Shown one piece after another: positions 1 through 64,000 of a stretch of 64,000 bases of DNA; within the stretch, counting starts at the first letter, position 1, and each line of letters begins with the position of its first letter. The notes beneath the pieces are model-generated. The model ran no database searches. It worked only from the letters and a program-made list of their open reading frames with translations, and had not been told where the DNA came from. This stretch comes from Deltaproteobacteria bacterium HGW-Deltaproteobacteria-13 (GTDB taxonomy: Bacteria; Desulfobacterota; Syntrophia; Syntrophales; Smithellaceae): NCBI GenBank assembly GCA_002840555.1, contig PHBJ01000003.1:128412-192411 (forward strand), given 5' to 3'. A program made the position numbers and the translations under genes.

Positions 1-501
1 CACCGCCGATATCTCGGGATACTTTGCCGCCTCAACAATAACATGTCCCCCGCTGAACGATGTGCCCCACAAGGCCATCCGTTTGGCATCAACAGTGTTC
101 AACGTCTTCACATAAGCGATCGCCGCATCCCAATCCTCCAAATGACGTGCTGGATTAACATAATTGCGAGGCTCGCCTTCACTGTCGTTAAATCCACGGT
201 AATCGAAAACAAAAACCGCCATACCCATTTGAGCAAATCTTTCGGCATAGGCCGGGAGCCGCATCCAGCGCTGACCGCCGAAGCCATGGGCCATAATGAC
301 AACAGGGGGAGTTAATACACCAGAGGGCAGATAAAGCCATGCTTTCAATTTATCTCCCTGGCTTATAAAAGTTTTGTCTATTCTTGTAAATTGCGTAGAG
401 GCTTCCGTCAACTGATTCGTAAGAGCAAGCGCCTCCTTCGCCCAAGAAAACGAAATCGCAAAAAAGAGTAACAAAAGAATTAATAAACGATACTTGGTCA
501 T
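1..501 (-). CDS. secreted alpha/beta hydrolase (dienelactone-hydrolase-like), C-terminus beyond window
   Basis: The first 167 codons of an exported alpha/beta hydrolase are visible; the reading frame is open to base 1. An N-terminal hydrophobic stretch (about residues 4-21, ending near SFSWA) looks like a Sec signal peptide, so the enzyme probably acts in the periplasm. The oxyanion-type motif AHGFGG, the DYRGF stretch typical of COG1073 hydrolases and the nucleophile-elbow-like GTSFSGG follow in order. Substrate cannot be told. The start ATG at 499-501 is the only one before the signal peptide. It is divergent from a TetR-family gene across a 256-bp region with inverted repeats, so that regulator may control it. 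The catalytic Asp and His would lie outside the window. Confidence 0.85.
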   Translation of the reverse strand, partial: MTKYRLLILLLLFFAISFSWAKEALALTNQLTEASTQFTRIDKTFISQGDKLKAWLYLPSGVLTPPVVIMAHGFGGQRWMRLPAYAERFAQMGMAVFVFDYRGFNDSEGEPRNYVNPARHLEDWDAAIAYVKTLNTVDAKRMALWGTSFSGGHVIVEAAKYPEISAV

Positions 502-757
502 TTTATGGCCTCCTTCCAGAGTATATACTTTTCCTTTTTTTTGATATTTATATTCCATGTTTATAAGTTCTCCATCGTTTCTGGCATCGTGGAATTGCCA
601 ATTTTTATAAAATTCATAAAAAGATGAATATGACATTTTATTCATATTGTCAAGATAAATGTGACAATTGTGTCATGTTCTCATTGATTTTTTAATATGA
701 TTGTGTAATAATATGTTTTTATAAGAGATTAAACCAAGGGAATTTCGGTGAGTAATT
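502..757. promoter_or_regulatory. divergent hydrolase/TetR control region with TGACA inverted repeats
   Basis: Minus-strand promoter candidate: TTGACA (complement of 648-653), 17-bp spacer, TATTCA (complement of 625-630), pointing at the hydrolase. Plus-strand candidate: TTGATT (684-689), 17 bp, AATAAT (707-712), pointing at the TetR gene. Two inverted repeats with TGACA/TGTCA arms lie between them: 631-635 with 648-652, and 662-666 with 671-675. The first repeat spans the minus-strand spacer. They are natural candidates for TetR operators, but this is inference from position and symmetry. Confidence 0.5.
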
Positions 758-1402
758 GTGACTGTATCAAAAAATAAAGCTCGAATACCGGTCCAAAAGC
801 GCAGTATTGAAACCAGGGAAAAGATCCTCAACGCCGCCTGGGAGCTTTTTGCTGAAAAGGGATATTTCAAAACAAGCACGCATGATCTGGCCGATCGGGC
901 CGGCGTAGCGACTGGTTCTTTTTATGGTTATTTCAACAACAAGAAGGAAGTTGGCATAGAGTTAATGAGGCGATTCTATAAAGAAGCATCTGAAAAGGCA
1001 CTTTCCAATTTTTATATACAGATCGGCGACAACGTTGCGGAAAACCTTGATACGGGAAGAAAGCTTGTTCGATTTATAATTAAGTCTTTAAAAGAATCCC
1101 ATGCCATCAATCCGAGGCTTCACAAGGAAACCACAGCTTTGATTCTCCTGGATGAAGATGTTAAAAAAATTAGCAACGAAGAAGACAAAAAGATAATCAC
1201 ATTTTTAATTGCTTTCTTACAACAGTATAAGCAATTAATTCGTGTGGATGATATTGAGGCCGCCGCGGTTCTGCTGTTCAGGACAAGCGATGAGATTGTC
1301 CACCGGATCATGATTAATAAAGAGGAGATCGAGGAAGAGCGTCTGCTCGGAGAACTTGAAGATATGATCTGCAGATATCTCTTTATCACGGATCTCAAAT
1401 AA
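758..1402 (+). CDS. TetR/AcrR-family transcriptional regulator
   Basis: A 214-residue TetR-family repressor, of normal family length. The N-terminal helix-turn-helix domain (about residues 18-65) has the classical pattern TREKILNAAWELFAEKGY, then DLADRAGVATGSFYGYFNNK. The C-terminal two thirds is an all-helical ligand/dimer domain without recognisable specificity. Translation most likely begins at GTG 758, because GGTGAG (747-752) lies 5 bases upstream and no ATG precedes the HTH. It is divergent from the truncated hydrolase at 1-501, and the inverted repeats between them suggest local control. Its 3' end converges on the FGGY kinase with only 37 bp between, and no strong terminator is visible there. 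Confidence 0.9.
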   Translation: MTVSKNKARIPVQKRSIETREKILNAAWELFAEKGYFKTSTHDLADRAGVATGSFYGYFNNKKEVGIELMRRFYKEASEKALSNFYIQIGDNVAENLDTGRKLVRFIIKSLKESHAINPRLHKETTALILLDEDVKKISNEEDKKIITFLIAFLQQYKQLIRVDDIEAAAVLLFRTSDEIVHRIMINKEEIEEERLLGELEDMICRYLFITDLK

Positions 1403-1439
1403 GAACCTTCTTCCACGTTAAAGATAACGAGGATGGATA

Positions 1440-3017
1440 TCAATCGGCGGATGGATAACCGGTGATATCTCTGATCTCCTTAAACAGAGGCCTCAGCCGC
1501 CCATACATCTTAAGATAAACTTTTTTATAGAGATCGTCGTAGATCCGTTGATTGGCCGCAATAGGCTCAAACACCCTTCCCGTTTTAGTCATACCGCTCA
1601 CCGCGGACGGAAAATCGGAATAAAGTTTGAGCCCGACTGCCGCGTCAATTGCGGCGCCCAGCGCTGATGTCTCAAATGTGTGAGGCCGCTCCGCGGCCAT
1701 TCCGAAAATATCTGCTGTGATCTGCATTGCTGCGTCGCTCTGCGAACCGCCGCCGGAAACCTTCAATCTTTTTACCGGCACTTTTGTCTTGCGCTGTGTC
1801 AGCTCCCCTCCTTCCCTTAACCCGTAAACCAGTCCTTCAAGTATCGCGCGATACAAATGCGCCCGGTTATGCACATCGCCGAAACCGATGACTGATCCCT
1901 TGGCGAAAGAGTCCAGTTCCCTGCCCGGCGTCCAGTAGGGCTGAAGCATTAATCCCATGGAACCGGCCGGCACATCCTGAATCAACGAATCAAAAAGTGT
2001 TTCCGGAGCCTGGTCCTTTTGCTGGGCAAGCTGACATTCCCGCAGGCCGAACTCTTCCTTGAACCAGCTGACCATCCAGAATCCCCGGAATATCGAAACC
2101 TCGGTATAATAAGCATCGGGTACACACGCCGGGTATGGGGGTATCATCGGACGCAGTTCGACATATTTGGGTGTGGCGACATCAAAGGTCGCGATCGTCC
2201 CGAAGCTCAGACATCCGGTCTCGGGCGTAAGACAACCGGAACCGAGTATTTCACAGCCCTTGTCCGACCCGGCCGCAAAGACCGGCAGCCCTTCCGGTAT
2301 GCCTGTTTCCGAAGAAGCCTTTTTTGTAATCTGCCCCAGAATTTCCGAAGGCTTCACCAAATTCGGCAGCTTTTCCCGCTCAATTTTAAAAATCAGCCAT
2401 TTAAAATCATGTTTCCCCGCCCATTGATAGGTTTTGTTATTGAAGGGCAGATACCCGATATTGTTGCCCACGGAATCAACGAACTCGCCCGTGAGCCGGT
2501 GCGTAAAGAACCCTGACAGATGTAAAAACTTATGCGTCTTTTTCCAGATGTCCGGCTGATTCTGGCATATCCAGTTGGCCTCGCATTCTTTGATCACGCC
2601 TTCCAGCGTTTCGAGCAGACCTACGGCTTTCAGCACAGGCCGCAGGGCGCTGGACATAATTTTGCTCGCGTCAGCTCTTCTCTGGTCCAGCCAGATAATT
2701 GCCGGACGCAGCGCCTTCCCGTTTTCGTCCACATTGATCATGGTAGCCCGTTGTGTCGTCAGCGTGACTCCCACGATATCTTTTTTAAGCTGATCCTGTT
2801 GTTGCAGGAGCTGCCCCGTTGTTTTGCAGAGCACTTCCCAGTAGTAATCCGGCTGCTGCTCCGCCCAGCCGGGATGCTCCGAAAAATAAGGCTGAATCGG
2901 CGTTTTAACGATATGCAGGATGTTTCCGTTCAGATCAATAAGGGCGGCCCTGATCGACTGCGTGCCCGCGTCTATCGACAGGATTAATTCTTTCGCTTTA
3001 TTATTTGATTGTGACAT
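1440..3017 (-). CDS. FGGY-family carbohydrate kinase
   Basis: A 525-residue sugar/polyol kinase of the FGGY family (glycerol, xylulose and ribulose kinases), which phosphorylates a polyol or sugar with ATP in the cytoplasm. The N-terminal phosphate-1 motif is SIDAGTQSIRAAL. WLDQRR lies in the substrate-facing region, the probable catalytic Asp is in FAAGSDKGCEILGSG, and the C-terminal ATP-binding signature is VSGGGSQSDAAMQ followed by ETSALGAA. I chose ATG 3017 because GAGG sits 5 bases before it; a GTG six bases further upstream is also in frame. It is the last gene of the GntR-GlpD-FAD oxidase-DUF362-kinase operon. The substrate is not determined; given the dehydrogenase, glycerol or an alkyl-glycerol-like compound is an inference. 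Confidence 0.88.
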   Translation of the reverse strand: MSQSNNKAKELILSIDAGTQSIRAALIDLNGNILHIVKTPIQPYFSEHPGWAEQQPDYYWEVLCKTTGQLLQQQDQLKKDIVGVTLTTQRATMINVDENGKALRPAIIWLDQRRADASKIMSSALRPVLKAVGLLETLEGVIKECEANWICQNQPDIWKKTHKFLHLSGFFTHRLTGEFVDSVGNNIGYLPFNNKTYQWAGKHDFKWLIFKIEREKLPNLVKPSEILGQITKKASSETGIPEGLPVFAAGSDKGCEILGSGCLTPETGCLSFGTIATFDVATPKYVELRPMIPPYPACVPDAYYTEVSIFRGFWMVSWFKEEFGLRECQLAQQKDQAPETLFDSLIQDVPAGSMGLMLQPYWTPGRELDSFAKGSVIGFGDVHNRAHLYRAILEGLVYGLREGGELTQRKTKVPVKRLKVSGGGSQSDAAMQITADIFGMAAERPHTFETSALGAAIDAAVGLKLYSDFPSAVSGMTKTGRVFEPIAANQRIYDDLYKKVYLKMYGRLRPLFKEIRDITGYPSAD

Positions 3018-3055
3018 ATGCACCTCGCTATTTTTTTTGATGATGACCTCTATGT

Positions 3056-4378
3056 TTAAATTAACGGTACGATATTGGCCTGCGAACCTTTAATCTTAGC
3101 GGTGACGAACAGCGCCGCGGTATGAATAAAATCAACCTGCGCCAGTTGAACCGGGTGAATCCGCATATGTTTGCACAGGCCATAGGTCGTCAAGGCCAGA
3201 TTGTTGCATCCCGGGCTCATGGTTACATTGCTTTTCCCCAGACGCGCCTGAAGGGCCACCCCGTAATCCTGGATGGCGCAGCTGCCGGCAATATGCACCC
3301 GGCCTTTAATCCGATCGACCGCCGCTTTATCGATGCCCTTGCCCATGAGGATGGTAAAACCGCCCTTACCGTCATGATCGCGGTAAAGCATCTCGACCAC
3401 GGTCTCGGTATTGCAGCGGCAGCCCTCCTTGCAGCAGCGCTCGGCTCCCCTGAGGAATGTGACATCCGGAGGATAGTCATCGAGCAGATCACAGGTGAGC
3501 TGTTTCTTACGGGACTCAAACAGGTCTTTGTTGACGATATTGATTTTTGTTATGTCGCCCTGACCGATGCCGGTGGCGCTTGAGCGTTCCAGATGCAAAA
3601 CGTCATGCAGAGAAAAGCCCATCAGGGCCGCCCCGACGACATCCGTGGCCAGCGGATCGGGTCCTCCGATGAGAAGATCCATGGGCACCACGCACTTGGG
3701 CGCGTTATACGTCGAGGGATAGTGGCCGTGGGTGGTGGCAATCAGACCGTCGATCAGAGCGAAATCCGGCCGCAGCACACGATAGATGTCCGCGAACTTC
3801 TGGTGAATGCGGTAATTGTGGTCCGCGATGCGGCTGGATTGATGCACGAGACCGAACTGGTTTTTGATGGAGAGTGTCACCTGCGACATGGAGTGGGTCT
3901 TGAGCTTGGGCAGAGACAGGTAAAAATTCTCGGCGCGGTTTTCGATGAGCCGTTCGAAGGCGAATTGCGAGATATCAATGAATTCCTCAATTCCCTCTAA
4001 AAAGATCGGGACGGACGCGGTTTCGTCAAGGTACACCGGAATGGCGCCGGTTTCCCGGCAGACTTTCAGATACCCGATGGCATGAAACACCAGGCGCGTG
4101 AAGTTAGCCTGGGTGCAGTTCTCAATGACATAGATCGTTCGCGCCCCGCAAGCGCGGAAGTAAAGAATGGTTTCGCGCAATACTTCCGGGTCCGTGTAAA
4201 CGTAGGGCTCGAGGCCCACCGCATTAACCTTTATGTAGACGTCCCTGCTGGAACGCAGCATCCTGGCGCCGCCGCCGAAATGCTCGAATACCGCTCTTAC
4301 CGCCGATGCAATGCCCGGCTTCGTGTCCGCCAGAATGACCTCTGCCCCGTCCTTTTTCGCAGATAGAGATTGATCCAT
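3056..4378 (-). CDS. DUF362 domain protein with extra cysteine-rich C-terminal part
   Basis: About 440 residues. The first 300 match the DUF362 style: an N-terminal DTKPGIASAVRAVFEHFGG region, KVNAVG, then LPKLKTHSMSQVTLSIKNQFG, and IDGLIATTHGHYPSTYN. DUF362 proteins often accompany iron-sulfur or redox enzymes, but their reaction is unknown. The C-terminal 120 residues contain an unusual cysteine cluster (RCCKEGCRCN) and further cysteines (GSCAI, SPGCNN, GLCKH), which could bind a metal or cluster. The start is ATG 4376-4378 with GGAGG 5 bases before it, rather than the upstream GTG at 4390. It lies between the FAD oxidase and the FGGY kinase in one operon. The function is unknown. Confidence 0.8.
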   Translation of the reverse strand: MDQSLSAKKDGAEVILADTKPGIASAVRAVFEHFGGGARMLRSSRDVYIKVNAVGLEPYVYTDPEVLRETILYFRACGARTIYVIENCTQANFTRLVFHAIGYLKVCRETGAIPVYLDETASVPIFLEGIEEFIDISQFAFERLIENRAENFYLSLPKLKTHSMSQVTLSIKNQFGLVHQSSRIADHNYRIHQKFADIYRVLRPDFALIDGLIATTHGHYPSTYNAPKCVVPMDLLIGGPDPLATDVVGAALMGFSLHDVLHLERSSATGIGQGDITKINIVNKDLFESRKKQLTCDLLDDYPPDVTFLRGAERCCKEGCRCNTETVVEMLYRDHDGKGGFTILMGKGIDKAAVDRIKGRVHIAGSCAIQDYGVALQARLGKSNVTMSPGCNNLALTTYGLCKHMRIHPVQLAQVDFIHTAALFVTAKIKGSQANIVPLI

Positions 4379-4437
4379 GTAAACCTCCACGGCATTAAAT
4401 TTTATATTTCAATAATTTTCCATGACTCCCGGGAATA

Positions 4438-6123
4438 TCAATCCAGCCCAAGCTGGCCGCCGGGATTCATGATGTTGCGCGGATCGAAATGCCGCTTCAA
4501 CGCGCGCAAGACCGCCATTTGTTCTTTTCCAAGATGTTTTTCCATCCAGGGGCCGATCATGCGGCCCACGCCGTGATGGTGGCTCAGTGAGCCGCCATAT
4601 TTCTGAATATGGTCAATGATGCCGCTCTGAAATTTTCTATATTCGTCGGGATCGTCCATATGCGCGATAAAGATAAAATAGAGGTTCGTTCCCTGCGGAT
4701 AAAAATGCGAGGCGTGCGTCATGCACATCGTATCGGGGCGGCTCTTGACGTAGGCGCGCACACCCTCATGCAGGCGATGGAGATTATCCCACGTCACTGC
4801 GGTCTCCAGCGTATCAATCATGATGCCGAAGTCGCCCAGATCCTCGCGCATGTAGGGCTCGGTGTAGCGGGTATGCTCCCATTTGCGCGAAGCATAACTG
4901 CCCAGCGAGATAGCGCCATGCTTACGGGCAATAGCCTTGATCTTGCGCACCACGAGACAGGTGTAGTCTTTGTCGCCTTCGGCATTCCCCAGAGACAGGC
5001 AGCGCTGCATGGGCTTGAATCCTTTCATAGAAAGAAATTTGTCCACGATACCCGGCATGCCGTAGAGTTTTAAGCCGCGGTCCGTTTCTTCCGGATCCGA
5101 AATACGATAGATGGCCGGCTTGCCGAATTCGGATTGCATAATTTCGCGGCTGGCATTCACAGCGGCCTCCCAGGTGGGATACATAAAACTGAAACGCGCG
5201 CGGTTTTCGGGCATATAGCGGAATATTTTCATGGTCACTTCCACCAGAATGCCGAAGGTGCCTTCTGAGCCCTTCATGATGTCGTTGATCTTAGGGCCGG
5301 TCGCTGTGGCCGGATAATCCAGCGTCTTGAATATTCCGGCCGGAGTCACGTATTCCTGACTGAACACGATGTCGTAAGCATCGCCGTAATAAGTTGAAGC
5401 CTGTCCCGACCCCAGCGTCACCACCCAGCCGCCCACCGTGGAATATTCGAAAGACTGCGGGAAGTGTCCGCATGTATAGCGATGCTTTGTTTTAAAGACT
5501 TCCGGAGCGCGGTTGAGCGCGTCTTCATAAGCCGGTCCGAACATGCCCGGCTGCACACGCGCGGTCTGATTCAGTTCGTTTACTTCCAGAAGCTTGTTCA
5601 TGTGAGTGCTGACCACCACGGAAACGCCGCCTTTCGCCGGACGGCAGCCGAAGTTCACGGAAGAACCGGCACTGAAGACCGTCATGGGAATAAGTTCTTT
5701 ATCGCAATATTCGACAAGCTTTTGCACATCATGCTTGTCACGCGGATGCACCACCACGTCCGCCACTTCGCGGATAATACCCTCGCGAAGTTCCAGCATT
5801 TCTTCAGTGGTCTTACCGGATGCGTATTTGACACGATGATAATCGTCCAACTCTATATTTTCTTTCCCCACAATAGCTTGCAGAGCATCAATCTGATTCG
5901 GCTTAAGAGCGGCGGGACGGTTCAATTTCACGGGTTCACGTCCTTCTTTACCTTTATCGGCGAAATCAGCGTCACTCAAATGGAAATCCTGTTTCATCAT
6001 CCGGTACCAGGCGTCACTGGGATGCTTGAAATGCTGAGGATCGCCGTATTTAAAGATAGATCGGTAAGTTCCTTCAGCCGGAGATTTTTCCGTCCAATCC
6101 GGATGGAATTCTTTTGATGTCAT
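4438..6123 (-). CDS. FAD-linked oxidase, alkyldihydroxyacetonephosphate synthase-like
   Basis: About 561 residues, in the VAO/PCMH flavoprotein family and closest in layout to alkyl-DHAP synthase and glycolate-oxidase GlcD-type enzymes. The FAD-binding PCMH domain begins near residue 110 (VADVVVHPRDKHDVQKLVEYC, then GSSVNFG) and continues through YSTVGGWVVTLGSGQAS and MKGSEGTFGILVEVTMKIF. The C-terminal cap domain ends with HHHGVGRMIGPW and HFDPRNIMNPGGQLG. The HHH is a hallmark of alkyl-DHAP synthases. ATG 6123 has GGAGG about 8 bases upstream; an ATG at 6138 precedes that site. Next to a glycerol-3-phosphate dehydrogenase and a kinase, it may handle an ether-linked or sugar-alcohol substrate. 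The exact reaction is unproven. Confidence 0.85.
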   Translation of the reverse strand: MTSKEFHPDWTEKSPAEGTYRSIFKYGDPQHFKHPSDAWYRMMKQDFHLSDADFADKGKEGREPVKLNRPAALKPNQIDALQAIVGKENIELDDYHRVKYASGKTTEEMLELREGIIREVADVVVHPRDKHDVQKLVEYCDKELIPMTVFSAGSSVNFGCRPAKGGVSVVVSTHMNKLLEVNELNQTARVQPGMFGPAYEDALNRAPEVFKTKHRYTCGHFPQSFEYSTVGGWVVTLGSGQASTYYGDAYDIVFSQEYVTPAGIFKTLDYPATATGPKINDIMKGSEGTFGILVEVTMKIFRYMPENRARFSFMYPTWEAAVNASREIMQSEFGKPAIYRISDPEETDRGLKLYGMPGIVDKFLSMKGFKPMQRCLSLGNAEGDKDYTCLVVRKIKAIARKHGAISLGSYASRKWEHTRYTEPYMREDLGDFGIMIDTLETAVTWDNLHRLHEGVRAYVKSRPDTMCMTHASHFYPQGTNLYFIFIAHMDDPDEYRKFQSGIIDHIQKYGGSLSHHHGVGRMIGPWMEKHLGKEQMAVLRALKRHFDPRNIMNPGGQLGLD

Positions 6124-6185
6124 CAATCTGTCCTCCATTTGATTTCTATTTCTCTGTCATGTTCATCAAAATTGATATTATTTAA

Positions 6186-6276
6186 TTCCCCTCTTTTCTA
6201 AAGAGGGGTCAGGGGAGATTTATATGTTCGCATCAAATAAAAAATCCCCCTTCATCCCCCTTTACAAAGGGGGTAT
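6186..6276. repeat. interspersed palindromic repeat, copy 1
   Basis: A roughly 90-bp element made of two hairpins. The first is CCCCTCTTT (6188-6196) paired with AAAGAGGGG (6200-6208). The second is CCCCCTTT (6256-6263) paired with AAAGGGGG (6266-6273). The two halves are also related to each other as inverted copies (AGGGGAGATTTA against AAAATCCCCCTTCAT). A second copy with the same layout lies at 48549-48641. It sits between the GlpD-like gene and the FAD oxidase inside an operon. It resembles REP/MITE-type intergenic repeats; it may act as an RNA-processing or attenuation site. Confidence 0.75.
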
Positions 6277-6287
6277 ATTATTTTTTA

Positions 6288-7931
6288 CTACACCGGCAAC
6301 GTAAGCAGCTTAACCGTGTCTGAAATTTCCTTCTCTACTCTATTTTTGTCCCACTGCAGTTCCCTGGCGGCAACTGCCGCCACTTTACGCAAAACATCCT
6401 CGCCGGGATTGCCCAGCGTACCGATGCCCGTGCGGCGCATAACGATATCGGATAAGGTACGGGCCATTTCCTGACGTATGGCATAAACGACTTCCGCCAG
6501 AATCTCTCCGTCGTCGTTGAGTGTCTCGGCCAGAGCCTTATCCCCGCGCGCCAGCTTGATGATTTCGGCATATTCGGCGCCGTAGTTGTGGCTCAGATAA
6601 TTCAGGGTCGCCGCGCTGAAATCTTTGTTGTCGCGCTGAACCGCGTCAAAGAAGTCACATAAATTTTTTATTTCACACCCGGCCAGATAATGTTGTTTTG
6701 TAATGCTCTTGCCCAGAGAGTGTCCCATTTTTTTGGCCACGATATCGAGGCAATGCTGGGCCAGGTTACGGCTGGTGGTGTATTTACCGCCTTCGACCGT
6801 GATCAGGCCGTCAAGTCCGTCTTTCTTATTGTCGTAGATCTCATACTTGCGGGAGGAAGAATACGTCTCACTTGTTTCTTCTTCAACCAGAGGACGCAGG
6901 CCGCCGTAGGTATGCTTAACATCGGCATAAGAAAGCTTGCCGTCGCCGAAAGAGGAATTGACATCGTCGAGCAGTTCCATGATGCTTGTTTTGGTAACTT
7001 TATAGTCATCCGGATTGCCGGTGAAAGGCTTATCCGTGGTGCCGATCAGAGTATGATTGCGCCAGGGAATGAGGAAAAAATGCCGGCCGCCCGGAGTCAT
7101 GCAGCCGATCTTGCAATTGCCGGAAAGCAGACGTTTGGCGGTGATAATATGAATCCCCTCGGACCGGCGCAAAGTTCCGCTGCCGTCGCCGTCGGGTTTG
7201 GCCAGACCCAGCACGATATCCGCCCACGGCCCGCCGCAATTGATTGTTACAGAGGCCGAAACTTCATGCATTTTATTTTCCAGAAGATCTTTTACACGAA
7301 CGCCTGTTACGTTATTATGATCTCCCATGATAAAACCTTCCACCTTGGAATAATTGGCCACTTTGGCGCCATAGGCCACGGCGGATTTGATGAAGGCCAG
7401 TGTTAGCCTTTCAGGAAAGATGCTGTCGCAGTCATAGAAAATCGAGGCGCCGGTAAGTCCCTCAGCGCGGACCTGCGGTTCACTTTTCAGAACTTCTTCT
7501 CTGGAAATGGTTCTGTGCGTGGGGATTTTTTTACAGGTATCCCAGGTAAAATTCTTGTCATAGGATAATAAATCATACATCAGCATCCCTATCTTGACGA
7601 CCCATTTATTGTTCTTGAGAGGCGTTTTGTTATGCACCATCATCATCGCCGCGGGATAAACGAAATTGGGAGCGATATTCTCCAGCACCCGGCGCTCACG
7701 TAGCGACTCGCGCACCAGCCCGATTTCACCGTTGACCAGATATCGCAGGCCCCCGTGAATCATCTTGGAGGTGACGGCCGATGTGGCCCATGAGAAATCC
7801 TTCTTCTCCAGAAGCGCAACCTTCAATCCCCTGGTGGCGGCTTCATAAGCGACCGAAGCGCCTGTAATACCTCCGCCGATGACGAGGACGTCAAAATGTT
7901 CGCTGGTATAATTTTCTATAAATCGCTCCAT
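6288..7931 (-). CDS. FAD-dependent glycerol-3-phosphate dehydrogenase (GlpA/GlpD family)
   Basis: A 547-residue flavoprotein that oxidises sn-glycerol 3-phosphate to dihydroxyacetone phosphate, passing electrons to the quinone pool. The dinucleotide-binding motif VIGGGITGASVAYEAATRG is at about residues 17-35, followed by LLEKKDFSWATS and SKMIHGGLRYL, the family signature. Further on come IGTTDKPFTGNPDDYKV and GGLRPLV, and a C-terminal helical DAO_C-type domain from about residue 400 (ARTLSDIVMRRTGIGTLG). Start ATG 7931 has AGGAG 8 bases upstream and lies 2 bp after the GntR gene stop, so the two are probably translated together. The cluster partners (FAD oxidase, kinase) support a glycerol or glycerol-ether pathway. 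Confidence 0.9.
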   Translation of the reverse strand: MERFIENYTSEHFDVLVIGGGITGASVAYEAATRGLKVALLEKKDFSWATSAVTSKMIHGGLRYLVNGEIGLVRESLRERRVLENIAPNFVYPAAMMMVHNKTPLKNNKWVVKIGMLMYDLLSYDKNFTWDTCKKIPTHRTISREEVLKSEPQVRAEGLTGASIFYDCDSIFPERLTLAFIKSAVAYGAKVANYSKVEGFIMGDHNNVTGVRVKDLLENKMHEVSASVTINCGGPWADIVLGLAKPDGDGSGTLRRSEGIHIITAKRLLSGNCKIGCMTPGGRHFFLIPWRNHTLIGTTDKPFTGNPDDYKVTKTSIMELLDDVNSSFGDGKLSYADVKHTYGGLRPLVEEETSETYSSSRKYEIYDNKKDGLDGLITVEGGKYTTSRNLAQHCLDIVAKKMGHSLGKSITKQHYLAGCEIKNLCDFFDAVQRDNKDFSAATLNYLSHNYGAEYAEIIKLARGDKALAETLNDDGEILAEVVYAIRQEMARTLSDIVMRRTGIGTLGNPGEDVLRKVAAVAARELQWDKNRVEKEISDTVKLLTLPV

Positions 7932-7933
7932 AT

Positions 7934-8653
7934 CTATTGCTCCTTTTGCCGCTTGTTATCCAAACTGGCCTTCACGGCTTCTTCCGCGTAAATCAGCACA
8001 TCCCGCATGATCCGGCGGGCGGCCTCGGGCTGTCTGGCTTTGATGGCTTGATAGATTTCCTTGTGGAAGACGCGGGAATGCTCGACGTTGATCTCATCGT
8101 CAAAATAAAGATAACCGTAATCCCGAAACACCTGATTGAAGAAATTAAGGCTTATCGTGCAAACAAGATTGTGGGTAGCGCGGGCGATAATCTGATGCAC
8201 CTTGATATCCCTCTCCAGCATGTTCATCTCCGCTTTCGAAATAACCTGCTTGAGTTCCTTGAGGTCGGCGGTGGTGCGCCTTTGCGCGGCCATGTAAGCC
8301 ATCTGCGGCACCACATAGCGACGCGTCTCTAAAATATTAGAAATGATTGCCCCGCTCTCATCCATATCCAGGGCGGCTTTGATCAGATCGAAATTGCCGC
8401 TTTCCATGTAATTTTTCACGTACAGTCCGTCGCCGTGATGGATTTCAAGCAGATCGAGGTGTTCCAGTTTACGCAATGCCTCGCGCAAGGTAGCGCGATT
8501 GACATTGAACGTTTGGGCCATTTCCCGTTCAGGAGGAAGTTTGCTCCCCGGAGGAATGGTGCCATTCATGATCTGTTTCTGGATGACGGTTACGATCTCT
8601 TCGTGGAGCCGAGAACGTATAATGGGTTGAGCAAAAACCTTTTTTGCGGTCAT
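7934..8653 (-). CDS. FadR-subfamily GntR transcriptional regulator
   Basis: A 239-residue regulator with an N-terminal winged helix-turn-helix and a C-terminal FCD ligand domain. The HTH holds the GntR hallmarks IVTVIQKQIMNGTIPPGSKL, PPEREMAQTFNVNRATLREAL and LRKLEHLDLLEIHHGDGLYV. The helical FCD-type domain covers about residues 85-230 and includes the histidine-rich ATHNL and HKEIYQAI segments often found near a bound metal/acid ligand. I chose ATG 8651-8653, preceded by GGAAAGGA, over the ATG at 8716, which would place the operator and -10 inside the gene. It is the first gene of the operon running to the kinase. A matching FadR-type palindrome upstream suggests autoregulation. Confidence 0.9.
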   Translation of the reverse strand: MTAKKVFAQPIIRSRLHEEIVTVIQKQIMNGTIPPGSKLPPEREMAQTFNVNRATLREALRKLEHLDLLEIHHGDGLYVKNYMESGNFDLIKAALDMDESGAIISNILETRRYVVPQMAYMAAQRRTTADLKELKQVISKAEMNMLERDIKVHQIIARATHNLVCTISLNFFNQVFRDYGYLYFDDEINVEHSRVFHKEIYQAIKARQPEAARRIMRDVLIYAEEAVKASLDNKRQKEQ

Positions 8654-8680
8654 TATTTGTTTCCTTTCCCGTCCCGTTCC

Positions 8681-8727
8681 ATTGGTTCGGTGGTTCAACC
8701 AATAACAAATCATCAAGCAAATGTCAA
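8681..8727 (-). promoter_or_regulatory. promoter with FadR/GntR-type operator for the GntR-GlpD operon
   Basis: On the minus strand TTGACA (complement of 8722-8727) is followed after 17 bp by TATTGG (complement of 8699-8704). Overlapping this weak -10 is the perfect palindrome TGGTTGAACCA (complement of 8691-8701), which fits the FadR-subfamily pattern TGGT-N3-ACCA. It is nested in a larger inverted repeat with arms ATTGGTT (8681-8687) and AACCAAT (8697-8703). The position over the -10 implies repression of the operon by its own first gene product. Confidence 0.7.
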
Positions 8728-9018
8728 GTTTTTATATTTTAAGCGTCCGGGTGTGCTGATATGCTCAATGATGACCTCTCCGTTAAGGAAAGGGAGCCGG
8801 GTGAGAGCGATTTTTGTCATTGAGGTTCCCTTCCCTCTTTTTTTTACACTTGCGGCCTGTTATTATATTTGGTAAAATTGATTTTATAGAACACACATTC
8901 ATCCTGACGCTCATCTTTTCAAGGCTCAATGTCCATCCGTTCTCTGCACATGAAGTTAAAAGCGGCAATTTATCCATCAGAAACATAAAGAAAACCAAAA
9001 ACCGTAAGGAGGGAACCA
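8728..9018. other. intergenic region between GntR operon and COG4315-like gene
   Basis: About 290 bp between divergent genes. A moderate plus-strand promoter can be read as TTGCGG (8850-8855), 17 bp, TAAAAT (8873-8878); it would give a leader of about 140 bases for the gene at 9019. AAGGAGGGAACC before 9019 is a strong ribosome binding site. I see no further gene or terminator here. Confidence 0.35.
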
Positions 9019-9450
9019 ATGAAAAAATACACCGTAACACTGACGATGGCGATATTGCTTATTTTCGGCATCGGCCTCGCCATGGCAATGCATCATGAAA
9101 TCAAGATTCAGGAAAAAGCCGGCATCGGAAAATATTTCACGGATACTGAAGGTAAAACTTTGTATACATTCAAAAATGATTCCCCGGGAAAAAGCGTGTG
9201 CGCAGGACCATGTCTGGAGAAGTGGCCCCTGTATTACAGGGAAAAAGTGAAACCGCCCAAAGGCGTAAAGATCACGGATTTCGCGACAATTACGAGGAAA
9301 GACGGAAAAAAGCAAACGACTTTCAGAGGGTACCCGCTTTATTATTGGGCCAATGATCAGAAGGCAGGCGATACAACCGGCCAGGGCTTTAATAATGCGT
9401 GGTCTGTGGTCAATCCGGATAATTTTCCACCGAAAATGAAGATGCAATAA
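9019..9450 (+). CDS. secreted COG4315-type protein of unknown function
   Basis: A 143-residue exported protein. A signal peptide covers about residues 1-23 (cleavage likely after GLAMA). Two related half-repeats of the COG4315 'secreted repeat' type follow. The first contains GKTLYTFKNDSPGKSVCAGP and CLEKWP with a probable disulfide pair. The second contains RGYPLYYWANDQKAGDTTGQ and ends NNAWSVV. Family members are small periplasmic or lipid-anchored proteins of unknown role, often near redox or cell-envelope genes. No lipobox is visible, so it is likely soluble in the periplasm. The strong Shine-Dalgarno (AAGGAGG, 9006-9012) fixes the start. It stands alone, converging on the hydrolase at 9551. 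Confidence 0.85.
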   Translation: MKKYTVTLTMAILLIFGIGLAMAMHHEIKIQEKAGIGKYFTDTEGKTLYTFKNDSPGKSVCAGPCLEKWPLYYREKVKPPKGVKITDFATITRKDGKKQTTFRGYPLYYWANDQKAGDTTGQGFNNAWSVVNPDNFPPKMKMQ

Positions 9451-9487
9451 AAGGGAATACCAAACCTTAAAGTATTTTGAATGAACG

Positions 9488-9526
9488 GCGGGAAGCCGGC
9501 GGGACATATAACCCTCCGGCTCCCGG
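9488..9526. terminator. hairpin between convergent genes
   Basis: The sequence CGGGAAGCCGG (9488-9498) can pair with CCGGCTCCCG (9516-9525) with one bulged base, and GGG/CCC extends the stem around an ATATAA-containing loop. It lies 38 bp after the COG4315-like stop and 25 bp before the convergent hydrolase stop. The T-tract is weak, so this may be a poor or Rho-assisted terminator. Confidence 0.5.
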
Positions 9527-9550
9527 ACTTTATTGAATCCGGCGCTGTTG

Positions 9551-10243
9551 TCATTGCCGGGGAAAGGTTGTTTCTATCCATTGCGTGGCCGTCTTCACAA
9601 TCCGGTCAAAGACGCCCGACTCCGAAATGCCCATGGCCTTGGGAATGTGAAAGGAATGGTCGCCCCCTTCGATGATGTCCAGTGTCCAGGGAGCTGAAAG
9701 TTTGGCAAGGACCGTCTGCAGCTTCGACAGATCGCACAGAGGATCTCTTGTTCCGGCGAAAAAGAGCATTGGCAATTCGATATTGTATAAATGAGCATCC
9801 CTGATTTTCGAATAGTCATTTGCCGGATGCAGCGGATACCCCAGAAATATCAGGCCCTCCGCACGCAGAATTTTCTCAGCCGCCATCTGGGAAGCAATAC
9901 GTCCCCCCATGGACTTTCCCGCGGCAATGATGTGATTTACCTTAACAGACGATTCTTCTCTAAAATAGCGATAAACGGCCGACCATGTGTCCTCGAGCGT
10001 TTTGGGCTTGTCCGGCGCCTTCAATCCTTTTTCCTTATAGGGGAAATTGAAACGTAACGCCGGATAACCCGCCCCGGCCAGTCCATCGGTGAAGGCGGCA
10101 AGGAGAGCATTCTCCATGTCATTGCCGGCGCCATGAGCCGTGATCACGCCTGTTGATTTCATATTTTTATTTGAAGGAAGCGTCAGGATTGCCGAAACGG
10201 ATATGTCTTCCCTTACCGGTATCGTCACTTTTTTCCTATTCAT
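9551..10243 (-). CDS. alpha/beta hydrolase, COG3571/TEX30-KANL3-like
   Basis: A 230-residue cytoplasmic hydrolase of the family containing YcjY-like and TEX30-like proteins. An oxyanion segment ITAHGAGNDMEN (about residues 34-45), LRFNFPYKEKG, the nucleophile elbow AAGKSMGGRIASQMAAE (Ser near residue 110), an Asp in FFAGTRDPLCD and a final His in EGGDHSFHIPK form a complete Ser-Asp-His set. Its ATG overlaps the stop of the upstream HD-domain gene (ATGAATAG), so the two are translationally coupled; GAGG lies 6 bases before the start. Substrate is unknown. Members of this family often act on small esters or remain uncharacterised. Confidence 0.85.
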   Translation of the reverse strand: MNRKKVTIPVREDISVSAILTLPSNKNMKSTGVITAHGAGNDMENALLAAFTDGLAGAGYPALRFNFPYKEKGLKAPDKPKTLEDTWSAVYRYFREESSVKVNHIIAAGKSMGGRIASQMAAEKILRAEGLIFLGYPLHPANDYSKIRDAHLYNIELPMLFFAGTRDPLCDLSKLQTVLAKLSAPWTLDIIEGGDHSFHIPKAMGISESGVFDRIVKTATQWIETTFPRQ

Positions 10244-10796
10244 GAAGCGCCTCTAAAGCATCCCGGATGTCTATTTTCATCGAACCGGTAATTTTACGCT
10301 CAACCGCGAGCGCCTGCACTTTGTTTTTGAGAATTAAATTGTGTATATCCTCGCTGGCAGCGTATCGCTTAATCAAGTCGTCTACTCTTTCATCGAGAGT
10401 CACGATTGTATCGTGCATCACCCGCTTGTCGGCGTAGAAAACTATCTCCGCCTCCTCAAGCCTGCCCTCAAGATTCAGATTCTGAAGGATGACGTGCTGC
10501 TCCACGATCACGGCCACGCGCCGGAATCCCAGTTCTCTTAAAAGAGCCGCGCCGGATGCGGCATGCCGTTCCTTTGTCGTAAGCGACCTTGTCTTGGTAA
10601 TGTCATGCAGCAACGCTGCGGCAATCACAAGATCCCTGTTCACGGATACGCCGTCCTTCAAATGGTCTGCAATGGCCGCGGAAACACGCATCACCTGCCG
10701 TGAATGCTCAGCGATGTGCGGCAGCATGGCATATTCTGCCATAAGCTCTTCGCATTCATCCCGGGTTGGAATTTTGTCCGTTATATTTTCCGTCAT
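10236..10796 (-). CDS. HD-domain phosphohydrolase
   Basis: A 186-residue metal-dependent phosphohydrolase-fold protein. The metal ligands are visible as H in MLPHIAEHSRQVMRVSAAIA (first His of the HD fold), the HD pair in AAALLHDITKTRS, and later residues around EQHVILQ. Length and layout resemble small HDIG or YqeK-type proteins that hydrolyse nucleotides or phosphorylated metabolites. The C-terminal helix contains a basic stretch (KNKVQALAVERK). It overlaps the downstream hydrolase by 8 bp. The ribosome binding site is weak. The substrate is unknown. Confidence 0.8.
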   Translation of the reverse strand: MTENITDKIPTRDECEELMAEYAMLPHIAEHSRQVMRVSAAIADHLKDGVSVNRDLVIAAALLHDITKTRSLTTKERHAASGAALLRELGFRRVAVIVEQHVILQNLNLEGRLEEAEIVFYADKRVMHDTIVTLDERVDDLIKRYAASEDIHNLILKNKVQALAVERKITGSMKIDIRDALEALHE

Positions 10797-10830
10797 GATG
10801 GTGGTTTAGTTTACATGCGCAGTCTGTGGA

Positions 10831-11421
10831 TTACACTTCCTGAATGAAGAACTTGAGCCATTCCAGCAGGCCTTTTTTGCCCACGGCATCATAGTAACTC
10901 TTTTCTACACAGGATTCTTTCGCGACGCTTACAAGCGGAGAGTAGCCTGTTTTGCCTTCATGAACACTCTTCTTGCCCCACTGGCCTATTTTTCTGCCGT
11001 CTTTTGAAAGCACCACGATCGGCATGCCGATTGTGGTGCCGCTGGTCTCTGAAAGGACGACTATGGGTATGCCGGCGTCTTTCCCTTTACTCTCGTATTC
11101 CTTCTTCAGCATGTCGATGAAGAACCAGCCGTCCATCACAGGCATGTTCAGATCGAGCACGATCAGAAGCGGATCTTTATCGTGTGTGTTACGGATGAAA
11201 TTGAGCACCTCCAGCGCTTCGACGCCGTTGACTGCCTCAAAAATCACCACGGAGGGATCAAACTTTTTGACTTCCCGGGCAATCTTCTTCCGGATGCCCT
11301 TCTCGTCATCCACAATCAAGACTGTGTTTTTTTCCGGATCCATGTTTCGCTTGATTGATTTTAGAATTTTCAGATAGTCGTCTTTTTCAGAAGAATTGAT
11401 ATCAACTTGTTTTTTTGTCAT
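10831..11421 (-). CDS. stand-alone response-regulator receiver protein with internal duplication
   Basis: A 196-residue receiver (CheY-like) protein without an output domain. The acidic pocket is VLIVDDEKG (residues 34-42) and the phospho-acceptor Asp is D90 in IVLDLNMPVMDGW. After the beta-4 strand IPIVVLSE comes a second near copy (IGMPIVVLSK), so the receiver fold is stretched by about 13 residues; the terminal Lys-Pro motif is replaced by a longer GKTGYSPLVSVAKES segment. I chose ATG 11421 with AAGGGG upstream over the TTG at 11457. The ATG shares its A with the stop of a decayed frame (TAATG), suggesting it was once coupled to an upstream signalling gene. Whether the duplicated fold still works is open. 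Confidence 0.8.
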   Translation of the reverse strand: MTKKQVDINSSEKDDYLKILKSIKRNMDPEKNTVLIVDDEKGIRKKIAREVKKFDPSVVIFEAVNGVEALEVLNFIRNTHDKDPLLIVLDLNMPVMDGWFFIDMLKKEYESKGKDAGIPIVVLSETSGTTIGMPIVVLSKDGRKIGQWGKKSVHEGKTGYSPLVSVAKESCVEKSYYDAVGKKGLLEWLKFFIQEV

Positions 11422-11716
11422 TACGAAACCCCTTGCGCGCCGGTCAGTTGGATGCAAATTTCAAGTAAAGCCTTCAGCAATTCTCCGGGCGTGGTGACAA
11501 GATTCGACTCCACTTCGCAGAGGGCATCTGCTTCATGAATCTGCCGCCCATGCCAGTCATCCTAGCACATGACTTTCCATGTCTCAAGATTGGTTTTCGT
11601 ATGCACTCAAAGCGCAAACGTGTGAAGTAATACTTCGGCTGAGAACGGCAACACAATAATCATAAGTTTTGACCGGGCAATCCGGAACAAACAAAATCGT
11701 TCCAAATTATTTTTAC
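11421..11716 (-). pseudogene. decayed gene remnant upstream of the receiver gene
   Basis: A minus-strand frame of 46 codons runs from 11561 to the TAA at 11421-11423 (starting DDWHGRQIHEADALC, ending LLEICIQLTGAQGVS) without a credible start. It is preceded in frame by TETWKVMC and a TAG at 11562-11564. A different frame upstream (about 11598-11716) reads FVPDCPVKTYDYCVAVLS and then SHVCALSAYEN before stopping. Joined across one frameshift and one nonsense codon, these would make a continuous protein whose end overlaps the receiver start. I do not recognise the family; the context suggests a signalling protein. The region could also be non-coding. Confidence 0.35.
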
Positions 11717-11793
11717 AATAACATTGACTATCGTATCTCTTTATTTTAGAAGCATTGTCAGAACTCACAAGGTTAACAAACGAATAAAACCAT

Positions 11794-12396
11794 ATGAATA
11801 ATAATATCAGAAAAGCCAATCATTCGGATACCGGGCGTTTAGCAGTCGCACTGGCCAGGGCGTTTGATGACGACCCTTTTATCAACTGGCTTGTCCGTAA
11901 AGATAACAAAAGAGCTCCGGGAATGGAACGCATGTTTCACATATCCCTGACTGATTTATCACTGCGGCATAATAATGTGTTTACTACGAAAGATTTAACA
12001 GGAGGAGCGCTATGGTATCCGCCCGGTACATCAGAAATAAGCTTTGCCAGGCAATTGACATTTGCCCATAAAATGATTCCCGTCGTCGGTTGGACAGGAT
12101 TATTACGTCTGGCGTGGGCGATGGAACAGATAGGCAGAAGACATTCCAAAGAAAGATATTATTATCTACAGTTTCTGGGTGTAATTCCTGAAGCCCGGGG
12201 CAAGGGCATGGGGGCGGCATTGTTGAAACCCGTTATGGATATCTGTGATAGAGAAAAGTGCGGGGCGCTTCTGGAAAATTCAAAAGAGGAAAACATCACT
12301 TTCTACAGACGTTTCGGCTTCAATGTCATCGGAAAGTTTTTGCCCGGTATAGGATCACCGCCGCTTTGGACGATGTGGAGAAGCCCCAACACGTGA
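11794..12396 (+). CDS. GNAT-family N-acetyltransferase
   Basis: A 200-residue acetyltransferase. The fold begins RKANHSDTGRLAVALARAF. The acetyl-CoA-binding motif A is visible as LQFLGVIPEARGKGMGAALL (about residues 127-146), where the R/Q-x-x-G-x-G/A signature is R-G-K-G-M-G. Motif B follows as LLENSKEENITFYRRFGF, and the protein ends in a short strand (PPLWTMWR). This layout matches small GNATs that modify amino groups of metabolites or antibiotics. It stands alone; its promoter is not obvious. The substrate is unknown. Confidence 0.87.
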   Translation: MNNNIRKANHSDTGRLAVALARAFDDDPFINWLVRKDNKRAPGMERMFHISLTDLSLRHNNVFTTKDLTGGALWYPPGTSEISFARQLTFAHKMIPVVGWTGLLRLAWAMEQIGRRHSKERYYYLQFLGVIPEARGKGMGAALLKPVMDICDREKCGALLENSKEENITFYRRFGFNVIGKFLPGIGSPPLWTMWRSPNT

Positions 12397-12723
12397 AGGT
12401 AAATATAGTCCCCTTTTGTAACAAATAAATTAAACAATTCAAGAAGTTTCACCTTCTCTCAACAGGAAGTGCAGTTTCCCCATCAGAGATTTATACTGTA
12501 AGCCTGGCACAAGGGATAGGAAGCGTTTGGGCGATTACTTCATCTTTAACAAGGCCAGTGACAGCATGAATTAAGCATATTGTTTTTTGCAAACCAGGTG
12601 CCTATAATATAGGTAAGTCAAAGGAGGTGGTGGGAATCGGTTAAAAAGTAATAAAAATATTTAGAGGGTTGGTGTGGGTTAACGAATCAACACGGGTGAT
12701 AAGACATGAAAGGGGGGATGATC
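12397..12723 (+). promoter_or_regulatory. promoter and long leader of the universal stress protein gene
   Basis: The promoter can be read as TTGTTT (12580-12585), 17 bp, TATAAT (12603-12608, perfect -10). The leader of about 105 bases contains a strong Shine-Dalgarno-like AAAGGAGGTG at 12620-12629 that serves no recognisable gene: the GTG GTG after it reads only five codons before TAA. A second site, GGGGGG at 12712-12717, serves the real start. Nothing else is seen between 12397 and 12575. Confidence 0.5.
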
Positions 12724-13170
12724 ATGTTTGCACCAAAAAGAATTCTCGTACCGACAGACTTTTCCGATTACTCAGATGATGCGTTGAGACAGGCATTGGA
12801 ACTGGCAAAGCAATACAACGCTAAAGTTTATCTACTGCACGTTTCGAATCCGGTTTCACAATGCACAACAGATTATTGTTTAGATCCATCGACATTCCAA
12901 CAGATTGAAAATTACGAAATGCTTAAAGCGAAGGAAATGATGCAAAGGGAACTGAAGAAATTTCCCGAATTCCAGGAGATTGAAGTTATCAGCGATATCA
13001 GAGAGGGGGAACCTGTTGAGGAGATACTGAAAGAGCAGGAAGAGAAAGGCGTCGATTTAATCGTCATGCCTTCGCACGGCAAAACAGGATTTTTAAAGAG
13101 GCTCATGGGGCAGGTTTCTGAAAAGGTCATGGAGGAAGCCAAGAGTCCCGTTCTGCTTGTCCGGCACTAG
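12724..13170 (+). CDS. universal stress protein (UspA family)
   Basis: A 148-residue single-domain Usp. It opens with KRILVPTDFSDYSDDALRQA, the standard first strand and helix. It ends with VDLIVMPSHGKTGFLKRLMG and SPVLLV, carrying the ATP-binding-type pattern G-x2-G-x9-G-(S/T) in modified form (SHGKTGFLKRLMGQVSEKV). Usp proteins bind nucleotides and are induced in starvation or stress. A cysteine pair sits in QCTTDYC. I chose ATG 12724, 6 bases after GGGGGG; the in-frame ATGs at 12706 and 12718 lie before or on the ribosome site. A strong intrinsic terminator follows. Confidence 0.9.
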   Translation: MFAPKRILVPTDFSDYSDDALRQALELAKQYNAKVYLLHVSNPVSQCTTDYCLDPSTFQQIENYEMLKAKEMMQRELKKFPEFQEIEVISDIREGEPVEEILKEQEEKGVDLIVMPSHGKTGFLKRLMGQVSEKVMEEAKSPVLLVRH

Positions 13171-13200
13171 TTGACGCCCGATGTTACAAAACAGCGAATA

Positions 13201-13236
13201 AAAGGCAGCGTTTCTCCAACGCTGCCTTTTTGTTTT
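13201..13236 (+). terminator. intrinsic terminator after the usp gene
   Basis: A perfect 12-bp stem, AAAGGCAGCGTT (13201-13212) with AACGCTGCCTTT (13218-13229), a 5-base loop, and a run of T after it (TTTTTGTTTTTT). It lies 30 bp after the usp stop and also faces the convergent membrane-protein gene. Confidence 0.92.
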
Positions 13237-13251
13237 TTGCCTTTTTGTGCT

Positions 13252-13731
13252 TTACGATTCACGGCGCAGTTCGATCCAGATATTGACAATAGATACGCCG
13301 ATCAGGTTCAAGGTGGTCGCCGCATACCAGAAATAGGATTCCTGACGGTCAAGCAGCGTAATCCAGCCGGTCCAAAGAACAAAACAGATTATGGAAAAGG
13401 AGATCAGCGTGTCGATGGCTAAGAAGAGTCTGGGTCTCTTAACGAGCTTACCCGCTTCAGCAATAGTACAATATTCTATGGGAGCATCACGACCGGCCAG
13501 GTGAAATAATATTCGGGCCAGGTTCATGGTCAGATCGGCCAATGCCCAGGCAATGACCAGCCAGGCAAAAAATCGAACGGGATCGGAATCCGCACCGGCA
13601 CGCATAGCCAGCAGGCCGAAGAGCATTTTGAATACACAAAAGGGAATGCCGATGGTCAGCGCCTGAAAGGTGGGCGATAAAAAGAAGCCGCCTTCAATCT
13701 CTTCCATCCGTGGTCTGGTCTGTTCTTTCAT
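13252..13731 (-). CDS. small membrane protein of unknown function
   Basis: A 159-residue protein with about four hydrophobic segments: roughly residues 24-44 (ALTIGIPFCVFKMLFGLLA), 52-74 (RFFAWLVIAWALADLTMNLA), 102-124 (FLAIDTLISFSIICFVLWTG) and 131-153 (YFWYAATTLNLIGVSIVNIW). No catalytic motif stands out and I do not recognise the family. GGAG lies about 8 bases before the ATG at 13731. It converges on the usp terminator and is divergent from the long cluster starting at 13947. Confidence 0.75.
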   Translation of the reverse strand: MKEQTRPRMEEIEGGFFLSPTFQALTIGIPFCVFKMLFGLLAMRAGADSDPVRFFAWLVIAWALADLTMNLARILFHLAGRDAPIEYCTIAEAGKLVKRPRLFLAIDTLISFSIICFVLWTGWITLLDRQESYFWYAATTLNLIGVSIVNIWIELRRES

Positions 13732-13890
13732 GGAATTACTCCGGCAATGAAAATCTTAAGAGGTGCGACATGACTTAATCTCGCCAGAATTTACACCATT
13801 TGTCAACCCCTCTTACAAATTGCATAAAGCAGTTCGCCGGGCAAATCTTTTTTCAGGTAAGAAACGTAAGCCCTTTTAATCATTTATAGG

Positions 13891-13919
13891 TTGATATTAT
13901 TAAACTTTCAGGTTAATGT
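13891..13919 (+). promoter_or_regulatory. promoter of the 14-26 kb cluster
   Basis: TTGATA (13891-13896), a 17-bp spacer and TAATGT (13914-13919) give a sigma70-type promoter about 27 bp before the first start codon. It is the only convincing promoter before the promoter at 26562, since the nine genes that follow are separated by at most about 42 bp. Confidence 0.55.
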
Positions 13920-13946
13920 CTCACAAATTCTTCAATAAGAGCGGAT

Positions 13947-15794
13947 ATGAATCATCAGGGGCTGAATAACCTAAGAAAATTTATTGGTCCGTCAATACTT
14001 ATTTTAGCCGGAAGCTTTATGCTTCGCTTAAGCTGGTTTAAGTGGCCTGATTTACTTATAGATTATGGCCGGGAGCTTTATGTCCCCTGGCAAATCACAC
14101 AAGGGAAAGTTTTATACGCGGACATCAATCACCTCTATGGTCCGCTGGCACATTACATGAATGCGTTTTTATTTCAAATCTTCGGCACGGGACTTTCAAC
14201 GCTGGCTTATTTCAATATCGGCCTGGTCGTCCTGCTGACCTTTATCATTTATCATTTGTTTAAATCGGCCTTCGGAGACGTCGTTGCCACCACAGCGGGA
14301 ATCTGTTTTTTAGTTATATTTGCGTTTTCCCAATTTACCGGCATCGCTAATTACAATTTTGTCTGTCCGTATTCTCACGAAATAACCTATGGCGTTTTTT
14401 TATTTTTTCTGGCGCTGCTTGTTTTCAAGAAATATTTGACGGAGCCCAAACCGGCTTACGCGGCGGCCATCGGATTGATTCTGGGTCTTATCTTTCTGAC
14501 GAAAGTTGAAATTTTTCTTGCCGCTTTCGGATCATTTTTATGCGGTCTGATTTTTATATTCTTCCGGTTAAAACCGCATCACCCTAAAAAACATTTATTT
14601 TATTTAATATTTTTTTTCTTTCTGCCGATAATCGCTTTCTTTGCTTATTTCAGTTTGCACATGCCGGTTATGGACGCTTTTCATTCCATCATCGCTTCTT
14701 ACACGAATATTTTTATCGGCGCTGAAGTTAATAATATTTTTTATTTGCGCATATCCGGATTGGACAATCCCGCTCGGAACATGATGCTTATGCTCGGGGA
14801 AACCTTTGGTTATTTTATTTTATTTATTTTTGCCGGACTGATTTCATATTTGTTTGCGCATATAACCAACAGAATTTTAAGATACGCGGGAGCGGGTGTA
14901 ATCTTCGCGCTGACTTTCCTGATCCTGTTTTTCAAATTTTTTTCCATCCATTGGATGGAAATAGCCAGAGCCTATCCCGTACTGCTTGCGCTGCTGCTTG
15001 CTTATCTGGTGATCAATCTGATTCGTAAACGCGAAGATAAAACTTTTGCAGCGCGATATCTTCCCTTTATTTTACTGACGGTGTTTTCATTGTTGCTGCT
15101 TTTAAAAATGATTTTGAACGTCCGCCTTTACCATTACGGGTTCGCGCTCGCGATGCCGGCGTCATTAGTCATAGCGGCCTTATTGCTTTATTACATCCCC
15201 CTGTGGATTTCCCGCCTGGGCAACAAAACGGTTGCCATGAGTTTTACGGGATTATTTATTTTCTTCGCCCTGCTTTTTTATTTCAACCTGACAAAACATA
15301 TTTATGATTTAAAAACCTGTCCTGTCGCCGAAGGCCGGGACCGGTTTCTGACTTTTGACGCAAGATCAGGCAATCACGGCCCCATTGTAAACGAGACGCT
15401 CCGATATATTGATCAATCGATGGCCCCGAATGATACTTTCATCGTTATACCCGACGGCGTGATGCTGAATTACCTGTCCAGAAGAGAGAATCCTTCCCGG
15501 TATTTTGAATTCACGCCCAATTTCGTTGAGGCAATGGGTGAAGATAAAATATTGAATGATATTTCCTTAAAACCTCCGTCATTTATAATTTTGTCGGAGA
15601 AGGACTCTTCGGAACACGGGGCGCGATATTTCGGCAAAGATTACGCTCATAATATTTATTCATGGATTGTCCGTAATTATGATAAGGAGATTCTACTGGG
15701 ATCGGAACCCTTGACCGGAAACGGCTTTGGAATTATCATCGCCAAGAAGAAAAATAAATCATCTCTATTCAAACAAGAAAAGCATAAACCATGA
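13947..15794 (+). CDS. polytopic GT-C-like membrane glycosyltransferase
   Basis: A 615-residue inner-membrane protein with about 11-13 hydrophobic segments and a C-terminal soluble tail of about 150 residues. The first periplasmic loop carries acidic residues in KWPDLLIDYGRELYVPWQIT and GKVLYADINHLYGP, the place where GT-C enzymes (PMT/ArnT/GT39-like) bind lipid-phosphate sugar donors. The C-terminal domain contains NETLRYIDQSMAPNDTFIVI and SRRENPSRYFEF, as in many uncharacterised 'ArnT-like' proteins. It likely transfers a sugar from a polyprenyl phosphate on the periplasmic side. It is the first gene of the cluster; its stop overlaps the next start by 4 bp. The family call is by topology and loop character. 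Confidence 0.65.
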   Translation: MNHQGLNNLRKFIGPSILILAGSFMLRLSWFKWPDLLIDYGRELYVPWQITQGKVLYADINHLYGPLAHYMNAFLFQIFGTGLSTLAYFNIGLVVLLTFIIYHLFKSAFGDVVATTAGICFLVIFAFSQFTGIANYNFVCPYSHEITYGVFLFFLALLVFKKYLTEPKPAYAAAIGLILGLIFLTKVEIFLAAFGSFLCGLIFIFFRLKPHHPKKHLFYLIFFFFLPIIAFFAYFSLHMPVMDAFHSIIASYTNIFIGAEVNNIFYLRISGLDNPARNMMLMLGETFGYFILFIFAGLISYLFAHITNRILRYAGAGVIFALTFLILFFKFFSIHWMEIARAYPVLLALLLAYLVINLIRKREDKTFAARYLPFILLTVFSLLLLLKMILNVRLYHYGFALAMPASLVIAALLLYYIPLWISRLGNKTVAMSFTGLFIFFALLFYFNLTKHIYDLKTCPVAEGRDRFLTFDARSGNHGPIVNETLRYIDQSMAPNDTFIVIPDGVMLNYLSRRENPSRYFEFTPNFVEAMGEDKILNDISLKPPSFIILSEKDSSEHGARYFGKDYAHNIYSWIVRNYDKEILLGSEPLTGNGFGIIIAKKKNKSSLFKQEKHKP

Positions 15795-16891
15795 TGAAAG
15801 AATGGTCAAAACAAAACGAGTTCAATTCTTTTAATTCCTGGAAAGGATTATTATACGCGGATTGGTACAAAGCCGTCGTCCGGGGAAATTTCCAGCCGCC
15901 GGTTGAAGCCAGCCTGGACCCCATTCATCAATGCAACCTTCTCTGTGAACATTGCAACGCGCACAGTTATCTGACGGACCGGAAATTAAAAGACCGCCGC
16001 ATGACCGATGATCACCTGATCAATCTTGTCGAATTTCTGGGCAGATGGGGTGTCAAGGCTATCTGCTTCGGCGGAGGCGGGGAGCCCACTCTGCACACGA
16101 AACTGGCCGATGCGATTCAATTGACAAAGTCACTGGGGATGGAGGCCAGCGTCGCCACCAACGGAACATTATTGAATGACCATCTTATTAATGCCTTGAC
16201 GCTTTGCCGCTGGGTGGGCATTTCCATGGACGCGGCAACGCCACAAACTTACAAAACAGGAAGGAATGAAGATCTTTTCCAGGCGGCTGTCGGCAATATG
16301 TCCTCATTGGTAAAAAAGGTAAAGAGAACAAAATCCAATTGTGATGTGTCTTATAAGTTTCTGATTTTCGATTATAACCAGCATGAAATTTATGACGCCT
16401 GTCGACTGGCTAAAAAAACCGGCGTGCGGGATTTTCACGCGAGGCCTGCGGATTTTTCGCATCAGGGCATGGGGAATAAAAAGAAGCCTGTCAATTATAA
16501 TATTGATCTTATTCTGGAACAGTTTGAGAAATGTCATCTTCTGGAAGACGATCATTTCCGTGTTTTTACCGTCATGCATAAATTTGACAGGCATTTGAAA
16601 CCCGATAAAGATTTCAGCAAGTGCTACGCCGCGCCTCTGTGCATCCAGTTATGCGCCGACGGCAAGGTTTATTTTTGTCCCGATACAAGACACAAAAAGG
16701 AATTTCTGCTGGGCAGCCATTATCCCGATCCGGAAAACATTCTGAAAATATGGGGAAATGAACGGCATAAAAAAATGGTGTTCGGCAACAGCCCCGGCCT
16801 TTGTAAGACGCGCTGCACTTTTGCCCCCTACAACAGACAGTGTGAAAATTTATTTACAGGCAATGATCCGATGTGCTGGAGGTTTATTTAA
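15791..16891 (+). CDS. radical SAM enzyme with SPASM-like C-terminal cysteines
   Basis: A 366-residue radical SAM protein. The iron-sulfur motif CNLLCEHC (C48, C52, C55) binds the SAM-ligating 4Fe-4S cluster. The GGEP-type motif is FGGGGEPTLH, followed by ATNGTLLN and SMDAATPQTYKT. From about residue 275 comes a cysteine-rich tail (KCYAAPLCIQLCADGKVYFC, then CKTRCTFAPYNRQC and DPMCWRF) that resembles a SPASM/twitch auxiliary-cluster domain. Such enzymes modify peptides, sugars or lipids. There is no RiPP precursor evident next to it. It overlaps the preceding gene by 4 bp (ATGA) and the next gene starts on its stop codon (TAATG), so it is embedded in a coupled operon. The substrate is unknown. 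Confidence 0.87.
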   Translation: MMKEWSKQNEFNSFNSWKGLLYADWYKAVVRGNFQPPVEASLDPIHQCNLLCEHCNAHSYLTDRKLKDRRMTDDHLINLVEFLGRWGVKAICFGGGGEPTLHTKLADAIQLTKSLGMEASVATNGTLLNDHLINALTLCRWVGISMDAATPQTYKTGRNEDLFQAAVGNMSSLVKKVKRTKSNCDVSYKFLIFDYNQHEIYDACRLAKKTGVRDFHARPADFSHQGMGNKKKPVNYNIDLILEQFEKCHLLEDDHFRVFTVMHKFDRHLKPDKDFSKCYAAPLCIQLCADGKVYFCPDTRHKKEFLLGSHYPDPENILKIWGNERHKKMVFGNSPGLCKTRCTFAPYNRQCENLFTGNDPMCWRFI

Positions 16892-17259
16892 TGGAGAGAG
16901 ACGCAGGCGATATTATCGACAGATGGGCCATCGCCAGGTTGAAAGCGGAGCGGATTGGCGCTGATGAGAGCAAGAAGGAATATCTGTGGTTCTGTGAAGG
17001 GATGAAAGAACTGGAAACAAGACATCCTGAAATGAACTGGGATCTTTACAGCAAGGAAATTTTAAACATTCATTCCATGATCTGGGATCTGGAAAGCGGC
17101 ATCCGGCAGGGAAAACTGGATAAAGATCTGCCGGAAGTGGGCCGCCGGGCCATACAGATAAGGGATTGGAACAGAAAGCGCGTCGCTCTGAAAAACGAGA
17201 TTAATCTAAAAACAGGCGAAGGTTTTCAGGACATTAAACAAAATCATTGCTCTGAATAA
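16891..17259 (+). CDS. small helical protein of unknown function
   Basis: A 122-residue, charged, almost certainly all-helical cytoplasmic protein. It begins MERDAGDIIDRWAIARLKAE. The GD-I-ID-x-x-x-I-x-x-x-K-x-x-R-I pattern recalls small proteins (DUF6165/DUF4254-like) found beside glycosyltransferases, but I cannot confirm that. The rest has many K/E/R residues and two Trp-containing helices (EMNWDLYSKEILNIHSMIWD). Its ATG shares the A of the upstream TAA stop (TAATG at 16889-16893), so it is translationally coupled to the radical SAM gene and could be a partner or chaperone of it. An upstream in-frame start at 16873 is possible but would overlap the radical SAM coding end. Confidence 0.7.
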   Translation: MERDAGDIIDRWAIARLKAERIGADESKKEYLWFCEGMKELETRHPEMNWDLYSKEILNIHSMIWDLESGIRQGKLDKDLPEVGRRAIQIRDWNRKRVALKNEINLKTGEGFQDIKQNHCSE

Positions 17260-17277
17260 ATAAATCGGGACAGCGCC

Positions 17278-18249
17278 ATGAAACTACCGGAAAAAACATT
17301 GCGTCAGCTGCTTTTTGAAATGATGCGGATTCGTCAGATTCAATTGGCCATAGAATCACGCTATCTGGAAAATGAAATGAAGACGCCTGTTCATCTGTGC
17401 ATCGGCCAGGAGGCTGTGGCAGTCGGCGTCTGCGCCAATCTCAAAAAATATGATTATATCAACAGCACGCATCGCGGGCATGGACATTATCTGGCTAAAG
17501 GCGGTGATCTGAGGGCGCTGATAGCGGAACTGTATGGCCGGGAGGCCGGCTGCTCCAAAGGCCGGGGCGGTTCCATGCATCTGGCGGATACAACCATCGG
17601 ACATTACGGAAGCTCATCCATTGTCGGGGGCGGCATCCCTATCGGCACCGGCATGGGCCTGGCGATTAAAATGCAGAAGAAAAATAAGGTCAGTGTGATT
17701 TTTTTCGGCGACGGCGCGGCGGATGAAGGCGTGCTCTACGAAAGCATTAATTTTGCCGTACTGAAAAAACTGCCGGTGATCTTTATTCTGGAAAATAATC
17801 AATATAGCGTATGTTCTAAAGTTTCCGCCCGTCAGGCCGGCGATAATATTTTTCACGCGATGCCGGCGGGACTGCTTATGACAAAAAAGGTCAATGGCAA
17901 TAATGTCCTTGATGTATACAATGCCTCCCTTAAAGCCGTCGCTCGGGCAAGAACGGGACACGGTCCCTCTTTTATTGAATGCCTCACGTACCGCATCAGA
18001 GGACATGCCGGCTGCGAAGTTCAGGATGTCCCCGGTTACCGTCCGGTTGGGGAAATTGAACGCTGGAAAACCCTGTGTCCCATCGCTGCATTCCGGAAGA
18101 AATTATTAACAAATAAGATGATCACTCTGAATGAAATAAAAAAAATGGAGAAAAAGATAGACAAGCAGATTGAGGATGCCTTTGCCTTCGCGCGAACAGC
18201 GCCACCGCCGAAGCCGGAAACGCTGCCTCTTTATCTTTTTCGCGAATAA
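17278..18249 (+). CDS. TPP-dependent 2-oxo acid dehydrogenase E1 component, alpha subunit-like
   Basis: A 323-residue protein of the PDH/acetoin dehydrogenase E1-alpha family. It shows NSTHRGHGHYLAKGGDLRAL, then KGRGGSMHL, HYGSSSIVGGGIPIGTGMGLA, and the TPP/Mg motif FFGDGAADEGVLYESINFA ending in ILENNQYS (GDG near residue 143, NN near 172). The phospho-loop-like EVQDVPGYRP is shortened. It pairs with the E1-beta gene 5 bp downstream to form an alpha2-beta2 decarboxylase. No E2 lipoyl-transacylase or E3 gene follows, so it may release an aldehyde or acyl-TPP adduct to another acceptor rather than make acyl-CoA. Within a glycan/lipid-type cluster it may build a special side group; this last step is inference. 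Confidence 0.88.
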   Translation: MKLPEKTLRQLLFEMMRIRQIQLAIESRYLENEMKTPVHLCIGQEAVAVGVCANLKKYDYINSTHRGHGHYLAKGGDLRALIAELYGREAGCSKGRGGSMHLADTTIGHYGSSSIVGGGIPIGTGMGLAIKMQKKNKVSVIFFGDGAADEGVLYESINFAVLKKLPVIFILENNQYSVCSKVSARQAGDNIFHAMPAGLLMTKKVNGNNVLDVYNASLKAVARARTGHGPSFIECLTYRIRGHAGCEVQDVPGYRPVGEIERWKTLCPIAAFRKKLLTNKMITLNEIKKMEKKIDKQIEDAFAFARTAPPPKPETLPLYLFRE

Positions 18250-18254
18250 GAACG

Positions 18255-19298
18255 ATGACCTGGTCAAAGACAAAACAAAAAATCATTGAACCGGCCTTCT
18301 CCAACAATGAAGGCGCGGAAGGCAAACGTATCCTCTGTTATGATGAAGCCATCCGCGAGGCGCTGCAACTGGCATTGAGCCGGGACAAGCGCGTTTTTGT
18401 CATGGGACAGGGTGTTGATGATCCGGACGGCATGTTTGGAGCCACACGGAATTTGCATTTAGAATTCGGCCCGGAACGGGTTTTCGACACGCCGCTGGCT
18501 GAAGGGGCTATGATGGGCGTAGCGATAGGCGCCGCGTTGGCGGGCATGCGCCCGGTTTACTTTCATAACCGGCCCGATTTTCTTCTGCTGGCCATGGATC
18601 AACTGGTGAACCATGCCGCCAAATGGTCCTATATGTTTGGCGGCGCGGCTTTTGTTCCTCTGGTTGTCTGGGCATGCATAGGCCGCGGATGGGGATCGGC
18701 GGCACAGCATTCCCAGGCCCTGCAGGGACTATTCATGCATATTCCCGGTTTGAAACTTGTGATGCCCGGCACCTGCCACGACGCGAAAGGGTTGATGCTC
18801 GCCGCCATCGCGGATCAAAACCCGGTTTTAATACTGGATCATCGCTTCAACTTTAATTATAAAGGCATGGTTCCTCCTGAAGCATACACCGTGCCGATAG
18901 GCAAAGGCGTTATCAGAAGGAAAGGCCGGGACGTTACGATCGTGGCTGTTTCGCATTTGGTGATTGACGCCTGTCACGCGGCACAGGAAGCGGCTGCTTA
19001 CGGAGTAGAAGCCGAAGTGATTGATCCGCGCACGCTCAGGCCTCTCGACGAGGAAATCATTTTAAATTCCGTCGCCAAAACAGGCCGCCTGATCATTGCT
19101 GACTGCGGCTGGAAAACGGGAGGCATTACCGCGGAGATCGGGGCCATGGTGGCCGAGAAAGGATTCACATATCTGAAGGCGCCCATAAAACGCATTGCCT
19201 GTCCGGATTTGCCCACGCCCGCCGCCTGTAATCTTGACGAAGCCTGTTCCATCGGCAGGGACAATATTAAAAAAGCTCTACTGGAACTTACGCGTTGA
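18255..19298 (+). CDS. TPP-dependent 2-oxo acid dehydrogenase E1 component, beta subunit-like
   Basis: A 347-residue E1-beta (transketolase-like) protein. It contains ILCYDEAIREALQLALSRDK, VFVMGQGVDDPDGMFGATRN, FDTPLAEGAMMGVAIGAALA (the conserved Glu of the TPP activation site lies in this block) and GMRPVYFHNRPDFLLLAMDQ. The C-terminal domain has VTIVAVSHLVIDACHAAQEA and AEVIDPRTLRPLDEEII, which are family hallmarks. The first 25 residues (TWSKTKQKIIEPAFSN) are a non-standard extension. It forms the second half of the E1 heterotetramer with the gene at 17278. The absence of E2/E3 makes a free-standing decarboxylase or acyl-transferring enzyme likely. Confidence 0.88.
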   Translation: MTWSKTKQKIIEPAFSNNEGAEGKRILCYDEAIREALQLALSRDKRVFVMGQGVDDPDGMFGATRNLHLEFGPERVFDTPLAEGAMMGVAIGAALAGMRPVYFHNRPDFLLLAMDQLVNHAAKWSYMFGGAAFVPLVVWACIGRGWGSAAQHSQALQGLFMHIPGLKLVMPGTCHDAKGLMLAAIADQNPVLILDHRFNFNYKGMVPPEAYTVPIGKGVIRRKGRDVTIVAVSHLVIDACHAAQEAAAYGVEAEVIDPRTLRPLDEEIILNSVAKTGRLIIADCGWKTGGITAEIGAMVAEKGFTYLKAPIKRIACPDLPTPAACNLDEACSIGRDNIKKALLELTR

Positions 19299-19326
19299 AT
19301 CCATACTGATATTGGGGAGAGGTTGA

Positions 19327-20031
19327 TTGAAAACAACTCTGATTGTCTGCACACTAAACGAAATTGACGGCATGCGTGTGATCATGCCCAAAATCAGGAA
19401 GGAGTGGTGTGATCAGATAATCATTCTGGATGGCGGATCAACCGACGGCACAATAGAATTCGCAAGGAACAACGGCTATTTTGTTTATGTCCAGCAAAAA
19501 AAAGGCTTCCGGTATGCATACTTTGAAGTGCTCCCCTACATCGAGGGCGACGTCATCATCACCTTCAGTCCCGACGGCAATTCCATGCCTGAGTTAATAC
19601 CGGAACTATTAGAAAAGATGCGTGAGGGCTATGATATGGTTATCGCTTCGCGTTACCTGGCGGACGCGAACAGTGAAGATGACGACGCCTTGACTGCTTT
19701 CGGAAACTGGTTATTCACTAAAACCGTCAACCTGTTGTTCCAGGCGCGATATACGGACGTGATGGTTATCTTGCGCGCCTATAAAAAACAATTGATTTAT
19801 GATCTTGATCTGAACAAAGATGAAAGTTACGAATTACCCGAACGATTATTCCATACGCGCATAAGCTGGGAGCCTCTGCTTTCCGTGCGCGCGGCAAAGC
19901 GAAAGCTGAAGGTGACGGAGATCCCCGGACCGGAACCGCCTCGCATAGGCGGCGAGCGTAAACTTCAGATCTGGCGCTGGGGAGCGGCATATTATTTTCA
20001 ATTCATTCGGGAAGTATTCAGCTGGCGATAA
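19327..20031 (+). CDS. family 2 glycosyltransferase (DPM/WcaA-like)
   Basis: A 234-residue GT2 enzyme. It opens TLIVCTLNEIDGMRVIMPKI, then IILDGGSTDGTIEFA (nucleotide-sugar loop), GDVIITFSPDGNSMPELIPE (with SPDGN in place of a canonical DxD) and DMVIASRYL. The layout is that of dolichol-phosphate-mannose-synthase-like enzymes that load a sugar onto polyprenyl phosphate. There is no C-terminal transmembrane anchor. The start is TTG 19327, supported by GGGGAGAGG at 19314-19322; no suitable ATG precedes the first strand. It could make the lipid-linked donor used by the GT-C-like membrane proteins on either side. Confidence 0.85.
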   Translation: MKTTLIVCTLNEIDGMRVIMPKIRKEWCDQIIILDGGSTDGTIEFARNNGYFVYVQQKKGFRYAYFEVLPYIEGDVIITFSPDGNSMPELIPELLEKMREGYDMVIASRYLADANSEDDDALTAFGNWLFTKTVNLLFQARYTDVMVILRAYKKQLIYDLDLNKDESYELPERLFHTRISWEPLLSVRAAKRKLKVTEIPGPEPPRIGGERKLQIWRWGAAYYFQFIREVFSWR

Positions 20032-20073
20032 TTCATTGTTCAGGATTTTAAATATTTAAGGCGACAAACGAAT

Positions 20074-22488
20074 ATGAAAGATTGGCAAAATTCACCATGG
20101 ACAGAAAGAATCCTTTTCCTGCTGATTATTCTTATTGAAGCCGGAATATTTTTTTATTTGATAGGGGGACGATGGATCGTCGGCGGGCATGATGGATTTC
20201 AATATTTTACCGCACAATATTATCTTCTTAATAATGTCGTAAATTACGACGCCATCCCTCAATGGGTACCGTTTATGATGCACGGCACTTCGGCCATGCT
20301 GGGGTATATAGTTTCCGGCGCGATTCTACAAAACATATTATTTTTATCCGGGAGTTTATTTAAAAACGTAAACTTTTTAACTCTTTTTTACGCGGGATTT
20401 TTTGTTGACCAGCTGCTGCTTTTAGCCGGCGTATGGCTTCTCGCCAGACGTTTTTTTGTTTCACCCTTCACCGTGTTTTTTGTAGCCCTGTCCATCATGG
20501 GGTCCTGTGTCTGGCTGCTTCAGCCCTGGGGGAATTTTCATTTCTATTATGCCATTCCCCTTATTCTCTATCTCGTTCATTTATTTCTGGACAGCGGCAA
20601 ATGGCGATATTATTTTCTGGCCGGCAATTTGTTATTTATGCAGTCTCTGGGAAATGTTCCTTATTATCTTCCTGTCATCTCTTTAGTAATATTTTTATAT
20701 TTTCTTTTTTACGCCATCTCCAACTACGAAGATGTGCGGCAGAAAATCAAAGCAATCCGGTTTAGCTGGCCATTTATTTCTTCCTCATTCTTAATCATCC
20801 TCTCGTTCGCCGCATTATCTATCGCCATGAATATTGGAGCGGACCAAATTGTAAGTTACAGCCCGATGAGAAGTTCAGACAGCTCAACAACATTAAATGT
20901 ATTTTTAACATACGGGGGGAATTTAAGTTGGAGAGTGTGGTTAGAGCTGTTTTTAGGAATATCTCCCTGCCTGGATTACACTTTATACACAGGCATTTTC
21001 TGTGTTCCATTTATTTTACTGGGATTAATATTTAACGTAAACAGGCGAAATATCCATTTTCTTTTGACGATCGTTATCCTTCTGCTTTTCGGCATGGGAA
21101 CATTCGTCAGCGTTTTCTTTTATTATTCCTGGCCCATGATGAAGTTTTTCCGTCATCTTATACTGATTTCTCCGATCATTAAAGTATTTCTTTGTTTTCT
21201 GGCGGGCTGGGGATTTGACGCGGTGTTTTTCAATAAATCACACTGGAAGAATCCGCTGGTCATGAAAGTTTCATTAGCGGTTCTGTCCGTATTTATGCTT
21301 GGCATATCGTTACTTTTATATGCTTTGGCCAACAACTATTATTTTTATGCTTATCTTATTCGCGGTATGGTATCGGAAACGCTTCCCATGTTTATAACTT
21401 TATTCAGAGAAGATATCATGGCTTCTCTGCTGAGCCGTACAACGCTCTTTGCGCTGACAGCGTCTATTTTGTTTGCTGTTTTATCATTGATGAACAGGCA
21501 GAAATATATTCTTCCCCTGGTCATCATGTTGCTGGCTCTTCACTGCGCGGATATCTATAGTTTTAAGTTTTCCGAAATAAGATTGAAGGCCGTTCCTCTC
21601 AATGATGAGATGTATAAAATTACCGCTTTTCAACCCATGCCGTACGCGAAAAGAAGAGATGTCTCTTTCCAGGACAATAATCCCAGAGCCGAACTGCTGA
21701 AAGTTTTACCCATCCAAAAACCCGGAGCATTTTATTGGTCAATGAATGCCTTTCTTTTTAAAGATGAACTCGGCAATCCATTCAGGACTGATTTTTGGCT
21801 GTTGCCTCTGGATAACTATATGAGGGCGTACTGGGGACAGTCGATCCACGATCTATCCGTTAAGCCCAAGGGACTTTTTTATGATGGATACAGACTGGAG
21901 TTTCCCCGGAGTCATCCAGCCGCTTTAAAAATATCAGGCGTTACCGAAGATAAAATCCAATTCTTCTCCGGGGCTGATTTCGCCTCTTCCGATGATGCGA
22001 TCGTTTCCAATATTACCAATACCGATTACAAAGGCGACATTATTTTCCTGTCTCCTCCGGAAAAGAATAAAAATATAAATCCGGTCAACTCCCCGGTTTT
22101 CTCAGAAAATAATCTTTCCGCCAATAAGCGTCTGCATCTCCCCTATAGCGTGAAGCGATTTGATTCGAATAACCTGGAGGTTACAACCAGCACCCATGAT
22201 GTGGAATCAGCATGGCTATTATACAGCGATGTATGGCATCCTTTCTGGAGAGCAACGGTTAACGGAAAAGAAACTCCCGTTTACAAAGCGAATCTGGCCT
22301 ATAAAGCCGTTAAGCTGGAGAAGGGATTTAATGCTGTTCACTTTTATTTTAAGTCCGGATTGATTTCCGCATTTCATCTTCTATTTTGTTTAAACGCATT
22401 GTTATGGTTTGTAATCATTATTTATCTGACAGGTAATATTGCTGTTAATAATCGTTGCAATCCGATAAATTATCAAAAATCTCATTAA
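20074..22488 (+). CDS. large YfhO/GT-C-like membrane protein, copy 1
   Basis: An 804-residue inner-membrane protein with about 12-13 hydrophobic segments in residues 10-490 and a long C-terminal soluble, probably periplasmic domain (about 500-760) closed by one more membrane helix. The first external loop carries GGRWIVGGHDGFQYFTAQYY; this acidic/His loop with a following PQWVPFMMHG segment resembles YfhO- and GT-C-type glycosyltransferases. The C-terminal domain contains EVTTSTHDVESAWLLYSDVW and HPFWRATVNGKETPVYKANL, a signature of YfhO-like proteins. It is followed 13 bp later by a close paralogue. It probably transfers sugars or other groups to a lipid or polymer; no direct evidence for the substrate. 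Confidence 0.75.
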   Translation: MKDWQNSPWTERILFLLIILIEAGIFFYLIGGRWIVGGHDGFQYFTAQYYLLNNVVNYDAIPQWVPFMMHGTSAMLGYIVSGAILQNILFLSGSLFKNVNFLTLFYAGFFVDQLLLLAGVWLLARRFFVSPFTVFFVALSIMGSCVWLLQPWGNFHFYYAIPLILYLVHLFLDSGKWRYYFLAGNLLFMQSLGNVPYYLPVISLVIFLYFLFYAISNYEDVRQKIKAIRFSWPFISSSFLIILSFAALSIAMNIGADQIVSYSPMRSSDSSTTLNVFLTYGGNLSWRVWLELFLGISPCLDYTLYTGIFCVPFILLGLIFNVNRRNIHFLLTIVILLLFGMGTFVSVFFYYSWPMMKFFRHLILISPIIKVFLCFLAGWGFDAVFFNKSHWKNPLVMKVSLAVLSVFMLGISLLLYALANNYYFYAYLIRGMVSETLPMFITLFREDIMASLLSRTTLFALTASILFAVLSLMNRQKYILPLVIMLLALHCADIYSFKFSEIRLKAVPLNDEMYKITAFQPMPYAKRRDVSFQDNNPRAELLKVLPIQKPGAFYWSMNAFLFKDELGNPFRTDFWLLPLDNYMRAYWGQSIHDLSVKPKGLFYDGYRLEFPRSHPAALKISGVTEDKIQFFSGADFASSDDAIVSNITNTDYKGDIIFLSPPEKNKNINPVNSPVFSENNLSANKRLHLPYSVKRFDSNNLEVTTSTHDVESAWLLYSDVWHPFWRATVNGKETPVYKANLAYKAVKLEKGFNAVHFYFKSGLISAFHLLFCLNALLWFVIIIYLTGNIAVNNRCNPINYQKSH

Positions 22489-22501
22489 CGTAGTTTCTTA
22501 A

Positions 22502-24934
22502 ATGATGAATAATTATAAAAAAACAAAAGAATCCTCCCGGAAGATTGATTGGTTAAATTCACGGCTTACAGAAAGCGGCCTTTTCCTGCTGATCATCCTT
22601 ATTGAAGCCGGAATGTTTTTATATCTGATTCATGGGCAATGGATAGTCGGAGGGCATGACGGATTTCAATATTTTACGCTGCAATATTATTTTCTTAATA
22701 ATGTCGTAATTTCCGGAGAAATCCCTCAATGGCTGCCCTTTATCACGCAGGGAACTGTGGCCGCCTGGTGGCAGGTAAGCCAGGGAGGATTTCTCCAAAA
22801 TATATTGCTCTTATCCGGAAGCATATTTAAAGATGTAAATTTTTTGACTCTTTTTTACGCGGGAATTTTTGTTGACCAGCTGCTGCTTTTAGCCGGCGTA
22901 TGGCTTCTCGCCAGACGTTTTTTTGCTTCACCTTTCACCGTATTTTTTGTAACCCTGTCCATCATGGGGTCCTGTATCTGGCTGCTTCAACCCTGGTGGA
23001 ATTTTCATTTCTATTATGCCATTCCTCTTATTCTCTATCTTGTTCATTTATTTCTGGACAGCGGCAAATGGCAATATTATTTCCTGGCCGGCAATTTGTT
23101 ATTGATGCAGTCTCTGGGAAACCTCCCCTATTTTCTTCCGGTCATATCTTTAGTCATCTTTTTATATTTTCTTTTTTACGCCGCCTCCAACTGCGAAGAT
23201 GTGCGGCAGAAAATCAAAGCAATCCGGTTTGGCTGGTCATTTATTTTTACTACATCATTAATTATCTTTTCATTTATTATCCTGTATTTCGCTTCGAATA
23301 TGGGGACAGATCAAATCGTTAATTATAATCTCATGAGAAATCTTGATGGAACGACAACATTAGACGGGTTTTTAACTTATGGAGGGATACTAAGCTGGAG
23401 AGCCTGGTTAGAATTATTTTTAGGGGTCTCTCCTTTTCTTAATTACACTTTATATGCCGGCATACTCTGCGTTCCATTCATTTTATCGGGATTAATATTT
23501 AACGTAAACAGACAAAACATCCATTTTCTTTTGACGATCATTATCCTCCTGTTTTTCAGCATGGGAACATTTGTCAGCATCTTCTTTTATTATTCCTGGC
23601 CCATGATGAAGTATTTCCGTCATCTGGCGCTGATTTCTCCGATCATCAAAGTTTTTCTCTGTTTTCTGGCGGGCTTTGGATTTGACGCGGTGTTCTTCAA
23701 TAAATCACGCTGGAAAAATCCCCTGATCATGAAAGTTTCATTAGCGGTTTTTTCCGTATTTCTGTTTGGTATTTCTTTACTGCTGTACCTCTTATCTCAG
23801 AATTTTAATTTATACATGAATCTTCTCTTCGATATGGTCCCGGCGGCACATACCATGTTTAGAGCTATACTCAATGAAGATATCATGGCTTCTCTGCTGA
23901 GTCGTACAATGCTCTTTGCGCTGACGGCGTCTATTTTACTTGCTGTTTTATCATTCATGAACCGGAAAAAATATATTCTTCCTCTGGTCATCATCTTGCT
24001 GGCTCTTCACTGCGCGGACATCTATAGTTTTAAGTTTTCCGAAATACAACTAAAAGCTATTCCTCTCAATGATGAGATGTATAAAATTACCGCTTTTCAA
24101 CCCATGCCATACGCGAAAAGAAGAGATATTTCTTTCCTGGACAATAACCCCAGAGCCGAGTTGCTGAGAGTTTTACCCATACAATATGCCGCGTTTTTTA
24201 ACTGGTCAACTCATGCCTTCCTTTTTAAAGATGAACTCGGCAGTCCATTCAGAACCGATCATTGGCTGTTGCCTCTGGATCATTATATGAGGGCATACTG
24301 GGAACAGTCTATTCATGATCTATCAACCAAACCTCATGGATTACTTTATTATTCCAGGCTGGAGTTCCCCGGGAGTCATCCTGCCGCTTTAAAAATATCA
24401 GGCGTTACCGAAGATAAAATCCAATTCTTCTCAGGGGCTGATTTCGTCTCTTCCGATGATGCGATCGTTTCCAATATTACCAATACCAACTATAAAGGCG
24501 ATATTATTTTCCTGTCCCCTTTGGAAAAGAATCAAAATATAAATCCGGTCAACGCTCCGGTTCTCTTAGAAAATAATCTTTCCGCCAATAAGCGTCTGCA
24601 TCTCCCCTATAACGTGAAGCGATTTGATTCGAATCACCTGGAGGTTACAACCAACATAAACGATGTGGAATCAGCATGGCTATTATACAGCGATGTATGG
24701 CATCCTTTCTGGAGAGCAACGGTTAACGGGAAAGAAACTCCCGTCTACAAAGCGAATCTGGCCTACAAGGCCATTAAACTGGAGAAGGGATTTAATGCTG
24801 TTCACTTTTATTTTAAGTCCGGATTGATTTCCGCATTTCATCTTATATTTAGCTTAAACGCACTGTTATGGCTTGTAATCATTATTTATCTGACAGGTAA
24901 AATTGCTGTTAATACTAAAAATAATAATTCTTAA
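22502..24934 (+). CDS. large YfhO/GT-C-like membrane protein, copy 2 (tandem paralogue)
   Basis: An 810-residue paralogue of the preceding gene, with the same topology and the same C-terminal motif EVTTNINDVESAWLLYSDVW / HPFWRATVNGKETPVYKANL. Similarity is high over the whole length. It is nearly identical over the last third and weaker in residues 1-30, 90-110 and 250-310, where the loop of copy 1 (MHGTSAMLGYIVSG) is replaced by TQGTVAAWWQVSQGG. This pattern means tandem duplication with divergence of a likely substrate loop, while the tail has stayed uniform or been converted. Its last base pair overlaps the start of the next gene (TTAATGG), so translation is coupled. Confidence 0.75.
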   Translation: MMNNYKKTKESSRKIDWLNSRLTESGLFLLIILIEAGMFLYLIHGQWIVGGHDGFQYFTLQYYFLNNVVISGEIPQWLPFITQGTVAAWWQVSQGGFLQNILLLSGSIFKDVNFLTLFYAGIFVDQLLLLAGVWLLARRFFASPFTVFFVTLSIMGSCIWLLQPWWNFHFYYAIPLILYLVHLFLDSGKWQYYFLAGNLLLMQSLGNLPYFLPVISLVIFLYFLFYAASNCEDVRQKIKAIRFGWSFIFTTSLIIFSFIILYFASNMGTDQIVNYNLMRNLDGTTTLDGFLTYGGILSWRAWLELFLGVSPFLNYTLYAGILCVPFILSGLIFNVNRQNIHFLLTIIILLFFSMGTFVSIFFYYSWPMMKYFRHLALISPIIKVFLCFLAGFGFDAVFFNKSRWKNPLIMKVSLAVFSVFLFGISLLLYLLSQNFNLYMNLLFDMVPAAHTMFRAILNEDIMASLLSRTMLFALTASILLAVLSFMNRKKYILPLVIILLALHCADIYSFKFSEIQLKAIPLNDEMYKITAFQPMPYAKRRDISFLDNNPRAELLRVLPIQYAAFFNWSTHAFLFKDELGSPFRTDHWLLPLDHYMRAYWEQSIHDLSTKPHGLLYYSRLEFPGSHPAALKISGVTEDKIQFFSGADFVSSDDAIVSNITNTNYKGDIIFLSPLEKNQNINPVNAPVLLENNLSANKRLHLPYNVKRFDSNHLEVTTNINDVESAWLLYSDVWHPFWRATVNGKETPVYKANLAYKAIKLEKGFNAVHFYFKSGLISAFHLIFSLNALLWLVIIIYLTGKIAVNTKNNNS

Positions 24935-26496
24935 TGGCTGACCAAATGAAAAAAGGAATTTTTTATCTATCCATAGCAATCATCATATATATTTTAACTT
25001 TTGCGATAAATCTGCCGGATTCCGATTTATGGGCAAGACTGGCGGTAGGATCTATTTTCTTTCAAACCGGACATGTATTACAGCACGACATTTTCTCCTA
25101 CCTGCCTACAAAAGATTTATGGATAGACCATGAATGGGGCTCCGGTGTTGTTTTCTACTTCCTGGCAAGATATCTGGGGGAATGGGGAATCTTTGCCCTG
25201 AAAGCATTCATTCTTTTCGCGATTCTAATATTAATTATCAAGATCATCAAATTGCAGGCCAATAAAGATCAGGGCTTTGCGGGTGTTTTTTATTTTATTT
25301 TTCTGGGATTTTCACTTATTCCCGGCATTGCCAGCCTGATAAGATGCCAGATGTTCACCTATTTGTTTTTTACGCTGTGGATATATGCGCTGGAAAGAAT
25401 CAGGCGGCAAGAGAATCAATTCATCTGGATATTTCCGGTCACCATGCTGCTCTGGGTAAACCTGCACGGCGGTTTTCTCGCGGGCATCGGCTTAATTATC
25501 ATTTACGCTGCCGGTGAATTATTGAATTATAAAAATCCTCTGAAATATTTGGGGATCTTAGCTTTGATTATACCGGCAACCTTGATGAATCCCTACGGCT
25601 TTGAGTTATGGAATTACATGATTGACGCGTCTTTTATGCCCAGACCTTATATTCAGGAGTGGCAATCGATCAGCCTCAACGGTCCTATTCACATGATCGG
25701 AGGGATGAAAATACACATCCTTGCCGGCTTCATGATTTTCGCGTTACTGACGATCATGGTGAGCGTGAAACTGCTCATACAAAAAGGAAAGCCTGACTGG
25801 ACAAAGATTATCCTGGTCACATTATTATTATATCTAAGCGTAAAGCATCAGCGACACTCCGAGTTTTTTGTTCTGGCCGTTTCGGGACTTCTTTATCATC
25901 AGTATGTTCATCTGTTTGACCCTGTGCGAAAATTTATCAAAAATAAATTAAGCGATAAAACCGACAAGGTATGGGAGGGGATCAAATATGGCTTTGGATA
26001 TATTTTATTAGGGGCAATATTCGTTTACAGTATGCCTTATCTAAGCCATAGCATCATTGTCGATCCCATGGCTTATCCTGTCGGTTCAATTGAATTTATA
26101 AAACAGAATAACCTTTCCGGAAACATAGCCACCACCTATAACTGGGGCAGTTACGCGTCCTGGAAATTATATCCTCAGGGCAAGGTTCTTATAGACGGAA
26201 GATATGAAGAAGTATACCCCGATGTCGTATACGATGCCGCAATGCAATTTTCCGAGCATCAGGGAGATTGGCGGGCCATCTTAAGAGACTATCACGCTGA
26301 TGTTCTGGTTTTGTCAAAAAGAAGCTACTCTCCCGCTGATGTATCAAATCTGACGGACTGGAAACTTGTCTATCAGGACATGTCCAGTGTTGTTCTCTTA
26401 CCAAAGGACAAAATTAAATCTTTATATATTTATCCCGACTATAAAAATCCGACATACTTTAAGGAAGATTTTTCAAAGAAGGTAAAGCTTGATTAA
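24934..26496 (+). CDS. polytopic membrane protein of unknown function (GT-C-like)
   Basis: A 520-residue membrane protein with about ten hydrophobic segments and a soluble C-terminal domain of about 130 residues. The first loop has NLPDSDLWARLAVGSIFFQT and later KDLWIDHEWGSGVVFYFLAR, an Asp/Glu/His-rich loop typical of GT-C-like proteins. The C-terminal domain has IATTYNWGSYASWKLYPQGK and LIDGRYEEVYPD, a motif seen in many hypothetical membrane proteins near glycan genes. The start overlaps the upstream stop. It is the last gene of the coupled block; 168 bp later a new promoter begins the B12-radical SAM genes. Confidence 0.7.
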   Translation: MADQMKKGIFYLSIAIIIYILTFAINLPDSDLWARLAVGSIFFQTGHVLQHDIFSYLPTKDLWIDHEWGSGVVFYFLARYLGEWGIFALKAFILFAILILIIKIIKLQANKDQGFAGVFYFIFLGFSLIPGIASLIRCQMFTYLFFTLWIYALERIRRQENQFIWIFPVTMLLWVNLHGGFLAGIGLIIIYAAGELLNYKNPLKYLGILALIIPATLMNPYGFELWNYMIDASFMPRPYIQEWQSISLNGPIHMIGGMKIHILAGFMIFALLTIMVSVKLLIQKGKPDWTKIILVTLLLYLSVKHQRHSEFFVLAVSGLLYHQYVHLFDPVRKFIKNKLSDKTDKVWEGIKYGFGYILLGAIFVYSMPYLSHSIIVDPMAYPVGSIEFIKQNNLSGNIATTYNWGSYASWKLYPQGKVLIDGRYEEVYPDVVYDAAMQFSEHQGDWRAILRDYHADVLVLSKRSYSPADVSNLTDWKLVYQDMSSVVLLPKDKIKSLYIYPDYKNPTYFKEDFSKKVKLD

Positions 26497-26561
26497 TATA
26501 AATTTATTATCCGAATCTTTCAACTTTTATGAGTTCAATTTATCAGATTGCAAATCTTTCT

Positions 26562-26590
26562 TTGACACACAGGATTTTTCTTCATATACT
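26562..26590 (+). promoter_or_regulatory. promoter before the first B12-radical SAM gene
   Basis: TTGACA (26562-26567), a 17-bp spacer starting CACAGGAT, then TATACT (26585-26590): a near-consensus sigma70 promoter, about 75 bp before the start at 26665. Its -35 and early spacer match the promoter at 29877-29905, and its overall layout matches the one at 31017-31045. Confidence 0.8.
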
Positions 26591-26664
26591 GAAAAAAATA
26601 AACATTTTTTTAAAATAGCTTCGCTGATATATCCGATAAGATATTGAAAGGGTTTCGCTTTTAG

Positions 26665-28077
26665 ATGTCGAAGATTCTGTTGATTAAACCAAGATTTCTT
26701 GATTTGGAATTTCAAGTCATAACACAACCTTTGGGACTAATGTATATCGGCGCCGCGCTGAAAAAAGCGGGGCATGAACCGAAGATTCACGACTGTGCCG
26801 GCGACGACAGAGATCTTCATATCCTTCGGCGAACCGTTATAAATTGGAAACCGGATTTCATCGGCATCAGCATCATTATAACCGAACTTGAACAAACAAA
26901 AAAAATCATGAAGGTCATCCGTGAAATTCTGCCGGACGTCCCCGTGACCTTCGGCGGTCCCTGGCCGTCGGCCAATCCGGAAGAATCCATCAAGACATTC
27001 GGAGCCGACTTTGTTGTTGTGGGTGAAGGCGAATTTGTCTTTCCGCAATTAATCGATACCATCAATCATGGTCTTTCTACAGAATCAATCCCCGGAACGG
27101 CTTCCATGCGCAATGGTCATGTAAAGATAAATCCGGGTATTCACCTGACCGAAGATGAATTGAACGCGCTTCCGTTTCCTGCGTGGGAACTGCTGGATCA
27201 TAAACTTTACGCGGAAACGCCTTCATTTGCTACCGTTGGACGCAGGTCTTATATGACAATCGTCACTTCCCGCGGCTGTCCTTACCGGTGCGCTTACTGC
27301 CATCAAACAATGGGAAAGACTTTTAGAAAGCGCTCCGCTGAATCTGTTCTTGCCGAAATGGAAGAGCTGCGTTTCCGGCATGGATTCAAAGAATATGAGA
27401 TCGTTGACGACTGTTTTAATCTTGACCGTGAAAGGATGTACGCTATCCTTTCAGGGATCAGAGACAGACTGGGCGACGTCAGACTTCATTTCCCGAATGC
27501 TATCCGGGCCGACATGCTGAAGCCTGAAGACATGATTCTTTTTAAGCAGGCAGGAACCGTTTCGGCCTGTTTTGCCATTGAAACTTCCAGTCCCCGGCTG
27601 CAAAAGATGATTCATAAAAACCTGAATATCGAAAAGGCCACTCTCGCGATTAACGCTTCCGTCAAAGCCGGAATCTATTCAATCGGTTTTTTCATGCTGG
27701 GTTTCCCGACTGAAACTTACGAGGAAGCCTGCGACACGGCAGAGTTTGCCGCGCATTCCACCCTGCATCACGCAACGTTTACATACGTTACAACATTTGC
27801 CGGAACCCAACTGGCGGAAATGGTCGAAGATATCCTCAGAAACAAGAAGCACACCACGGATCCGCGTTATATGAATTATTTCAAAAGCACTTTAAACATA
27901 TCGGCAATGCCGGATGATGCATTGCGCAAAGTTTTTCGACGAGCTTACATGCGCTTTTATCTGAATCCTAAAAGGTTAGTCAGAGTGGCCATTCACCATC
28001 CGAGAGTTCTTTCACTTCCGCGATATGCATTTTTTACAATGATGAAGATTCTGCCGAGGAGACACAATCCCTCCTGA
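26665..28077 (+). CDS. B12-binding radical SAM enzyme, copy 1
   Basis: A 470-residue class B radical SAM protein. The N-terminal Rossmann-like cobalamin-binding domain (about residues 1-135) contains LGLMYIGAALKKAGHEPKIH and VPVTFGGPWPSANPE and has no DxHxxG motif, as usual for this class. The radical SAM core starts at TSRGCPYRCAYCHQTMGKTF (cysteines near 205, 209, 212), followed by EIVDDCFNLDRERMY and a helical tail HHPRVLSLPRYAFF. Such enzymes methylate unreactive carbons or make carbon-carbon changes in lipids, hopanoids and natural products. A close paralogue lies at 31119, and relics of further copies lie between. Start ATG 26665 (MSKILLIKP) matches the paralogue. Confidence 0.88.
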   Translation: MSKILLIKPRFLDLEFQVITQPLGLMYIGAALKKAGHEPKIHDCAGDDRDLHILRRTVINWKPDFIGISIIITELEQTKKIMKVIREILPDVPVTFGGPWPSANPEESIKTFGADFVVVGEGEFVFPQLIDTINHGLSTESIPGTASMRNGHVKINPGIHLTEDELNALPFPAWELLDHKLYAETPSFATVGRRSYMTIVTSRGCPYRCAYCHQTMGKTFRKRSAESVLAEMEELRFRHGFKEYEIVDDCFNLDRERMYAILSGIRDRLGDVRLHFPNAIRADMLKPEDMILFKQAGTVSACFAIETSSPRLQKMIHKNLNIEKATLAINASVKAGIYSIGFFMLGFPTETYEEACDTAEFAAHSTLHHATFTYVTTFAGTQLAEMVEDILRNKKHTTDPRYMNYFKSTLNISAMPDDALRKVFRRAYMRFYLNPKRLVRVAIHHPRVLSLPRYAFFTMMKILPRRHNPS

Positions 28078-28126
28078 ATCATAGCGGCAAAATAAAACAC
28101 AAACGGTTACATGGAGATTTTCCAAA

Positions 28127-29545
28127 TTGCGACTTCTTTTTATCAACCCTCCTTTCATCCATCCATTGCAATTCCCCGGTAATAATCGGACACAATTATC
28201 AGAATGCGATTATTCTCCACCCATTGGTTTGATGTATGTAATGAGCTATGTGAAGCAGGAAATGGATGCTGAAATTTGTTTTTTTAATTTTCAGATCCCT
28301 GATATGCCGTCGTTTCAGACATTCGAGGACCGATTGCGTGATTTTCAGCCTGATGTCATCGGTGTGACGGTGAATAGTCTCGTCTGGTGGTCGGTGCATA
28401 GTCTGCTTGCAAGAATCCGAAAAATATTACCCTCCGTGCTTATTGTCGGCGGCGGCCCCCATATGTGGCTGGCTCCTGAAGAAACTTTAATAAACAGTGA
28501 GTTTGATGTGATCGTTCAGGGTGAAGGGGAAATAACTTTTGTTGAACTTCTGACAAGATTTCAAGCCCGCTCCGGATTTGAAGGTGTTGCCGGCATTTTA
28601 TACAAAGAAAATGGACATATTGTCAGAAATCCACCCAGAGAAATCGAGCGCAATCCGGATATTTTTCCGTTTCCGGATCGTACAAATTATAATGTTAATC
28701 AATACCGACACCCCGGCAACAGATTCGCGGCCACGGCCATTGTATTCACGGGACGCGGCTGTCCTCACCATTGCACATTTTGCAACAATTGGGATCGAAC
28801 ATACCGGAGACGACGCGCGGCGCATGTGATTGATGAAGTTCTGGCATGCATGGCAATGGGGTATAAATCCATTGATTTCGCGGATTCAAATTTTAACAAT
28901 TCCACCCGGCATGTAAAAGCAGTGTGCGAAGAACTGATCAGGCGAAAGGTAAAAATACCCTGGACGTGCAATGCCCGGCTGGATAATATGGACTATGAAC
29001 TTCTGGCATTAATGGCTGAAGCAGGATGCGAACGTATATGCTTCGGCTTGGAATCTGCCGACCAGGAAATTCTCAATCGAATAAAAAAAAATATAAACAT
29101 CAGTAAAGCACCTGATGTATTTGCATGGGCGCGATCGCTTAAAATCACAACCGTCGGATTATTTATTATTGGATTTCCCGAAGAAACAGTGGCGCAGGTA
29201 AAAAAGACCATTAGACTGGCGGCTCAAGTAAAAGCTGATTATATGATTTGTCAGATTCTGATGCCCATCTATGGTACTGATATTTTTAAAGACGCCATGA
29301 AGGATTCAACTTTTGACGCTGAATTTTATATGTTCTTCCTTCGAAATCCACAACCTGATGCAACATTGCCGATCTGGTCCACCAGCATCTCAGAACAAGA
29401 ACTGCTTCGACTTCAGCGCCTCTTTTACCTAAAATTTTATTTTCGTACCGGTTATATATTACGAACAATGCAAAGGATATCCGGATATGAGGATCTATTG
29501 ACAAAAACCAGAATGGCTTTACGGCTGTTATTCAAATTAAAGTAA
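28127..29545 (+). CDS. B12-binding radical SAM enzyme, divergent member
   Basis: A 472-residue cobalamin-binding radical SAM protein of a different subgroup from its neighbours. The B12 domain has LFINPPFIHPLQFPG, YSPPIGLMYVMSYVKQEMDA, and GVTVNSLVWWSVHSLL; the core has FTGRGCPHHCTFCNNWDRTY (cysteines near 212, 216, 219), then DFADSNFNNS and CFGLESADQEILNRIKKNI. The start is TTG 28127, with GGAG 9 bases upstream; no ATG is possible before the first strand. It follows copy 1 by 49 bp and is probably in the same transcript. The neighbours suggest it acts on the same, unknown product. Confidence 0.85.
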   Translation: MRLLFINPPFIHPLQFPGNNRTQLSECDYSPPIGLMYVMSYVKQEMDAEICFFNFQIPDMPSFQTFEDRLRDFQPDVIGVTVNSLVWWSVHSLLARIRKILPSVLIVGGGPHMWLAPEETLINSEFDVIVQGEGEITFVELLTRFQARSGFEGVAGILYKENGHIVRNPPREIERNPDIFPFPDRTNYNVNQYRHPGNRFAATAIVFTGRGCPHHCTFCNNWDRTYRRRRAAHVIDEVLACMAMGYKSIDFADSNFNNSTRHVKAVCEELIRRKVKIPWTCNARLDNMDYELLALMAEAGCERICFGLESADQEILNRIKKNINISKAPDVFAWARSLKITTVGLFIIGFPEETVAQVKKTIRLAAQVKADYMICQILMPIYGTDIFKDAMKDSTFDAEFYMFFLRNPQPDATLPIWSTSISEQELLRLQRLFYLKFYFRTGYILRTMQRISGYEDLLTKTRMALRLLFKLK

Positions 29546-29676
29546 TGCATCACCCACTTCCTTAACAAAAGATTGATTGACCAGTTTGTTTTTTTTGTTT
29601 TATCTTTGATAACATTATTTAATTAGAAGTAATTGTTTCAGTAAGAACAAACCTGAGAAACCACATAGATACTCGT

Positions 29677-29754
29677 CATCCGAGAGTTTTCTCACTTCCT
29701 CTGCATGCATTTTTCACTTTGATAAAGAGTCTTCCGAGAAAGACCAATCCATAG
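29677..29754 (+). pseudogene. relic 3' end B of a B12-radical SAM gene
   Basis: Read in frame, the 25 codons before the TAG give HPRVFSLPLHAFFTLIKSL and PRKTNP. This aligns almost residue by residue with the C-terminus of copy 1 (HPRVLSLPRYAFFTMMKIL, PRRHNPS). No B12/SAM domain coding sequence precedes it. It is therefore the remnant of a deleted paralogue. Confidence 0.75.
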
Positions 29755-29876
29755 TAAATTAAAGGAACACTCTTTCAAGTTTGTCGCTTTTATTATTCCG
29801 GCAACAAAAATAGATAAAGGTGTCACTCTACCATAGAGCACAATTTCCAAGTTGTCTGGATAGATTTAAAAATATC

Positions 29877-29905
29877 TTGACATACAGGATCATGTTTTGT
29901 ATTTT
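29877..29905 (+). promoter_or_regulatory. promoter before the secreted-protein gene
   Basis: TTGACA (29877-29882), a 17-bp spacer starting TACAGGAT, TATTTT (29900-29905). The stretch from the -35 into the spacer (TTGACAYACAGGAT) is shared with the promoter at 26562, which supports a common origin with the radical SAM gene upstream region. Confidence 0.65.
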
Positions 29906-29969
29906 TCAAAAGCCTCATCAAAATCAATTTTCAACAATTTTCAATTAACTAATTAAGAAAGGAGAGAGT

Positions 29970-30449
29970 ATGAAAACCAAAAGATTCAGATTAGTGTCTA
30001 TTTGTGTATGTTTGTGTGTATTGTTTTGTTTCGCTGCGGACTTACCTGCATTTGCTGCATCCGGAACGATAACTGGCCCTGCCGGATTTTATGGAACATC
30101 ATTGTATCGCTTGATGCCAGGAGATACACACGAAGTGGTTGCTACTATCACAAATCGTGATAGTAATGAAATGTCTTTCTATATTAAGTTTTTAGATGGC
30201 AATGGCACTGAATTATGCCGAACTGGTACAGCTTCTTTATTGGCACATGGTTCTTTTGCCATAGAGTTAACGAGGTTTTTAGATTCTCAAGGCATACCGC
30301 CAAATACGTTAGTATCTCCCGTAATTGTATGGTCTGGTGGTAGAATTAAAATAACACCTATCTGCCTTATCCAGGAATATAACAACGATTCTTCTGGGTA
30401 TTTAATAGGCAGGTTGGGATTTACGCTTTACAATGATGCTGTTCAATAA
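29970..30449 (+). CDS. secreted protein of unknown function
   Basis: A 159-residue protein with a signal peptide (about residues 1-30; CLCVLFCFAADLPAFAA) and a mature beta-rich domain of about 130 residues. The mature part begins GTITGPAGFYGTSLYRLMPG and runs as alternating strands (HEVVATITNRDSNEMSFYIK, VSPVIVWSGGRIKITP). The pattern suggests an immunoglobulin-like or jelly-roll fold. It has two cysteines in the mature domain (ELCRTG, ICLIQ). I do not recognise the family. It has its own promoter and lies inside the radical SAM gene array, replacing a deleted copy. It could be a substrate, a surface protein or an unrelated insertion. A hairpin follows at 30515. Confidence 0.75.
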   Translation: MKTKRFRLVSICVCLCVLFCFAADLPAFAASGTITGPAGFYGTSLYRLMPGDTHEVVATITNRDSNEMSFYIKFLDGNGTELCRTGTASLLAHGSFAIELTRFLDSQGIPPNTLVSPVIVWSGGRIKITPICLIQEYNNDSSGYLIGRLGFTLYNDAVQ

Positions 30450-30514
30450 CAGCACCCTAATGTGTCATATCAGCGATGTGCCCTGATGGGGGTGTATCGC
30501 AATCTCAATATACA

Positions 30515-30570
30515 AATCCGGGGGACACCACATTTGATGCCTGAGAATCAGGTATGATCTCCCCCGGATT
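30515..30570 (+). terminator. long nested hairpin after the secreted-protein gene
   Basis: An outer perfect 11-bp stem, AATCCGGGGGA (30515-30525) with TCCCCCGGATT (30560-30570), encloses a smaller hairpin CCTGA (30540-30544) GAA TCAGG (30548-30552). It lies 65 bp after the stop. The T-tract after it is interrupted (CTCTATTTTCTCTT), so it may be a terminator, an mRNA-stabilising structure or a REP-like element. Confidence 0.55.
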
Positions 30571-30783
30571 CTCTATTTTCTCTTATGACCGCCCTACAGA
30601 ATAATATCCGGTGACATTATACTAGTTTTTAAAGTTCCTTGAGAAAATTAGAGACAATTTTTTCTTTCCGGTTAGAGATAAAATAAGGCATTAATGTTGG
30701 TTTTTTCAATTTTCAGTTTGACGTCCGCAATCTCGAAAAGAAATTTATGAAATAATTAGAACCGTCTCTAATACTCTAAAAAG

Positions 30784-30930
30784 TGTCAGTTTAACCGGGG
30801 TAAGTTCGAGGCGTCCCGTATTTCAAGAGTATATTCGACCTGAGAAATCCATCGAGTCGGAAAGTGCCTCAACTACCAGACCCCGCATGAGGACTTCTTT
30901 TGAGCGAAATGTGGTACACTTTGAATTGTA
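30784..30930 (-). other. possible insertion-sequence or transposase scrap
   Basis: This block differs in composition from the AT-rich flanks. The plus strand starts TGTCAGTTTAACCGGGG, which looks like a transposon end. The minus strand carries a short open frame, ending TGA at 30823-30825, that includes MRGLVVEALSDSMDFSGRIYS-like residues. I cannot assign it to an IS family. It sits next to two relic gene ends. Confidence 0.2.
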
Positions 30931-30932
30931 AC

Positions 30933-30992
30933 TCACAGTATGCATTATTTACTTTGATCAAGAGTCTGCCGAGGAGACACAGTCCCTCCTGA
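30933..30992 (+). pseudogene. relic 3' end C of a B12-radical SAM gene
   Basis: In frame before TGA (30990-30992) the codons read SQYALFTLIKSLPRRHSPS, matching the C-terminus of copy 1 (LPRYAFFTMMKILPRRHNPS). The identity continues past the stop (GAATCATAACGGCAA here, GAATCATAGCGGCAA after copy 1), so the 3' flank was duplicated as well. Confidence 0.75.
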
Positions 30993-31016
30993 ATCATAAC
31001 GGCAATAACAAATATT

Positions 31017-31045
31017 TTGACACATAATATTTTTTCCCATATGCT
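31017..31045 (+). promoter_or_regulatory. promoter before B12-radical SAM copy 2
   Basis: TTGACA (31017-31022), a 17-bp spacer, TATGCT (31040-31045), about 74 bp before the start codon. This matches the spacing found before copy 1 (75 bp), so promoter and gene were duplicated together. Confidence 0.75.
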
Positions 31046-31118
31046 GAACTTCGTAAAAAGTAATTCATACCAAACAATTCCACTGAAATTACTTATAAGC
31101 TAAAGGTTTACTTTTCAG

Positions 31119-32543
31119 ATGTCGAAAATATTGCTAATCAAACCAAGATTTTTTGATAACTTCTGGTTTCAGGAATCAATAACGCAGCCGATGGGACTTA
31201 TGTACATCGGCGCCACTCTGAAAAAAGCCGGACATGAAACAAAGATTCACGACTGCGGCAGCGACTATAAAGACCTTCACACACTCAGGCATACAATAAA
31301 AGATTGGAACCCGGATTTCATCGGTATCAGCATAATTATTACCGAGCTTGAGCAAACCAAAAGAATAATGGAAATAATCCGTGAAATTATACCTGATGTT
31401 CCCGTCACTTTCGGCGGCCCCTGGCCTACAGCAAATCCCGAAGGATCAATAAAAACATTGGGGGCAAATTTTGTTGTTCTGGGTGAAGGCGAGCTGGTAT
31501 TTCCCGATCTGATAGATGCCATGAACAAAGGACTCCCCACGGAATCAATTCCAGGAACAGCGTCCATGGTTAACGGTACTGTAAAGATTAATCATGGGCG
31601 TTACCTTTCCGAAGATGAACTTGACTCTCTTCCGTTTCCGGCTTGGGAACTGCTGGATCATAAATTGTACGCGAACATGCGTTCAATGCCCGGCGTTGGC
31701 TGCAGACCTTATATGTCTATAGTCACTTCCCGCGGTTGCCCTTACAGATGCTTTTATTGTCATCAGACAATGGGTAAAGTTTTTAGAAAACGCTCTGCGG
31801 AATCTGTTCTTGCTGAGATGGAAGAGCTTCGCTTCAAGCATGGATTTAAAGAAATCGAGATACTTGATGACTGTTTTAATCTGGACCGTAAACGAATGTA
31901 CACTATATTTTCAGGCATACGGGACCGCATTGGCGATGCCAGACTGCACTTTCCCAATGCCCTGCGATCCGACATGCTCGAACCTGAAGACATGGATCTT
32001 TTCAAGCAGGCGGGAACCGTTTCGATCTTTTTCGCGATAGAGACTTCCAGTCCGCGTCTTCAAAAATTGATTCGTAAAAATCTAAATCTTGAAAAAGCAT
32101 CTCAAGTCATTAAAGCTGCTGTGGAGGCCGGGATTTATTCAACCGGATATTTCATGATCGGCTTTCCGACAGAAACTTACGAAGAGGCTTGCGCAACGGT
32201 AAAATTTGCGGTTACTTCTTCCCTTCATCGCGCTTTATTTTTCAACCCGAAACCGTTTGCCGGAACAGAATTGGCAAAAATGGTAAATGATAATCTCCCT
32301 GATAAAAACGATTTCTTTGATCCGCAAAAATCGAATTACTGTAGAGACTCTATCAATATATCCGGTATGCCAGACAAAGAACTGCAAATGATTTTTAGAA
32401 ATGTTTATATGCGCTTCTACTTGAATCCGAAAAGAATTCTGCGGATAATGATTCTCATGCTGCGGCATCCGGAAGTTTTTACCTTAAAGAGGATTGCGGG
32501 AATGTTTTTTTACGCGTTTCTTCCAATGGGTCAAAAGAACTGA
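31119..32543 (+). CDS. B12-binding radical SAM enzyme, copy 2
   Basis: A 474-residue close paralogue of the gene at 26665 (both begin MSKILLIKPRF). The B12 domain (LMYIGATLKKAGHETKIHDC; VPVTFGGPWPTANPE) and core (TSRGCPYRCFYCHQTMGKVF; cysteines near 207, 211, 214) are intact, as are ILDDCFNLDRKRMYTIFSGI and FAIETSSPRLQKLIRKNLNL. The C-terminal 25 residues (RHPEVFTLKRIAGMFFYAF) differ from copy 1, and both relics carry the copy-1 type end. It has its own promoter. Its stop is one base away from the stop of the convergent hydrolase gene. A paralogous role on a related substrate is likely. Confidence 0.88.
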   Translation: MSKILLIKPRFFDNFWFQESITQPMGLMYIGATLKKAGHETKIHDCGSDYKDLHTLRHTIKDWNPDFIGISIIITELEQTKRIMEIIREIIPDVPVTFGGPWPTANPEGSIKTLGANFVVLGEGELVFPDLIDAMNKGLPTESIPGTASMVNGTVKINHGRYLSEDELDSLPFPAWELLDHKLYANMRSMPGVGCRPYMSIVTSRGCPYRCFYCHQTMGKVFRKRSAESVLAEMEELRFKHGFKEIEILDDCFNLDRKRMYTIFSGIRDRIGDARLHFPNALRSDMLEPEDMDLFKQAGTVSIFFAIETSSPRLQKLIRKNLNLEKASQVIKAAVEAGIYSTGYFMIGFPTETYEEACATVKFAVTSSLHRALFFNPKPFAGTELAKMVNDNLPDKNDFFDPQKSNYCRDSINISGMPDKELQMIFRNVYMRFYLNPKRILRIMILMLRHPEVFTLKRIAGMFFYAFLPMGQKN

Positions 32544-32544
32544 C

Positions 32545-33594
32545 TTAATCGGCGATAAATGCCTTTTCCTGAAGAAATTCATACCAGACTCGTCCGCGAA
32601 GTTTATCGAATACCAGCCAATGTCCGCCGGTGCGGAAATGGCAGCGGGATAAATTCCATCGCTGCTGCAATTGTTCCACCAGATCGAAAGGGCATATTTT
32701 ATCGCCTCGCGAAGCGACAACCAGAATGTTATCGGCCGGCAGCAGTGGTTTGAAATTCAAGGGTGAATGGAAATCGGCCGCGCGGCGCGCGTAGGTCCGC
32801 CACCCGGAATCAAAAGGCGCGCGCTGATAGAGCATGTCCGGCGACATCGGACGAAGAAAACTAAGCGACGGAACCATCATGGCGGCAAATTTCGGTTCAC
32901 TGCGCAGACAGGCATACAATCCCGCGATGTAGCCTCCCAGACTGGCGCCGATTATACCTGCTTCGTCCACACCAAGTTGACGGAGAATGGAAAAGGAATT
33001 GTCCAGATCGTAAACACTGTGAGCGACACATTCATTGGTAAAAGCCGTATCGCCAAGCGTAAGATAGATACGGCGAGCGGAGCGAGGACCGGCGATCCTT
33101 TTCCAATGAAAGGGTTGTATGAACAGAGCGATATCGAGTCCTTTAGCGAATAGTGCGCGAATTTTGAACATACGCTCGGCTTCACCGGGAGAGCCCATCA
33201 TAAAGCCATGCACGCACAACACTGTCTTACGCGGCTTGTCGCCATGCGCCCAGCGAATCAGGTAACCCGTACGATTTTCACGATAACTCAGATAACGTCC
33301 GCGCACAAAAGGATTGCCGGGTTCATAATGACTGGGAAAAGAAATCACTTGGTAGATGCCATCCTGATAGGGAGCCTGAGTTTCAATACGGTAGTCCGGT
33401 GCGTTTACAGGCCGCGTGAAAAAAGCAGCCGGATTATTTACATAGTCCTGTTCATGATAAAATGAAATCTCCCGCATATAGGACGGCCAGTCCATATTGC
33501 GCTGCGACTGAAGATATGCAATCAGTCTTCCGGGCGCTAAAAACATTTCGTCCACACAACTGCCGATGATATCTAATGCGTGTTCTTTCATCAT
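32545..33594 (-). CDS. alpha/beta hydrolase
   Basis: A 349-residue alpha/beta hydrolase-fold protein without signal peptide. The N-terminal 100 residues form a lid or cap. The core shows VLCVHGFMMGSPGEAERMFK (oxyanion loop), the nucleophile elbow IIGASLGGYIAGLYA (Ser near residue 218), an Asp in VVASRGDKICPFDLV and the His in RTGGHWLVFDK, so the catalytic triad is complete. No specific substrate class is evident. It is convergent with the last B12-radical SAM gene (1 bp apart) and followed on the same strand by another hydrolase, 36 bp away, which would be transcribed first. Confidence 0.82.
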   Translation of the reverse strand: MMKEHALDIIGSCVDEMFLAPGRLIAYLQSQRNMDWPSYMREISFYHEQDYVNNPAAFFTRPVNAPDYRIETQAPYQDGIYQVISFPSHYEPGNPFVRGRYLSYRENRTGYLIRWAHGDKPRKTVLCVHGFMMGSPGEAERMFKIRALFAKGLDIALFIQPFHWKRIAGPRSARRIYLTLGDTAFTNECVAHSVYDLDNSFSILRQLGVDEAGIIGASLGGYIAGLYACLRSEPKFAAMMVPSLSFLRPMSPDMLYQRAPFDSGWRTYARRAADFHSPLNFKPLLPADNILVVASRGDKICPFDLVEQLQQRWNLSRCHFRTGGHWLVFDKLRGRVWYEFLQEKAFIAD

Positions 33595-33630
33595 TGATTG
33601 ATTTTTATCCCCCGAATCATCAAAAATCCT

Positions 33631-34470
33631 TTAAACCTTATGCAGACCGGCAAACTCAATGATATCCTGCGCAAGACGCCGCGGTTCTTCCAGGGCCGTC
33701 ATATGCCCAGCTCCGGAATATTCAATTAACCGCGCCCCGGGAATTTCTTTGGCCATCAATTTACTGGACTCAATAAAAAGATCGTCCTTCTCACCGTAAA
33801 TGATGAGTACAGGACAGCGCGTTGCCCGTAAACCCTCCACCCTGGGGTCCGGATCATTATAGAATCTTCTGACGAATTCAGCAACGGTTGCGCGGTCGGA
33901 AAGTCGGATCATTTCGTATGCTGATTGCAGGAGGTCTTCGGATCGCGGCGATTCCATAATGCCGCGGAAAAATGGGCCCGGGATTACCCGCACGCCGGCA
34001 ATCATTTGTTCCCAGTCGTACTTTTCGAATGAGCGGGCAAACTTGTCATGAATTATCCTGATGGATTCAGGATCACCGGGCAGCACCGAAGTGGAGGACC
34101 CTGTATCCGTGAGAATCAGACTCGCCAGCCTGCCGGAATTTCGCATGGCGTAACGCGCGCCCGCAAATCCGCCGGTGGAATGAGTCAAAAGATGAAAACG
34201 CCCGATGCCCAGATGATCGGCCAGAGCCTCGATATCATCACCGATCGTCTCAACATCGAATCCAAACGGTTCGCCGTCCACAATCGTCCGGCCATGCCCA
34301 CGCATATCCATGGGGATGAAACGGTATTTTTTTGTAATATCTTCCGCGATATATTTCCAATAGGTTGTATTCTCAATCAAACCGTGCACGGCGATAATCG
34401 GTTCTCCACTGCCGTGGTCCTCAAAATAAATGCGTGCGTGGTCACGGGCAAAAACGGACATGTTTGTCAT
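33631..34470 (-). CDS. alpha/beta hydrolase (MhpC/PcaD-like)
   Basis: A 279-residue hydrolase. It has IIAVHGLIENTTYWKYIAED, MDMRGHGRT, a nucleophile region HLLTHSTGGFAGARYAM where the first Gly of the usual G-x-S-x-G is Thr, an Asp in IIYGEKDDLF and the His in YSGAGHMTALEEP. It resembles 3-oxoadipate-enol-lactone hydrolases and haloalkane/epoxide-type hydrolases. AAGGAG lies just before the ATG at 34470. It precedes the hydrolase at 32545 on the same strand and may be co-transcribed with it. Confidence 0.83.
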   Translation of the reverse strand: MTNMSVFARDHARIYFEDHGSGEPIIAVHGLIENTTYWKYIAEDITKKYRFIPMDMRGHGRTIVDGEPFGFDVETIGDDIEALADHLGIGRFHLLTHSTGGFAGARYAMRNSGRLASLILTDTGSSTSVLPGDPESIRIIHDKFARSFEKYDWEQMIAGVRVIPGPFFRGIMESPRSEDLLQSAYEMIRLSDRATVAEFVRRFYNDPDPRVEGLRATRCPVLIIYGEKDDLFIESSKLMAKEIPGARLIEYSGAGHMTALEEPRRLAQDIIEFAGLHKV

Positions 34471-34589
34471 TTCTCCTTACGGACGTTTCTTTTTTTTGCG
34501 GAGAAACTTAAATCAAATTTACTGATTAGTCAATTTAATAACATTTTCGCCGATGAATTAACTGCCTGTTGAGTCCCGGCAGCAAAACC

Positions 34590-34618
34590 TTGACAGTAAG
34601 CCCTTGTCATGTTTTATT
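34590..34618 (+). promoter_or_regulatory. promoter of the M48 lipoprotein gene
   Basis: TTGACA (34590-34595), a 17-bp spacer, TTTATT (34613-34618), about 90 bp before the start at 34710. The -35 is perfect, the -10 moderate. Confidence 0.45.
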
Positions 34619-34709
34619 ACCTGACCGTACATCCTGTAATTTGAGATGCAAGGATATGGAATTTTTCCGATCCGATACTAAAAAACACTTTTTTACCAAG
34701 GAGTAAGAC

Positions 34710-35654
34710 ATGGATAAGAAAGCTTTTCTACTCATCGCTTTATTATTGGTTGTGGTGGTATCCTGCGCGCCCGCCAACAGTTCGCGCTATCGTGACGGCT
34801 CCAATGCCGGCCAGGAAACCAATCTGTCCGTTCAGGATGAACAGCGCCTGACCGCAGAAGCGCTCCCGAAAATACTAAAGGACTACCCCGCGGCTAAAAA
34901 CAAGGAACTTCAAAAATATATCTCCGATCTGGGAATGAAAATTGTCCTGGCCAACAAGTTGGAAGGCAACCCCTATCATTATAACTTCACCGTCGTTGAT
35001 GTTTCCGATGTCAATGCCTTTGCCATGCCCGCAGGAACGATATTTGTGACCGCACCGCTGATCGCCATGGCCTCCAACGAAGCGGAACTCGCCGGAGTCG
35101 TTTCGCATGAAATCGGCCATGTTGTCGCACGGCATGCCGCCGAAAGGATGTACACCATGGAGAAAGCTCAAAATAAAACATGGATCTACGCGGCAGGCGG
35201 TGCTGCTGTCGGCGCGATCGTGGGTTACGGTCTGGGTAGAGCTCTTTGCAGCGAAGGCGATACGGCCTGCCATGCCAAGGCAGCATTAATAGGAGGAGCC
35301 GTCGGCGCAGGCGGAGGATTGCTCGCGCAAAAATATACATTCCTGGTAAATTCCAGGGAAGATGAAATGGAAGCGGATCGCATCGGTTTCAAGTATGCCG
35401 TGGGCGCGGGATATGACAAGAACCAGGTGGGGAAATTTTATGAAAAGCTTCTGGAAGTCGAAAAAACATCCAGCAAAAGCGGAAGCACTATCGTCAAGAG
35501 CCTTTCCGACGCGATGAGCACGCATCCTCCCAGTGAAGCCAGGGTAAAACAAATGCAGGAACTTGCCGCGCAAAGTCCGGAAAGAAGAGCAATCACTAAC
35601 TCCGCGGATTTCAATAAAGCCAAACAAATTGCCGCGGGATTGAATAAAAAATAA
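34710..35654 (+). CDS. M48-family metalloprotease lipoprotein (BepA/LoiP-like)
   Basis: A 314-residue periplasmic zinc protease anchored to a membrane as a lipoprotein. The signal peptide ends in the lipobox VVVSC (Cys at residue 19). The zinc site is VSHEIGHVVARH (residues about 131-142), with the third ligand Glu in SREDEMEADRIGFKYA. Between them is a glycine-rich insertion (YAAGGAAVGAIVGYGLGRAL; CHAKAALIGGAVGAGGGLL) that looks like a hydrophobic hairpin and could contact the membrane. Family members such as BepA and LoiP take part in outer-membrane protein quality control. The strong site AAGGAG precedes ATG 34710. The LysE gene starts 12 bp downstream. Confidence 0.9.
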   Translation: MDKKAFLLIALLLVVVVSCAPANSSRYRDGSNAGQETNLSVQDEQRLTAEALPKILKDYPAAKNKELQKYISDLGMKIVLANKLEGNPYHYNFTVVDVSDVNAFAMPAGTIFVTAPLIAMASNEAELAGVVSHEIGHVVARHAAERMYTMEKAQNKTWIYAAGGAAVGAIVGYGLGRALCSEGDTACHAKAALIGGAVGAGGGLLAQKYTFLVNSREDEMEADRIGFKYAVGAGYDKNQVGKFYEKLLEVEKTSSKSGSTIVKSLSDAMSTHPPSEARVKQMQELAAQSPERRAITNSADFNKAKQIAAGLNKK

Positions 35655-35666
35655 ATTTTTATACCC

Positions 35667-36311
35667 TTGTTAACAACACTTTTAACTATTTTTATTTCGT
35701 CTTTTGTCATCGCGCTGTCCGGCGCGTTGATGCCGGGACCGCTGCTGACCGTTACGATCAGTGAGAGCTCCCGGCGCGGTTTCATTACGGGACCGTTGTT
35801 GATTGCCGGACACGCAATTCTGGAGTTGGCGCTTGTCGTCGCCCTTCTGCTTGGATTGGCGCCGTTTTTTCAACAGCCTTCTGTTTTTATCACAGTGGCT
35901 ATTGCCGGATCGCTTATTCTCTTCTGGATGGCCTTGGGTATGTTCCGTTCATTACCTTCTATACATCTGTCATGGAAGGAAGAACACGAAAGAAGTAATC
36001 ATCCGATGATCAGCGGTATCCTGATGAGCGTGGCCAATCCCTACTGGATCATCTGGTGGGCAACCATCGGGTTGGGTTATATTCTATATTCATGGCAATT
36101 TGGTTTCCTGGGGATTGCTTTTTTCTTTGCCGGACATATTCTGGCTGACCTGGGCTGGTATTCTTTAATATCGGCTGCTGTTGCCGGAGGCAGAAATTTT
36201 CTGACCGATCGCCTTTATAAAGGCCTGATAGCGGCATGCGCCGTCTTTCTTATTTTATTCGCCTGCTATTTTGCCTACGCCGGCATTCAGAAACTGGATA
36301 CCCTTATTTAA
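35667..36311 (+). CDS. LysE/RhtB-family amino-acid exporter
   Basis: A 214-residue inner-membrane protein with six predicted hydrophobic helices and the family start SSFVIALSGALMPGPLLTVT. The signature SESSRRGFITGPLLIAGHAI follows, then an inner loop with KEEHERSNHPMISGILMSVA and NPYWIIWWATIGLGY. LysE-family proteins export amino acids or related metabolites by proton exchange. The only start before the first helix is TTG 35667; no clear ribosome site precedes it, so it may depend on read-through from the M48 gene 12 bp upstream. Substrate unknown. Confidence 0.85.
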   Translation: MLTTLLTIFISSFVIALSGALMPGPLLTVTISESSRRGFITGPLLIAGHAILELALVVALLLGLAPFFQQPSVFITVAIAGSLILFWMALGMFRSLPSIHLSWKEEHERSNHPMISGILMSVANPYWIIWWATIGLGYILYSWQFGFLGIAFFFAGHILADLGWYSLISAAVAGGRNFLTDRLYKGLIAACAVFLILFACYFAYAGIQKLDTLI

Positions 36312-36343
36312 TACCAACGGTCATGGGGTACATTTTTATAAAA

Positions 36344-36385
36344 AAGGCCCCTTAACCTTACGATGGTCAAAGGGCCTTCTTCTTT
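36344..36385. terminator. bidirectional intrinsic terminator
   Basis: AAGGCCC (36344-36350) pairs with GGGCCTT (36372-36378); further imperfect pairing (CTTAACC with GGTCAAA) lengthens the stem. It is followed by TCTTCTTTT on the plus strand and by an A/T-rich run on the other. It sits between the LysE gene and the convergent OmpA gene. Confidence 0.75.
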
Positions 36386-36426
36386 TAAACGATAAAAGTC
36401 TTACTGAAACTTAAAACTGTTTTTCA

Positions 36427-37765
36427 TTATTTTATCTGAACCGTTTCAATAACAGCCTCAACTCTACGGTTTTTCTGCCGCCCTTCCGGCGTGTCATTAC
36501 CTGCTATCGGCCTGGTTTTTCCATAACCAACAGCGGTAATGGTGGCCGGGTCAATCCCTAATTTATCAATTAAGTATTTCCGCACGCTCTCCGCCCGGTT
36601 CTGAGATAATTTCATATTGCTTTCCGCCGTGCCGACATTATCGGTATGTCCTTCGATCACAGCATTGGTCTCGGGATGCGCTTTCATAAAATCAGACACT
36701 TTTTTGATGTCGACATGATATCTCTTCTTAATATCAAACTTATTGGTATCAAATTCCACATTAAGCGAGATGGAAATTTTTTCATGCACACAGCCGTCTT
36801 TATCGACCGTCGCACCGGCCGGGGTATTGGGGCATTTATCAAGATAATCGGCAACGCCGTCTTTATCCGAATCCACGGGGCAGCCGTCTTTATCGACAAC
36901 CACGCCGGCTGGCGTCCCGGGACATTTATCAAGATAATCGGCAACGCCGTCTTTATCCGAATCCACGGGGCAGCCGTCTTTATCGACAACCACACCAGCC
37001 GTCTTTATCGACAACCACACCGGCCGGCGTGCCGGGGCATTTATCAAGATAATCGGCAACGCCGTCTTTATCCGAATCCACGGGACAGCCGTCTTTATCG
37101 ACAACCACACCCGCCGGCGTGCCGGGGCACTTATCAAGATTATCGGGAACACCATCTTTATCGGAATCTAAAATCACGACAGGAGGCGGCGGTTCCTCAA
37201 GCTTGGGTTCCGCAACTTTCTTTTCACCACCGAAGGCAAAAGTAATTCCCACGGTTCCGAGGAAATCATTATAATTATCATTGGTAGGAAGCACATGGCG
37301 AACGTCTGCCCGCAGGGCAATGCTGTCCGTCACGAATATTTTCAGGCCGGCGCCATAATCGATATAAAATTTGTTCATGTTGCCGGAATCGCCGGCAGGA
37401 GCGTTATAGTGAATTTCTCCGATACCAACCGCCAGAAACGGAACAAAGCGGCTCTCGGGCATAAAATGATAAAGGCCTTCAATGCCATAACCAAATAATT
37501 CAACTTCATCATTACCGGTCATATTTTTAATTTCGGTTGGAACGTAGCTCAAAACACCTTCCACACCTATATTTTTTGTAAAGTTATAACCGGCGCGCAA
37601 ACCGGCGGCATAGGTATTTCTAAAATCATACTCATTGCCTTCAAAGATATAAGTTCCAATAAACGGCGTCACTGAAAAAGAACCTGCCTTAATTTCCGCC
37701 TGTACTGTAGTGGCTACAGCCAGCAACAGAACAAACACTACCAACATGCCAATTTTTTTCATCAT
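36427..37765 (-). pseudogene. OmpA-family protein with TSP3 repeats, frameshifted by a 25-bp duplication
   Basis: A gene of about 440 codons split into two frames. The first part has a signal peptide (MKKIGMLVVFVLLLAVATTVQA), an OmpA-type eight-stranded beta-barrel (about residues 25-190) and two Asp-rich thrombospondin type 3 repeats of 30 residues (SDKDGVPDNLDKCPGTPAG type). The second part has two more repeats and an OmpA/MotB peptidoglycan-binding domain (IEGHTDNVGTAESNMKLSQN, then NRRVEAV). The break at 36972-37021 is a perfect 25-bp tandem duplication, which shifts the frame and gives a stop three codons after it. Deleting one copy restores a continuous protein with four repeats. I start at ATG 37765 (or 37762), just after AAAGG. 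As it stands the product lacks the peptidoglycan anchor. Confidence 0.85.
36972..37021. repeat. perfect 25-bp tandem duplication in the OmpA gene
   Basis: Two identical 25-bp units, 36972-36996 and 36997-37021 (each begins AGCCGTCTTTATC on the plus strand), lie head to tail inside a 90-bp coding repeat. Because 25 is not a multiple of 3, the second unit shifts the reading frame. Confidence 0.95.
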
Positions 37766-37938
37766 CCTTTGTTCCTGCCTCTTTACATAATAAATTTTTT
37801 CGGGATATTTTATAATTACGAGGTATCGCTTCCTGCCCAAAAAGTCGGTTCCTCATACTCAAAAACAACTTCTGTGTCAATGTTTATTGGCACTTATTCA
37901 TGATCAGATATGAATGGTATAAGAAGGAGGTCGTGTGA

Positions 37939-38952
37939 TTACCCAAAACTTTTTTCCACAAGCGGGGTTACCTCAAGCAGGCCTTTTCTGATATTCAGGG
38001 AAACCTTTCCCTGTCTTTGCAGGACCTGGATGTTTGTGTAAACTTCTGATATCGAAAGGAATATCTCCAGGGGAAGTCTCAGGCCGCCTATTTCCGGGAA
38101 AAGAAGCCTTGCTATCCTGTATATATTTTTTTCACCAGCACGCACCAGCGACAACACTTTTTCCTGTCTTTCAGCAAACGATTTCTCATATCCGTTAATC
38201 ATTTGATCAATGTCGGAAACATCCTTCCCATGAGCGGAATATATCATCAGGGGTGAAAGCTTTTTTATTCTTGCGAGCGATTCGTAAAATTCATTCTGGC
38301 TCAATCTGACCGGCAGCTTTTCGTTTTCATCGAGCATGATAAATGCGTTGGGTGTAATGTGTTCAATAATCGTGTCACCGCAGAAAAGCAATCTCTCTTT
38401 TTCCAGAAATACGCAAACGGAACCCTTGGAATGGCCGGGCGTTTCGATAATTTTCGCGCGGTATTTTCCGATCTCGATCTCATCCCCTTCACGCATGACA
38501 ACATCAACGCCGCAGTTATCCGCCATGCATCTGAACACAAAGAAAAGTAATCGTAACAAAATCCCTATGGAGAGAGGGATGCCCATCAGTCTGAGAAAAA
38601 TCTTGTACCTGTTTGTGGAAACATCCATCCCGTTTTCAATAGAGGCTTTATCCTCCGCGTGGGCGAAAACTTTGGCCCGTCCGGCCTTCGCAATTTTTTT
38701 CGCGGCGCCATAGTGGTCGGGATGTCCATGCGTAACGATGATCCTGTCAATATCGGAAAAACAAAGACCGTGCTCCGCTAGCGCCTTTTTCAGGACACCG
38801 ATCGTTTGCACCATACCCGTATCAATCAAAGTCACCTTCCCACCCTTGAAAAGATAAACGTTAACCGGTCCCGGCCTTTTACCCGGCAGCGGAAGCGTGA
38901 TCCTGTAAACATCCGGAAATATTTCCCTGCTGAACTTGTATTCTTTCGCCAC
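37939..38952 (-). CDS. MBL-fold metallo-hydrolase
   Basis: A 337-residue metallo-beta-lactamase-fold protein of the glyoxalase II-like group. The metal site is VTHGHPDHYGAAKKIAKAG (HxHxDH-type with Gly-His-Pro-Asp-His), preceded by KVTLIDTGMVQTIGVLKKAL and followed by ETPGHSKGSVCVFLEKERLL, CGDTII, and a C-terminal YSAHGKDVSDID. The C-terminal 80 residues form a helical, winged-helix-like extension (IYRIARLLFPEIGG; YTNIQVLQRQGKVSLN), as in some LACTB2/RNase-like and NorV-like enzymes. The ATG at 38952 follows AAAGGAAGAGG. It is divergent from a small membrane gene. Substrate unknown. Confidence 0.85.
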   Translation of the reverse strand: MAKEYKFSREIFPDVYRITLPLPGKRPGPVNVYLFKGGKVTLIDTGMVQTIGVLKKALAEHGLCFSDIDRIIVTHGHPDHYGAAKKIAKAGRAKVFAHAEDKASIENGMDVSTNRYKIFLRLMGIPLSIGILLRLLFFVFRCMADNCGVDVVMREGDEIEIGKYRAKIIETPGHSKGSVCVFLEKERLLFCGDTIIEHITPNAFIMLDENEKLPVRLSQNEFYESLARIKKLSPLMIYSAHGKDVSDIDQMINGYEKSFAERQEKVLSLVRAGEKNIYRIARLLFPEIGGLRLPLEIFLSISEVYTNIQVLQRQGKVSLNIRKGLLEVTPLVEKSFG

Positions 38953-39216
38953 GCCCTCTTCCTTTCAATACAGTAATATCCGCAAGCAAATCAACAATGA
39001 TGCGCTCTTTACCTGACTTTACACGATGTCGCTTTTGTGTGAGCGCAGTATAAGGACAACCATCCTGTCTGTCAACGAAATATCTGACACGGTCGCCTCA
39101 CGTACTGGTTGTTGAAACATCCCCTTATGATTTTTTCAGTTTACATTTGCCGCCCGGCAGGTGTAGTATCTCATTATAGAAGGACTTGTCTTATAAAAAA
39201 CATTCAGGAGAAATCC

Positions 39217-39375
39217 TTGTCACGAAAAAAACTTATCATGTTCGGAATGATTGTTGGTTCTATCGCCGGCGGGTATGCGCCTTCTTTATTTGGCGTTGAT
39301 GATTTCATGATCTCGCTTCTATGTAGCACGGCAGGTGGGATACTCGGCATCTGGATAGGCTTCAGGCTGGCATAA
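39217..39375 (+). CDS. small two-helix membrane protein
   Basis: A 52-residue protein starting at TTG 39217, 7 bases after AGGAG (39206-39210). An ATG-initiated longer version beginning at 39109 would lack this ribosome site. It has a basic N-terminus (SRKKLIM) and two glycine-rich hydrophobic segments (FGMIVGSIAGGYAPSLFG and ISLLCSTAGGILGIWIGFRL). The G-x3-G spacing suggests helix packing. No known family is recognised. It precedes the AmmeMemoRadiSam genes by 127 bp on the same strand. Confidence 0.55.
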   Translation: MSRKKLIMFGMIVGSIAGGYAPSLFGVDDFMISLLCSTAGGILGIWIGFRLA

Positions 39376-39502
39376 CCGGATGTTTTTTCAGGAAATCTCT
39401 CCCTCTCTTTCCCATTGACTTACCGAACTCATTTCTCCTATAATTCAACCATATAAAATCGTGCAATACTTAATCTACGGGAAGAAATCTTTTAAGGATA
39501 TC

Positions 39503-40699
39503 ATGATTTCAAGACGTGATTTTTTAGCAACACTTGCAAAACTGGCCGCAACTGCCGGCGGCGCAGGCATGATTCTGTGCTCTCCCTCCTGGCAGAAGTT
39601 TTTATTTGGCGATAATTCCGCTCTTGCTTTCGGAGATACCTATTTAGATGAACTCATCCGATCGGCGCCGAAGGCCCGTTACTGGAAACCTGTTACGCTT
39701 AAAAACAGCGCCTCCCCGCAAGAGGGAAAAATTGTTCAATGTCTGCTCTGCGCCAACGGCTGCGTGATGGCGAACGGCCAACGGGGAAAGTGCCGGACGC
39801 GCATGAATGTCAACGGAGACCTGAAGAGCCTTGTCTATGGCCGTCCCATCTCCATCCATGTTGACCCGATTGAAAAGAAACCATTTTACCATTACCTGCC
39901 GGGATCAGCGGCATTCTCTCTGGCCACCGCCGGATGTCCGCTCCGTTGCAAATTCTGTCAAAACTGGGAAATCTCTCAGGCATCACCGGAAGACAATCAG
40001 ATTTCATATACGCCGCCCGTTGGGATCGTCAATGCTGCGCAGACCATTAAGGCGCCCGTTATTGCCTTCACTTATAACGAACCGACGGTTTTCACGGAAT
40101 ATCTGACCGACATCGCCCGGGACGCGAAAAAGCAGGGTATTCATTCCGTATTAATCAGCTGCGGATTCATGAACGAGGCACCTCTCGCGGAAATGTGCAA
40201 TGTCCTTGATGGCGTCAAGATCGATCTGAAGAGCTACAGCGATGATTTTTACCGCAATGTTTGCGGGGCGCAGCTGCGGCCGGTTCTCAGAAGCATCAAA
40301 CAAATAGCGAAAAGCCGCGTTCATCTGGAAATTGTCAATCTGGTCGTGCCCACTTTAAATGATTCGGACAAGATGCTGCAAGGATTGATCGACTGGATAG
40401 CGGGTGAAGTTGGCCCCGATGTTCCCGTTCACTTCACCCGCTTTCATCCCGATTATCAGTTGCGGAATCTCCCCCCTACACCCGTTGCCACTCTGGAGCG
40501 CGCCTATCACATGGCCATGAGCAAAGGAATACATTATCCCTATGTGGGAAACGTGCCGGACCATCCGGGAAATCACACCTACTGTCCGAATTGCAAAAAG
40601 ATCGTTATCAAGCGTCAGGGCTTTTTTATAACAGAAATGAACTTAGCGGGCGGCCGGTGTAAATTCTGCAAACACAAGATTGCCGGTGTGTGGGCATAA
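39503..40699 (+). CDS. amrS: AmmeMemoRadiSam-system radical SAM enzyme with Tat-type signal
   Basis: A 398-residue radical SAM enzyme of the AmmeMemoRadiSam system, paired with the Memo/AMMECR1 protein that follows. The N-terminus reads MISRRDFLATLAKLAATAGG, a twin-arginine motif (SRRDFLA) followed by a hydrophobic region, so export is predicted. An upstream cysteine set (CLLCANGCVMANGQRGKC) resembles an auxiliary cluster. The radical SAM cluster motif is CPLRCKFCQNWEI (cysteines near 145, 149, 152). The C-terminus has another cysteine group (YCPNCKKI; RCKFCKHKI). I chose ATG 39503, with AAGGAT before it, over GTG 39461. The substrate is unknown. A periplasmic radical SAM enzyme would be unusual, because SAM and low-potential electrons come from the cytoplasm. 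Confidence 0.85.
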   Translation: MISRRDFLATLAKLAATAGGAGMILCSPSWQKFLFGDNSALAFGDTYLDELIRSAPKARYWKPVTLKNSASPQEGKIVQCLLCANGCVMANGQRGKCRTRMNVNGDLKSLVYGRPISIHVDPIEKKPFYHYLPGSAAFSLATAGCPLRCKFCQNWEISQASPEDNQISYTPPVGIVNAAQTIKAPVIAFTYNEPTVFTEYLTDIARDAKKQGIHSVLISCGFMNEAPLAEMCNVLDGVKIDLKSYSDDFYRNVCGAQLRPVLRSIKQIAKSRVHLEIVNLVVPTLNDSDKMLQGLIDWIAGEVGPDVPVHFTRFHPDYQLRNLPPTPVATLERAYHMAMSKGIHYPYVGNVPDHPGNHTYCPNCKKIVIKRQGFFITEMNLAGGRCKFCKHKIAGVWA

Positions 40700-40716
40700 G
40701 AAGAGGTTTAAAGAAA

Positions 40717-42255
40717 ATGAAAATATTGCGATGGAGCATGATCCTCCTTGTTATCAGTTCCTTTTTTGCCGCGGCCTGTCAGGCCGATAAAGCGTCGGAT
40801 GCTGATGTTCGAGAACCTGCTTTTGCCGGGAAGTTCTATCCCGATTACGCGGCCAGGCTGAAACTCGCCGTCGAAAAATATCTTCAGGATGCCGTGCCCG
40901 CCAAAGTAAAAAACCCGGTGGCCATCATCGTACCCCATGCCGGATACATTTATTCCGGCCAGATTTGCGCCGACGGGTTCAGGCAGGCCGCTAATCAACC
41001 CTATGATGTGATCGTTGTTTTGGGAACAAAACATACAAACTCTGATTTACAGAAAATTTCGCTCTATCCGGGTGACGGTTTTCGCACGCCTCTCGGTACG
41101 GCCCGGGTGGAAAAGAATCTGATAACCGCCCTCAAAAAGGCCGATCCGTCCGATTGTACTCTGGATAAATCACTTCACGAATCTGAGCATTCCGTCGAAG
41201 TCATGGTGCCCTTTATCCAGGTTGTCTTTCCGAAAGCGAAGATTGTTCCCATTGTTGTCGGATCAGAGGATATGGAGACATGCATTCGCTTCGGCCAGGC
41301 ACTGGCAAAGGTTTTGAAAAACAAGAGGGCCTTGATTGTCGCCAGTTCCGATCTTTCCCACTACCCGGCGGCAAAAGATGCCGATATCGTAGACAGAGAA
41401 ACCCTCGCGGCTGTTGCCGGACTCGATCCCGCCGTATTTCGCGCGACGGTGCAGGCGCACAGGGATAAAAAAATCCCCAATCTTTATACAAGCGCCTGCG
41501 GAGCAGCTCCGATCATGGCGGCAATGGCAGCAGCCCAATCTTTGGGCGTGAAGGGCGGAGCGGTCATCAGCTACGCCAATTCAGGGGATACATCGATCGG
41601 TGACTCCTCGCGGGTCGTAGGCTATGGCGCGGTTGTTTTAACCGCGGAAAGGATGGGAAAAGATATGAGCGTATCAGATCAAGCAAACCCGGCGGCGGCT
41701 TCCGCCGATCTCTCGCCGGCCGATAAAAAGGCACTGCTTGCCTTCGCCCGGGAAACCATATCCCGTTTATTGCTGACGGATACCGTTCCCCTGGCCAGAG
41801 GTTTTAACGCAACACTTCAACAACCGCGCGGAGCTTTTGTGACGCTCAAGAAGAAGGGCGAGTTGCGCGGCTGCATCGGCCGGATGATTGGAGATGAACC
41901 GCTTGCCAAAACTGTCGGCATGATGGCCGTTCAGGCAGCTGTTAATGACAGACGGTTTAACCCGTTAACCGCCGATGAACTGAAAGATATTGAGATAGAA
42001 ATATCCGTGCTGACGCCGATGAAGCGGGTGGCCGGTGTTGCCGATATTGTTGTCGGGAGAGACGGCGTCCTGCTGAGTAAAGAAGGACGTTCGGCCGTCT
42101 TTCTTCCCCAGGTCGCGACGGAACAGGGATGGAGTCGTGAAGAAATGCTGGATAATCTTTGCCTCAAAGCGGGACTTGCGGCGGGAAGCTGGAAAAAGGG
42201 AGCGCAATTTTCAACCTTTCAGGCTGTAGTATTCAGCGAATCGCAGTTCAAATAA
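40717..42255 (+). CDS. amrB: fused Memo-AMMECR1 lipoprotein (AmmeMemoRadiSam system proteins B and A)
   Basis: A 512-residue protein. The N-terminus (KILRWSMILLVISSFFAAAC) is a lipoprotein signal with a lipobox ending AAAC. The Memo domain (about residues 40-310) has FAGKFYPDYAARLKLAVEKY, VPHAGYIYSGQICADGFRQA, the TKHTNSDL motif and SSDLSHYPAAKDAD, giving a probable metal site of His and Asp residues (HAGY, SDLSHY). The AMMECR1 domain (about residues 330-505) contains the invariant LRGCIGRMIGDEP and the C-terminal SVLTPMKRV. The two partners occur as separate genes in many genomes; here they are one polypeptide, stopping 4 bp before the spermidine-synthase-like gene. ATG 40717 was preferred to GTG 40690. 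Confidence 0.88.
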   Translation: MKILRWSMILLVISSFFAAACQADKASDADVREPAFAGKFYPDYAARLKLAVEKYLQDAVPAKVKNPVAIIVPHAGYIYSGQICADGFRQAANQPYDVIVVLGTKHTNSDLQKISLYPGDGFRTPLGTARVEKNLITALKKADPSDCTLDKSLHESEHSVEVMVPFIQVVFPKAKIVPIVVGSEDMETCIRFGQALAKVLKNKRALIVASSDLSHYPAAKDADIVDRETLAAVAGLDPAVFRATVQAHRDKKIPNLYTSACGAAPIMAAMAAAQSLGVKGGAVISYANSGDTSIGDSSRVVGYGAVVLTAERMGKDMSVSDQANPAAASADLSPADKKALLAFARETISRLLLTDTVPLARGFNATLQQPRGAFVTLKKKGELRGCIGRMIGDEPLAKTVGMMAVQAAVNDRRFNPLTADELKDIEIEISVLTPMKRVAGVADIVVGRDGVLLSKEGRSAVFLPQVATEQGWSREEMLDNLCLKAGLAAGSWKKGAQFSTFQAVVFSESQFK

Positions 42256-42259
42256 TCTC

Positions 42260-44419
42260 ATGGCCTTTTCTCTTCTCGCCATTGGACTGATTTCAATTCT
42301 GGGACAGGTTGTCCTTCTCCGGGAATTGAATGTCTCCTTTTACGGGATTGAATTAATTTATCTTCTGGCCATGGGCATCTGGTTATTCTGGACGGCTGTG
42401 GGCGCCGCTATCGGACGCCGGAATCATTCTCCGTCGGTCAACAGCATCGCGGCGCTTTTTATCATCTTCGGCATGGTCCTTCCTTTGGATATTCTGTTCA
42501 TCCGTTCCAGCCGTCTGATCTTTGGCGGCGTACCCGGCGCGTATCTTGCTTTTTATCAGCAATTAATTGTCTTGGTCATGGCCATCCTCCCCGCGGGGTT
42601 ATTGTCAGGTTTTTTATTCCAGCGGGCCGCAAAGGCCTATGTGGCAAAAGACAAAACGCTCGCCGCTGCGTACGCTATTGAAAGCGCGGGCGGATTAATC
42701 GGCGGATTGTTTTCCACCCTGTTCATCATGTGGGGGGTTAGGAATTGCTCTATAGCTTTTGTGTGCGCTCTTCTCTCCATCATAACGTCCTTCATCGTTT
42801 TAAGGGGATTAAAGTCATCTCATCTGCGCTTTGCGGCGATAGTCCTGACGTGTATATTTCTGACACTACTCTGGAAAACATCAGCTATTGATCGCCAAAC
42901 GACTCTGTGGAATCACCCGAATCTTCTGGAAAGCGGCGATTCCCCATACGGCAGAATTACGGTAACCCGGCTGTACAATCAGATTTCCGTTTTTGAAAAT
43001 GACGCTCTGTCGTTTGAGACTGAGGGAACCGACGCCGAGTACTTCAGCCATTTAACGGCCCTCCAGCACCCCAACCCTCAAGACGTATTGATTCTGGGCG
43101 GAGGAGTTGAGGGTATTGTCAGAGAGATTGCCAAGTACAAGCCCAAACGGATTGATTATGTGGAACTTAACCCCGTCATGCTGAACCTGGTGACGCAATA
43201 TCTTCCTGATGACATCCGCAAGTCACTGGGAGAACAAAACGTCCATATTATATTTGCCGATCCCCGGCAGTATCTTGAAAATAGCGGCACATACGATCTT
43301 ATTATGGTTGGCATGCCCGAGCCGTCATCGGGACAGGCAAACCGCTTCTATACGCGTGAGTTTTTCGAACAATGTTCGACAAAACTGAATCGCGGGGGAA
43401 TTCTCGGGCTCAGGCTGCGCGCGGCGGAAAATCTATGGACCCTGCCGCTTGCGGACCGCAACACGAGTATCTACAGCGCTCTGCAATCCGTTTTTCCCGA
43501 TGTGTTGTTTCTTCCGGGAACAACAAACGTTATCACGGCCTCGCACGCTCCTCTTCCCCGCTCGCCGGAAATAATGTCCCGCCGGTTACAGAACATGAAA
43601 ATTGAGACAAGATTAATTTCGCCCGATTACATCCATTATCTTTTTACAAACGACAGATTTTTTGAAATCAGGAATTTACTCCAGAAAGAAAATTCGCCGC
43701 CCAATTCCGACATCCGGCCGGTCTGTTATCAGTACGCCTTCATCATCTGGCTGTCTCAGTTTTTTCCGCGCGTCGCTCTTCTCGACTTTTCAACCATTGC
43801 GAATAAAGGCTTTTTCAGATCGCCGTTTTTGTTTTTGTGGATTGGGTTGCCCCTCCTCTTTCTTCTTTGCCGCTTCCGGCCCGCGCTCCGCCGAACCATG
43901 CTGGTCGCCTCGGCAGGCTTTCTCGGCATGGTGATGGAAACCATCCTCATCCTTTATTATCAGGTGAAACACGGGGTGCTCTATCAGGATATAGGATTGC
44001 TCCTGATGAGCTTTATGGCCGGTCTTGCCGCGGGCGCAATCATTATCCAAAAAGCGATGACCCGGCTGGTTCAAAATCAAAAAAGGTTCCGATGGCACGG
44101 CATCGGCCTGCTTTCCGGATTTTGTCTTTTGTGCGCTTTTACGGGAATGATGATAACGATGAGCCTCTCCGCCGGTCTTATCGGGATTTCATGTCTTTTG
44201 GCGGCAACAGGTTTTTTAGTCGCGGGAATTTTTGCCTATGCCAGCCTTCATGAAATTGATGATCAGAAAAAAATAATTTCACCGCTCTACTCGGCAGACC
44301 TTATCGGCGGATGTCTGGGCTCCCTGCTGGGCAGTCTGATCTTCATCCCTCTGGCGGGAATGGATGTCACCCTATGGGGAATGCTTCTGCTTGCCGCGTT
44401 TTCCATTCTTTTGCTATGA
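42260..44419 (+). CDS. membrane-embedded spermidine-synthase-like protein
   Basis: A 719-residue protein with three parts: about seven membrane helices (residues 1-200), a soluble spermidine-synthase-like domain (about 215-440) and six further helices (about 515-719). The soluble domain has SPYGRITVTRLYNQISVFEN, SHLTALQHPNPQDVLILGGG, VEGIVREIAKYKPKRIDYVE and YDLIMVGMPEP, where the polyamine-synthase catalytic Asp (usually in the D-P-P motif) is missing: MPEP replaces it. It may therefore bind SAM or a related molecule without making spermidine. It begins 4 bp after the Memo-AMMECR1 gene and is almost surely co-transcribed with it. Family members with this layout are of unknown function. Confidence 0.78.
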   Translation: MAFSLLAIGLISILGQVVLLRELNVSFYGIELIYLLAMGIWLFWTAVGAAIGRRNHSPSVNSIAALFIIFGMVLPLDILFIRSSRLIFGGVPGAYLAFYQQLIVLVMAILPAGLLSGFLFQRAAKAYVAKDKTLAAAYAIESAGGLIGGLFSTLFIMWGVRNCSIAFVCALLSIITSFIVLRGLKSSHLRFAAIVLTCIFLTLLWKTSAIDRQTTLWNHPNLLESGDSPYGRITVTRLYNQISVFENDALSFETEGTDAEYFSHLTALQHPNPQDVLILGGGVEGIVREIAKYKPKRIDYVELNPVMLNLVTQYLPDDIRKSLGEQNVHIIFADPRQYLENSGTYDLIMVGMPEPSSGQANRFYTREFFEQCSTKLNRGGILGLRLRAAENLWTLPLADRNTSIYSALQSVFPDVLFLPGTTNVITASHAPLPRSPEIMSRRLQNMKIETRLISPDYIHYLFTNDRFFEIRNLLQKENSPPNSDIRPVCYQYAFIIWLSQFFPRVALLDFSTIANKGFFRSPFLFLWIGLPLLFLLCRFRPALRRTMLVASAGFLGMVMETILILYYQVKHGVLYQDIGLLLMSFMAGLAAGAIIIQKAMTRLVQNQKRFRWHGIGLLSGFCLLCAFTGMMITMSLSAGLIGISCLLAATGFLVAGIFAYASLHEIDDQKKIISPLYSADLIGGCLGSLLGSLIFIPLAGMDVTLWGMLLLAAFSILLL

Positions 44420-44480
44420 GGACAAGCAATCCGATGCCTGTTCGCCCGAAACGAAACCCCTGCAATCGGTCAAAAGGCGG

Positions 44481-44509
44481 TTGACAAAGATATATTTTAT
44501 CTGGTTAAT
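44481..44509 (+). promoter_or_regulatory. promoter candidate before the patatin-Omp85 gene
   Basis: TTGACA (44481-44486), a 17-bp spacer, GTTAAT (44504-44509). Transcription would begin near 44516, after the in-frame ATG at 44508 but before the ATG at 44550. This supports 44550 as the real start of the following gene. Confidence 0.5.
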
Positions 44510-44549
44510 GTCTAATCATCTGCTATTGAAAAAAGAAACGGATCGGCCC

Positions 44550-46817
44550 ATGATGGATTTTATGAATGCAGGAAATAAAAGAGTGTTTTTATACCGGGCT
44601 TTATTGTTTCTATTTTTTTGTTTCGTCTCCTTTATTTTCTCTTCCGCTCCTGCGGCGGCCGGTCAGAACGAACCGGCGCAAAATCAGTCCCGTCCCCGCG
44701 TCGGCCTCGTCCTGAGCGGCGGCGGCGCCCGGGGCATTTCTCATATCGGAGTCATTAAGGTTCTTGAGGAGATGCGTGTTCCTGTTGATTTTATCACGGG
44801 AACAAGCATGGGGGCTATTGTCGGCGGCCTTTATGCCGCGGGAATGTCGCCTGACGATCTGGAAAAACTTGTCACCGGTATCGACTGGGATAACGCTTTC
44901 ACAGACAGGCCGGCGGTTGATGAGCTGGCTTTCCGCCGGAAGCAAGACTCTCAGCGCTACAAAATCGATGTTGATCTGGGTTATCGGGATGGGAAATTTG
45001 CCATGCCGAAAGGTATGATTCAGGGACAAAATCTGAATGTGCTGCTCAAGACGCTTCTCCTGCATACGGCGGATGTTAAGGATTTCGATAATCTGCGCAT
45101 TCCTTTTCGCGCCGTTGCCGCGGATATTGAAACAGGCGATCAGGTTATTCTGCAATCGGGAGATCTGGCCCAGGCGATTCGCGCCAGCATGTCCATCCCC
45201 GGCGTATTCGCGCCCGTGGAAATCGGCGGCCGCATGCTGGTGGATGGCGGTATTGCCAATAATCTTCCGGCCGACATTGCCAGGCAAATGGGAGCCGATA
45301 TTATCATTGCTGTTGATATCGGCACGCCGCTGCGCTCACGCGAAAATCTTTCTTCGGCAGCCAGTATCACTGCGCAGGTCATGACCATTCTCATCCAGAA
45401 AAACATGCAGGCGCAGCTTGCCAACATGAAAAAAGAAGATATTGTCATCCAGCCTGTTTTGGGCAACATCGGCACATCGGATTTTTCCAATGCCGCCCGG
45501 ACCCTCTCCCTCGGTTATGAGGCTGCCGATAAAGTGAGAAACCGACTGGCGGCGCTGTCTGTTGGACCCGGCCTTTATCAGAAATATCTGGCACAACAGC
45601 GCAAAGGTTCGACGAAGGAGCCTGTCATTGATTATGTCCGGGTGGAAAATAATTCGCCGCTGGCGCCGCAGGTTCTGGAAGCGCAAATTGAAACGAAAGC
45701 CGGCGAGACATTGAATCCGGAAAAACTGGTCAGGGATACGCGGCGGTTATATGGACTCGATACCTTTGAAAGCGTGGATTTTCGCCTCGAAAATATCAAC
45801 AAACAGACAGGTCTGGTTTTTACAACCAACGAGAAATCATGGGGCGATACATTTATTAAGTTCGGATTCAGCATGGCGGATAATTTCAAAGGAGAAAATA
45901 CTTATTCCGTCGGAGCAAGTGTCACAAAAACAGGACTGAACGCGCTGGGCGGCGAATGGCGGACAGAATTTCAAATTGGAGATTCGCCCCGGGTATTTAC
46001 CGAATTCTACCAGCCGCTCACCTCTTCAACCCGCTTTTTCATCAACCCTCAGGCGGAATTCCGGCAGCGCAATGTCAATATTTTTGACCATAATGGTAAC
46101 ATCGTTGCTCAATATCTTATCCGTTACATGGCGGGTGGTTTAGGCGTAGGAAGACAATTGGGCAACTGGGGAGAAATCAGATTGGGACTCTTCCGGGCCT
46201 ATGGCGGGTACAAGGTGAATATCGGCGATCCGGCCCTGCCGTCTGACAGCTTCAACGAAGGCGGTTTGATTACATCATTTTCTTATAATACGCTTGACCG
46301 GTTTGATTTTCCGACTCGCGGCGCCGAAATTGATGCAATTATAACAAACAATTTTCAGGCGCTTGGCGCAGACGATAATGCGAACAGCCTGACACTGTCC
46401 TGGCAGGTCGTCAAAACGTGGGGCAAATACACTTTCATTCCGGGCATCCTTTACTCCGGGTTTTTTAACAGTAATGAGACGATTGAGAATTCTTATAACA
46501 TTGGCGGTTTTTTCAATCTCTCCGGCTATTCTCCCAACGAGCTTTCCGGCCGGCAGGTCGGCGTTACCCGCGTCATTTTTTACCGCAATATGGGCAGCGT
46601 CGGATTGGGCAGCTTTCGGAATCAGCTTTATCTGGGGGGATCCGCGGAAGCCGGCAATGCCTGGCAGCCCAAGGAAGATATTACATTGGACTCTCTTATT
46701 TACGCGGGCAGCGTGTTTGTGGGATTAAATACCTTCTTAGGACCTGTTTTTCTGGCTTACGGTCTGGCGGAAGGCGGCCATCAGACCATTGGTCTTTCTC
46801 TGGGACAGCGTTTCTGA
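44550..46817 (+). CDS. patatin-like phospholipase with Omp85/BamA-type barrel (PlpD-like, type Vd)
   Basis: About 755 residues. A signal peptide (YRALLFLFFCFVSFIFSSAP, then AAAG) is followed by a patatin domain: VGLVLSGGGARGISHIGVIK (oxyanion loop, near residue 56), GTSMGAIVGGLYAAGMS with the nucleophile Ser near 84, and RMLVDGGIANNLPADIA with the catalytic Asp near 231. A POTRA-like segment (VDYVRVENNSPLAPQVLE) and a C-terminal 16-strand Omp85-type barrel (about residues 420-755) end in LSLGQRF, a terminal-Phe barrel signal. This is the domain plan of type Vd autotransporters such as PlpD. An overlapping longer start (44364) lies inside the upstream gene and before the promoter. Confidence 0.9.
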   Translation: MMDFMNAGNKRVFLYRALLFLFFCFVSFIFSSAPAAAGQNEPAQNQSRPRVGLVLSGGGARGISHIGVIKVLEEMRVPVDFITGTSMGAIVGGLYAAGMSPDDLEKLVTGIDWDNAFTDRPAVDELAFRRKQDSQRYKIDVDLGYRDGKFAMPKGMIQGQNLNVLLKTLLLHTADVKDFDNLRIPFRAVAADIETGDQVILQSGDLAQAIRASMSIPGVFAPVEIGGRMLVDGGIANNLPADIARQMGADIIIAVDIGTPLRSRENLSSAASITAQVMTILIQKNMQAQLANMKKEDIVIQPVLGNIGTSDFSNAARTLSLGYEAADKVRNRLAALSVGPGLYQKYLAQQRKGSTKEPVIDYVRVENNSPLAPQVLEAQIETKAGETLNPEKLVRDTRRLYGLDTFESVDFRLENINKQTGLVFTTNEKSWGDTFIKFGFSMADNFKGENTYSVGASVTKTGLNALGGEWRTEFQIGDSPRVFTEFYQPLTSSTRFFINPQAEFRQRNVNIFDHNGNIVAQYLIRYMAGGLGVGRQLGNWGEIRLGLFRAYGGYKVNIGDPALPSDSFNEGGLITSFSYNTLDRFDFPTRGAEIDAIITNNFQALGADDNANSLTLSWQVVKTWGKYTFIPGILYSGFFNSNETIENSYNIGGFFNLSGYSPNELSGRQVGVTRVIFYRNMGSVGLGSFRNQLYLGGSAEAGNAWQPKEDITLDSLIYAGSVFVGLNTFLGPVFLAYGLAEGGHQTIGLSLGQRF

Positions 46818-46870
46818 TTTTTTCGCGGAAAATCCGCATTCCTGAGCTTTGATGTTATCTCTAATATGAC

Positions 46871-46899
46871 TTGACACGTAAAATGCCTCTGATTATACT
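46871..46899 (+). promoter_or_regulatory. promoter of the amidohydrolase gene
   Basis: TTGACA (46871-46876), a 17-bp spacer, TATACT (46894-46899), only 40 bp before the start at 46939. It is one of the best sigma70-type matches in the window. Confidence 0.8.
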
Positions 46900-46938
46900 C
46901 ACGCCCATTCAATCGGTTTTACATGACGGAGGGGACAT

Positions 46939-48510
46939 ATGGACCACGAACCATTTCATCATCTCAGACGCAGGGATTTTGTTAAATACTCTTTTTTAAT
47001 GGCGGCAGCTATGTCTATTCCATCAATTCAGGGATGCGCGATTCCCAAAAAGAATGTGCCCGCGCTTGATTATAAAACGTTCCTGATAAAAAACGCCCGT
47101 CTGGTGGACGTGGTCTCCGGACAGGTTGTTGAGAACGCCTGGCTGCTTGTGGATAAGGGAACGATAACCGCTCAGGGAACCGGTGAAGCTCAAAATAATC
47201 AGAAGCGTCTTGTCATTGATCTGAAAGGCCGCTACCTGATACCCGGGCTTATCGACGCTCATTGCCACAGCACATCCTCTCCGGTTTTCTCCATGAGCAT
47301 GATCGATCTTTTGCACCACTCCCGTCAGCAGAAACAGAATTTCGTGTCTTCGATTGAATCCGGCGTAACCACCATCAGAGATATGGGCGCTTTCCCCGGC
47401 CTTCTGCACATGTTTATCAAAGATATCGAAAAAGGAAACATGCCCGGCCCGCGCGTTGTTTACTGCAATTCCATTCTCAACGTCATGGGGGGGCATCCCG
47501 AAATTCCTCCATCGGACGTTAATATTTTCGCCAAGCCCGCCTCTCTTTTTATCGGCATGATCATGGACAATTTCAGGAATACCGCCGAAATGGAAGAATA
47601 CCTTGAAGAAAACGCCAGGGGGGCTTCATTAATTAAATTGACACTGGATAATCAGACTATTTTCTGCAAGAAAAATAAGGCGATTCCCGTTTACACCAAA
47701 GAACAGCTCGATATCATCTTTCGTTTTGCTGAAAAAAGAGGGCTGCCTGTTGTGGGACATCACCAGTATAAATACGGATTTGACCGCGCGATGGAGTATC
47801 CCTTTCATTCGATCGAACATATTGTTAACGACACGGTTCTGTCCGATGATGACGTGATTAAAATGGCCAAACGAAACATTGCGATCGTTCCCACCATGAC
47901 CGTCGGGCAGTCTTTCCTGATGGAAGAAGCCTTTGATGAGATCCCTGAGCGTTACCGGACACCGGAAATCATAAAAGAATTGCAGGTCAGAAAAAAATAT
48001 TTCGAAAATGAGGCGGCAAATCATTGTGATCCTCTGCTGCACAGACAGAATCTTTCCGCCCTGAAATATTACAAGACCATAGGCTATGATAATCTCTGGA
48101 AGAAAAAGAAATTTCTCGTCAACCCGGAAGTCTTTTTTAACATGATCGGCAATGGCTACGCCAGTCTCAAAAAAATGAATCAGGCGGGAATTCTCATCGG
48201 CTGCGGCATTGACGCGGGTATGCCTTTTTGTTATTTCGGCGGCAACTACAGAGAATACGAAATATTGCAGCGTGTGGGTTTTTCCAACATCGAAATTCTC
48301 CGGTGCGCCACCATCAACAACGCGAAGATTCTTGTTCTCGCGGACAAAACCGGATCGCTGGAAACCGGGAAATACGCGGATATGGTTGTGCTGGACAAAA
48401 ACCCGCTGGAGGACATTCGTGTTTTAAGAAATCCCCAAATGGTTTTCAAACAGGGCGACCTGATGTTTTCCGCCGGAAATCTTCAGAAAGACGGAACCCT
48501 TCCAGCCTGA
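46939..48510 (+). CDS. exported amidohydrolase-family metal hydrolase
   Basis: A 523-residue amidohydrolase-superfamily enzyme (imidazolonepropionase/prolidase-like group). The N-terminus has HLRRRDFVKYSFLMAAAMSI, a twin-arginine-like motif, then a possible lipobox (SIQGC), so it is predicted to be exported and perhaps lipid-anchored. The catalytic core shows the N-terminal beta strands ending GRYLIPGLIDAHCHSTSSPV (first metal-binding HxH near residue 108-110), GVTTIRDMG, LPVVGHHQYKYGFDRAMEYP (later His ligands), and the C-terminal GCGIDAGMPFCYFGG with the metal-site Asp. The C-terminal beta domain ends GKYADMVVLDKNPLEDI. A periplasmic hydrolase for a cyclic amide or peptide is likely. Its promoter is close by. 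Confidence 0.85.
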   Translation: MDHEPFHHLRRRDFVKYSFLMAAAMSIPSIQGCAIPKKNVPALDYKTFLIKNARLVDVVSGQVVENAWLLVDKGTITAQGTGEAQNNQKRLVIDLKGRYLIPGLIDAHCHSTSSPVFSMSMIDLLHHSRQQKQNFVSSIESGVTTIRDMGAFPGLLHMFIKDIEKGNMPGPRVVYCNSILNVMGGHPEIPPSDVNIFAKPASLFIGMIMDNFRNTAEMEEYLEENARGASLIKLTLDNQTIFCKKNKAIPVYTKEQLDIIFRFAEKRGLPVVGHHQYKYGFDRAMEYPFHSIEHIVNDTVLSDDDVIKMAKRNIAIVPTMTVGQSFLMEEAFDEIPERYRTPEIIKELQVRKKYFENEAANHCDPLLHRQNLSALKYYKTIGYDNLWKKKKFLVNPEVFFNMIGNGYASLKKMNQAGILIGCGIDAGMPFCYFGGNYREYEILQRVGFSNIEILRCATINNAKILVLADKTGSLETGKYADMVVLDKNPLEDIRVLRNPQMVFKQGDLMFSAGNLQKDGTLPA

Positions 48511-48548
48511 TTCTGATCGGACAATTCTCTTGTTAATTAACGGTATCT

Positions 48549-48641
48549 TTCCCCCTCTTTTTTTAAAGAGGGGTTAGGGGAGATTTTATGGAATTGCATT
48601 GATTTTAAATCCCCCTCAATCCCCCTTTACAAAAGGGGGAA
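48549..48641. repeat. interspersed palindromic repeat, copy 2
   Basis: The same two-hairpin layout as copy 1 at 6186: CCCCTCTTT (48552-48560) with AAAGAGGGG (48565-48573), and CCCCCTTT (48621-48628) with AAAGGGGG (48632-48639). It sits between convergent genes, 39 bp after the amidohydrolase stop. It may act as a terminator here. Confidence 0.75.
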
Positions 48642-48675
48642 GAAAGAGGTCGCTACACCGCACGTTATCGCTTCT

Positions 48676-49353
48676 TTACTTAATTACACCCTTTATGGAA
48701 CTCGGTGTTTTGTTATAATGCTGTAAAACCGCTTTCAGCAACGACGCGCTGTGGCCCAATTGCACATAGGCCTCCTGCTTCGTCATATCTCTTTTTTCCG
48801 CACGCAGTTTGTAGCCCAGCTTGCGGCTGAGATTGGCGATTCGCGCGATTTCGCGCGCGAGATCCGCTTCAAAATCTTTATTGCTCAAACTTATGGGATA
48901 CATATGTTTGGCTATTTTCTCAGGCTCATCAAGAATAGTATCTTCCACGATGCCGTCATTGGCATTGTGATGTTCCTTGTTGAAATCATCATAGGCGATG
49001 TCATGCAGGGGCTGGGAAAGATCGCCAATATAATGGGCGCAATAAACAAGATGATACCTGGCGTATTTGCCCGAGCGGAGATCTTTATCGTAAGCGCGTA
49101 AGGAAGCGATAATCGCCCCCGGGAGATGTCCCTCCGAATCAAAAATCTTACTCCTTTTATTATAATGTTCAACCTGATCGAAAATCATCTGCGGTGTGAT
49201 TTCGGCCTCGGCGGTATTATTAAACCAGTGATTGTCAAATCCCGCCACTTTGCAGATAGCCAGGTGCGTCTGATCATGCCAGGCCTGCGCCTGAAAGGAA
49301 AATATCAGCACGAAACTCAATACAATCGTCAGTTTCAATTTTACATACTTCAT
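48676..49353 (-). CDS. exported PLC/P1-nuclease-like metalloprotein
   Basis: A 225-residue protein with a Sec signal peptide (KYVKLKLTIVLSFVLIFSFQ, cleaved after AQA), so the mature chain begins WHDQTHLAICKVAG. In zinc-dependent phospholipase C/P1 nucleases the N-terminal Trp and a following His bind zinc; both are here. A second metal site is offered by YCAHYIGDLSQPLHDIAYDD and FNKEHHNAND. The total length is short for the family and the C-terminus ends in a helical tail. The start at ATG 49353 gives a clean signal peptide; the GTG at 49380 is a poorer choice. It is the last gene of the AraC-headed cluster, but its role there is unclear. It could hydrolyse phosphodiesters in nucleic acids or lipids. 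Confidence 0.72.
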   Translation of the reverse strand: MKYVKLKLTIVLSFVLIFSFQAQAWHDQTHLAICKVAGFDNHWFNNTAEAEITPQMIFDQVEHYNKRSKIFDSEGHLPGAIIASLRAYDKDLRSGKYARYHLVYCAHYIGDLSQPLHDIAYDDFNKEHHNANDGIVEDTILDEPEKIAKHMYPISLSNKDFEADLAREIARIANLSRKLGYKLRAEKRDMTKQEAYVQLGHSASLLKAVLQHYNKTPSSIKGVIK

Positions 49354-49361
49354 TGTGAATA

Positions 49362-50630
49362 CTACCACCCTTTTTTCCACATATCGTCATCATCATAGAT
49401 TTTTTCGGCTTCATCAGCTTCCTGCGCGTCCAGCTCCAGATCGCGCGTGTTGGACTGGGCTTTTTGAGTTAAATATTCGCGATACCATTCATGGGCCGTG
49501 ATCATGGACATAACTTCGCTCGTTCCCGTCCAGATGGAGGCCAGACGGACATCGCGGTAAATCCGTTCAATCGGAAATACATTGGTATAGCCGATACCGC
49601 CCATCACCTGCATGGAATTATGAACAACCTTCTGGCAGGATTCGGTGATGAATTTTTTGCTCTGCGAAACCATCCTTCTGATTCTGAGCATGTCCGCGCC
49701 GTCGTCCACCGCCCGCGCGGTGACATAGGCCATGGCGCGCGCCGCGTCCAGAAGCATCGCCGCCTCGGCAATCTGAAAACTCACGCCTTCGAATTGTGCG
49801 ATGATCTGACCGAACGCTTTTCGCCGGGAGGTGTAATTTGTCGCGATTTCCAAAGCCGGACGGGCGGCGCCTATCGTCATGGAGGCGGTTCCCAGACGCT
49901 CAGGTATCATCATCGTATTAAATACGGCATAGGCGCCCTGAACTTTTCCCACCACATTTTTCTTGGGAACTTTTACGTCGCGAAAAATAATACGTCCTGT
50001 TCCGCCGCCGCGGCAGCCCATCAGGCCATACAGATACTTAACTTCCACTCCTTCGGTGCGGTCGACGATAAAGCAGGTCATGGACTCCTGCGGTTTTGCG
50101 TCAGGATGGGTTTTCGCGTAAACAAGAAAATAGTCCGCGCCTTCAGCGCCGACGATAAATCGTTTCATTCCGTTTAAGAGATAATAATCGCCTTTATCTT
50201 CCGCTTTGGTCGTAGCTCCGAAAAAGTCCGATCCGCCGCGCGGCTCTGTCAGACACTCCGCCGCGAAGAGATCACCTCTCAAAAGCGGCTTTACATATTT
50301 TTCTTTTTGCTCATCGGTACCGTGCCGGATAATCGCGTCGCAGACAAGCTCCGCGCCCACGCCGAAGACACACGCGAATTCATAACCGATCACTCCGACT
50401 TCCTCCATGATCATGCAGGTGGTCACCCAATCCATGTCGCGGCCTCCCCATTTTTTCGGATAGCGGCAGCCCATGAGATTACGTCTGGCGGCTTCCTGCA
50501 GAAACTCTTTAGGAAACTTGATTTTGTCTGTATCCATATCCAGGATCATCTGGCGCGGCACCCATTTTACAAAATCACGCGCTTCATCCCTGATTTTTAG
50601 TTGTTCCTTGGTCATCATATAATCAAACAT
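49362..50630 (-). CDS. acyl-CoA dehydrogenase
   Basis: A 422-residue FAD-dependent acyl-CoA dehydrogenase that forms a 2,3-double bond. It shows LTEPRGGSDFFGATTKAED (flavin/substrate contact), GGRDMDWVTT and GRIIFRDVKVPKKNVVGKV, the last a family hallmark. The usual base Glu of the YEGT motif (medium- and short-chain enzymes) is missing: here it is WTGT at residues 367-370. Instead E244, in MIPERLGTA, aligns with the catalytic Glu of isovaleryl-CoA and long-chain dehydrogenases, so a branched or bulky substrate is likely. The acidic C-terminal tail (AQEADEAEKIYDDDDMW) is unusual. It belongs to the AraC-headed catabolic cluster. Confidence 0.88.
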   Translation of the reverse strand: MFDYMMTKEQLKIRDEARDFVKWVPRQMILDMDTDKIKFPKEFLQEAARRNLMGCRYPKKWGGRDMDWVTTCMIMEEVGVIGYEFACVFGVGAELVCDAIIRHGTDEQKEKYVKPLLRGDLFAAECLTEPRGGSDFFGATTKAEDKGDYYLLNGMKRFIVGAEGADYFLVYAKTHPDAKPQESMTCFIVDRTEGVEVKYLYGLMGCRGGGTGRIIFRDVKVPKKNVVGKVQGAYAVFNTMMIPERLGTASMTIGAARPALEIATNYTSRRKAFGQIIAQFEGVSFQIAEAAMLLDAARAMAYVTARAVDDGADMLRIRRMVSQSKKFITESCQKVVHNSMQVMGGIGYTNVFPIERIYRDVRLASIWTGTSEVMSMITAHEWYREYLTQKAQSNTRDLELDAQEADEAEKIYDDDDMWKKGW

Positions 50631-50724
50631 GGCATTCTCCTTTTACGTTTTATTACGTATGTGTAAAATAAATTTGGGGGAATTATAACAGAAATGATGA
50701 TTAAACAAAAAAAAACTTCTAAGA

Positions 50725-51606
50725 CTATGAAATTGAAACTTTTTTAATGGTATGATCAGATATGGCGTCTATTATTTTTTGCCAGGTCTCCCGGGGCATG
50801 TCATGACCCATTCCCTCAATGATCAATAATTTGGCCCCCGGTATCAACTGAGCTGTTTCTTTTCCCCCTTCTACCGGCATAAGCGGATCCGCGTCTCCAT
50901 GGATTACGAGCGTGGGGACCTTAATGGATGCAATCGCTGATTTTTGATAACCATGGACAAGAACAGCCGCGCTTTGACGGATCATTCCCTGCGGGTAATA
51001 TGAACGGTCATAGCCCTCGGCCAGGACCTTTCGTAATCGTTTTTCATCAAAGGGGAATCCACGGCTCCAGAGCATTCGCCATAAATCCACCTGATGTTCA
51101 ATATACGCTTCGCGCTCATCGGGAACAGGTTTAAATACAGCGGCTAAAACATCCGGTTTGATTCGCGGAAGTTCAGGATTACCGGTACTCGACATGATGG
51201 AGATTAAACTGAGCACTCGTTCAGGATACCGGTACGAGATAATCTGGGCTATCTCACCGCCCATTGAAGAACCGCAGATATGCGCCTTCCTGATACCCAA
51301 TGCATCAAGCAAACCCACAGCGTCATCCGCCATATCCTCAAGAGAGTATGGTGAGGATACCGGTTCTCCTTTCATGGCGGCCATCATGTCGGGAATGCCG
51401 GCTTCTTCAAATTTTGTCGATAGGCCGGCGTCCCGGTTATCGAATCGAATCACAAAGTGCCCTCTTTTTGCCAATGACTCGCAAAACGCTTCTTCCCAAT
51501 AAATCATCTGACCGCCCGCTCCTATGATTAACAATAATGCCGGAGATGAGGCATCGCCAAAAGTATCATATTCTATTTGAATTCCATTAGCTGTTGCATG
51601 AGGCAT
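50725..51606 (-). CDS. alpha/beta hydrolase
   Basis: A 293-residue hydrolase without signal peptide. It has LLIIGAGGQMIYWEEAFCES (oxyanion side), VIRFDNRDAGLS, the nucleophile elbow KAHICGSSMGGEIAQIISY (Ser in GSSMGG), an Asp in LVIHGDADPLMPVEGGKE and the His in GMGHDMPRE. The fold resembles MhpC/TodF-type C-C bond hydrolases and esterases. I chose ATG 51606, 7 bases after AGGAG; the GTG at 51621 overlaps the ribosome site. It lies in the AraC-headed catabolic cluster between the carboxymuconolactone-decarboxylase-like gene and the acyl-CoA dehydrogenase, and may cleave a thioester or lactone of the pathway. Confidence 0.85.
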   Translation of the reverse strand: MPHATANGIQIEYDTFGDASSPALLLIIGAGGQMIYWEEAFCESLAKRGHFVIRFDNRDAGLSTKFEEAGIPDMMAAMKGEPVSSPYSLEDMADDAVGLLDALGIRKAHICGSSMGGEIAQIISYRYPERVLSLISIMSSTGNPELPRIKPDVLAAVFKPVPDEREAYIEHQVDLWRMLWSRGFPFDEKRLRKVLAEGYDRSYYPQGMIRQSAAVLVHGYQKSAIASIKVPTLVIHGDADPLMPVEGGKETAQLIPGAKLLIIEGMGHDMPRETWQKIIDAISDHTIKKVSIS

Positions 51607-51908
51607 GGCCTGCTCCTTCACTTGATAATGAATATATCCAAGGGATATGCTCAGGTATTTTACACAACCCTACTTTATTTCGTAAAAATTAAAAAGATAA
51701 AATACATTATGAAATCAGACATCATGAAGCTTTGACTTTGTGTATTTTGTGACAGTAAAGACCAGGGCCCGGAATAAATCATGAGAAGTTGCCGGACATA
51801 AAGGAATTAACATACCGTTGTTCCAGCCCCGACAGCCATTTCCCTTTCTTGAGGAAGAAGGGCAGCTTTCGGACATCATTCGATATAATGATAAAAGCGT
51901 ATACGGAG
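51607..51908. other. 302-bp gap inside the catabolic cluster
   Basis: No gene is convincing here. A minus-strand open frame (51715-51978) overlaps the end of the next gene and has low-complexity, atypical composition. No promoter or terminator stands out. The gap may hold degraded sequence. Confidence 0.5.
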
Positions 51909-52418
51909 TTATGTCTGTTCCAGTTCCACCCGCGTTGATTCGAGAAAACGGCTTAAGAAATTGAAATAGCTGACGCACAGGATAAGTTCCGTCGCTCCCT
52001 GAGTTCCGTAGCGTTCAAGTATTAGAGCAAGGGCATCGTCGCTTAGCTTTACATTGCGGCTGATTTCATCGGCCACGCGGCACAACAGATTGCCTTCTTC
52101 ATCAAGTGACATGACGGGATCTTCGGTGCGAATGATTTCTATCTCCTGATCGCTGACATTGAAATTCTTTGCCAATGTTACATGATGGGTCCATTCATAA
52201 ATGGCATGCGTAACATGCGCCACACGGAGCACAGCAATTTCACGCTTGCGGGGATCGAAGGAACTGAAGAACAGGACAGACTGAGCCAATTCAAGGAACC
52301 CTTTTACACTGGCCGGAGCATTGGCCACCATACGGGCCACATTCATGGGAAACGACTCTACAAGCGCTCGCACATCGGGTGCCAGACTTTCCATTTCAGG
52401 ATATGGAATACGAATCAT
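51909..52418 (-). CDS. carboxymuconolactone-decarboxylase/AhpD-like protein lacking redox cysteines
   Basis: A 169-residue protein of the CMD/AhpD fold. The motif IAVLRVAHVTHAIYEWTHHV carries the E-W-x-H-H of carboxymuconolactone decarboxylases, and the redox CxxC of AhpD-type disulfide reductases is absent. The rest is helical (LCRVADEISRNVKLSDDALA, ATELILCVSYFNFLSRFLES). A decarboxylase, dehydratase or lactone-acting role is therefore more likely than peroxide defence. It is followed 11 bp upstream, in transcription order, by the VOC gene. The substrate is unknown. Confidence 0.8.
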   Translation of the reverse strand: MIRIPYPEMESLAPDVRALVESFPMNVARMVANAPASVKGFLELAQSVLFFSSFDPRKREIAVLRVAHVTHAIYEWTHHVTLAKNFNVSDQEIEIIRTEDPVMSLDEEGNLLCRVADEISRNVKLSDDALALILERYGTQGATELILCVSYFNFLSRFLESTRVELEQT

Positions 52419-52429
52419 ATTTTCTCCTT

Positions 52430-53044
52430 TTAAAATGATAAACTTCTTTTTCCAATTAATTTCTCCAGCCGTCCCAGGGCGTGAAAAATGCCCGCCGGAA
52501 TTTTTACAGGGAAACCGAACAATCTCATATCAATGTATTCAACGATTATCCCGGCTTTACTGCGGGTATCCATGTAGACAAAATCAGTCACAAGAGGAAA
52601 TGAACTGATTGTCCCTCTTACCCAGGTCTTGCAGCCCTTTTCTTCCAATTCCCCCGCATGAGCGTCAACACCCTTTGACCGGAAACCCAGGTGCTGGACG
52701 ACCATCCTGCATTCCTTGTCGACGCAGGAGCCGTAGAAAGCGGAACCGGTGCCCGGCTCCAGCAGTTCAAACTCGAATCCCTTGTGATAGGCTATGCCGA
52801 CCTTGCCGTGAAAACTTTTTGATTTTCCGCGTTCGCGCCATAATTTGAGTCCGCTTGACGCAATGAAAAACGGGCCGATACCCTTCTCCTCAAGTTCAGC
52901 CGCCGCGGCTTCCACATCCGGCACCACAATGCCGAGTTGATGGATTTCCGGCAAATTATTTTTTTCGCGAAAATCTTTCGCTACGGCGGAAACGGCCCTG
53001 CCAAAATCTTCAGATTTGAGCAAATCGTCTAAATAGATCATCAC
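52430..53044 (-). CDS. VOC-superfamily (glyoxalase-like) protein
   Basis: A 204-residue vicinal-oxygen-chelate-fold protein. Two half domains are visible: the first begins EIHQLGIVVPDVEAAAAELE (beta-alpha-beta), the second RMVVQHLGFRSKGVDAHAGE. Metal-ligand candidates are the His in EIHQLG, the His in VQHLGF and an acidic residue in FELLEPGTGSAF or GIIVEYIDM. Such proteins isomerise, dioxygenate or epimerise small molecules; methylmalonyl-CoA epimerases and glyoxalases are relatives. The extra N- and C-terminal 30 residues are unusual. The gene is part of the AraC-headed operon. The reaction is not predictable from sequence. Confidence 0.8.
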   Translation of the reverse strand: MMIYLDDLLKSEDFGRAVSAVAKDFREKNNLPEIHQLGIVVPDVEAAAAELEEKGIGPFFIASSGLKLWRERGKSKSFHGKVGIAYHKGFEFELLEPGTGSAFYGSCVDKECRMVVQHLGFRSKGVDAHAGELEEKGCKTWVRGTISSFPLVTDFVYMDTRSKAGIIVEYIDMRLFGFPVKIPAGIFHALGRLEKLIGKRSLSF

Positions 53045-53056
53045 CCTATTCCCTCC

Positions 53057-53893
53057 TCAGGTCAAACCGTGGCGCGCCAGAAACATCATGAGCTTCTCAC
53101 CGAATTTATTTTTCAAGGTGAAGGCAATAAAACGGTAAAATAACTCCGGCGATAAACGTTTGTCGAGCCAGAACAGTTTGGCATTTAATCCGGGAACCAC
53201 GTATAGTTTATTTTTGTCCATAGCTTTCATGACACATCCGGCGATATCAGCGGCGCTTAAACGGCCGTGATCAAAGGTCGCCTGAGCAAGGTCCCTCTGG
53301 TAATCCGTCTGATAACGCATGGATTTAAGAAGATTCGTTTTAAAAAATGACGGACACACCACCGAAACGCCGATCTTGTGCGGCGCCAGTTCGGTTTTGA
53401 TGGTTTCGGATAAAGCCACCACAGCGGCCTTGGCAACATTGTAAGGACCCATTTCCGGCAGACAAACCAGTCCTGCTTCGGAGGCAACATTAACAATGTA
53501 ACCTCCGCCGCCCTGCGCTTTCATTCGGGGAATGAAATAATGACAACCGTAAATCATGCCCCACATATCGATGTTTATGCACCACTCCCAATCATTGATG
53601 GGTATTTCTCCCGTAAATCCCGCGCTGGTAACCCCGGCATTGTTGATTAAAAGATCGACTCTCTGAAACTTATCAAAAGCATGGAGGGCCATATGCTCGA
53701 CGGCTTCCTTTTTGGTTACATCGCATTCATATACTTCACCGTCTCCGCCTGCATTCTTCACCAGAGCAAGTGTTTCCTGCGCGCCGGCCGTATTGACATC
53801 CGCCAGAAGAATCCTGTATTTACGCTCAGCTAATTTAAGACACAGCTCTCTGCCTAAACCGGAACCGGCTCCGGTAACTACCGCGTTTTTCAT
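53057..53893 (-). CDS. short-chain dehydrogenase/reductase
   Basis: A 278-residue SDR. The cofactor motif is VVTGAGSGLGRELCLKLAER (residues 4-23), followed by LLINNAGVTS, the catalytic Ser in VASEAGLVC and the pair YNVAKAA (Y-x3-K). LLADVN, with Asp after beta-2, suggests a preference for NAD over NADP. The C-terminal part has KFGEKLMMFLARHG, as in short-chain enzymes of CoA-ester degradation. Start ATG 53893 follows GGAGGG by 7 bases. Together with the crotonase, it could oxidise a 3-hydroxyacyl-CoA. The paralogue at 54976 is a different enzyme of the same fold. Confidence 0.87.
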   Translation of the reverse strand: MKNAVVTGAGSGLGRELCLKLAERKYRILLADVNTAGAQETLALVKNAGGDGEVYECDVTKKEAVEHMALHAFDKFQRVDLLINNAGVTSAGFTGEIPINDWEWCINIDMWGMIYGCHYFIPRMKAQGGGGYIVNVASEAGLVCLPEMGPYNVAKAAVVALSETIKTELAPHKIGVSVVCPSFFKTNLLKSMRYQTDYQRDLAQATFDHGRLSAADIAGCVMKAMDKNKLYVVPGLNAKLFWLDKRLSPELFYRFIAFTLKNKFGEKLMMFLARHGLT

Positions 53894-53919
53894 CAAATCC
53901 CTCCTTTGGCACCGCACTA

Positions 53920-54954
53920 TCAGTGTTTAAATTTATAGAGCTTCCCTTCTTCCATATGCTTCACGGTTTCCTGCACAATTCTATTTAACTCTCCGGTTGT
54001 AATCTTCTGCCGGTCGATTGAATTGATATGTTCATCGAGGTAGCGGATATAGGCCTGCATGGCGTTGATTGTGTCTTCCGTATCCAGACAGCGGATGCTT
54101 TGTTCCATCTCAATGCTCAATCCATGTCTTAATGTTGTTTCCATACCATCATGGACGCATTTCTTGATCGCGTCCACGGCCGTCATGGGGCGTTTGCTCA
54201 TCAGATCTGCAAATTCCTGCACCTTTGCTTTGAATTCAGCCTTATTAAAAAATCCTGTGATTAACCCGATGCGCTGTGCCTCCTCCGGGTTCATCTGATT
54301 GCCGCGCAGCATGAACTCCAGAGCCTTGGCCCGGCCGATGAGCCGCGGGAGCCGTTGCGTGGAACCGCCGCCGGGCACGATATTTATCAGCACCTCCGGC
54401 TGTCCGAGTGTAAAGCCCTGGTCGCCGATCATGAAACGGAAATCGAAGCACGCGGAAAGTTCTGTGCCGCCGCCGTTGCAATTCCCGTTGATCGCGGCGA
54501 CGGTTATTTTATTGAGCCTTTCAATCGCGAAATATACTCTCTGCATGATAAACCACAGATAAAGGCTTGACGAATAACCTTTCATTGCCCTGGCAATTTT
54601 GAGCATCAGTGTCTCGTACCAGCCGAAATAATCCATCAGCCAGTTGGTGGAGGTTGTAACGTATTTTAAAATGGCGCCCGTTAATTTGGTTTTTGTAAAA
54701 AGATTTAAGAGTAATTTTTTATTATCAGTCGATAAGGTGAGAAGCTCGGGAATGGAGAAGTGCATGATGTAAACATCTTCAATGCCTCCCGTCAGAATGA
54801 AGACCCTGACAGAATCATCCTTGGATACCTGCTTCAGCAGAGCAAACAGTTCTTCAAGCATCGCCACGGTCAGGAAATTAACCGGCGGATTTTTCATTTC
54901 AACCCAGAGAGTTGACTTTTCGCGCCTGGTGGAGAAATACGTCCATTTGTCCAT
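53920..54954 (-). CDS. enoyl-CoA hydratase/isomerase family protein (crotonase)
   Basis: A 344-residue crotonase-fold protein, longer than the usual 260 residues owing to an N-terminal and an internal insertion (about residues 75-130). The oxyanion-hole region VAAINGNCNGGGTELSACFD, and LGQPEVLINIVPGGGSTQRL followed by ALEFMLRG, are intact; the two Glu residues at the hydratase positions (in QPEV and ALEF) appear retained. This suggests hydration or isomerisation of a 2-enoyl-CoA-type substrate. GGAGG lies about 7 bases before the ATG. The large insertions hint at an unusual substrate. It sits between the two SDR genes. Confidence 0.85.
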   Translation of the reverse strand: MDKWTYFSTRREKSTLWVEMKNPPVNFLTVAMLEELFALLKQVSKDDSVRVFILTGGIEDVYIMHFSIPELLTLSTDNKKLLLNLFTKTKLTGAILKYVTTSTNWLMDYFGWYETLMLKIARAMKGYSSSLYLWFIMQRVYFAIERLNKITVAAINGNCNGGGTELSACFDFRFMIGDQGFTLGQPEVLINIVPGGGSTQRLPRLIGRAKALEFMLRGNQMNPEEAQRIGLITGFFNKAEFKAKVQEFADLMSKRPMTAVDAIKKCVHDGMETTLRHGLSIEMEQSIRCLDTEDTINAMQAYIRYLDEHINSIDRQKITTGELNRIVQETVKHMEEGKLYKFKH

Positions 54955-54975
54955 ACAGCAGCCTCCCCGATAATT

Positions 54976-55812
54976 TTATTTAGATGACATGAGAAAACGT
55001 CCTGAAACCTCATTCATCGCGTCGAAAAATTTCTGCGAAATGCGTTTCGTAAACCACTGCGCCCAGGCCTCCGGCCCCACCGGAACAATGGAGCGGTTAT
55101 GCCGCACCGCGCTCAATATTGATTTGGCCACCCTCTCCGGTGGCCAGCCGAATCTGCGGTAAAAATCAACCAGCCGGTTGCGGTTCGCTCTGAATCCTTC
55201 AGGAAGATGCATCCGGCTTTCCGCGACAATATTGGTGTTGATTATTCCCGGACAGATGGTGCTTACGCCTATACCAAATCTCCGCATTTCAGCTCTCAGT
55301 GTTTCGCTAAGACCGACAACGGCAAATTTTGTCGAACAGTAGGCGCTCATACTGGCCATCGAACAAAGACCCGCGCCGCTCGCCGTATTTACCACATGTC
55401 CGTATTTTCTGGCAACCATATACGGCAAAAAAGCTTTGAGCCCGTAAACGACACCCCAATAGTTAATCGAAAATATCCATTCGAAGTCCTCTATGTTTGT
55501 ATCCAGCAGACTCCCGCCGACTCCCACGCCGGCATTGTTTATCAAAATGTCTACATGTCCGCGTTCGCGGATAACGAGTTCGGCGAATGATTCCACCTCC
55601 TTTCTTTTGGAAACATCCACCTGCTGCGCAAGAACTGTCGCTCCGCATGCTTTTATTTCCTTGGCTGCATCTTCGAGTCTCTGTGCATCATTATCCGCAA
55701 TGACGAGATCAGCGCCTTCCGACGCGAAAGCCTTTGCCGCGGCTTTGCCTATTCCAGATGCCGCTCCCGTGATCACCACTATCTTGCTTTTAAAATCTTT
55801 TATTCCCGGCAT
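54976..55812 (-). CDS. short-chain dehydrogenase/reductase
   Basis: A 278-residue SDR. The cofactor motif VVITGAASGIGKAAAKAFAS is at about residues 11-30, then ILINNAGVGVG, the catalytic Ser in TASGAGL and the pair YCSTKFA (Y-x3-K). The Asp after beta-2 (VIADND) points to NAD(H). It shows the length and tail of NAD-dependent dehydrogenases of hydroxy-acyl or cyclic alcohols. It lies directly downstream of the two TPP enzymes in the operon. A dehydrogenation of the TPP-enzyme product is plausible, but not shown. Confidence 0.87.
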   Translation of the reverse strand: MPGIKDFKSKIVVITGAASGIGKAAAKAFASEGADLVIADNDAQRLEDAAKEIKACGATVLAQQVDVSKRKEVESFAELVIRERGHVDILINNAGVGVGGSLLDTNIEDFEWIFSINYWGVVYGLKAFLPYMVARKYGHVVNTASGAGLCSMASMSAYCSTKFAVVGLSETLRAEMRRFGIGVSTICPGIINTNIVAESRMHLPEGFRANRNRLVDFYRRFGWPPERVAKSILSAVRHNRSIVPVGPEAWAQWFTKRISQKFFDAMNEVSGRFLMSSK

Positions 55813-55822
55813 AATCGTCCCA

Positions 55823-57436
55823 CTAGCGCATTGAAGAAACTAACACTGCCGCAGGCTGATTCAATCTTACCACTGCTTTCTCCGGCACAGCCCGGACAAC
55901 GAGGGCCGATATTGCTTTTGCTCTGAATTCAGAAATATCTCCCTGGGAATCGCTCAAATCGTGCCTGCTCACACAGCAACCTAAACCCTCCAGCACGGAC
56001 GCGGTGTCAGCGCAATTCACATGGGCATCTTCATGATCGGCCACGATAATCCTCAAGGTAACCCCGGCCTGTGCCGCGGGAGAGAGTTCACGGACATGAG
56101 CAAAAAGAGATTCCTTGTCGCAGATCAGGGTTATCCTCGCTTTTGGATTTCCTATCGCGGCTCCTATCGCGAAGGGTACGCCGACACCGGCCATATCGCG
56201 CTCGTCCATACAAAATAAATCACGATATTCAGCGTCTTTCAAAATATAAGCCGCCGCCGGGGAGATTCCCGCTCCGTCAGCAATAATGATGTCATCGGGT
56301 CCTGTTGTTTTTCCCAACGCTGCTATCGTTTTGTTGATTCCCGCATTCGCGGGCGAAAGTTCATTAACAAGTTCAGGAATAATATTTTGTAAAGAATCCA
56401 TCCATCTCTTTGATTCCGCGACGCCCTTAATTCCATGCACCGCCATAGCGGATAAAGCGCTTACGGGATCGGCATGAACGAGATGATGGGCATAGGTCAG
56501 GAAAGCCGATGGATCCGTCTCGATCTGAACAATCGGTTTGGACGTCCAGCCGCATTTTTCAATCAGGGATATTGTTTCGGGATCAATTCCTATCACAACA
56601 ATCGCGTCCGCATGTTTGAGCAGAGTCATCCCCTTATCCGTTTCGGCAAACAAAGAACTTGCTCCGGCAAATACCTGATCGCTCCCGCGCATGATCCCCG
56701 AACTGAAGCGCGTGGTGATAACCGGCAATCCGAGTTTGTTGAGAAGCTGACGGACACCGCGATAACGCCCTTCTCTGCCAATGCCCTGTCCCACGATGAC
56801 CAGGGGCCGCCCGGCCTTCTTCAAAGCAGCCGCGGCATCTTCGATCTTTGCGGCAACTCCGGTAATCGTCGGCTCACGTTTTACAAGGGGAACTTTTTCC
56901 AGATCGCTTTGACCCCAGAGACCGCGCTTGAACAATATATCCACGGGAATATCAATATGCACCGGGCCGGGGACGCCGGTATAGGCTTCGCGAAAACCCC
57001 TATTGATCATCGCCGGAATTCGTTTCCAATGATAGACGATCGTATTCCATTTGGTCAGCGGCGCATAAATCTCATCCTGATTGCACGCCTGGAGACTTTC
57101 CTGGTGCGGTTTGGTCTTCCAGCTTTGAACCTGAGGGGCGAGCGATATAACCGGCAGGTAATTGAGCCAGGCATGCATGAGTCCAGCAGCCTCATAGACA
57201 ACTCCCGCGCCCACCGTCGTGAGAGAAGCCGCCGGTACTCCGGTTGCGGCCATATAACCGGCAGCCATAAGGGGGGTAACCGTTTCACAACGGGGGATGA
57301 ATAAATCAATATCGTCTCTGCGGCCAATGGTGTCATAGATGGTACCCATCTGTCCTCCGATAATGGAAAACACATGCCGCACGCCCTGCGCTCTCAGACA
57401 ATCAACTAAAACTTCTCCTCCGGTAATCAGATTCAT
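55823..57436 (-). CDS. TPP-enzyme-family protein (acetolactate synthase-like) with degenerate cofactor motif
   Basis: A 537-residue protein of the acetohydroxyacid synthase/oxalyl-CoA decarboxylase superfamily. It has the N-terminal TPP domain (VFSIIGGQMGTIYDTIGRRD, RCETVTPLMAAGYMAATGVP with the activating Glu), the central domain (RPLVIVGQGIGREGRYRGVR) and the C-terminal domain (MAGVGVPFAIGAAIGNPKAR). In the C-terminal Mg-TPP motif, where the family has GDG-x25-NN, it reads CDKES and later ADHED. The metal Asp is kept, but the Gly residues and the NN are lost. The partner gene at 57438 has an intact motif, so the two may form a heteromer in which one subunit is non-catalytic. Its ribosome site AGGAGG lies inside the last codons of the upstream gene. 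Confidence 0.82.
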   Translation of the reverse strand: MNLITGGEVLVDCLRAQGVRHVFSIIGGQMGTIYDTIGRRDDIDLFIPRCETVTPLMAAGYMAATGVPAASLTTVGAGVVYEAAGLMHAWLNYLPVISLAPQVQSWKTKPHQESLQACNQDEIYAPLTKWNTIVYHWKRIPAMINRGFREAYTGVPGPVHIDIPVDILFKRGLWGQSDLEKVPLVKREPTITGVAAKIEDAAAALKKAGRPLVIVGQGIGREGRYRGVRQLLNKLGLPVITTRFSSGIMRGSDQVFAGASSLFAETDKGMTLLKHADAIVVIGIDPETISLIEKCGWTSKPIVQIETDPSAFLTYAHHLVHADPVSALSAMAVHGIKGVAESKRWMDSLQNIIPELVNELSPANAGINKTIAALGKTTGPDDIIIADGAGISPAAAYILKDAEYRDLFCMDERDMAGVGVPFAIGAAIGNPKARITLICDKESLFAHVRELSPAAQAGVTLRIIVADHEDAHVNCADTASVLEGLGCCVSRHDLSDSQGDISEFRAKAISALVVRAVPEKAVVRLNQPAAVLVSSMR

Positions 57437-57437
57437 T

Positions 57438-59294
57438 TTATAACCTCCTCGCGCGCAGATTAATTCTGAGCAGAGCTTTTATAATGTAGGTCATCTGATA
57501 GATGTTGCGCCATAGCCCCATTTTGCTCATCAGCAATACACTATGGAGAAACCTGAGCGGATTGAGATATTTCAGCACGCCCTGAAACTCCACCAGAGCG
57601 AAACTGAGCAGGCTATCGGGCGTGTTGTTTTTATCGGTGATGCATTCGATGATGGCCGGCGCCCCTTCTTTGCGCGCGCGCTCATATGCCGGAATAATAT
57701 CTTCGGCAACCGTCACCCTCTCGGCCCTCCATCCGAATCCGCGGGCTATGGGCACATATTCCACGCCGTCGAGATCCGTGCCCACAAAATTCTGGGCAAA
57801 AAATGAATTCTGCATGGACCGGATCATGTTCCAGGCGCTGTCATTATTAATAAAGATGATGATGGGCAGTTGATAACGGCTGATGGTCTCCAGTTCCTGT
57901 ACATTGTACATGAACGATCCGTCGCCGGTTATCAGGAAAACCTGCGTATCGGGCGCGGCAAGCGCCGTCCCGATGGCATAAGATATTCCGCCGCCGAGGG
58001 CCGCCATGCCATACGGATAAAAGGCCTGCCGGGGGCCGATATCCGGCGCGTACATCGCCATGTACAAGACCGTATTCCCTCCGTCCATCACCATAATCGG
58101 ATCATCTTTTGTAACGATGTTGCCTATGGCCTGCGCAAACTTGCCCTGATGCATGAGCTTTCCTTCCGAGGCGGCATCTTTATTCAGACGCGCAAGCCGG
58201 CCGCTCTTCAAATTCGTCAGCATCTTTGCCCATGAATTCCATCGGCCATCGCTATGAAAATTATTTTTCATCAATTCACCGGTCATCTGGCCGAGCACGG
58301 TTTTGACATCTCCCTGAATGGATACTGCCGGTTGTACATTAAGTCCTATCTGCAGCGGATCAATATCCACGTGAATGAACTTAATGGAACCGGACCACAC
58401 CGGAGGCAGGCCGAAACCGTCCAGGCCGGAAAAAGCCGCACCAAGCGCAAGCACCACATCGGCATCCTGGATAGCCACATGGAACACTTCGCCGGACGTG
58501 TAACTGGGACCGCCCAGGCATAACGGATGACTCAGAGGCACACTGCCCATGCCGGCCATCGAAGTCGCAATGGGAATTTTATATGTTTCCAGAAAATCTA
58601 TCAGATCCGCGCAGGCTTCGGATGCTTTGACGCCGCCGCCGCAGAAGATGAGCGGTTTTTTTGCGTTCATTAAAAGTTTTGCCGCTTGCGCAATTGAAGA
58701 AGATTCCGCCCGTAAGCGCACCGGCTCAACGGGCCGCTGACGTTTCTCCGGCAGGATCATAACCGAATTAGCCGAAACATATTGATTCAGTAATTTGAAG
58801 GGAATATCGATATGGACCGGTCCCATCTTATGATTGCACGATTCCTGCAGGGCTTTGATAATCTGGGCAGGCGCTTTTTCCAGAGTGGTCAGGCGGGTAT
58901 TCCAACGGGTGACGGCCTGGAACGCGGCGCTCTGATCAAAACGCCACCGTTCAACGCTCTTGTTGCAGTCCGGTTCATCATCCGCGCATAAAGACAGAGC
59001 CACCAGCGGAATTTTATCCGCCCAGGCATTGGTCACTCCGCATATCTGGGAAATTGCCCGGCCGTTGGAATCGGTGAGCACCGCCGCCTGAAGACGCGAC
59101 CGGCGTATATAACCTTCAGCCATCAAAGCAGCCGCGGTTTCATTATGCGCCGTGATAACGCGGACGTCTTTTTCTGTTTCCAACGCTTTGATGATCGGTT
59201 TTAATCTTGGCGTCGGCACCGTGAAGAAAAATTTAATGCCCTGAGAAGAAAGACAACGCGCTAATACTTGAGCCCCCGAAACATCCTTTTGCAT
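57438..59294 (-). CDS. TPP-dependent enzyme (acetolactate synthase/2-hydroxyacyl-CoA lyase-like)
   Basis: A 618-residue TPP enzyme of the acetohydroxyacid synthase superfamily. The N-terminal domain carries FFFTVPTPRLKPIIKALETE and NETAAALMAEGYIRRSRLQA (activating Glu). The central domain has KKPLIFCGGGVKASEACADL and a cofactor-like pocket. The C-terminal domain contains the intact VFLITGDGSFMYNVQELETI and IIIFINNDSAWNMI Mg-TPP motif. The C-terminal 60 residues (LNPLRFLHSVLLMSKMGLWR) form an extra helical, rather hydrophobic tail. GGAGG precedes the ATG by 6 bases. With its neighbour at 55823 (1 bp apart) it may build a heteromeric lyase or decarboxylase for a 2-oxo or 2-hydroxyacyl-CoA compound. 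Confidence 0.87.
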   Translation of the reverse strand: MQKDVSGAQVLARCLSSQGIKFFFTVPTPRLKPIIKALETEKDVRVITAHNETAAALMAEGYIRRSRLQAAVLTDSNGRAISQICGVTNAWADKIPLVALSLCADDEPDCNKSVERWRFDQSAAFQAVTRWNTRLTTLEKAPAQIIKALQESCNHKMGPVHIDIPFKLLNQYVSANSVMILPEKRQRPVEPVRLRAESSSIAQAAKLLMNAKKPLIFCGGGVKASEACADLIDFLETYKIPIATSMAGMGSVPLSHPLCLGGPSYTSGEVFHVAIQDADVVLALGAAFSGLDGFGLPPVWSGSIKFIHVDIDPLQIGLNVQPAVSIQGDVKTVLGQMTGELMKNNFHSDGRWNSWAKMLTNLKSGRLARLNKDAASEGKLMHQGKFAQAIGNIVTKDDPIMVMDGGNTVLYMAMYAPDIGPRQAFYPYGMAALGGGISYAIGTALAAPDTQVFLITGDGSFMYNVQELETISRYQLPIIIFINNDSAWNMIRSMQNSFFAQNFVGTDLDGVEYVPIARGFGWRAERVTVAEDIIPAYERARKEGAPAIIECITDKNNTPDSLLSFALVEFQGVLKYLNPLRFLHSVLLMSKMGLWRNIYQMTYIIKALLRINLRARRL

Positions 59295-59509
59295 AGTGAC
59301 CTCCCGGATTTAAATGCACTCTCGCTGCTATTTGGAAATTGTATTATGAAACGTATATAAACAATGGAAAAGAATCAATGACACGAACGGACATTTATAT
59401 TGATAAAAACGGCCACTTCCTATCAATTATTTATATTTTACAATGACATATATGAATAATGAAAAGTGAATGGTGACTAGTGAAAAGTAAAAAAATCAAA
59501 ATGGCTGTA
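59295..59509 (-). other. region between the AraC gene and the TPP enzymes
   Basis: About 215 bp, rich in A and T, in which the cluster promoter is expected. No near-consensus sigma70 promoter is evident on the minus strand. This is consistent with an activator-dependent promoter. Short direct repeats (GTGAAAAGT at 59466 region and again near 59480) are visible. Confidence 0.35.
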
Positions 59510-60547
59510 TTAAGATGCTTTTTTCCGGAAATTCGCGGGAGTGGTGCCTGTCCATGTTTTAAAGGCGTGATAAAAACCGGCCACCTCACTGTAGCCCAAC
59601 TGAGAAGCTATTTTTTCCATGGAACAATCGCCCGACGCAATCAGTTCCAGTGCTTTCTGCTTGCGGATATCAGATAGAATATCTTTGTAGGACGTCCCTT
59701 CCAGAGCCAGTTTACGCCGGATGGTGCGTTCGGGCATGTTGACACGGCCGGTCAATTGATCAAGGGTTGGAAAATCGCCTTTGGCAAACAAAAGTTCATG
59801 CCGGATTTTATCTTGGACCGTCGCGCGTTCGTTGAAACGCTCGCACAACTGCCGGCATTCCTGCTCCAGAACTTTTTTCGCCAAGGGATTGGCATGCTTA
59901 AGCGGCCGTTCAAGAATTGCCGCATCAAAAATAAATATATTTTCAGGAGCGTCAAAAAAAACCGGACAATGAAATATTTCTTTATATCTGTCCGCGTAAT
60001 CCGGCGCGGGATATTCAAAACGCATTTCGTTAAAAACATGCGCGTCATCCAGAATCATAGAGCATATGGTATAAAGTGAGACAACCTCCGTCTCACAAAC
60101 ATAAAGGCGAAAATCATCCAGACTCACCAGTTCCTTCAATCGAACGCAGCCCTTTTTACCTTCCACTGTTAAATCGTACTGAAAATATGAAGAGGCAAGG
60201 TCTATGTAAGTGAGCATCATTTTAAGGGCATCCAGGGCCTTTTCGCAGCACATCGCCGCCATACCCAGTTTACCTTTCGAGATCAGATGATGATGCTGTC
60301 CCAAATCCAAACCACTCAAAGGCGCGGGCGCACGTTGCGCCAGCTTGCGGCCGACCATAATTTCCTGTGCCGTCGTGATGATACGTAACGGGTCATTCAG
60401 TTCGCTCATCGTGATGCCGCTGCCCGCAAGAATTTCCCGGGGATCAATGCCATACTGCTGAGCCGCACGCACAAACACGGCCACATTATTGATGGGACGC
60501 TGCACGCTTAAACCAGCCTTGGACTTTAAGTGGATTTTCTCGCTCAT
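59510..60547 (-). CDS. AraC-family transcriptional regulator
   Basis: A 345-residue activator. The N-terminal part (about residues 1-240) is an AraC-binding/Arabinose_bd-like domain of the type seen in OruR- and ArgR-like activators (VFVRAAQQYGIDPREILAGS, PLSGLDLGQHHHLISKGKLG). The C-terminal double helix-turn-helix (about 245-345) has DQLTGRVNMPERTIRRKLAL as the first helix pair and IASQLGYSEVAGFYHAFKTW, the AraC signature, as the second. I chose ATG 60547 with AAGG upstream. It precedes the catabolic cluster in the same orientation and probably activates it upon binding of a substrate. Confidence 0.87.
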   Translation of the reverse strand: MSEKIHLKSKAGLSVQRPINNVAVFVRAAQQYGIDPREILAGSGITMSELNDPLRIITTAQEIMVGRKLAQRAPAPLSGLDLGQHHHLISKGKLGMAAMCCEKALDALKMMLTYIDLASSYFQYDLTVEGKKGCVRLKELVSLDDFRLYVCETEVVSLYTICSMILDDAHVFNEMRFEYPAPDYADRYKEIFHCPVFFDAPENIFIFDAAILERPLKHANPLAKKVLEQECRQLCERFNERATVQDKIRHELLFAKGDFPTLDQLTGRVNMPERTIRRKLALEGTSYKDILSDIRKQKALELIASGDCSMEKIASQLGYSEVAGFYHAFKTWTGTTPANFRKKAS

Positions 60548-60799
60548 AGGCCTTTTCGTGAAATGATTTTCGGGTTGAGAAAATATATAAAGAAGCCGTG
60601 CCTGTGTCAATGAAATAAAACATTTTCATTTCAGGTCAACTCTCTGAATCACGGTTTGAAAAACACATGATTTAGCGGCAAATGATACTGATCCCCATCG
60701 CGACAAACACCCCCAATGGAATGCCTGTTATGGCGGGACCAGGAGCGGTAAGCCAACCTCAATGGAGCACATTTTACGAAGCGTTATCTCTGAACTGCT
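60548..60799. other. gap between the AraC gene and the hybrid sensor gene
   Basis: About 250 bp. It ends with a gentle A/T-rich run and holds no gene. A few short self-complementary stretches (GGCGGGACCAGGAGCGG region) are visible, but nothing is strong enough to call a terminator. Confidence 0.4.
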
Positions 60800-63700
60800 C
60801 TAACCGGCTTCGTATTTCTCCAGCTTTTTGCGCAGGGTTTTGCGTGTAATGCCCAGGCGGCGGGCGGCCTCGCTTTTATTACCGCCGCTGGTTTCCAGCG
60901 CCTCCAGTATTCTTCGCTTTTCCACCTCTTCCAGAGACAGATTTCCGGCAGCCGCGGACGGACGGTTCAGGCTTTCCGGCGGTTCATCACCAGACACCGT
61001 CTGATCGGCCATTGTGAAAACCAGTTCATCCTCACCCACCATTTCCGTCCGGGAGAGAACAACAGCCCGCTCCACCGCATTCATCAACTCCCGCACATTG
61101 CCCGGCCAGGAATAATGCGCGAGCTTCTGCATTGCCTGCGGCGTGAACCCCTTGATGGTTTTGAAATTACTTTGAGCAAACGTTCTCAAAAAGGCCTGCG
61201 CCATGAGAGGAATATCTTCAGGCCGCTCTCTGAGCGGCGGCAACGCGAGCGTCACAACATTGAGCCGGTAAAACAAATCTTCACGGAAACGCCCTTCGCG
61301 AACTTCCTTTTTTAAATCTTTATTGGAAGCGGCAATCACGCGGACATCAATTTTGATCACTTCCCGTCCGCCCACACGCGTAATTTCCCGCTCCTGAAGG
61401 ACGCGCAGAAGCTTGACCTGCATGGCGGGGGACATTTCGCTGACTTCATCGAGAAAAATGCTGCCGCCGTCCGCCTGGACAAACTTTCCTTCCCGCCGTC
61501 GGTCCGCTCCGGTAAAAGAGCCTTTCTCGTGGCCGAACAGTTCCGATTCCAGAAGCGTTTCGGTGAGGGCGGCGCAGTTGATTTTGACAAACGGCGCATC
61601 TTTGCGATTGCTGTTAAAATGAATCGCATTGGCAATGACTTCCTTCCCTGTCCCGGACTCGCCGGTAATCAGCACGGTCGCCTGCGTGGCGGCCACCTGT
61701 TCAACAATTTCCAGTATCCTGACCATCACGGCGCTCCGGCCGATGATGTTCCGCCGGTCGAATTTTTCTCCCAGTCTATCTTTCAGATATTCGTTTTCCT
61801 TCTTCAGTCTGCTGTGCTCGGTCGCCCGGGCAATGGTCATTTGCAGCTCGTCGAAATCCAGCGGTTTGGTCAGATAATCATAAGCTCCTTTTTTCAGGGT
61901 ACTGACGGCTGTTTCCACCGATGCGTAAGCCGTCATGATAATGACGGGAATGGACGGATTGATTTGTTTGATCTGTTCGAGCGCTTCAATACCCGAAACG
62001 TTCATCATCCGGATATCCATCAGGATCAAATCAAAAGACCGCTTCCGGACTTCGTCCACAGCGACCGAACCGTCATCCGCTTCGGCCACGTTATATCCCC
62101 AACCGCTCAGAAGTTTTTTCAGCATCACGCGATGGGCAAGATCATCATCGGCAATTAAAATGGTATAGCAGCTTAAATCAACATTAATTAAATCGTTCCC
62201 ACCCACTTCGTTTTCTACCGGTTTATTCCCAACATATAATATGGGCAACTTAAAATAAAATGTTGCTCCTTTACCTTCAGTAGATTTTACTTTTAACTCA
62301 CCATCCAATAAAAATACCAACTCTTTTGAAATTGCTAATCCAAGCCCGGTTCCATCATGTCGTGAAGTGTATTTTTTTGAATATTGCACAAACCTGTCAA
62401 AAATGTGTTCCAGCTCATGTTTCGGTATTCCAACACCGGTATCTTTAACAAAAATTTGTAAGTCACTATTTTTAATTACATATCCAAAAATTATTTTACC
62501 GTTTTCAGTATATTTAATGGCATTTGAAATTAGGTTGTTTAGTATTTGCTTTAAGCGAATTTCATCGCTATTGATTATAAAAGGGGCATCTTTTGGGTAA
62601 AAAAGCTGAAGTTGCAACTCAAGTTTTTTGTTTGTTTTTTTAACAAGCAAATTTGAATAAAACATTTCAAGTTCATGAAACAGCTTATGCAAATCAAAAT
62701 CAATTCTTTTAATGGTTAATTGCTTCGATTGTATTTTTGAAATGTCAATAATATCATCAATTATTTTCAGCAAACTTTCACCATTAGTGTTAATGTATTC
62801 GGCAAATATTTTTTTTTGTTTTTTTGAAATGTTTTTCTCACTAATTAATTGCGAAAAGCCTAACACCGCGTTCATAGGTGTACGAATTTCATGACTCATA
62901 TTTGAAAGAAATGCCGTTTTTAGTTGATCGTTTTCCTCGGCTTTTTGTTTGGCAATAATTAAATCTTTAATTAAAGTCAAGCGTTCTGATATTTTCCAAA
63001 CATTATCCAGCAAAAGCGTTAGTTGTCGAACATCCGAATTGTTATAGTTGGTATATTTATTAGCAACACCGGCTACTGCTACAATTTTATTATCAATTAT
63101 TACCGGAATTGTCAAAAATTTTTCAAGTTTTACGTGACCTTCAGGGGTTCCTTTTTTTATTGGGTTTTCGGCATGATAATCATTGATTATTATTGGTTTT
63201 CTTTGCCTTACTGCTTCACCCCAACAACCCGTTTTATCTAAGTCGTAAATGGTTTGAGGATTCATCACTGAACATTCTTTCATTACATCTTTCGACCAGG
63301 TATTCAAGATAAATTGCTTTTTTTCTTCAACATAAAAATAAATGTAGCCAATTTTACTTTTAGTTAAATCAACTGCCTGTTTTAAAGCAAAATCTAAAAG
63401 CTCCTGAACTGAATTTGTTTGAAATTGCGAAACTTTTAGCAAACTTTCAAGACGTTCGTTGTTGAATAAAATTTCATTATTTTGTATCTTGATTTTTTCC
63501 TCGCTTACTTCGGCTTGCTCTTTGGCATCAACAAGTTCTTGCAATATTTTTTTTCTTTCCGTAATATCCTCTTTTATGGCCAAATAACTTGTTGTTTTTC
63601 CATTCTCATCAAAAATGGGTGAAATTGAGGCAAGTTCCCAATAAAGCTCTCCATTTTTCTTTTTATTGTGAAATTCACCGCGCCATTCTTTACCTGCTAA

Positions 63701-64000
63701 AATGGTTTCCCAAAGCACTTTGTATTCATTTTTTGGTTTTTCACCCGAGCTAAATACTTTTGGATTTTTTCCTACCAATTCATGAAATTTATAACCACTA
63801 ATTTCTAATACTTTTGGATTTACATAGTCAATATTTCCATTTGTATCGGTAATAATGATTGATACCGGGCTTTGCTCCACGGCACTAGAAAGTTTGAGTA
63901 CCTTTACCTCTGCATTTCGGCGTTCGGTAATATCATTTGCAAGCACTAGCCTAGCTTTTCTTGCTTTGTAATTTATACCTTGCGATAGAATTTCAACTAA
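60800..64000 (-). CDS. hybrid sensor histidine kinase fused to NtrC-type sigma54 activator, N-terminus beyond window
   Basis: At least 1066 residues; the frame is open to base 64000, so the real start lies outside. The visible layout is the end of one PAS domain (LVEILSQGINYKARKARLVL), then from about 63946 a PAS domain (AVEQSPVSIIITDTNGNIDY), a GAF domain, HisKA with the phospho-His in FLSNMSHEIRTPMNAVLGFS, HATPase_c (NNLISNAIKYTENG, VKDTGVGIPK, GTGLGLAIS), a receiver domain (ILIADDD; Asp in LILMDIRMMN), a sigma54 AAA+ domain (ITGESGTGKE, GHEKGSFTGADRR, SIFLDEVSEM) and a Fis-type HTH (NKSEAARRLGITRKTLRKKL). A kinase and its sigma54 activator are in one chain. The kinase half is far richer in A+T than the activator half. 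Confidence 0.9.
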   Translation of the reverse strand, partial: LVEILSQGINYKARKARLVLANDITERRNAEVKVLKLSSAVEQSPVSIIITDTNGNIDYVNPKVLEISGYKFHELVGKNPKVFSSGEKPKNEYKVLWETILAGKEWRGEFHNKKKNGELYWELASISPIFDENGKTTSYLAIKEDITERKKILQELVDAKEQAEVSEEKIKIQNNEILFNNERLESLLKVSQFQTNSVQELLDFALKQAVDLTKSKIGYIYFYVEEKKQFILNTWSKDVMKECSVMNPQTIYDLDKTGCWGEAVRQRKPIIINDYHAENPIKKGTPEGHVKLEKFLTIPVIIDNKIVAVAGVANKYTNYNNSDVRQLTLLLDNVWKISERLTLIKDLIIAKQKAEENDQLKTAFLSNMSHEIRTPMNAVLGFSQLISEKNISKKQKKIFAEYINTNGESLLKIIDDIIDISKIQSKQLTIKRIDFDLHKLFHELEMFYSNLLVKKTNKKLELQLQLFYPKDAPFIINSDEIRLKQILNNLISNAIKYTENGKIIFGYVIKNSDLQIFVKDTGVGIPKHELEHIFDRFVQYSKKYTSRHDGTGLGLAISKELVFLLDGELKVKSTEGKGATFYFKLPILYVGNKPVENEVGGNDLINVDLSCYTILIADDDLAHRVMLKKLLSGWGYNVAEADDGSVAVDEVRKRSFDLILMDIRMMNVSGIEALEQIKQINPSIPVIIMTAYASVETAVSTLKKGAYDYLTKPLDFDELQMTIARATEHSRLKKENEYLKDRLGEKFDRRNIIGRSAVMVRILEIVEQVAATQATVLITGESGTGKEVIANAIHFNSNRKDAPFVKINCAALTETLLESELFGHEKGSFTGADRRREGKFVQADGGSIFLDEVSEMSPAMQVKLLRVLQEREITRVGGREVIKIDVRVIAASNKDLKKEVREGRFREDLFYRLNVVTLALPPLRERPEDIPLMAQAFLRTFAQSNFKTIKGFTPQAMQKLAHYSWPGNVRELMNAVERAVVLSRTEMVGEDELVFTMADQTVSGDEPPESLNRPSAAAGNLSLEEVEKRRILEALETSGGNKSEAARRLGITRKTLRKKLEKYEAG

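What the first reader, a model, noticed from the sequence alone, without database searches (positions are those of the whole stretch)
39503..42255. AmmeMemoRadiSam system with export signals on both members
The radical SAM enzyme begins with a twin-arginine-type signal (SRRDFLA) and the fused Memo-AMMECR1 protein has a lipoprotein signal. If both are exported, a radical SAM reaction would take place outside the cytoplasm, where SAM and low-potential electrons are scarce. The pair lies next to a membrane protein with a SAM-family domain.
Basis: partly seen in the sequence, partly recalled or inferred. Interest (0 to 1): 0.72.

Follow-up and report, generated by a model that had tools for sequence, protein, structure and literature searches.

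The report
Exported radical-SAM system with membrane partner
Many distantly related microbes seem to send a reactive iron-sulfur enzyme of the radical-SAM class out of the cytoplasm, together with its partner protein and a transporter-like protein that carries a SAM-binding-like domain on the outside, which would move this chemistry to a place where it is not known to occur.

Summary
At 39503-42255 lie a radical SAM enzyme (RS) of the AmmeMemoRadiSam family with a Tat signal (SRRDFL; TIGR01409 18.3 bits, cut-off 16.7) and a Memo-AMMECR1 fusion with a lipoprotein-type signal. The next gene (SP, 42260-44419) is part of it: a 14-helix protein of MFS-like fold whose aminopropyltransferase-like domain is predicted to face outside (seven helices before and after it; more positive charge on inside loops in 46 of 46 sequences). 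The trio recurs in contigs labelled Latescibacterota, Acidobacteria, Chloroflexi, Desulfobacterales, Bacteroidales, Omnitrophota and one archaeon. SP lies near RS in 43 of 73 loci with a signal and 3 of 46 without; the host's second RS has neither signal nor Memo nearby. TatC was not found in 9 of 12 genomes whose RS bears a Sec/anchor-like signal, against 1 of 23 with a Tat-like one. All 70 exported RS in the tree set keep CxxxCxxC. Export of an intact enzyme is well supported by sequence; radical chemistry outside, and SAM handling by SP, are inferences. No signal predictor was run, nothing was tested at the bench, and independent events are too few for phylogenetically corrected tests.

The parts
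39503..40699 (+). radical SAM enzyme (RS) of the AmmeMemoRadiSam family, exported form (398 aa)
   Evidence: TIGR04337 366.8 bits; PF04055 60.5 bits; translation
39503..39628 (+). Tat signal: SRRDFL, hydrophobic stretch to about residue 25, AxA at residues 40-42 as a possible cleavage site
   Evidence: TIGR01409 18.3 bits over cut-off 16.7; R4 and R5 invariant in 15 of 15; cleavage site by eye
39935..39958 (+). CxxxCxxC motif (C145, C149, C152)
   Evidence: invariant in 15 of 15 relatives and in 70 of 70 exported plus 29 of 29 non-exported rows
40717..42255 (+). Memo-AMMECR1 fusion, 512 aa, with lipoprotein-type signal
   Evidence: TIGR04336 245.2 bits and TIGR04335 175.5 bits; PF01875 and PF01871
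40717..40779 (+). signal peptide with lipobox AAAC, Cys21
   Evidence: translation, lipobox by eye; a Cys is kept in the genus and in L041, lost in L035 and L039, which keep the hydrophobic stretch
40813..41634 (+). Memo domain; H74, H106 and C261 correspond to the MEMO1 metal ligands H49, H81 and C244
   Evidence: alignment to MEMO1; MEMO1 ligands from passages of PMC11081632; conserved in 47, 47 and 46 of 47 exported Memo
41740..42234 (+). AMMECR1 domain with LRGCIG motif
   Evidence: PF01871 176.2 bits; the six motif columns invariant in 11 of 11
42260..44419 (+). SP: 14-helix MFS-type protein with inserted aminopropyltransferase-like domain, 719 aa
   Evidence: AlphaFold pLDDT 84.6, pTM 0.86; structure matches; PF01564
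42923..43804 (+). aminopropyltransferase-like domain of SP (about residues 222-515), predicted extracytoplasmic
   Evidence: 3anx Z 28.2 over 272 residues; seven helices before and after; K/R bias; D334 kept in 46 of 46, E302 in 42 of 46, first catalytic Asp lost in 41 of 46

Best explanation
This is an extracytoplasmic form of the AmmeMemoRadiSam system. The radical SAM enzyme is folded with its iron-sulfur cluster in the cytoplasm and exported by Tat. It meets a lipoprotein with Memo and AMMECR1 domains on the outer face of the cytoplasmic membrane. The third component, SP, is an MFS-type membrane protein whose adenosyl-binding-like domain sits on the same outer face; I infer that it delivers SAM to the enzyme or removes and recycles its products. 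Shown by sequence: the genes, the signals, the intact catalytic motif, the MFS-type partner and its predicted topology. Inferred: actual export, activity outside, SAM handling by SP, and electrons from membrane redox proteins. The substrate is unknown.
For: Signals. The same genome holds a second RS of 336 aa without signal and without Memo nearby. Of 119 RS loci 73 have a called signal. In a 99-row tree all 65 rows called as signal-bearing lie inside one 78-row branch, SH-aLRT 91, which also holds 13 rows called none. RS signal goes with Memo signal: 37 of 43 against 2 of 10; by eye all six misses have a hydrophobic N-terminus. SP within 8 kb in 43 of 73 signal loci against 3 of 46; with at least 2.5 kb on both sides 34 of 48 against 3 of 32. 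In the phylum sample the best RS of 20 SP-bearing genomes has a called signal in 13, against 1 of 22 RS in SP-less genomes. TatC missing in 9 of 12 genomes with a very hydrophobic RS signal against 1 of 23 with a Tat-like one. SP topology. Triad intact in 70 of 70 exported rows. DsbD_2 in 9 of 179 neighbour proteins scanned; in L061 and L091 fused to FMN_bind and Fer4_5 directly upstream of RS.
Against: No signal predictor and no experiment. Changes on the tree are few (1 to 6 independent pairs, by test), so the associations have no phylogenetically corrected significance. SP lies within 6 kb of RS in only 24 of 50 SP-bearing genomes (many are drafts). Of six genomes with an SP match and a signal-less RS, three show no exported RS: G090, G106, and G103, where the second copy is cut. 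G119 has an exported-type RS and no SP at E 1e-80. Ten of 30 exported loci without SP nearby have no strong SP elsewhere in the genome either. Three of the 12 Sec-like genomes do have TatC. Sec-type export is hard to square with cytoplasmic cluster insertion. I saw no electron-carrier gene directly beside the window's own trio.
Confidence: 0.6

Rival explanations
1. The exported proteins are real, but the radical SAM enzyme does no radical chemistry outside; it works there as an Fe-S, metal or adenosine-binding protein with Memo.
For: SAM and strong reductant are not known outside the cytoplasm (general knowledge); no electron-carrier gene seen directly beside the window's trio; [quoted passage not shown]
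Against: All three cluster Cys and other conserved residues are kept in 70 of 70 exported rows, as in the 29 non-exported ones; a SAM-fold domain predicted on the same side is conserved with it.
Confidence: 0.15
2. The N-terminal segments are tethers and the enzyme faces the cytoplasm.
For: L104 and L108 have positive residues on both sides of the hydrophobic stretch, so orientation there is unclear; Sec-type export of an Fe-S enzyme is otherwise odd.
Against: For 60 Tat-type rows mean net charge is +2.4 before and about 0 after the hydrophobic stretch, the N side more positive in 49 of 60; the Memo partner usually bears a signal of its own; signal type goes with TatC presence.
Confidence: 0.1
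3. SP is a separate polyamine or nucleoside permease that merely shares an operon and does not serve the radical SAM enzyme.
For: SP and RS are more than 6 kb apart or on different contigs in 26 of 50 SP-bearing genomes; three genomes have SP with no exported RS seen; the fold alone shows no substrate.
Against: All 50 SP-bearing genomes searched (of 99) carry RS, and 46 of 50 have one scoring 395 bits or more with the exported-type profile, against 0 of 20 SP-less genomes (the 395-bit line was drawn after seeing the scores); the first catalytic Asp of aminopropyltransferases is lost in 41 of 46.
Confidence: 0.25
4. The enzyme, whose nearest characterised relatives are glycyl-radical activases, places a radical on the glycine of Memo's SRVVGYGAV segment.
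For: Activase models are its best matches after its own family (TIGR02493 64.1 bits); V301 and Y303 in 55 of 55 and G302 in 49 of 55 Memo; 33 of 200000 shuffles of P0003 hold such a motif.
Against: Six exported systems have Ser or Thr for the Gly; Memo is a LigB-like fold, not a glycyl-radical enzyme; the glycyl-radical motif is recalled and the resemblance was noticed after the fact.
Confidence: 0.05
5. The signals are chance look-alikes.
For: No dedicated predictor was available.
Against: 43 of 2380 shuffled upstream regions are called against 73 of 119 real ones; RR invariant in 15 of 15; association with TatC and with the Memo signal.
Confidence: 0.03

Closest known systems
AmmeMemoRadiSam system (TIGR04337, TIGR04336, TIGR04335)
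   Same: all three member families over their cut-offs, same catalytic Cys
   Different: signals on RS and on the Memo-AMMECR1 fusion, and an MFS-type third gene; the model names and descriptions printed do not mention export
Glycyl-radical enzyme activases (PFL-activating enzyme, TIGR02493/02494)
   Same: nearest characterised radical SAM relatives (64.1 and 62.6 bits; 8fo0 42.8 bits)
   Different: far below their cut-offs, signal-bearing; I saw no glycyl-radical enzyme among the annotated neighbours
Spermidine synthase / polyamine aminopropyltransferase (PF01564; 1uir, 3anx)
   Same: fold of the inserted domain (Z 28) and the adenosine-binding Asp/Glu
   Different: first catalytic Asp replaced (Gly here), a conserved NR stretch, flanked by seven helices on each side, predicted outside
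SV2A and other MFS proteins (9okg, 8qcx, 4ja3)
   Same: membrane fold: Z 27.4, 24.5 and 24.3 over 330-342 residues
   Different: two additional helices and an enzyme-like domain; transported substrate unknown
MEMO1 (7kq8, 3bcz)
   Same: Memo domain with both His and the Cys metal ligands
   Different: fused to AMMECR1 and carrying a lipoprotein-type signal

Membership tests
AmmeMemoRadiSam system | RS, Memo and AMMECR1 members over model cut-offs, encoded together | tested here: met
   366.8, 245.2 and 175.5 bits against 220, 26 and 99; adjacent genes
AmmeMemoRadiSam system | CxxxCxxC motif of radical SAM enzymes | tested here: met
   C145, C149, C152
Tat substrate | twin-arginine motif with h-region; Tat machinery in the genome | tested here: met
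   TIGR01409 over cut-off; TatC 253.7 bits
Tat substrate | Tat-dependent transport | not testable with these tools
   needs reporter fusions
Bacterial lipoprotein | lipobox Cys after a secretory signal | tested here: met
   FAAAC21 by eye, no predictor run; not conserved in L035 and L039
Glycyl-radical enzyme activase | score over the activase model cut-off | tested here: not met
   64.1 against 231.75 (TIGR02493) and 62.6 against 174.35 (TIGR02494)
Spermidine synthase | first catalytic Asp of the DxxDP segment (role recalled) | tested here: not met
   Gly351 in the window; Asp in 5 of 46 sequences
Spermidine synthase | score over equivalog cut-offs | tested here: not met
   PRK00811 94.9 against 260; speE 83.6 against 249.55; PRK03612 105.4 against 472
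MFS transporter | MFS fold of the membrane part | tested here: met
   VIA-align Z 23.6 to 27.4 over 325-345 residues; no MFS Pfam match at E 0.001
fused MFS/spermidine synthase (NF037959) | score over cut-off | tested here: not met
   27.5 against 40 bits

The most novel reading that the evidence does not exclude
Radical-SAM chemistry runs outside the cytoplasm in many phyla. A Tat-exported enzyme works with a membrane-anchored Memo-AMMECR1 protein; an MFS carrier with a SAM-binding domain on the outer face brings SAM across the membrane; DsbD_2, FMN_bind and Fer4_5 membrane proteins bring electrons in some lineages.
Probability: 0.3. Interest if true: 0.92.

Novelty: new variant of a known kind. 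Interest (0 to 1): 0.76.

Why it matters
Radical SAM enzymes are taken to be cytoplasmic because they need SAM and a strong reductant (general knowledge). A conserved exported set with its own MFS-type partner would break that rule, would imply SAM or a derivative outside the cytoplasm, and would give a handle on Memo and AMMECR1: the primary molecular function of MEMO1 is stated to be unknown in the abstract of PMC11081632 (listing). In the paper searches aimed at this (one search returned nothing) I saw no listed title or abstract start that describes such a system; the library holds open-licence papers only.

Tried and rejected
L036 seemed to hold a Memo-MFS fusion; it is a wrong-frame reading in GC-rich DNA: the Memo gene lies in another frame and has a signal of its own. 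My first translation of the Memo gene was one base out (corrected).

Phylogenetic correction: independent-pair tests on the RS tree have too few pairs to reach significance. The Fisher values ignore kinship. The signal classifier is a rule set of my own. It missed signals that I see by eye (L086, L088, L115, L117, L200, L203, L209, L214; L068 has an anchor in the neighbouring frame) and labelled L069, L072 and L108 Tat although their stretch is very hydrophobic; counts in the report are the classifier's unless I say by eye. With the raw labels TatC is missing in 6 of 9 Sec against 4 of 26 Tat, p 0.007; with a hydrophobicity line at 2.5, drawn after seeing the distribution, 9 of 12 against 1 of 23. 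Missing TatC in draft genomes may be incompleteness. Two truncated SP (L078, L130) were dropped before the counts, and loops longer than 45 residues were left out there. In one search the list is cut among families with two members, so DsbD_2 or DUF362 could occur up to twice among the 90 control neighbours.

Literature: the 2019 paper on Memo-AMMECR1 systems cited in a passage of PMC7159879 could not be read; the DOI that I tried is from recall and is not held. Of the other papers I saw listings only, except passages of PMC10924467 (not relevant) and PMC11081632. The second structure prediction was not used. VIA-align lists only what Foldseek ranked; other folds are not excluded.
Full report
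What is there. The radical SAM gene (RS) is 39503-40699 and the Memo-AMMECR1 gene 40717-42255, both on the + strand; 17 bases separate them, and the next gene (SP) starts at 42260. Family models place the first in AmmeMemoSam_rS and the second in AmmeMemoSam_B plus AmmeMemoSam_A, all over cut-off. SP has a spermine-synthase domain (PF01564). The window lies on contig C3 of a 3.5 Mb genome.

Signals. RS begins MISRRDFLATLAKLAATAGGAGMIL and passes the curated cut-off of the Tat model (18.3 against 16.7 bits). Arg4 and Arg5 are invariant in 15 of 15 relatives. An AxA at residues 40-42 is a possible cleavage site (by eye). Memo-AMMECR1 begins MKILRWSMILLVISSFFAAAC; a Cys is kept in the genus and in L041 but not in L035 and L039, which keep the hydrophobic stretch. 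So a secretory-type signal is the conserved feature, lipidation less so. The genome has TatC.

A second copy as internal control. The same genome has another RS on contig C18, 336 aa, with no N-terminal extension, 41% identical to the window's enzyme, with a MoaA-like and a methyltransferase-like gene upstream (by eye) and no Memo match in 15 kb. Of 20 regions fetched from relatives around high-scoring RS, 17 have a called Tat signal and 14 of those carry RS, Memo-AMMECR1 and SP together; L038 and L052 end at contig ends and L041 lacks SP in the 16 kb fetched.

Spread. They are not a random sample: they are the best matches to the exported-type profile. Tat-type RS occur in contigs labelled Latescibacterota, Acidobacteria, Chloroflexi, Desulfobacterales, Kiritimatiellae, Bacteroidales and an Altiarchaeota archaeon, among others; several Omnitrophota, an Elusimicrobia and a Chlamydiae contig show Sec/anchor-like signals. 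The labels are those of the records, mostly metagenome bins.

Counts. I classed 119 RS loci (120 less L055, cut at its contig start): Tat 63, Sec/anchor 10, none 46, the last including 20 second copies fetched on purpose. SP lies within 8 kb in 43 of 73 with a signal and 3 of 46 without; with at least 2.5 kb on both sides 34 of 48 against 3 of 32; in the 79 usable loci of the species scan alone 29 of 56 against 3 of 23 (Fisher 0.002). The three exceptions are L063 (unclear), L068 (an anchor in the neighbouring frame, so probably a frameshift) and L088 (RK in place of RR). Where a complete Memo lies near, 37 of 43 signal-bearing RS have a called Memo signal, against 2 of 10; all six misses show a hydrophobic N-terminus by eye, and the two opposite cases are L068 and L117, a KR-type. 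Shuffled upstream regions are called in 43 of 2380 cases.

Tree. In a 99-row tree all 55 Tat and 10 Sec rows lie inside one 78-row branch (SH-aLRT 91) that also holds 13 rows called none. With labels curated by eye the exported state needs 4 changes. So export looks old, with few changes. In the Bacteroidota rows L102, L110 and L114 (97, starred) the RS signal, the Memo signal and the SP neighbour are absent together; their genomes have no SP match at E 1e-10 but do have TatC. The independent-pair tests have 1 to 6 pairs and cannot support significance.

Export machinery. TatC was sought in 43 genomes. Of 12 whose RS signal is very hydrophobic (mean 2.5 or more over 12 residues), 9 lack a TatC match; of 23 with a milder, Tat-like stretch, 1 does (L064); the other 8 had no called signal and all have TatC. 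RS thus seems to keep some export signal when Tat is missing. This is the strongest argument that export matters, but the association rests on few changes along the tree (4 for the signal type), and it raises a difficulty: Sec exports unfolded chains, so an iron-sulfur cluster would have to be built outside or the protein handled otherwise. For L104 and L108 the charges leave orientation open.

The membrane partner. The AlphaFold model of SP (12-row alignment; pLDDT 84.6, pTM 0.86) has seven long helices, a globular region at about 222-515, and seven more. The globular part matches aminopropyltransferases (3anx Z 28.2, rmsd 2.5, 272 aligned); the membrane part matches MFS proteins across residues 1-719 (SV2A 9okg Z 27.4, rmsd 3.5, 330 aligned; FLVCR2 8qcx Z 24.5; XylE 4ja3 Z 24.3). 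Seven helices before the domain with the N-terminus inside put it outside, and K/R counts agree: more on inside loops in 46 of 46 sequences, the window's included, 763 against 213 in total. Adenine-binding Asp334 is kept in 46 of 46 and ribose-binding Glu302 in 42 of 46, while the first catalytic Asp is lost in 41 of 46 (residue roles by alignment to 1uir and recalled knowledge of the fold). So this looks like an adenosyl-binding domain on the outer face that is probably no longer an aminopropyltransferase.

Genome level. Of 30 exported-type loci without SP nearby, 20 have a strong SP match elsewhere in the genome (340 bits or more) and 10 do not. Of 17 signal-less loci, 5 genomes reach that line and G099 has a half-length match; three of these six have a second RS with a signal (L168, L169, L171), and three do not show one (G090, G106, and G103, where the second copy is cut). 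In 296 genomes of the window's phylum 99 have SP at E 1e-80. I searched 50 of these 99: all 50 have RS, and 24 have it within 6 kb of SP. The best RS of 20 of the 50 was fetched: 13 have a called signal, 4 more by eye, 1 is cut, 2 have none. I searched 20 of the 197 SP-less genomes: of 22 RS found, 1 has a signal (L194) and 1 is cut.

Neighbours. Of 208 neighbour proteins of 65 exported loci I scanned 179: DsbD_2 is the commonest family with 9, DUF362 has 7. Neither is among the 25 commonest families of 90 of 186 neighbours of non-exported RS, where MoaA-like and methyltransferase families lead; that list is cut among families with two members. In L061 and L091 one protein joins DsbD_2, FMN_bind and Fer4_5, directly upstream of RS: domains known for carrying electrons across or onto the membrane (general knowledge). 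All 9 DsbD_2 loci belong to the 12 with very hydrophobic signals. I saw nothing of the kind directly beside the window's trio, so the electron source there is open.

Is the enzyme intact? The CxxxCxxC triad is complete in 70 of 70 exported and 29 of 29 non-exported rows, and C80, C83, C87, K243, E276 and C361 are equally kept (exported here includes five rows curated by eye). Memo metal ligands H74, H106 and C261, matched to MEMO1 H49, H81 and C244 (ligands from passages of PMC11081632), are kept in 47, 47 and 46 of 47 exported Memo.

Verdict. That both proteins are exported with an intact enzyme is likely (my estimate 0.85). That radical chemistry takes place outside is more likely than not given selection on the triad (about 0.6). 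That SP handles SAM or its products is a fitting but untested inference (about 0.3). As a system it is a new variant of a known family; if the chemistry is shown to run outside it would be a new kind.

Noticed in passing
window 36427-37840 (- strand): A gene that reads like an OmpA-type protein with calcium-repeat units is split into two overlapping frames by what looks like a 25-base tandem duplication at about 36971-37026 (family by eye).
   Followed up: partly
window 46939-48510: An amidohydrolase starts with both a Tat-like motif (RRRDFV) and a lipobox-like IQGC (by eye), so a second Tat-type protein may lie just downstream.
   Followed up: no
window 44364-46817: A patatin-like phospholipase with a POTRA and a BamA-like C-terminal part follows the trio on the same strand.
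   Followed up: no
window 41605-41631 (Memo residues 297-305): SRVVGYGAV resembles the glycyl-radical motif RV[SC]GY (motif recalled); V301 and Y303 in 55 of 55, Gly in 49 of 55 Memo, while RS is nearest to glycyl-radical activases.
   Followed up: partly
L064, L075, L080, L085, L090 and others: DUF362 proteins, several with a Tat-like start of their own, sit beside exported RS genes (7 of 179 neighbours scanned).
   Followed up: partly
L071, L113, L126 (L049 farther off): Proteins that read like heavy-metal P-type ATPases lie near some exported loci; human MEMO1 binds copper or iron.
   Followed up: no
L106, L113, L116, L125, L126, L130: In these Bacteroidota and Ignavibacteriae contigs the Tat-type motif is KR rather than RR (SKREF, NKREF, SKRQF); TatC is present in the five of these genomes tested, all but L130.
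   Followed up: partly
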